Below are positions 1 to 7,751 of a stretch of 7,751 nt of DNA, one piece after another. The stretch is taken from NCBI GenBank assembly GCA_021826795.1, contig JAKAYM010000084.1, positions 1 to 7,751 of the forward strand, given 5' to 3'. This stretch comes from Thermoplasmata archaeon (lineage in GTDB: Archaea; Thermoplasmatota; Thermoplasmata; Thermoplasmatales; Thermoplasmataceae). Each line of letters begins with the position of its first letter. The first letter of the stretch is position 1. The notes below the pieces were generated by a model. That model was not told where the DNA came from and made no database searches. It saw nothing but the letters and a program-made list of their open reading frames with translations. The position numbers were made by a program, and so were the translations under genes.

Positions 1-301
1 TTCCGATCTCATATACCTTTTCTTCCATTGCACGTTCCTTTAGATCAAGCTTCATGACCTGTGCCCTGGCCCTCTGAGTATCCAGTGCATCTACCATTTT
101 CTTATCTTCTGATTCTTTTATTTCTTCAAGATTTTTATTGTAATCATTTATAATCTGGTTTTCAACATTCTTCGATGTTTCATTGCATTGTTTTATTTTA
201 TCGGCAAGCTGTTTTTCCATTTCATCCTTCATATCCTGAATGGACTTCTTCTTAGCATCTTCCTTATCCCTGATTACCTTTAACTCATCTATTTCAGTCA
301 T
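1..301 (-). CDS. atpH: Putative A-type ATP synthase subunit H, N-terminal 100 residues (cut by window edge)
   Basis: This ORF starts at ATG 301 and is still open at base 1, so only its first 100 codons are visible. The protein is almost wholly charged helix: it is rich in Lys, Glu, Asp and Gln, has no proline or tryptophan, and opens MTEIDELKVIRDKEDAKKK. It has no membrane segment. Size, composition and position in the operon fit subunit H (AhaH), which pairs with subunit E in the right-handed coiled coil of the peripheral stalk holding A3B3 to membrane subunit I. The start is firm: GGTGAT lies six bases upstream, and the ATG overlaps the TGA of the preceding small ORF (ATGA). The family is about 100 to 110 residues, so the stop should lie just past the edge. 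There is no conserved catalytic motif to test, so identity rests on context and coiled-coil character. Another coiled-coil stalk protein is the main alternative. Confidence 0.72.
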   Translation of the reverse strand, partial: MTEIDELKVIRDKEDAKKKSIQDMKDEMEKQLADKIKQCNETSKNVENQIINDYNKNLEEIKESEDKKMVDALDTQRARAQVMKLDLKERAMEEKVYEIG

Positions 302-405
302 TTATATATCACCATAATTATTATGGCAATAAATACTATTGCCATTGTTATGTTTACCATCAGTACAATTTTTCTGATTTTTTTAAATTTTTCCACGTTA
401 TTCAT
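298..405 (-). CDS. 35-residue single-span membrane peptide between atpD and atpH
   Basis: This is a small ORF of unknown function filling the space between atpD and the putative atpH. It begins at ATG 405, one base after the atpD stop, and ends in a TGA that overlaps the atpH ATG. AGGAT lies seven bases upstream, within the last atpD codons. Residues 1 to 12 are hydrophilic and basic (KFKKIRK at 6 to 12). Residues 13 to 34 are hydrophobic, rich in Ile, Val and Met, and form one predicted transmembrane helix ending in Tyr-Lys. By the positive-inside rule the N-terminus should be cytoplasmic. There is no cleavage-site-like region, so a membrane anchor is more likely than a signal peptide. The tight coupling on both sides suggests it is translated. 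A role in Ao assembly or membrane-sector stability is a guess from context only. The frame stays open upstream to another ATG at 483, but that version would overlap atpD. Confidence 0.55.
   Translation of the reverse strand: MNNVEKFKKIRKIVLMVNITMAIVFIAIIIMVIYK
308..313 (-). promoter_or_regulatory. Shine-Dalgarno GGTGAT before atpH
   Basis: The minus strand reads GGTGAT, then six bases, then ATG at 301. GGTGAT matches the usual archaeal anti-Shine-Dalgarno sequence. It lies inside the membrane-segment codons of the upstream 35-residue ORF and fixes the start of the putative subunit H. Confidence 0.7.
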
Positions 406-406
406 A

Positions 407-1039
407 TTATTTATCCTGTCCCGCAACCACATGATTTTTGACAAATTTAAGTGTTGAAAACGAATCCCTCTCCATTTCATCAAGGTGTTCCCTTATGATT
501 TTCAGGTTTGATTTGAACCGCGGTATCATGATATTTTCAATAGCATTGGACCTTCTATTTGTTTTATCTATCTCATTAAGTAGTTTTCGCATGGAAGATT
601 CCTTCTGTGCAACTACTAAAAGTTCATTGAATATCCTGTCAAAAATTATCATGGCATCGTATATTGACGCAGGTACAGATGTTGCCATATACTGACTGTC
701 CATAATTTTTTTCCCTATTTCTGCCGACATTTCAGGAATTTTTACACCCATAATATTTTTCCCGCCTATTTTTATTTCAGGTGAAGAGAACATATATGAT
801 ATCCTCTCTATTTCCAGCGTGCCGTCAATAATTTCTGCCATTCTAATGGCATTCAATCCATTTTCTATATCATTCTTTATATTTTCCTTTAGACCTTTTA
901 TTTCATTGCTTATCTTGAAAAATTCCATGACAAGGGATTGACGTTTCATTTTAAGGAGTTCAAGTCCTCGGGAAGCTACTTTCACCCTCTTTTTCGTATT
1001 TATCAATTCAATTCTGGTCAACCTGATATTGTTTGCCAT
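407..1039 (-). CDS. atpD: A-type ATP synthase subunit D (central rotor shaft)
   Basis: The 210-residue product fits subunit D, the long antiparallel helical hairpin that forms the central rotor shaft inside the A3B3 hexamer and, with F, carries torque to the C subunit and the Ao ring in the membrane. The N-terminal family signature is visible: NIRLTRIELINTKKR (residues 4 to 18), then ASRGLELLKMKRQSL (22 to 36), matching the conserved A-rG-LLK-KR-L block. The C-terminal half is again a long basic and acidic helix with RRSNAIENIMIPRF, also typical of the family. The length is close to the usual 205 to 215. I chose ATG 1039 because it overlaps the atpB stop as TAATG and GGGAG lies five bases upstream. 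The frame is open for 29 more codons to 1126, but that extension runs through atpB. The gene is followed after one base by the small membrane ORF. Confidence 0.95.
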   Translation of the reverse strand: MANNIRLTRIELINTKKRVKVASRGLELLKMKRQSLVMEFFKISNEIKGLKENIKNDIENGLNAIRMAEIIDGTLEIERISYMFSSPEIKIGGKNIMGVKIPEMSAEIGKKIMDSQYMATSVPASIYDAMIIFDRIFNELLVVAQKESSMRKLLNEIDKTNRRSNAIENIMIPRFKSNLKIIREHLDEMERDSFSTLKFVKNHVVAGQDK

Positions 1040-2415
1040 TAGTTCTCCCACTTTCCATATTTTTGAATATGTGCGGATTTCACCTTTTTCATTTCCTCCT
1101 TGGGCAGTATTGAAAGCATATCCCATCCCAGATTCAGCGTTTCAATAATTGACCTGTCGGTATTTCCCTGGTTTACATATTTACCCTCAAAATCCTCTGC
1201 AAACTGGAGATATTTCTTGTCAGAATCGCTCAATGCCTCCTCTCCTACAATTTCACTGAGCGCCCTGGCATCCTTACCCTTTGCATATGACGCATAGAGC
1301 TGATCGGCAAGACCCCTGTGATCTTCCCTGGTATGGTCAGCACCGATTCCCTGATTCATTAACCTGGATAATGATGAAAGCACATCAACTTCAGGGTATA
1401 TGTTTTTCCTGTTGAGGTCCCTTGAAAGTGTGATTTGTCCCTCTGTTATATAACCAGTTAGATCTGGCACCGGATTTGTGATATCATCGCCTGGCATTGT
1501 AAGTATGGGTATCTGTGTTATGGATCCCTTTCTACCCTTTATTTTTCCTGCCCTTTCATATATGGTGCTTAGATCAGTATACATATATCCGGGGTATCCC
1601 CTTCTTCCAGGTATCTCTTCCCTTGATGATGATATTTCCCTGAGAGCCTCACAGTAATTGGTCATATCTGTAAGTATAACCAGCATGTTCATGTCCTTTT
1701 CATATGCCATGTATTCTGCAGTTGTCAGTGCAACTCTAGGAAGTATGATCCTGTCCATAGAAGGATCAGAGGCCAGATTCAGAAATATAACCGATTCAGA
1801 GAGGGCTCCTGAACTTTCGAACTGTTTCATGAAGTAATTTGCCTCCTCACTAGTTATTCCGATAGCACCGAACACAACACCGAATTTTTCATTTCCATTC
1901 AGTGTCTTTGCCTGCCTCGCAATCTGTGTTGCCAGTCTGTTATGTGATAAACCTGCACCTGAAAATATTGGAAGTTTCTGGCCCATGACCAGTGTATTCA
2001 TTCCATCGATTGTTGAAATTCCCGTTTCAATAAATTCGCTGGGTTCTTCCCTGGAATATGGATTTATTGCAGCACCTGTTATATCCACCTTATCCCTTGA
2101 ATAAATTTTTGGTCCCTTATCTATTGGTTCGCCGAATCCATTGAATATTCTTCCAAGCATGTCATCTGATACGGGAAGTTTGAACGTATCTCCAGTAAAT
2201 GACACACCTGTGCTGTTCGGGCTCATACTCGTGGTAGATCCAAAAACCTGGACAACCGCAACCCCGTTCCTTGTTTCCAGGACCTGACCCTTTACCCTTT
2301 CACCGTTATCCAGTATGACATTGACAATCTCGTTATATGACGCATTTTTAACATTGTCCACAAATAGAAGCGGACCATTAATCTGTGAAATGGATTTATA
2401 TATAATATCAGACAC
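1039..2415 (-). CDS. atpB: A-type ATP synthase subunit B (non-catalytic nucleotide-binding subunit)
   Basis: Subunit B alternates with A in the cytoplasmic A3B3 hexamer; it binds nucleotide but does not catalyse. The family pattern is clear in 458 residues: an N-terminal beta-barrel start ([14 protein letters not shown]), the degenerate P-loop region [15 protein letters not shown] ending near residue 159, the Walker-B-like stretch [18 protein letters not shown] (about 245 to 262), the [14 protein letters not shown] block, and [11 protein letters not shown] (about 348 to 358), which holds the arginine facing the neighbouring catalytic site. The absence of GKT in the P-loop separates it from subunit A. 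The start is uncertain among GTG 2424, TTG 2421 and GTG 2415. I prefer GTG 2415: GGAG lies ten bases upstream, and the protein then begins close to YKSIS as is usual. It overlaps the atpA end by eight bases. It has no intein and is intact. Confidence 0.96.
1045..1049 (-). promoter_or_regulatory. Shine-Dalgarno GGGAG before atpD
   Basis: GGGAG lies five bases before ATG 1039 and is encoded within the last codons of atpB (the Gly-Lys-Trp-Glu-Asn end). It supports ATG 1039 over the in-frame upstream ATG at 1126. Confidence 0.6.
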
Positions 2416-5400
2416 TCTCAACACTCTCCATTATATTGTTATATTCATTATTTATTTCCTTTATAACATCGTTGTAAAACTTATTAAAATCTTCTTCCTT
2501 GATCTCTTTCATCCTTGATATTTTCATTCTAACCGGCAATGTTGCTGTCTGTGTCACTTTTAATCCAGCATCTATGGACTTTTCCTGCATTTCATTGAGT
2601 GTTTTAATAATCATTAGCATTTCATACTGCTTATTTATTGAACAGTAAGTATCTATGTCATCAAAGGCATTCTGCTGGAGGAAATCTTCCCTTATGATCT
2701 TGGCAATATCAAGAACATTTTTCTGTTTTTCCGGAAGTGAATCATATCCAACAAGCTGCACTATTTCCTGCAGTTCAGACTCCTTCTGAAGTATGCCCAT
2801 CATAAGTGCATGCATCTGTGGCCATTCTGGATTTATATTGGATTTAAACCAGCCTGAAAGCGAATCAAGATAGAGTGAGTAACTGTTCAGCCAGTTGATT
2901 GATGGAAAATGCCTTCTTGATGCCAGGGAAGCATCCAGTGCCCAGAAGACACGTGTAACCCTCAAGGTATTCTGTACCACAGGGTCTGACAAATCCCCAC
3001 CGGGCGGTGAAACAGCTCCTATGAGCGTGATTGAACCTGTTCTCTTATCCTGCGGTATTATCTGTGCATTTCCTGACCTCTCATAAAATTCAGATATCCT
3101 TCTGCCAAGATATGCCGGATAACCCTCCTCTCCCGGCATTTCTTCAAGCCGTCCAGAAATTTCCCTTAAAGCCTCTGCCCATCTGCTTGTTGAATCAGCC
3201 ATTAGGGCCACATCGTAACCCATATCACGGTAGTACTCGGCTATGGTAACTCCTGTATAAATACTGGCTTCCCTTGCTGCCACGGGCATATTCGATGTAT
3301 TTGCTATTAAAATTGTTTTTTCCATTAAAGGTTTACCGCTTTTCGGATCCTGCAATTCAGGGAAGGTTGTAAGAATTTCGGTCATTTCATTGCCTCTCTC
3401 ACCACATCCGACGTAAACAGTTATATCTGCATCGGACCATTTTGAGAGTTGATGCTGAATTACGGTGTTATGCAACAGTATAGCACCATCTCCTCCTATA
3501 AAATTACTTCCAAAATCTGGAGTGGTTACATCATAAACATCAAAAGGACCGGTTATTTCTTCTACTGAATCAATTCTGTCAAAGTAAATAAATTCAAGAG
3601 AGTCCGATAGATACTTTAACATATTAACATCTTCATTAATCTCTTCCTTATTATTTATAAGAATTGTCTGGGCAAATTTATTGAATGAATAAACACTCAT
3701 ATTTTCATTATTGCTTGTATAATTGGTAATTTCGACCATATTTGATTTTAATTTATTGTAGCTAGAATTTGCTCTGTATAAACTATCTATTTTTCGTGCA
3801 CCAAACGGAACCAGATCAATGGCTGTATATGTATTCTTTTTAGAATCTATATATTTTTCAATGTTTTCTATTTTATGGTATTTTTCTTTGTCCTGAGCTA
3901 TATTTAAATAGAATTTTTTAAGTTCATTTAAACCTCTTATAAATATTCTATATCTATAATTTTTGCTCAGACTTTCATTCTTTTTCACAGAGTGCAATAT
4001 ACCGAATCTTGTTAATAGATATGATAGTGATACCGACAACTTTTTGCTTGCAGTGGATAGTTCTATTTGCCCTTTATAATAACTGCCATCACCAAGATAA
4101 TATCCTTTTAAAAATGCCGATATAACCTTATCATTTGATTTCATTATTATTTCTGGTACTTCCTTATCACAAGCCGATTTTCCTGGTATTAATTTTCTTA
4201 TAAACTCAGATAATACAATACTATTTACGATTAAATTATCTTTTTTGTTTTCCTGTTTTTCAATTTTTCCATTTAAGTTAAAAACCTTTTTCAGCAAATA
4301 TTGGGCTCTTTCAATTATCTTCTCGTCAGAATTTGTAATTACAAAGGTGCTTTTGCCTCTTATATACCCCTCTGCAATATAAAATCCCAGCAGTTCTGAT
4401 AAATCCTCGGAAACATAATCCGGTACTGTTACAATATTGCCTTTTCTATTGCCCCTTAAGCATTTAATGTCCGGGCGCTTTAAGTTAAGTTCGTCGTATA
4501 TGGTTTTTATCCAGTTTAACTTCGGTGCCGGATTATTTTCAGTTCTGGTGATCTGATTTAAAATTACATCATTAATTACATTTTTTAGAAGTTTTCTATT
4601 TTCCTTTGTTATCTCTTTAAGTTTATTTTTAATTTCATTGTCGGCTGCACTGGATTCATCAAATAAAGAGTAAACATCTATATGTTTATATTTTTCCTCT
4701 GTCTTGAATTTTCTTATTGAAACTATGTAATCTCCAGGTTTTAAATATTCTGCCTCTGTTTCCACTATACTTCCTTCCTCATTAAGTCTAAATAATTTAT
4801 GAATCGGAGTTACCTTAACCTGCTTACCAGTCCTTGTTTTTATCTTTAATAAAGAATCGCTTTTCCCTTTGTATATATAATCGGATTTGCTTTCAGAAAC
4901 TTTCCCATCATAAAACGAGTATATTTTCAGTGGCGATTTAAGTTTTATAAGGGTCTCGTTTTCATCCTGATATTCGATTTCGCCTTTAGATGCCGCATTT
5001 TCATAGACTTTTTCAATTGTCTGTATGCTACCATCAGCTAAAAGCAATGGCGTATCTCCAGAAACACATTTACCAGATCCGAATGGGCCTGGTACTGCCA
5101 CTGTACCACCCTTTGCAACAGGGAAAAATGAGTCTATTACCCTCTGACCTGTGATAAGCGGTATTTCAGGTGCGAATTTTAGGAAAACCTTTCTGGCCTG
5201 CCTTACAGGCCATATCTGCTTTAATTTTACCTCAACTACCTTATTTTCAGCTTGAATTGTACATACAGTATCTGATACCCTGAATTTGCCTGCCTTGATA
5301 GTTTTTACTACTCCGGAAACTTTGTACGGAACCATAATTTTATGGGTAATTATGTCCGTTTCCTTTACCGTGCCCAGTATGTATCCCTCTTCGACCTCAT

Positions 5401-5779
5401 CACCCTCTTTCAACACAGGTTGAAACTCCCATTCCTTTTTCTCATCCAGTGGCGGTGCACTTGCACCTCTGACTATGAAGTCACCGGTCTCGGACTGTAT
5501 AACATCTAGGGGCCTCTGTATTCCATCATAGATAGATTTTAGAAGCCCAGGGCCGAGTTCAACGGATAATGGCTTACCTGTAGATATTACAGGTTCTCCT
5601 GGCTTAAGCCCGCTGGTATCCTCATATACCTGAATGGTAAATCTGTTTCCAACGATCTTTATTACCTCTCCTACAAGACCCAGTTTACCTACACGTACCA
5701 CATCAAACATTTTCCCATCAAGATCAGTTGCTATTACCACAGGACCGGATATACTGTATATTTTACCACTATTTTTCAT
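2408..5779 (-). CDS. atpA: A-type ATP synthase catalytic subunit A precursor, containing an intein
   Basis: This is the catalytic ATPase/ATP synthase subunit of the A1 sector. The 1123-residue precursor has an N-extein (1 to 237), an intein (238 to 771) and a C-extein (772 to 1123); the spliced protein is 589 residues, normal for the family. The N-extein shows the beta-barrel ([13 protein letters not shown]), the bulge region unique to A subunits (about 100 to 190), and the first part of the P-loop, GPFGSGK at 231 to 237. The C-extein resumes with TVIQ, completing GSGKT, then CGERGNE at 792 to 798 with the catalytic Glu and Arg, Walker B ending at VALMAD862 followed by [15 protein letters not shown], and the [13 protein letters not shown] block. 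Before splicing the P-loop is split, so the precursor should be inactive. ATG 5779 directly follows the atpF stop, and GGTGAT in the last two sense codons of atpF lies three bases upstream. The end overlaps atpB by eight bases. No frameshift was seen. Confidence 0.98.
2411..2428 (-). repeat. Tandem 9-bp repeat at the atpA/atpB junction
   Basis: On the minus strand GAGAGTGTT (2428 to 2420) is followed directly by GAGAGTGTC (2419 to 2411), differing only in the last base. It encodes Glu-Ser-Val-Glu-Ser-Val, the C-terminus of subunit A. The second unit carries the preferred atpB GTG start and the first overlaps its ribosome binding site. It may be a small local duplication or chance. Confidence 0.6.
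2426..2429 (-). promoter_or_regulatory. Shine-Dalgarno GGAG before atpB
   Basis: GGAG lies in the last codons of atpA, ten bases before GTG 2415. It is only one base before GTG 2424, too close to serve that codon, so it favours the shorter 458-residue form of subunit B. Confidence 0.45.
3467..5068 (-). mobile_element. Full-length class 1 intein with LAGLIDADG endonuclease, inserted in the atpA P-loop
   Basis: A 534-residue in-frame insert sits between Lys237 and the Thr of the Walker A motif. In intein numbering, block A is [13 protein letters not shown] with Cys1 as nucleophile. Block B is near 70 to 91 with T87-P-I-H90. Block C/DOD1 is [11 protein letters not shown] at 226 to 236 (acidic E233). 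Block D is near KEVPEII (302 to 308). Block E/DOD2 is [11 protein letters not shown] at 319 to 329 (D327). Block H is near 348 to 361, block F near [11 protein letters not shown] (509 to 519), and the end is AILLHN with His533 and Asn534. The +1 residue is Thr. All splicing residues are present, so it should excise itself and ligate the exteins. The site is the one I recall as VMA-b, used by Thermoplasma and Thermococcales inteins; the Thermoplasma acidophilum one is, from memory, a mini-intein of about 173 residues with similar block A, B and F sequences. Hand-counted GC is 27% (3661 to 3720) and 30% (4141 to 4200), against 47% (5101 to 5160) and 42% (3061 to 3120) in the exteins. Confidence 0.97.
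3599..4708 (-). other. Homing endonuclease insert of the intein (approximate limits)
   Basis: This is about residues 121 to 490 of the intein, the part that splits the N- and C-terminal halves of the splicing domain. Both dodecapeptide motifs are present (4361..4393 and 4082..4117) and each keeps an acidic metal-binding residue, Glu in the first and Asp in the second, about 94 residues apart as in monomeric LAGLIDADG enzymes. Its expected role is to cut an intein-free atpA allele so that the intein is copied in. The stretch before motif 1 (about 121 to 222) and the one after block H (about 370 to 490) are lysine- and asparagine-rich and contain no motif I recognise; they may carry DNA-recognition parts. 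Whether it still cuts cannot be told from sequence. The limits are estimated from where similarity to mini-intein sequence recalled from memory stops and resumes. Confidence 0.82.
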
Positions 5780-6088
5780 TTAATCACCAATATCAATTCC
5801 TAATATTCTTTTTGCCAGATCATATACTGATTCCTCTTCTTTAATCCCCGGAAGCGGAATAAATATTACAAGTGGATCCATTGAACCGGCATACTCATTT
5901 ATTTCATCAACCTTTAAATTCTTCTGGAAGGATTGTGATGCTAATATAACATTATATTTTTTAGATTTATATAATTCTCTCAGGAGTTTTGCACCATCTG
6001 CAGAATCAGCCATGAAAGTATCATTTACTCCCACAAGTTTAAACCCCGTAATGAGTTCTTTTTCTCCGATAATACAAAGACTAGACAT
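5780..6088 (-). CDS. atpF: A-type ATP synthase subunit F (central stalk)
   Basis: Subunit F binds the foot of subunit D in the rotating central stalk and helps couple A1 catalysis to rotation. The 102-residue length is normal. The N-terminus CIIGEKELITGFKLVGV (residues 5 to 21) matches the family start, in which a beta strand ending I/V-G is followed by a TGF-L-G motif. Residues about 46 to 80 give the second strand pair (YNVILAS and PLVIFIPLPG), and the C-terminal helix EESVYDLAKRILGIDIG is also typical. ATG 6088 follows the atpC TAA directly with no gap. GAGG lies twelve bases upstream, which is a weak ribosome binding site. The stop abuts the atpA ATG, so F sits tightly between C and A. 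There is no truncation or unusual residue. Confidence 0.95.
   Translation of the reverse strand: MSSLCIIGEKELITGFKLVGVNDTFMADSADGAKLLRELYKSKKYNVILASQSFQKNLKVDEINEYAGSMDPLVIFIPLPGIKEEESVYDLAKRILGIDIGD
5783..5788 (-). promoter_or_regulatory. Shine-Dalgarno GGTGAT before atpA
   Basis: GGTGAT is formed by the last two sense codons of atpF (Gly-Asp) and is followed by TAA and then ATG 5779. The spacing of three bases is short, but the match is full. The layout suggests that ribosomes ending atpF restart at atpA. Confidence 0.6.
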
Positions 6089-7150
6089 TTATATCAGCAT
6101 CCTCTCTATTATATTACTATCAAGATTATATGACTTACCTATTATAATAGCTCTTAGATTGTCTCTTTCTCTTTCGGCGGACAGTATATAAGCAAATATA
6201 TACTGGGAGGCAGTATCGCTTAGCATAACAGGAACGTACTGGTGAAACAGAGCGCTTCTCATTGCCGCCTCAAATAAACTTAAATTCCTGTTTTCCCTGT
6301 AATAATCTATTGATTCGCTTATATTAAAGTGCTTGAATACAGAAAGCAGTTCAACAACATCACCTGATCTGAAAATATCGGCAAGTGCCTGCTTTGAATA
6401 ATTACCATTTTCTATAATGTTTTTTTCAATCTTTTCATAAGCTACTTTCAATTCAAGCGCCTTGGCAAGTGTCATTATATTTTTCAAATCAATTACGCTC
6501 TTAATATATTTGATTATTTGCCCCTCATCTCCATTGTAAAATAATGCTCTTTCTACCAGATCATTGTAATATTTATAGTCCATTGAAGAAAGCAGCATTG
6601 AAGTGTCCCCGGTCTTTTTGTAATCCTCCAGATCTTTTAAAAGATAGTTATAACCAAAATTCAATAGGTAATTAACTACCGAGTCCACATCATTTTTTTC
6701 CAGCAACACCCTGAAATCATCACTGCTGAGATTGCCTGCAAATATTCCCAGAGGCACATCCCTGAAACTCATTATGAAGCCGTCACCGGATTTTATATCA
6801 TGATGTATTACCTTCGAAGTTATAATCGCCTTTATGGTTTCTATGTCCCATTTAGATACATAGGTTTTCATAAACGATTTCATCGGTGGAGGGATGGCGA
6901 ACAGTGCAAGTTTAGAATTTTTTATCACATGCCTGTTTATTGCAGTTAAAATGATCTGTACATCATCGTCACTTAATGGTGTAGCCTTGTCAATATCTTC
7001 TCTGTACGACGTTTCATATAACTTCAACCGTATGTCCTTTATATCGAGTTCCAGAAGAGACTTTATAAAAGTATCATTGAGATAGTCATTGAAATGTATT
7101 TTTAATCTTCCATAGCTCCCAGAATATGTAGTGTTTATAAGAATCACCAC
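6089..7150 (-). CDS. atpC: A-type ATP synthase subunit C (rotor socket, AC39/d family)
   Basis: Subunit C is the funnel-shaped, mostly helical protein that seats the D/F shaft on the membrane c-ring; it is homologous to eukaryotic V-ATPase subunit d. The 353-residue, nearly all-helical product fits in length. The family traits seen are the early TYSGSYGRLK (the Y-x-x-Y-x-RL start, residues 8 to 17) and the strongly conserved YVSKWDIETIKAIITSK near 96 to 112, which matches the KWD-EN-K block of the family. Divergence is high elsewhere, as is normal for this subunit. The start is GTG 7150, overlapping the atpE stop by one base as TAGTG; GTG 7147, the next codon, is equally possible. GGTGAT lies across these codons and so does not separate them. 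The stop is followed directly by the atpF ATG. Confidence 0.93.
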   Translation of the reverse strand: MVILINTTYSGSYGRLKIHFNDYLNDTFIKSLLELDIKDIRLKLYETSYREDIDKATPLSDDDVQIILTAINRHVIKNSKLALFAIPPPMKSFMKTYVSKWDIETIKAIITSKVIHHDIKSGDGFIMSFRDVPLGIFAGNLSSDDFRVLLEKNDVDSVVNYLLNFGYNYLLKDLEDYKKTGDTSMLLSSMDYKYYNDLVERALFYNGDEGQIIKYIKSVIDLKNIMTLAKALELKVAYEKIEKNIIENGNYSKQALADIFRSGDVVELLSVFKHFNISESIDYYRENRNLSLFEAAMRSALFHQYVPVMLSDTASQYIFAYILSAERERDNLRAIIIGKSYNLDSNIIERMLI

Positions 7151-7719
7151 TATTTAATATTCTCATAAAGGTACGTCTCTATGTCATATGAAACGGAATC
7201 AAATATGCTGCTCAGTCTCATATCTGCTTCTTTTTTTCCATCCTCGCTTCTGGATATAATTCCGGACCTAATGGTTTTATCAACTTGGAATTTTACAGAA
7301 TTTGAAAATTTAAGATTCTCCAACTTCTCCTTATCACTTTCTGAACAGTACACGGTGAATTTTTTTTCCAGTTCTTTTTCAGATTCGCTTAACATTAATT
7401 TCAGAAGTTCCGGATAATTAGATGATTTATTCAGTGATGTAACATATGATTTTAAACGTTGCATTGTATTGTTTAGAATCTCTTTTTTCCGATCATCAAT
7501 AATTTTTTTTGATTGCAGTTTTATTGAATCTTCAGATTGTCTCATAATATTTTTTATATCGTTTTCAGATTTTACCTTATAATCCTGTTTTATTCTGGAC
7601 AGTTTGTCGTTGCAGGCTTTGGTAATATCCTGTATTTTTTCTGCATAATTATCTCTGATCTGTTTTAACTCCGATTCCGTAGTATTTTGAATTTCATTTA
7701 AAATATTTTCAAGAGACAT
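7150..7719 (-). CDS. atpE: A-type ATP synthase subunit E (peripheral stalk)
   Basis: Subunit E forms the peripheral stalk with H and caps the top of A3B3, acting as stator. The 189-residue product has the expected two parts. Residues 1 to about 100 form a long charged helix (NEIQNTTESELKQIRDNYAE and onward) with no proline, for the coiled coil with H. Residues about 103 to 189 form a small globular domain with the family motif region SGIISRSEDGKKEADMRLSS (about 151 to 170), equivalent to the usual GG-x-x-x-x-s-x-DG-x-i stretch, ending in a helix. The length is normal. I chose ATG 7719; the frame runs three codons further to TTG 7728, giving Met-Val-Phe-Met, which is less likely. No clear Shine-Dalgarno is seen before either start. 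Only 32 bases lie upstream in the window, so it cannot be told whether this is the first gene of the operon. Confidence 0.92.
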   Translation of the reverse strand: MSLENILNEIQNTTESELKQIRDNYAEKIQDITKACNDKLSRIKQDYKVKSENDIKNIMRQSEDSIKLQSKKIIDDRKKEILNNTMQRLKSYVTSLNKSSNYPELLKLMLSESEKELEKKFTVYCSESDKEKLENLKFSNSVKFQVDKTIRSGIISRSEDGKKEADMRLSSIFDSVSYDIETYLYENIK

Positions 7720-7751
7720 AAAAACCAATTTTCATATTACATGAAGCAGTA

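Follow-up and report, generated by a model that had tools for sequence, protein, structure and literature searches.

A probably active VMA-b homing intein in the A-ATPase subunit A of a Ferroplasma-type archaeon, shared with DPANN archaea

Inteins at the VMA-b site are already known, and so are homing cycles, which consist of invasion, fixation and loss (PMC4071816, accessible text). This site lies between Lys240 and Thr241 in subunit A of P. horikoshii (PMC2814812, accessible text). The locus studied here, a stretch of archaeal DNA of 7,751 nucleotides that we call the window, raises the question of whether a full-length intein in the catalytic P-loop of subunit A has descended with its host gene or has reached it from elsewhere. 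With a probability of roughly 0.8, we consider it an active VMA-b homing intein that has been shared and moved across phyla rather than simply descended with its host.

As shown in Table 1, the window carries genes of an A-ATPase operon. The minus-strand intein of 534 amino acids lies within an ORF of 1123 amino acids (2408-5779), and the plus strand of 3467-5068 is riddled with stops. The initial annotation had reported a 534-residue insert between the Lys and the Thr of GPFGSGK/T, and this was confirmed; insertion between these two P-loop residues of subunit A marks the VMA-b site. The intein begins with CVSGDTP and ends with AILLHN. Both exteins are intact, and removal of the intein leaves 1123 - 534 = 589 amino acids, which is the length of the empty alleles in five genomes of the genus. 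Pfam matches were found to Intein_splicing (E 2e-21) and, in two stretches, to LAGLIDADG_3 (E 1.4e-22), while residues 1-93 and 510-534 matched intein_Nterm and intein_Cterm of NCBIfam, respectively, and PRK14698, the model of the intein-bearing A subunit, matched as well. There were 13 matches to solved structures, the top four of which (7qss, 7qsu, 7qst and 4o1s) are VMA inteins, and the homology to VMA-b inteins extended across both the splicing and the endonuclease domains. The claim that every class 1 splicing residue is present holds for C1, the TxxH of block B, H533, N534 and T+1, which make this a class 1 intein, but not for block F, where the window has Ser before Asn-Phe (GSNF) and 7qss and 7qst have His (HNF). 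Both LAGLIDADG motifs of the initial annotation are in place with one acid each (E233 and D327), and together with the modelled fold they indicate a LAGLIDADG endonuclease.

Judged from its sequence, this is a complete VMA-b homing intein, apparently active and apparently still mobile. The class 1 residues and the fold suggest that it would excise from subunit A after translation and join the exteins, bringing the P-loop Lys to the Thr. In atpA alleles without the intein, the P-loop codons would be the expected cleavage site of the endonuclease, and repair would then copy the intein in.

Table 1. Features of the window and their coordinates.
Feature	Coordinates	Strand	Remarks
A-ATPase subunit E, ORF as listed	7150..7728	-	PRK01194
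A-ATPase subunit C	6089..7150	-	
A-ATPase subunit F	5780..6088	-	operon neighbour, control gene
N-extein of A-ATPase subunit A	5069..5779	-	237 aa
VMA-b intein, class 1, with LAGLIDADG endonuclease (predicted)	3467..5068	-	domain, structure and motif matches
Cys1, N-terminal splice nucleophile	5066..5068	-	directly after GPFGSGK
Block B, TPIH	4799..4810	-	intein residues 87-90
Insert, intein residues 151-206	4451..4618	-	mostly helical in structure model
LAGLIDADG motif 1	4361..4393	-	11 residues; acid E233 at 4370-4372
LAGLIDADG motif 2	4079..4108	-	10 residues; acid D327 at 4088-4090
His533-Asn534, splice residues at C-terminal end	3467..3472	-	
Thr +1	3464..3466	-	second nucleophile; in the host enzyme, the P-loop Thr
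C-extein of A-ATPase subunit A	2408..3466	-	352 aa and stop
A-ATPase subunit B, ORF as listed	1039..2424	-	
A-ATPase subunit D, ORF as listed	407..1126	-	true start maybe further in

TliVMA (PDB 7qss), a VMA-b (vma-1b) intein of Pyrococcus/Thermococcus, belongs to Thermococcales hosts and has 432 amino acids, about 100 fewer than the window intein, whose residues 126-207 are unmatched when the sequences are aligned. TvoVMA (PDB 4o1s), the Thermoplasma mini-intein, has no endonuclease, and the Thermoplasma-type splicing domains fall in another clade than the window's. The Thermoplasma intein is reportedly the subject of Senejani et al. (2001), and the vma-1b intein is said to be that of Swithers et al. 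Residues 151-206 are missing in the decayed Ferroplasma copies of 471 and 459 amino acids and in many relatives of about 460. They are also missing in Micrarchaeota and Thermoplasmata inteins of about 460 amino acids with intact acids. This stretch appears to be an optional module of the endonuclease, and a role in DNA recognition would be a guess.

The window comes from a Ferroplasma-type archaeon of the Thermoplasmatales, the order that the initial annotation had suspected. It departs from G000, the genome to which it was assigned, at 34 of 7751 bases, of which 12 fall in the intein (endonuclease/C-terminal part, 3698-3957) and 6 in the C-extein (2771-3002). These differences represent strain variation, in which gene conversion may have had a part. 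Comparison of DNA identity to other Ferroplasma gave no sign of a co-conversion tract beside the intein.

A search of 117 Thermoplasmatales genomes with the intein (E 1e-10) gave matches in 38, of which 35 inteins were cut out whole; the G001 and G018 copies are broken across contigs, and G056 was left out. The 35 inteins had lengths of 520-534 amino acids in 12 genomes (including G000), 404-471 in 3, 333-369 in 9 and 174-198 in 11, so rarity had been overrated in the initial annotation. The Glu/Asp pair of the motifs is intact in five (G000, G002, G024, G090 and G026); Asp/Asp is found in G055 and Glu/Glu in G036, and the remaining 28 have lost at least one motif acid or the motifs altogether. 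Thermoplasma-type genomes carry mini-inteins of 174-186 amino acids, as the initial annotation had indicated (we take G102 to be T. acidophilum and G105 to be T. volcanium). Among the ten genomes of the window's genus, five bear an intein (G000-G003 and G008) and five are empty (G004-G007 and G009; G004 is presumably F. acidiphilum Y), and the presence of empty alleles in such close relatives is in keeping with active homing. Both acids are present in the Ferroplasma copies of the window, P0004 and P0005, and both acids and residues 151-206 are gone in G003, P0007 and P0008. The exteins of P0018 (database name Ferroplasma sp. V-type ATP synthase subunit A) share 89% identity with those of the window, which is one ground for assigning the window to Ferroplasma. 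At the same site, P0018 has an intein 64% identical, which unlike the window's has 422 amino acids, Asp/Asn with the second acid lost, and no residues 151-206. The G002 intein is intact and that of G008 is without the first acid; both stand outside the window's lineage.

One site in one archaeal order thus presents, side by side, alleles that are full-length, damaged in their catalytic residues, part-deleted, mini or empty, and the loss of the endonuclease can be traced there as the initial annotation had proposed. The stages of decay would be loss of the acids, loss of the insert, partial deletion of the endonuclease, mini-intein and empty site, and the VMA-b locus offers a usable test of such decay. 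One full-length copy of 526 amino acids (L113/L097, ASS_A1, G017) has both catalytic acids replaced (Q and G), and its endonuclease, though full-sized, is probably dead. In 15 Diaforarchaea genomes, five single-intein genes were reported with a detectable endonuclease in 40%, and two multi-intein genes with an endonuclease in none of four inteins; two DPANN genomes had one intein gene (PMC10643990, accessible text).

Genome contigs were scanned using 20 aligned junction fragments as the query, which gave 155 relatives, and the best 80 were retained (L124 and L159 were left out of the parsed relatives and P0015 out of the parsed proteins); a scan of the contigs with the window intein as single query gave no match. 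Protein relatives, denoted by P numbers, were scored among the 7994 candidates with the most words in common. Almost all sequences near the window come from metagenomes. After WH5.bin18 (G003) and UBA567 (G001), the top relative among the best 80 of 155 was L102, a contig of the MAG Nanoarchaeota TL1-3.bin47 from the same DPANN order as Candidatus Parvarchaeota L105 (G119). Its intein is the nearest to the window's outside Ferroplasma, and the archaeon that carries it is very small and probably a symbiont. The initial annotation had missed this DPANN copy, and also the discordance with the host gene. The intein and the exteins of L102 are 65% and 63% identical to those of the window, respectively, while the intein and the exteins of G002, from the window's own genus, are 43% and 85% identical, respectively; two genomes of the genus bear an intein at this low level. 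L102 and L104, two DPANN of one order, share 55% of the intein and 83% of the exteins, and P0005, whose exteins are 98% identical to those of the window, bears a full-length intein only 80% identical, so the window's close relatives are not all empty alleles. P0006, which equals L102 in intein and exteins at rounding, stands for 12 member sequences. Like the window, P0012 (Candidatus Parvarchaeota) and L102/P0006 carry full-length VMA-b inteins of the lineage described next, but their hosts are DPANN and their exteins only 62-63% identical to the window's.

A whole-intein tree was built from 39 hand-chosen rows, and a quick tree of 108 rows added 69 (named loci of at least 440 amino acids and proteins up to P0060 of 420-539). 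The endonuclease-only tree excludes rows below 420 amino acids and hence Picrophilus, a label that rests on P0075 (database name Picrophilus oshimae). Support values quoted here are starred except for 89/93, and p values are not strict, several clade tests having been picked after the first tree was seen. In the 39-row tree, lineage I comprises the window, WH5.bin18, two Picrophilus-type and five Parvarchaeota-type DPANN inteins (100/100), the latter from L102 and four further contigs. Lineage II comprises the other Ferroplasma (TL2-1.bin13 and TL1-4.bin55) with further Thermoplasmatales and adjoins three Micrarchaeota rows (96/94). Lineage I was recovered in the endonuclease-only and splicing-only trees (100/99 each) and in the 108-row tree (100), whose forks, with midpoint root, agree with the outgroup-rooted tree (99 and 99); comparing splicing-domain and endonuclease trees had been one of the checks proposed initially. 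AU tests on the inteins rejected Ferroplasma (p 6.9e-47) and Thermoplasmatales (p 7.2e-4) as single clades. The extein tree of 67 rows, in contrast, grouped the Thermoplasmatales (99/96), set the window beside the empty G006 and G007 and the L102 exteins within a DPANN clade, and lineage I as an extein clade was rejected (p 1.6e-79). An intein phylogeny so at odds with the host gene is what active homing would produce. One intein lineage is common to some Ferroplasma, Picrophilus and Parvarchaeota-type DPANN by something other than plain descent with the host, and the trees show that it crossed between Thermoplasmatales and DPANN. In the splicing-domain tree, the window joins Ferroplasma, Picrophilus and Parvarchaeota-type DPANN (13 rows, 100/99), and the Thermoplasma minis join other minis (7 rows, 96/95). 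The window intein is therefore not the mobile form of the Thermoplasma mini-inteins, contrary to what the initial annotation had supposed.

Synonymous distances bear on the age of the intein. Between the window and G003, dS was 0.48 for the intein vs. 0.86-2.84 for seven other operon segments. Between the DPANN contigs L105 and L106, L104 and L106, and L104 and L105, it was 0.12, 0.33 and 0.35 for the intein vs. 0.35-0.83, 0.40-1.44 and 0.33-1.16 for other operon segments, respectively. These distances support the view that the intein moved between Ferroplasma species. Between G002 and G008, dS was 0.11 for the intein and 0.08-0.12 for five operon genes, so the intein there is no younger than the operon; the exteins of the same pair gave 0.25-0.29. 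The extein pattern of these two subunits A (L095 and L096) would fit a replacement of the host gene on both sides of the intein.

A source of lineage I on the DPANN side is suggested by the outgroup-rooted tree, in which the inteins of Ferroplasma and Picrophilus unite (100/100) and are nested among DPANN rows as sister to L102 (95/96). Picrophilus falls within Ferroplasma, beside P0018 (89/93; Ferroplasma alone as a clade, p 0.030), so the intein was probably also transferred between these two genera. The endonuclease tree unites L102 with five Ferroplasma rows (100/98). The splicing-only tree is unlike the whole-intein tree, placing Picrophilus outside a set of six DPANN and five Ferroplasma rows (96/88) and leaving Micrarchaeota and lineage II apart, and DPANN as a single intein clade was not rejected (p 0.067, 0.061 and 0.080). 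A DPANN donor is therefore no more than slightly favoured, by the whole-intein and endonuclease trees, and the DPANN side as the older reservoir is given odds just better than even, which we lowered somewhat because the splicing-domain tree lacks that pattern.

In the DPANN order of L102, subunit A was matched in 27 of 32 genomes, 10 of which carry an intein (cut by contig ends in G144 and G150), and the other 17 have frames of 567-606 amino acids and were taken as empty. The uninterrupted site was cut out from 10 of these 17, and four others have a P-loop (GAGK or GTGK) that continues straight into the C-extein. When the 24 bases at the centre of the site are compared, the window differs from the DPANN empties G129, G133, G142, G130, G146 and G149 by 2, 4, 3, 4, 12 and 7 bases, and from the Ferroplasma empties G006, G007, G004, G009 and G005 by 4, 4, 7, 8 and 5 bases, respectively. 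Physical contact between cells would be a plausible route. Cytoplasmic bridges and tubes were reported to join ARMAN and Thermoplasmatales cells (PMC4110969, accessible text), and physical interaction with some Thermoplasmatales is stated to be known for both Micrarchaeota and Parvarchaeota (PMC5864196, accessible text). A partnership of Ferroplasma with Parvarchaeota is not named in the accessible text of PMC4110969, PMC5864196, PMC5498576, PMC7779479, PMC12302457 or PMC10354927, so this route is only inferred. No paper on intein passage between DPANN and Thermoplasmatales was found in the intein literature, mostly without subscription papers, which is weak evidence of absence.

In a bolder version, which we hold only tentatively, attached DPANN would be a reservoir that repeatedly re-infects Thermoplasmatales hosts with VMA-b inteins, in lineage I from Parvarchaeota-type DPANN to Ferroplasma and Picrophilus and, more weakly, in lineage II from Micrarchaeota-type DPANN to other Thermoplasmatales and again to Ferroplasma. 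It was marked down because the splicing-only tree supports neither the clade of Ferroplasma and Picrophilus nor the adjacency of Micrarchaeota and lineage II, which has starred support in the whole-intein tree only. The strongest rival, given a chance a little short of even, is a real transfer by another path: a third acidophile, a virus, free DNA, or Thermoplasmatales as donors to DPANN. This would agree with the unrejected DPANN clade and with the splicing-only tree, which does not nest Ferroplasma and Picrophilus in DPANN; VMA-b inteins also exist in other phyla (Mahella and Aerophobetes, among the best 80 of 155), and gene transfer has been argued for from Cuniculiplasma-related lineages to the Micrarchaeota-type symbiont Mia14, i.e., from host to symbiont (PMC5498576, accessible text). 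However, the lineage I rows in the trees are all Ferroplasma, Picrophilus or Parvarchaeota-type, the outgroup-rooted tree has Ferroplasma and Picrophilus within the DPANN set, and a viral carrier was rejected after one scan in which seven viral stretches fitted the pattern and none encoded a relative.

The endonuclease could already be inactive despite its intact motifs, with the intein merely inherited, which we regard as unlikely. Relatives without one or both acids (G003, G008 and G017) and the share of window-G000 differences falling in the intein would fit this, but the window, P0004 and P0005 retain both acids, the synonymous distances make the intein younger than its host, and dN/dS was 0.27 for the endonuclease against G003, itself decayed, and 0.20 for residues 356-534 against G001. 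Vertical inheritance, from one VMA-b intein in the Thermoplasmatales ancestor that Thermoplasma stripped of its endonuclease, that some members lost and that the window kept, could draw on the number of intein-bearing genomes in the order and on the several genera spanned by lineage II, but it is highly improbable given the rejected Thermoplasmatales and Ferroplasma clades, the two lineages inside one genus and the position of the Thermoplasma minis; shared descent with the latter was ruled out by the AU tests and the splicing-domain tree. A mis-binned or chimeric DPANN contig is just as improbable an origin of the phylum crossing: L102 is a metagenome contig with a coverage of 4.6, but DPANN-like genes flank the locus on both sides, the exteins sit inside a DPANN clade, and the other lineage I contigs and the members of P0006 repeat the finding.

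Contamination behind the DPANN match was rejected on the neighbouring genes and the extein tree. Against its near kin L104, L105, L106 and L108, the subunits B, C, D and E of L102 were 85-88, 70-71, 82 and 53-56% identical, respectively; for its upstream genes, compared with L104 and L106 only, identity was 81-93%. Against five Thermoplasmatales contigs, the same subunits were 62-65, 30-36, 42-45 and 23-31% identical, respectively (subunit B 62% for the window's contig), and against three more distant DPANN contigs the values ranged from 26 to 69%. By these identities, L102 is a DPANN contig.

The intact form of the intein is tied to DPANN from a different phylum, among them some whose contact with Thermoplasmatales cells has been reported. 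The VMA-b locus can also test whether archaeal symbionts and their hosts pass DNA to one another, an intein that was transferred and keeps its frame intact in both partners being a clean marker. If the DPANN side were indeed the reservoir, exchange of DNA between the two partners would leave its record in a homing intein, and a new round of homing would begin each time a host population has purged the intein.

Inteins of two other genes served as controls for the synonymous distances. For the SufB intein of Ferroplasma, the synonymous difference was not below both extein halves in five of six pairs, and in the sixth it was 0.72 vs. 0.78 and 0.73. Four of these six pairs approach saturation, and the pairs are non-independent, the SufB of G000 being nearly that of G004. 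For the RIR1 intein, it was below both extein parts in two of six pairs (G001-G003 and G001-G006). Owing to these controls, the low VMA-b dS is not taken as a general trait of inteins, although the contrast is imperfect. The RIR1 genes compared were those of G001 (L254), G003 (L255) and G006 (L253), and this intein may also be moving. The SufB of L245 (G000:C70) has 98-100% protein identity to that of G004 with a dS of 0-0.08, and contig G000:C70 may be mis-binned in G000.
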